Assembly: GCA_021160245.1 (NCBI GenBank)
Contig: JAGHCW010000142.1
Span: forward strand, 1-7,286
Length of the DNA stretch: 7,286 bases
Origin: a bacterium
Lineage (GTDB): Bacteria; B130-G9
Direction of reading: 5' to 3'
In this document: positions 1 through 7,286 of the stretch, one piece after another
How positions within the stretch are numbered: the first letter of the stretch is position 1
Layout: each line of letters starts with the position of its first letter
Program-made: the position numbers and the translations under genes
The notes under the pieces: model-generated
What the model was told of the DNA's origin: nothing
Seen by the model: the letters and a program-made list of their open reading frames with translations, nothing else
Databases searched by the model: none

Positions 1-222
1 ATAAACGACAAGACGATCGGACAGGAGTTTATCAAGGTCTTCGCAGCAAGACACAAGATCGACGACTCCCTGTTGCCCAAAAAATATATCCAGGGCGTAG
101 GCTACCAAATGCAAGGCGGATACGAGGCGCTGAAGAGTGGCATCGGCTTCAAGGGCCTCGACATGAAGCAGAAAGTGCTCCCGGTCGCGGAGATAAAAAT
201 ACGCGTCGATAAGAAGCGATAG
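1..222 (+). CDS. C-terminal end of an unrecognised protein (5' partial)
   Basis: Reading frame 1 is open from the first base to a TAG at 220-222, giving 73 residues with no start inside the window that would be a convincing N-terminus. The fragment is lysine-rich (ending VDKKR), has no membrane segment and no cysteine, and contains a glycine/aromatic stretch (QGVGYQMQGGYEAL, about residues 35-48). I do not recognise a family. It stops 51 bases before the next gene on the same strand, with no clear terminator or promoter between, so the two could be co-transcribed. Confidence that it is coding rests on the open frame, ordinary codon use and the clean stop; its identity is unknown. Confidence 0.6.
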   Translation: MNDKTIGQEFIKVFAARHKIDDSLLPKKYIQGVGYQMQGGYEALKSGIGFKGLDMKQKVLPVAEIKIRVDKKR

Positions 223-273
223 TCCCCAGGTCGGGCAAGCGCGGAAGCATGGCCCGACTATCAAGAGATTGCT

Positions 274-1494
274 ATGATGAAATTCTGGTCCAAGCTCGCA
301 ACCTGGAAGAAGGTGCTCATTGTCCTGGCCCTCCTGATAGTCCTTTTGGCGGCTGCTGTGGTCGGTTTGGCTGCGAGGTGGTGGCTGCACCTCGCCTTTG
401 GCACGGGCTCGCAGATATGTATCCCCCAGGGATCTCAGACCATTCTCTTCACAACATTCACCTCGACCCGAGCAATTCGACCGGGAGCTGACGGCGAGCT
501 AGAAGAGGTTTTGGTGAGACTTGATGGAAAAGAAAGCATCTCTGCTCCACTTCTGCCGCAGTGCTGTATCCCAGACTCGGACAAATGGGTCCCACTATTT
601 GATTGGCAGGACGAATACAAGCGGGATAAGCTGACTGGCAAGAAACGAGCTCATCAATGGACCGATCTTCTATTTCTGGACCTTCAAACACTCGAGAGTC
701 GGTTGATTCTCAGCGCAGAGGGCTATATCTTCCCTTTCGGTCCACTAAATTGCCTCGATGGCCGATTTATGAATACGAAGCCGAACTACCAGTCGGGTAA
801 TCGCTGGGGCCCGGAGCAGGCTGCCATATTCAATGTAGAAGAGGCCACGTTCAGCACGATTGAGGCGCCGCTGAAGGAGCACCGAGGGCTCATTCTCCTT
901 GGCGAACACGACTACGTTGGCGTTGGCTATAATGCAGAATCCGGGCGCTCCGACGAGGCCTATTCCGAAAGGCTCGGCTACCTCTCACGCAGCGGCGAGA
1001 ACGTCGTGGACAACGTCTATGACATTGTGGGCGTAACTTTCGACCTCAAACGTGTCTTCTTCGTAAAGCATGAGCCACAGGCAAGCGCGGCGACCATTGC
1101 AGCGCTCTGGACATACGCTCCTGACGACGGAACCTCGCAGCGGCTTATGGAATGGACAGGCGAGAAACTGCGCGTCTCAGCCGACTCCAAGCGATTCGGC
1201 TTCCTCGAAACCGAGCAGACGGATAAGTCGTATCGTCACGTCATTCTCGGCGCTCACGTATTTGACATGAATGGCAACGCAATCCAACATTTCCGCTTTT
1301 CGAAACCGATTAGACCAGCGCGCCGGGCGGCCTTATTCGACTGGAGCCCGGACTGGGGAGTCATCGCGTACTTCGACGAATCAGATGTGGTCGTTCAATC
1401 GCTTGATGGCGAGGTTCTGGGCAGATTCAGACTAATCCAATGGTCTCATATAAGAGACTTCTACAGGTCAAGAAAGAGGGATGAGGGGCGCTGA
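274..1494 (+). CDS. Membrane-anchored hypothetical protein, possible beta-propeller-like exported domain
   Basis: A 406-residue protein. Residues 1-13 are basic (several Lys), followed by one hydrophobic segment at about 14-35, then roughly 370 mostly hydrophilic residues. This is the layout of an N-terminal anchor or uncleaved signal with the main domain outside the cytoplasmic membrane. The exported part has repeated beta-type stretches such as DLLFLDLQTLESRLIL (about 130-145), ADSKRFGFLE and DWSPDWGVIAYFDESDVVV (near the C-terminus). These recall TolB/WD40-style blades in which a 'sequence read-out' strand alternates with Asp-containing turns, but no family signature is decisive. The start could be either of two adjacent ATGs (274 or 277), with only a weak AAGAG upstream. 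It converges on the YafK-like gene with 26 bases between them. Function is not known; the fold suggestion is inference. Confidence 0.75.
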   Translation: MMKFWSKLATWKKVLIVLALLIVLLAAAVVGLAARWWLHLAFGTGSQICIPQGSQTILFTTFTSTRAIRPGADGELEEVLVRLDGKESISAPLLPQCCIPDSDKWVPLFDWQDEYKRDKLTGKKRAHQWTDLLFLDLQTLESRLILSAEGYIFPFGPLNCLDGRFMNTKPNYQSGNRWGPEQAAIFNVEEATFSTIEAPLKEHRGLILLGEHDYVGVGYNAESGRSDEAYSERLGYLSRSGENVVDNVYDIVGVTFDLKRVFFVKHEPQASAATIAALWTYAPDDGTSQRLMEWTGEKLRVSADSKRFGFLETEQTDKSYRHVILGAHVFDMNGNAIQHFRFSKPIRPARRAALFDWSPDWGVIAYFDESDVVVQSLDGEVLGRFRLIQWSHIRDFYRSRKRDEGR

Positions 1495-1520
1495 AACTCC
1501 ATCATTGCCGGAATGGCCAT

Positions 1521-2246
1521 CTACTCGAAGACGTATAGTCCGCCTCGGACCTCCACGTTGGGTGGGTTGTGATCATGTTGCTCGAAGTAATCGTAGCCCT
1601 GCTTGAGGTTCTGCCAAAAGGCGAACCACTCTGAGTCCTTGTACTTTTGCATGTTCTCAGGCGTCATTCTGAACGGGAAAATGTGAGTTCTGAAGAAGCG
1701 CTGCCCGCCCCTTAGGGCCGCGTCCGCCAAGGCATATATCTCCTCTATTACGGGGTTCGTCATCGCATAGCACCCGATTGAGGCGCAGCTGCCATGAACC
1801 ATCAGCGCGCTCCCTGTCCAGCCTCGAGCCCTCTCGTAAGCGTTTGGGTATCCCAGATTGAACGCGAGATGGTAATCGCTGGCTGGATTCAGCCGACTAG
1901 GCGTAACGAAATAGAAACCCTCGGGCGCCCTGCCATCTCCCTGCCTCGTCTTTGGACCCAAGCCCTTCCACCCGTATGTGCACACTTTGTAGGATTTGAA
2001 GAGCTTGAAGCGGCTCCCGTCAGAGACCCACATCTCAAGCACCTTGGGCTCTTTGAAAATCCTGACGAAGATCGGCGCGCCGAGGCGCAACCCCGCTGCC
2101 TTGATTTCGGCCTTGAGGGCGGGTTTTACTCTGGCAATCGCTTGTCGAGACCGTCGGCTGCTGGGAATGCGCTCCTGTCCGTCTGCGATCCCGACCAGAG
2201 AAATGAAAAGACCACATGCGACAAAAACCGCGGCTCTGCCATTCAT
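1521..2246 (-). CDS. yafK: YafK/DpaA-family secreted murein L,D-transpeptidase-fold enzyme
   Basis: A 241-residue protein of the YkuD/ErfK catalytic fold, subfamily YafK. The E. coli member (YafK, renamed DpaA/LdtF) is about this length and acts in the periplasm, detaching Braun lipoprotein from peptidoglycan diaminopimelate; most relatives are L,D-transpeptidases. Residues 1-21 form a signal peptide (hydrophobic core about 5-20, cleavage likely after GIA). Family landmarks in order: VRIFKEPKVLEMWV (61-74), YKVCTYGWKGLGPKTRQGD (86-104), APEGFYFV (107-114), the active-site motif HGSCASIGCYAM with His151 and nucleophile Cys159 (151-162), FPFRMTPENM (190-199), and FWQNLKQGYDYFE (210-222). All are intact, so an active enzyme is expected. 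An in-frame ATG at 2276 would add ten residues, but AAAGGAG (2259-2253) lies six bases upstream of the ATG at 2246, which decides this start. No lpp-like partner is visible in the window, so the physiological substrate is open. Confidence 0.92.
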   Translation of the reverse strand: MNGRAAVFVACGLFISLVGIADGQERIPSSRRSRQAIARVKPALKAEIKAAGLRLGAPIFVRIFKEPKVLEMWVSDGSRFKLFKSYKVCTYGWKGLGPKTRQGDGRAPEGFYFVTPSRLNPASDYHLAFNLGYPNAYERARGWTGSALMVHGSCASIGCYAMTNPVIEEIYALADAALRGGQRFFRTHIFPFRMTPENMQKYKDSEWFAFWQNLKQGYDYFEQHDHNPPNVEVRGGLYVFE

Positions 2247-2252
2247 AGGCAT

Positions 2253-2259
2253 CTCCTTT
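2253..2259 (-). promoter_or_regulatory. Ribosome binding site choosing the start of the yafK-like gene
   Basis: The minus strand reads AAAGGAG, then six bases, then ATG at 2246. It is a near-consensus Shine-Dalgarno sequence. It lies inside the ten-codon extension that would begin at 2276, for which no comparable site exists, so it favours the shorter protein beginning MNGRAAVF. Confidence 0.75.
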
Positions 2260-2276
2260 GGATACGACGAAGCCAT

Positions 2277-2304
2277 ATTATGGCCATTTTCATCGGAATG
2301 TCCT
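2277..2304 (-). promoter_or_regulatory. Candidate sigma70-type promoter for the yafK-like gene
   Basis: On the minus strand, AGGACA (2304-2299) is followed after 16 bases by CATAAT (2282-2277). The -10 matches TATAAT at five of six positions and the -35 matches TTGACA at four of six. Transcription would begin near 2270, just upstream of the Shine-Dalgarno site at 2259-2253, giving a leader of about 25 bases. The -10 would sit directly upstream of the alternative ATG at 2276, again favouring the start at 2246. The match is moderate and unsupported by other evidence. Confidence 0.35.
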
Positions 2305-2377
2305 ACTCACTCAACAATGGTAAGGTCCGCAGCGATGGTTTGTCATCAGAAATCCACCGACCCATGATGAATGAGCC

Positions 2378-2410
2378 ACCGGAGTGCATGGGACGCCTCC
2401 ATGCCCCGGT
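2378..2410. repeat. Interrupted 11-bp inverted repeat (hairpin)
   Basis: ACCGG (2378-2382) pairs perfectly with CCGGT (2406-2410), and inside it GCATGG (2386-2391) pairs with CCATGC (2399-2404). The two stems are separated by a 3/1 internal loop and capped by a seven-base loop. It has no adjacent T-run on either strand and lies more than 100 bases from both neighbouring starts, so it does not look like an intrinsic terminator. It could be a protein-binding dyad, a REP-like element or chance. Confidence 0.5.
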
Positions 2411-2512
2411 CTGACTGTCGTCATGCGACGTCTGCTCACGATCCTAAACGCCGTCGCTTGAGACCACAATCCGTGGGAACCCCCTGCATAAAATCTGGAA
2501 ACCAATCACAAG

Positions 2513-2526
2513 CACTACGTGTAGTG
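2513..2526. repeat. Short inverted repeat, operator-like
   Basis: CACTAC (2513-2518) and GTAGTG (2521-2526) are perfect inverted arms separated by two bases. The compact symmetrical form resembles a dimeric regulator half-site pair. It lies about 110 bases upstream of the candidate promoter of the pentapeptide-repeat gene, which is far for a simple operator. Function is a guess. Confidence 0.35.
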
Positions 2527-2637
2527 AGCCGAGCTCAACCGTCTGTTTGATGCCTCATCGAAAAGACCATTCTCACCCAAGTTTACATCAGCAGCGCTCA
2601 TGCCTCTATAGATGGCCTTCGTCATCTATTCTAAAGT

Positions 2638-2666
2638 TTGGCAAGCATATCTACGAAAGTCATAAT
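2638..2666 (+). promoter_or_regulatory. Candidate sigma70-type promoter for the pentapeptide-repeat gene
   Basis: TTGGCA (2638-2643; five of six to TTGACA) is followed by exactly 17 bases and then CATAAT (2661-2666; five of six to TATAAT). Transcription would begin near 2673, about 54 bases before the GTG at 2727. The promoter lies inside the open frame that extends back to 2547, which argues that translation begins downstream of it. Confidence 0.55.
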
Positions 2667-2726
2667 GAGTATCAAAGAGATCAACGGCTCTATTGGTGGC
2701 AAGAACCGTCGCAATGCAGGTGTTTA

Positions 2727-3659
2727 GTGAATAAAATATCAAGACGTGAGGTCATTGAACGCGTTTCCGAGCGAACTCATCTCTCGGGCTTCAGTCTCTA
2801 TGGGCTCGATCTGTCGAGTCTTGACCTCTCCGGTCTCGAATTCAAGGGCACGAATCTATTTCGGGTAAACATGCGAGACACAAGCGCCTCAGGCGCGGAT
2901 TTCATGGATGCCAATTTCCAAAGAGCCAACCTCGCTGGCGCCGACTTTGAGAGAGCGAACCTCGAGCGGGTGAACCTATTCTCAGCCAATGCGCCGGGAG
3001 CGAACTTCCGCGAGGCGCTTCTTATGGGCGCGAGACTTGGAAACGCGAATCTCCAGAACTCAACGTTTGGTGGAGCCGACCTTCGTCGAGCGGAACTGAG
3101 CCGCTGCAATCTATCCGAATCAGACCTCACCGGCGCCCGTCTCTGCGCTGCGACGCTGGGACGCGCCTCGCTCGTCTCCTGCATTTTTGCAGGTGCAGAT
3201 TTAGAGCATGCCGTCCTGGTTGAGGCGAACCTCTCGAAGGCCAATTTGTCCGGCGCAAACTTGAACGCAGCAGACCTCCGGCAAGCAAACCTATCGCAGT
3301 GTTCTGCCAGTCAAGCCTGCTTCGCTCGCGCAAATTTACGAGGCGCCAATCTCCGATCCGCCGTGCTCTACGAGGCCGACCTCAGACAGGCAAGCGCGGC
3401 CGAGGCAAACTTGTCCGGCGCTGTCCTCATCGGGGCAGACCTTTGGAACGCTGACTTCGGGGGCGCCATCTTCAAAAGTGTGGAGCTGGCCTTCGCGCAA
3501 TTGGGGGGAGCCAACTTATCGGAAGCGGTCTTTCAACAGGCTAACCTGAACGAGGCGACGAATTGGGAGAAGGCGAATTTCGCCGGCGCCATATTCGATG
3601 GTTCCACTAAGCTGCCCCCCGGTTTTCGTCAGACCATCAAGGATGCGGTCTTTGTGTAG
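2727..3659 (+). CDS. Pentapeptide-repeat protein
   Basis: From the GTG start the protein is 310 residues. After a short non-repeat head (MNKISRREVIERVSERTHLSG), five-residue repeats of the A(D/N)LXX type run almost without break from about residue 22 to 290, roughly 50 copies, with Leu or Phe at the central position and usually Ala two residues before (for example GADFERANLERVNL, EANLSKANLSGANL). A few repeats deviate, notably around CSASQACF. The C-terminus (AIFDGSTKLPPGF) is a common cap of such proteins. The family folds as a right-handed quadrilateral beta-helix; some members (Qnr, MfpA) mimic DNA and bind gyrase, but most have no known role, and nothing here identifies a partner. There is no signal peptide, so it is probably cytoplasmic. 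An open frame continues upstream to a TTG at 2547, but those 60 codons are His/Trp/Tyr/Arg-rich, lack a ribosome binding site and contain a promoter. AGGTG at 2718-2722 could serve the GTG at 2727. Confidence 0.88.
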   Translation: MNKISRREVIERVSERTHLSGFSLYGLDLSSLDLSGLEFKGTNLFRVNMRDTSASGADFMDANFQRANLAGADFERANLERVNLFSANAPGANFREALLMGARLGNANLQNSTFGGADLRRAELSRCNLSESDLTGARLCAATLGRASLVSCIFAGADLEHAVLVEANLSKANLSGANLNAADLRQANLSQCSASQACFARANLRGANLRSAVLYEADLRQASAAEANLSGAVLIGADLWNADFGGAIFKSVELAFAQLGGANLSEAVFQQANLNEATNWEKANFAGAIFDGSTKLPPGFRQTIKDAVFV

Positions 3660-3681
3660 AGCTCTTTGGGCTAAAGATCTC
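3659..3681. terminator. Hairpin between convergent genes, possible bidirectional terminator
   Basis: GAGCTCTTT (3659-3667) pairs with AAAGATCTC (3673-3681) over nine positions with one C/T mismatch and a five-base loop GGGCT. It begins at the last base of the pentapeptide gene's stop codon and lies in the 65-base gap before the 3' end of the radical SAM gene, the expected place for a shared terminator. There is no T-run after the stem on either strand, so it is not a canonical intrinsic terminator; it may stabilise a 3' end instead. Confidence 0.35.
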
Positions 3682-3724
3682 GATACTGCGCCCTATTCGA
3701 ACTGCGAATCGCTCACGCCATGGC

Positions 3725-4729
3725 TTACAAGACTATCGGGATTTGTAGGCCGCAGCTTGCACAGCTTTTCCCCGAAAGCCCCTTGATTCTGACCGAATAG
3801 CCCGACCGCAGAATCAGCTCATTGCCGCAATTGGGACAATAGGTTGTGGAATGTACGTTGTCTCGTACATTGCCTAAGTAAACGTAGTTAAGCTTGCTTT
3901 TGGCAATCTCTGCGGCTTTGAGCAACGTGGGAATCGGGGTCTCCGGCCTCGTCATCTTGTAGCGGGGAAAATACCGAGAAAAGTGCAGCGGTGTGTCCGG
4001 CCCGAGGTTCTGATGGACCCAGTTAACCAGCCTAGATACCTGGTCGTCACTATCGTTCAGGCCGGGTATGACCAGGTTAGTTACCTCGATGTGCGTAGCC
4101 TTCCCGGCCTGAGCCGCGAAGTCCAAGACCGGCTCAAGCCTCGCCCCGCAGATGTCGCGGTAAAAATCGTCATCCATCGACTTGATGTCCAAGTTGAGGC
4201 CATCAATAAACGGAAGAAGCATCGCGGCAGGCGCCGGGTTGATGAAGCCATTCGTAACTAACGTGGTCTTCAAACCACGCTCTCTTGCGAGCTTGGACGT
4301 CTGAAGGACGTACTCGAACCAGACCAGCGGCTCGGTATATGTAAAGCTGATGCCGATGCAGTCATGCTCGCCGCCGGCAATCTCAATCGCGCGCTCTGGC
4401 GAAAGGTGTGACGTCGGCACGCGTTCTTGCGAGATCTCCCAGTTCTGGCAGTTCTCGCAGCGGAAATTGCAGGCGTTCGGACCAATCGAGAGCACACTAT
4501 TGCCCGGATAAAAATGATAGAGAGGCTTTTTCTCCACAGGATCAACGTGAAGCGCAATCGTCTCCGCAAACGTCGTGCTGAAAAGCTTGCCCCCTTTGTT
4601 CATCCGGCCCCGACAGAGCCCAACCTTGCCTTCGGGGATCACGCACTCATGCGGGCACAGGACGCAGCGAACATTCTTGCCCTCAGATTGCTCATAGAAC
4701 ATCGCCTCTATCAAACGGGTATTCTTCAT
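3725..4729 (-). CDS. amrS: AmmeMemoRadiSam system radical SAM enzyme
   Basis: A 334-residue radical SAM protein related to pyruvate formate-lyase activating enzymes. The 4Fe-4S/SAM motif is CNFRCENC (Cys87, Cys91, Cys94). Upstream lies a family-typical cysteine cluster CVLCPHEC...C (Cys22, 25, 29, 39) followed by VDPVEKKPLYHFYPG (62-76). Downstream are FTYTEP (129-134), LVTNGF (157-162), LNLDIKS (178-184), and IPGLND (221-226). A C-terminal zinc-ribbon-like pair, CPNC (298-301) and CASC (323-326), closes the protein. This architecture is that of the radical SAM member that occurs with AMMECR1 and Memo proteins; its substrate is not established. Neither AMMECR1 nor Memo is in this window. The ATG at 4729 overlaps the stop of the upstream polyprenyl synthase (ATGA), with AGGAGG nine bases before it, so the two are translationally coupled. 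Start and full length are well supported. Confidence 0.93.
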   Translation of the reverse strand: MKNTRLIEAMFYEQSEGKNVRCVLCPHECVIPEGKVGLCRGRMNKGGKLFSTTFAETIALHVDPVEKKPLYHFYPGNSVLSIGPNACNFRCENCQNWEISQERVPTSHLSPERAIEIAGGEHDCIGISFTYTEPLVWFEYVLQTSKLARERGLKTTLVTNGFINPAPAAMLLPFIDGLNLDIKSMDDDFYRDICGARLEPVLDFAAQAGKATHIEVTNLVIPGLNDSDDQVSRLVNWVHQNLGPDTPLHFSRYFPRYKMTRPETPIPTLLKAAEIAKSKLNYVYLGNVRDNVHSTTYCPNCGNELILRSGYSVRIKGLSGKSCASCGLQIPIVL

Positions 4730-5790
4730 CGACCAAGGCCTCCTGATTGGTTTCCCAATTCCTCTCCCGTGCGCTTAAACTCAAGAAGCGATTGCTCGCC
4801 TCTTTCAATCATCATCTCGCAGAGCGCGGCGAGATTGTCGGCAAGACCGTCGCCTCGATCAAGCGCCGAAATACAGCGTTGTGCCTTGCCAAAAGAACCC
4901 ATCGCGGCATCGAGCGTGGCCGAAAGGGCATCCCCCTTAAGCACGAGCTTCCTGATTCGCGACTCCTCCTCCAGCCATGATTCAACGTTGTCCGACGCCA
5001 ACAGCCGTCGGCTTCTAAACGGCGATTCACGAACCTCGCTATCATCGCCAGATGCCTCAAGCGCCAGAATAACCGGCAACGTGATAACCCCATGCGAGAG
5101 GTCCTGGCCACAAGGTTTGCCCATTGGCTCGTCATCGCTTGTGAAATCAAGCAGATCATCGACTATCTGAAAGCCCTGTCCAAAAAGCCGCCCGAACTCA
5201 GAGAGAGCGTCCGAATCGGCTCCGTTGTGGCCATGAAGACTCGATCCAATCCTGCAGGACGCGGCAAAAAGCTCGGCCGTCTTGCGATTGATGATGCTCA
5301 TATATTGATCAACCGTGAGCGAGAGATTGAAGAGGTTCGCCTGCTCGGTCAACTCGCCCTCGGCACACAATTCCACAGCGCCAGCAAGTTGGGCTAACGC
5401 CTCAAACTCCTGACTCTCCGCAAGTTTCCTGAGGCATTTGGCGAATAGAAAATCGCCTAGCAAGATCGAGCCCTTGTCGCCGAAAAGCCGCGCAACCGTC
5501 GGGCGCCGGCGCCTCGCGCATGCGCGGTCGATCACGTCATCGTGCAACAGCGTGGCCAGATGCAGCATCTCAACCGCACACCCGAGCTTTGCGACTCGGC
5601 TTGAGTTTGCCTTCTGACCGTTCTTGCTGATTAAGAGCAGTAAGCCTGCTCGAAGCAGCTTGCCCTGGCTCTCAAGCGAGCTTTTAAGCGACTCGTCCGC
5701 CGGCAGCTCATCGGCCGACATGACCTCTCGAAGCAGCTGCCGAACATCCGCAAGCTCGCTCGAAACGCCACAGAATATGTCATTGTTCAT
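4726..5790 (-). CDS. Long-chain polyprenyl diphosphate synthase (trans-isoprenyl, IspB/HepT type)
   Basis: A 354-residue all-alpha trans-prenyltransferase that condenses isopentenyl diphosphate onto an allylic diphosphate. The first aspartate-rich motif is DDVID (Asp84, 85, 88) in HLATLLHDDVID. The second is DDLLD (211-215) in FQIVDDLLDF. Other substrate-binding elements are KLLR (44-47), an Arg run RRRRPT (93-98), RKTAELF (169-175), and GKPCGQDLSHGVITLP (224-239). The small residues Ala-Thr five and four before the first motif resemble octaprenyl-type IspB (TATLLHDD), suggesting a product of C35 or longer, typically a quinone side chain. Two departures from the usual GGKxxRP are Gln42 for the first Gly and Ala48 for Pro; both look tolerable. 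The middle-to-C-terminal part (about 245-300) is less conserved. The start is the ATG at 5790; a GTG directly before it (5793) is an alternative. It leads a two-gene operon with the radical SAM gene. Confidence 0.93.
   Translation of the reverse strand: MNNDIFCGVSSELADVRQLLREVMSADELPADESLKSSLESQGKLLRAGLLLLISKNGQKANSSRVAKLGCAVEMLHLATLLHDDVIDRACARRRRPTVARLFGDKGSILLGDFLFAKCLRKLAESQEFEALAQLAGAVELCAEGELTEQANLFNLSLTVDQYMSIINRKTAELFAASCRIGSSLHGHNGADSDALSEFGRLFGQGFQIVDDLLDFTSDDEPMGKPCGQDLSHGVITLPVILALEASGDDSEVRESPFRSRRLLASDNVESWLEEESRIRKLVLKGDALSATLDAAMGSFGKAQRCISALDRGDGLADNLAALCEMMIERGEQSLLEFKRTGEELGNQSGGLGR
4739..4744 (-). promoter_or_regulatory. Ribosome binding site for the radical SAM gene inside the upstream gene
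   Basis: The minus strand has AGGAGG within the last codons of the polyprenyl synthase gene, nine bases before the ATG at 4729. With the four-base ATGA overlap it shows that the radical SAM gene is translated from the same message and probably coupled to its neighbour. Confidence 0.75.
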
Positions 5791-5834
5791 CACCGCCCGC
5801 TCTGCCTCGTTTCTATATCTTGAAGCCCGATCTC

Positions 5835-5863
5835 AAAATACGACTCATTCGTTTGGGCGTCAA
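5835..5863 (-). promoter_or_regulatory. Sigma70-type promoter of the polyprenyl synthase-radical SAM operon
   Basis: On the minus strand TTGACG (5863-5858; five of six to consensus) is followed by exactly 17 bases and TATTTT (5840-5835; four of six). Transcription would begin near 5828 and give a leader of about 38 bases before the ATG at 5790. It is the best-formed promoter on this strand in the gap and would drive both genes of the operon. Confidence 0.6.
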
Positions 5864-5908
5864 TAGCGCTGGTTGTGAATGTGTAGGAGGGAAAACCCTT
5901 GAGCAAAG

Positions 5909-5938
5909 TTCAATTGCGTAATAATCTCTTGATATACT
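5909..5938 (+). promoter_or_regulatory. Candidate extended -10 promoter for the propeller-repeat gene
   Basis: TGATATACT (5930-5938) contains TATACT (five of six to TATAAT) preceded by the TGn of an extended -10 element. A poor -35, TTCAAT (5909-5914), sits 18 bases upstream. The start of transcription would be near 5945, leaving a leader of about 44 bases before the ATG at 5989. The region is AT-rich compared with its surroundings, as expected for a promoter. Confidence 0.45.
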
Positions 5939-5976
5939 GTTTTTAGTTTATCGGAAAATGGATAAATCACATCTTA

Positions 5977-5982
5977 GGGGAG
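5977..5982 (+). promoter_or_regulatory. Ribosome binding site for the propeller-repeat gene
   Basis: GGGGAG at 5977-5982 lies six bases before the ATG at 5989. It selects this start over an ATG at 5958, which begins a short unrelated frame. Confidence 0.65.
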
Positions 5983-5988
5983 AGTCCG

Positions 5989-7286
5989 ATGAATCGTATT
6001 ATTTCCGTAGCTGCATTCCTCTTGATTATGGTGTCGTGGCCTTGCCTCGCCGGCGAAACCTGGCTCAACTACACATCAGGTTCCTTTGTGTGCGATTTCG
6101 CGCTGGAGGGGGACAACTACGTCTGGTGTGTCGGTCAGGGAGGCGCGACACGGGTTGATATAAGAAACGGCGAGAAGATCAACTACACAAGGGCGGACGG
6201 CCTTCCGTCGAACTGGCTTTATGAGGTTGTCGTCGATAAGAACGGTCGCAAATGGTTCAGCATGTATGGCGACGCGGTCTGCGTCTTTGATGGGGAGACT
6301 TTCAAGACATATACTCCCGAGAACAGCGGGCTGCCGAGGGGATTCACGACGGGGATTATCGGCAGCGCGAGGCGAATGGCGGTTGATACTCGTGGAGGCG
6401 TCTGGTTCGGGAGTGACAAGGGCCCCGTCAGCAGATTCGATAGGGGCAAGTGGACTGTATTTGATGCCGCCAATAGCGGGCTTCCCGACGAAGGTTTGGA
6501 GCCGGTTGTCAGCGACAGATTCGGGAATGTGTGGTTTGCATCATCCGCCGGCCTGACGAAGTTCGACGGCGAGAATTGGACAACATACGATCCCACGGTA
6601 GCCGGCTTGCGCTATTTTTACGTGAGGGATATGGCGGTGGATAGCGACGGCTCCGTCTGGGTTGGGACCCTCTTGAGTGGTTTCTACATCTTCGATGGAG
6701 AGAATTGGACGAAGTGCAATCCCCCATCAACCAGCGAACATTACGGCTCTATTAACGTGGTCGCGATCGACGAATCGGGTCGGAAGTGGATGTCGTCCTA
6801 TTACGGCGGAGTGTCGTCATTTGACGGAGAGAAGTGGGTATCATACACGCCGGAGAATAGCGGCCTTTCGTGGGTATCTTTCGATAGAATACTGATAGAC
6901 CAAAGGGGCAGGAAGTGGACCTCAGAAGTCTCCGGCGGGGCCCGGATCCTCGACGGAATGAACTGGGAGCGGTTCGTTCCCGGCGCATACGACATGCCGG
7001 CGGCGCTGACCGCAATAGCGATGGACCGGGACAATCAGGTCTGGTTCGGTTCCGCTGGCGGAGGCGCAATGTCATTTGATGGTGAGAATTGGACGAATTA
7101 CAACACTAAAAACAGCGGCCTTGCGAATCGCTTTATTCATTGCATTGCGATAGATGGCAAGGGCCGGAGGTGGTTTGGGACATACAATGGCGTCAGCGTC
7201 TTTGACGGCGTGAGCTGGCGCAGCTATGACTCCGAGAACAGCGGACTGGCCGGCCCGATCGTCAAGGCTATCGCCGAGGACCGGAA
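5989..7286 (+). CDS. Secreted multi-blade beta-propeller protein, Reg_prop-like repeats (3' partial)
   Basis: The frame from 5989 stays open to the window end: 432 codons with no stop. Residues 1-21 form a signal peptide (MNRII, hydrophobic core, cleavage after CLA), so the product is exported. The rest is a tandem repeat of about 43 residues with the pattern D-x-x-G-x-x-W-F-G-x-x-x-G-G-x-x-x-F-D-G-E-x-W-x-x-Y-x-x-x-N-S-G-L-P. The first Trp of each unit falls at residues 46, 89, 139, 182, 224, 267, 310, 352 and 395; only the second interval (50) departs from 42-43, owing to an insertion near 118-126. This is the pattern of two-component-regulator propeller (Reg_prop) repeats. In other proteins such blades form the sensor part of hybrid histidine kinases or stand-alone secreted proteins such as PorZ; what follows the blades here is outside the window. 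It is divergent from the polyprenyl synthase operon. Function is unknown. Confidence 0.9.
   Translation, partial: MNRIISVAAFLLIMVSWPCLAGETWLNYTSGSFVCDFALEGDNYVWCVGQGGATRVDIRNGEKINYTRADGLPSNWLYEVVVDKNGRKWFSMYGDAVCVFDGETFKTYTPENSGLPRGFTTGIIGSARRMAVDTRGGVWFGSDKGPVSRFDRGKWTVFDAANSGLPDEGLEPVVSDRFGNVWFASSAGLTKFDGENWTTYDPTVAGLRYFYVRDMAVDSDGSVWVGTLLSGFYIFDGENWTKCNPPSTSEHYGSINVVAIDESGRKWMSSYYGGVSSFDGEKWVSYTPENSGLSWVSFDRILIDQRGRKWTSEVSGGARILDGMNWERFVPGAYDMPAALTAIAMDRDNQVWFGSAGGGAMSFDGENWTNYNTKNSGLANRFIHCIAIDGKGRRWFGTYNGVSVFDGVSWRSYDSENSGLAGPIVKAIAEDR

Follow-up and report, generated by a model that had tools for sequence, protein, structure and literature searches.

The locus and its two genes

A gene for a polyprenyl diphosphate synthase overlaps the gene of the AmmeMemoRadiSam system radical SAM enzyme (amrS) in the DNA studied here, which raises the question of whether AmrS takes part in long-chain isoprenoid metabolism. 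The window, that is, the whole stretch analyzed, makes up the entire contig C153 (7286 bp) in a metagenome-assembled genome of 3.43 Mb and 95% completeness. Both genes were found on the minus strand, at the positions given in a previous sequence-only reading, and scored above the family cut-offs. The following features were located:

4726..5790, minus strand: trans-polyprenyl diphosphate synthase gene, long-chain type, first of the pair (PF00348)
5527..5541, minus strand: first DDxxD motif (DDVID) of the synthase, residue 84
5146..5160, minus strand: second DDxxD motif (DDLLD) of the synthase, residue 211
3725..4729, minus strand: amrS, AmmeMemoRadiSam system radical SAM enzyme, window (cytosolic) clade (TIGR04337)
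4613..4666, minus strand: N-terminal four-cysteine module of AmrS (C22, C25, C29, C39), invariant in 39 AmrS sequences
4448..4471, minus strand: radical SAM CX3CX2C motif (C87, C91, C94), invariant in 39 AmrS sequences
3752..3838, minus strand: C-terminal CxxC...CxxC module (C298, C301, C323, C326), compared in 39 AmrS sequences
4726..4729, minus strand: ATGA stop/start overlap of synthase and amrS, read from the sequence
4739..4744, minus strand: AGGAGG, ribosome-binding-like site for amrS within the synthase gene, 9 bases 5' of the amrS ATG
5835..5863, minus strand: weak promoter-like hexamers TTGACG-17-TATTTT, 9/12 matches

The ATGA overlap and the internal AGGAGG, both described in the earlier reading, were borne out. 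The synthase start was placed at the ATG at 5790, a GTG at 5793 being also possible. The promoter upstream of the pair had been called well formed, a description that could not be maintained: two sites with 9/12 matches were found versus 1.3 ± 1.1 expected by chance. Since this count is at chance level, the hexamers are not evidence of a promoter.

Three other genes were observed in the window. One encodes a YkuD-domain protein related to the LdtF/DpaA peptidoglycan enzymes (1521-2276, minus strand; 237 bits, below the equivalog cut-off of 365), and another a long pentapeptide-repeat protein of about 309 aa (2730-3659, plus strand; PF00805, 240 bits). The third, a secreted-looking protein with Reg_prop/PorZ-like propeller repeats (5989-7284, plus strand), is truncated by the contig end.

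The synthase is an intact protein of 354 aa that reached 193 bits with PF00348 (cut-off 27). Small residues (HLATLLHDDVID) precede its first DDxxD motif, as in long-chain enzymes, and decaprenyl, solanesyl and octaprenyl synthases are among its closest relatives of solved structure. Judging from these motifs, the product would be a long all-trans polyprenyl diphosphate. The exact chain length was not assigned, because the score with the solanesyl diphosphate synthase model TIGR02749 (190 bits) was below the equivalog cut-off of 383. With the other intact synthase of the genome (C204, adjoining a dxs-like gene) showing the short-chain pattern HTYSLIHDDLP, a third match being a contig-end fragment with LDDLPCMD, and a fourth, weak match having no DDxxD within its first 150 residues, the window enzyme looks like the only intact long-chain synthase of the genome.

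AmrS, with 334 aa, scored 312 bits with TIGR04337 (curated cut-off 220). Residues C298, C323 and C326 of its C-terminal module were invariant in the 39 sequences and C301 was present in at least 90% of them. A sequence search found no solved structure of the family. An AlphaFold2 model (pLDDT 95.9) was best matched by pyruvate formate-lyase activating enzyme (PDB 3cb8, 3c8f; Z 23.3, rmsd 2.4 over 224 residues), NifB being the next structural family (Z 17.1), and the nearest NCBIfam models besides its own were glycyl-radical activases. The modelled core was thereby shown to resemble that activating enzyme, with which it shares the radical SAM fold and the CX3CX2C motif. The two differ in that identity is 20%, AmrS adds N- and C-terminal cysteine modules, no glycyl-radical enzyme adjoins it, and its 63 bits with the activating protein model TIGR02493 are below the equivalog cut-off of 232. 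An activase-like core suggests that AmrS should form a 5'-deoxyadenosyl radical and abstract a hydrogen from its target, and the model equally allows the target to be a protein.

Other relatives of AmrS were considered and set aside. A likeness to GDGT synthase (7tol, Z 13.8, rank 50) was one among many radical SAM folds and was given no weight. A viperin (pVip) or defence reading was dropped: the NCBIfam viperin model gave 26 bits (cut-off 180), and a weak PADLOC match (30 bits) spanned the shared radical SAM core.

Recurrence of the gene pair

Two samples were used, one of 70 loci resembling the window amrS, taken from named genomes, and one of 98 domain-wide genomes, which were searched with TIGR04337 and from which the surroundings of the matches were retrieved. 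Neighbours within four genes of amrS were assigned by profiles built from the loci, with representatives confirmed by Pfam; gene calling was crude (longest open frames) and may have overlooked small neighbours. A tree of 163 AmrS proteins comprised a window clade of 89 and a rest of 74, and since its deepest split was weak (48%), these two clades are to be taken as working classes. Counts by clade (41/89 versus 3/74) were used instead of counts by best BLAST match (44/99 versus 0/64).

A polyprenyl synthase was found near amrS at 15 of the 89 window-clade loci and at none of the 74 others. In all 15 cases it lies upstream on the same strand, directly adjacent at 11 loci and separated by an AMMECR1 gene at four (L013, L025, L049, L055). 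When synthase or UbiA was counted, the figures were 22/89 versus 0/74 (p 5.8e-07). At least five phyla are named at the pairing loci: Coatesbacteria, Latescibacterota, Krumholzibacteriota, Nitrospinota and Thermodesulfobacteriota. The domain-wide sample alone, which was not chosen for likeness to the window gene, had a synthase at 5 of 27 window-clade loci and at 0 of 67 others; three of the five come from the window's own family, so they represent three lineages only. With an assumed density of about 3 such genes in 2500, chance would give 0.26 loci in 27.

All four genomes of the window's family, which belong to three genera, keep the pair, with gaps of -4, -4, -4 and -8 and identities of 64-88% for amrS and 43-82% for the synthase. 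Flanking genes vary between the genera and the pair alone is common to them. The varying flanks and the spread over five or more named phyla show that the pairing is more than a local coincidence. The adjacency extends past the organism and its close relatives, which makes the link with long-chain isoprenoid metabolism proposed by the sequence-only reading a fair inference; the proposal is limited by the 74 of 89 window-clade amrS genes that have no adjoining synthase.

The pairing requires four changes on a maximum-likelihood tree of 87 rows. Independent origins had been considered on the strength of the four changes on free trees, a claim that was dropped after an AU test did not reject a single clade of paired amrS (pAU 0.67; the constrained tree scored 15.5 log units higher). 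Since one origin is not rejected, the neighbourhoods cannot count as many independent witnesses. Accordingly, the pairing is either ancient or mobile, and it has been kept.

This result, together with the many unpaired window-clade genes, would also fit a pairing that is functionally meaningless, either an old arrangement inherited with both genes or chance. However, the overlap persists while the flanks change between genera, the synthase is invariably upstream in the same orientation, pairing is missing from the rest of the tree, and five loci in three lineages were observed against the 0.26 expected under the assumed gene frequency. Such an explanation is considered very unlikely.

AMMECR1 and Memo

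The absence of AMMECR1 and Memo beside amrS had been pointed out in the sequence-only reading. It is true of the 7286 bp contig, but a search of the genome located both elsewhere, as a Memo-AMMECR1 fusion on C130 and as two more Memo genes, one on C89 and one on C129. The window gene resembles the AmmeMemoRadiSam system (TIGR04337, AMMECR1 PF01871, Memo TIGR04336/PF01875) in its family score, radical SAM motif and three cysteine modules, and its genome also encodes AMMECR1 and Memo. It differs in that AMMECR1 and Memo do not adjoin it, and in that members of its clade have no signal peptide and lie next to polyprenyl synthase, UbiA or Rnf/ApbE genes.

AMMECR1, Memo and amrS co-occur almost perfectly over the 98 genomes. 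Genomes with a window-clade amrS had AMMECR1 in 29/29 and Memo in 29/29, those with only the other clade in 35/37 and 33/37, and those without amrS in 1/32 and 5/32, respectively. In the window's family (f1, four genomes) the sole AMMECR1 found was the Memo-AMMECR1 fusion, which has a hydrophobic signal-like N-terminus; no stand-alone cytosolic AMMECR1 was found in these four genomes.

A second, apparently exported set was also observed in this family (contigs C130 (L212) and C8 (L139); L284-L286), comprising this fusion in all four genomes and, in the window genome, an additional AmrS with a twin-arginine-like signal (SRREFLKASLACASC). If that AmrS were exported, it would be an unusual case of an extracytoplasmic radical SAM enzyme.

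The tight co-occurrence of the trio is what would be expected if AmrS were an activase that puts a radical or other mark on a protein partner, such as AMMECR1 (at LRGCIG) or Memo, which then acts. The AMMECR1 gene lying between synthase and amrS at four loci fits this alternative, as do the glycyl-radical activases as nearest models and the activating enzyme as by far the closest fold. It is countered by the scanned genes of the window, which include no glycyl-radical enzyme gene, and by the confinement of AMMECR1 to an exported-looking fusion in family f1. Moreover, animals are not known to have an AmrS, and human AMMECR1 nonetheless keeps LRGCIG. The alternative is judged unlikely, and AMMECR1 was not adopted as a certain target of AmrS.

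In the archaeal phylum of Methanosphaera, 30 loci were compared, and most of them show the arrangement eno-rpsB-Memo-mevalonate kinase-isopentenyl phosphate kinase, the identity of the two kinases being verified on representatives. The eno-rpsB-Memo portion alone was seen in three Thermoplasmata and in Methanosphaera. As in the bacterial locus, a member of the trio shares an operon with isoprenoid genes; in the archaea, however, that member is Memo and not AmrS, and the genes are precursor genes of the mevalonate pathway where the bacteria have a long-chain synthase. The link between the trio and isoprenoid genes therefore extends to a second member and a second domain of life. Burroughs et al. 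in 2019 reportedly proposed a role in nucleotide and aliphatic isoprenoid modification for Memo.

Electron-transfer genes near amrS

Genes of the Rnf, ApbE, NusG_II or EetB families adjoin amrS at 25 of the 89 window-clade loci and at 3 of the 74 others. By family, the window-clade counts were 16 for ApbE, 11 for NusG_II, 7 for RnfB and 6 each for RnfA/E and EetB (PF07456). PF07456 ("Gx") had been tried as an isoprenoid gene; this was abandoned and the counts were redone, since the family is EetB, an FAD-exporting ECF subunit that is often colocalised with ApbE and Rnf (PMC9973259). UbiA was present at 7 loci, 6 of which also carry Rnf/ApbE or NusG_II. What the amrS neighbours have in common is a connection with electron transfer at the membrane and with the isoprenoid components of that process. 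Neither AMMECR1 nor a radical SAM enzyme is mentioned in two papers on flavinylation (PMC8238504 and PMC11334425).

Several arrangements were observed among individual loci. RnfA/E and RnfB lie just upstream of amrS at L143, L153, L158, L201, L021 and L040, some of which have UbiA, ApbE or Memo/AMMECR1-like genes between Rnf and amrS or nearby. At L029, L037, L039 and L048 (Bacillota/Hydrogenispora), amrS overlaps or abuts a CobO-like gene, with an AMMECR1-containing gene upstream in three of the four. At L032, L033, L043 and L047 (Cloacimonadota and one labelled Armatimonadetes), it is flanked by a KdtA-like (Kdo transferase) gene and NusG_II.

These neighbours could mean that AmrS serves flavin/Rnf-type membrane electron transfer and leaves the isoprenoid untouched, while the synthase makes the tail of a redox carrier. 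The family counts, the role of EetB and the joint occurrence of UbiA with Rnf/ApbE or NusG_II argue for it, and the Listeria-type flavin-based electron-transfer locus (ApbE/FmnB, EetA, EetB) likewise contains prenyl genes. Some window-clade amrS genes lie among ApbE, NusG_II and EetB as in that locus; ApbE and EetA/EetB are nonetheless absent from the scanned genes of the window and from the 15 synthase loci. More generally, synthase and flavin/Rnf genes never occur together at one locus (0/15 synthase loci). No flavin/Rnf family was found among the window's scanned genes, the Rnf of this genome being on another contig, and Rnf is similarly frequent in genomes with a window-clade amrS (17/29) and in those with only the other clade (22/37). 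On balance this explanation is doubtful.

The quinone question

AmrS had been suggested to act on a prenyl or quinone intermediate, a suggestion for which nothing was found in support. UbiA does not track window-clade amrS, being present in 24/29 genomes that have it and in 28/32 genomes without amrS. Within the 98-genome set, UbiA was undetected in five window-clade genomes, all of which have Rnf, an observation that also fits the flavin/Rnf explanation. MqnA/D were absent from all four family genomes in a search for them. Given these two absences, the quinone version of the isoprenoid idea is weakened and has no positive support here.

Proposed role of AmrS

Taken together, the synthase and amrS probably constitute a genuine two-gene operon in which selection maintains the tight arrangement. 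The synthase would supply a long all-trans polyprenyl diphosphate, and AmrS, as the cytosolic member of the AMMECR1-Memo-AmrS system, may generate a 5'-deoxyadenosyl radical and take a hydrogen from its target. From the gene neighbourhoods, AmrS, Memo and AMMECR1 would perform or switch on a step that makes or modifies a membrane isoprenoid, one that may use a long prenyl chain and serve anaerobic membrane electron transfer. The target could be either the isoprenoid itself or a partner protein, both being compatible with this proposal.

This reading as a whole is tentative, with a probability of roughly 0.45. In its favour are the pairing of 15/89 versus 0/74, the co-occurrence of the trio, the archaeal mevalonate operon, the Rnf/ApbE neighbours at 25/89 loci and the structural match with Z 23.3. 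Against it, most window-clade amrS genes have no adjoining isoprenoid gene, synthase and Rnf/ApbE neighbours are mutually exclusive by locus, and a single origin of the pairing is compatible with the trees (pAU 0.67). The exported-looking fusion as sole AMMECR1 of family f1 and the presence of UbiA independently of window-clade amrS also count against it. A bolder version would make AMMECR1-Memo-AmrS an anaerobic isoprenoid-modification system of bacteria and archaea, in which cytosolic AmrS modifies the polyprenyl chain or a lipid derived from it, yielding a membrane electron carrier not described so far; this is regarded as quite unlikely.

The gene pair is real and conserved. It adds precision to a standing hypothesis on AMMECR1-Memo-AmrS and does not amount to a new kind of system. 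The synthase-amrS operon and the two amrS clades are new here, while the isoprenoid idea predates them. Conservation of Memo and AMMECR1 extends to humans, as MEMO1 and as AMMECR1, the latter being involved in a developmental syndrome. The bacterial synthase operon and the archaeal link of Memo to mevalonate genes narrow the search for the role of the trio to isoprenoid or membrane-redox chemistry, and the synthase and AmrS offer a testable enzyme pair for a trio of which two members, Memo and AMMECR1, reach into humans.
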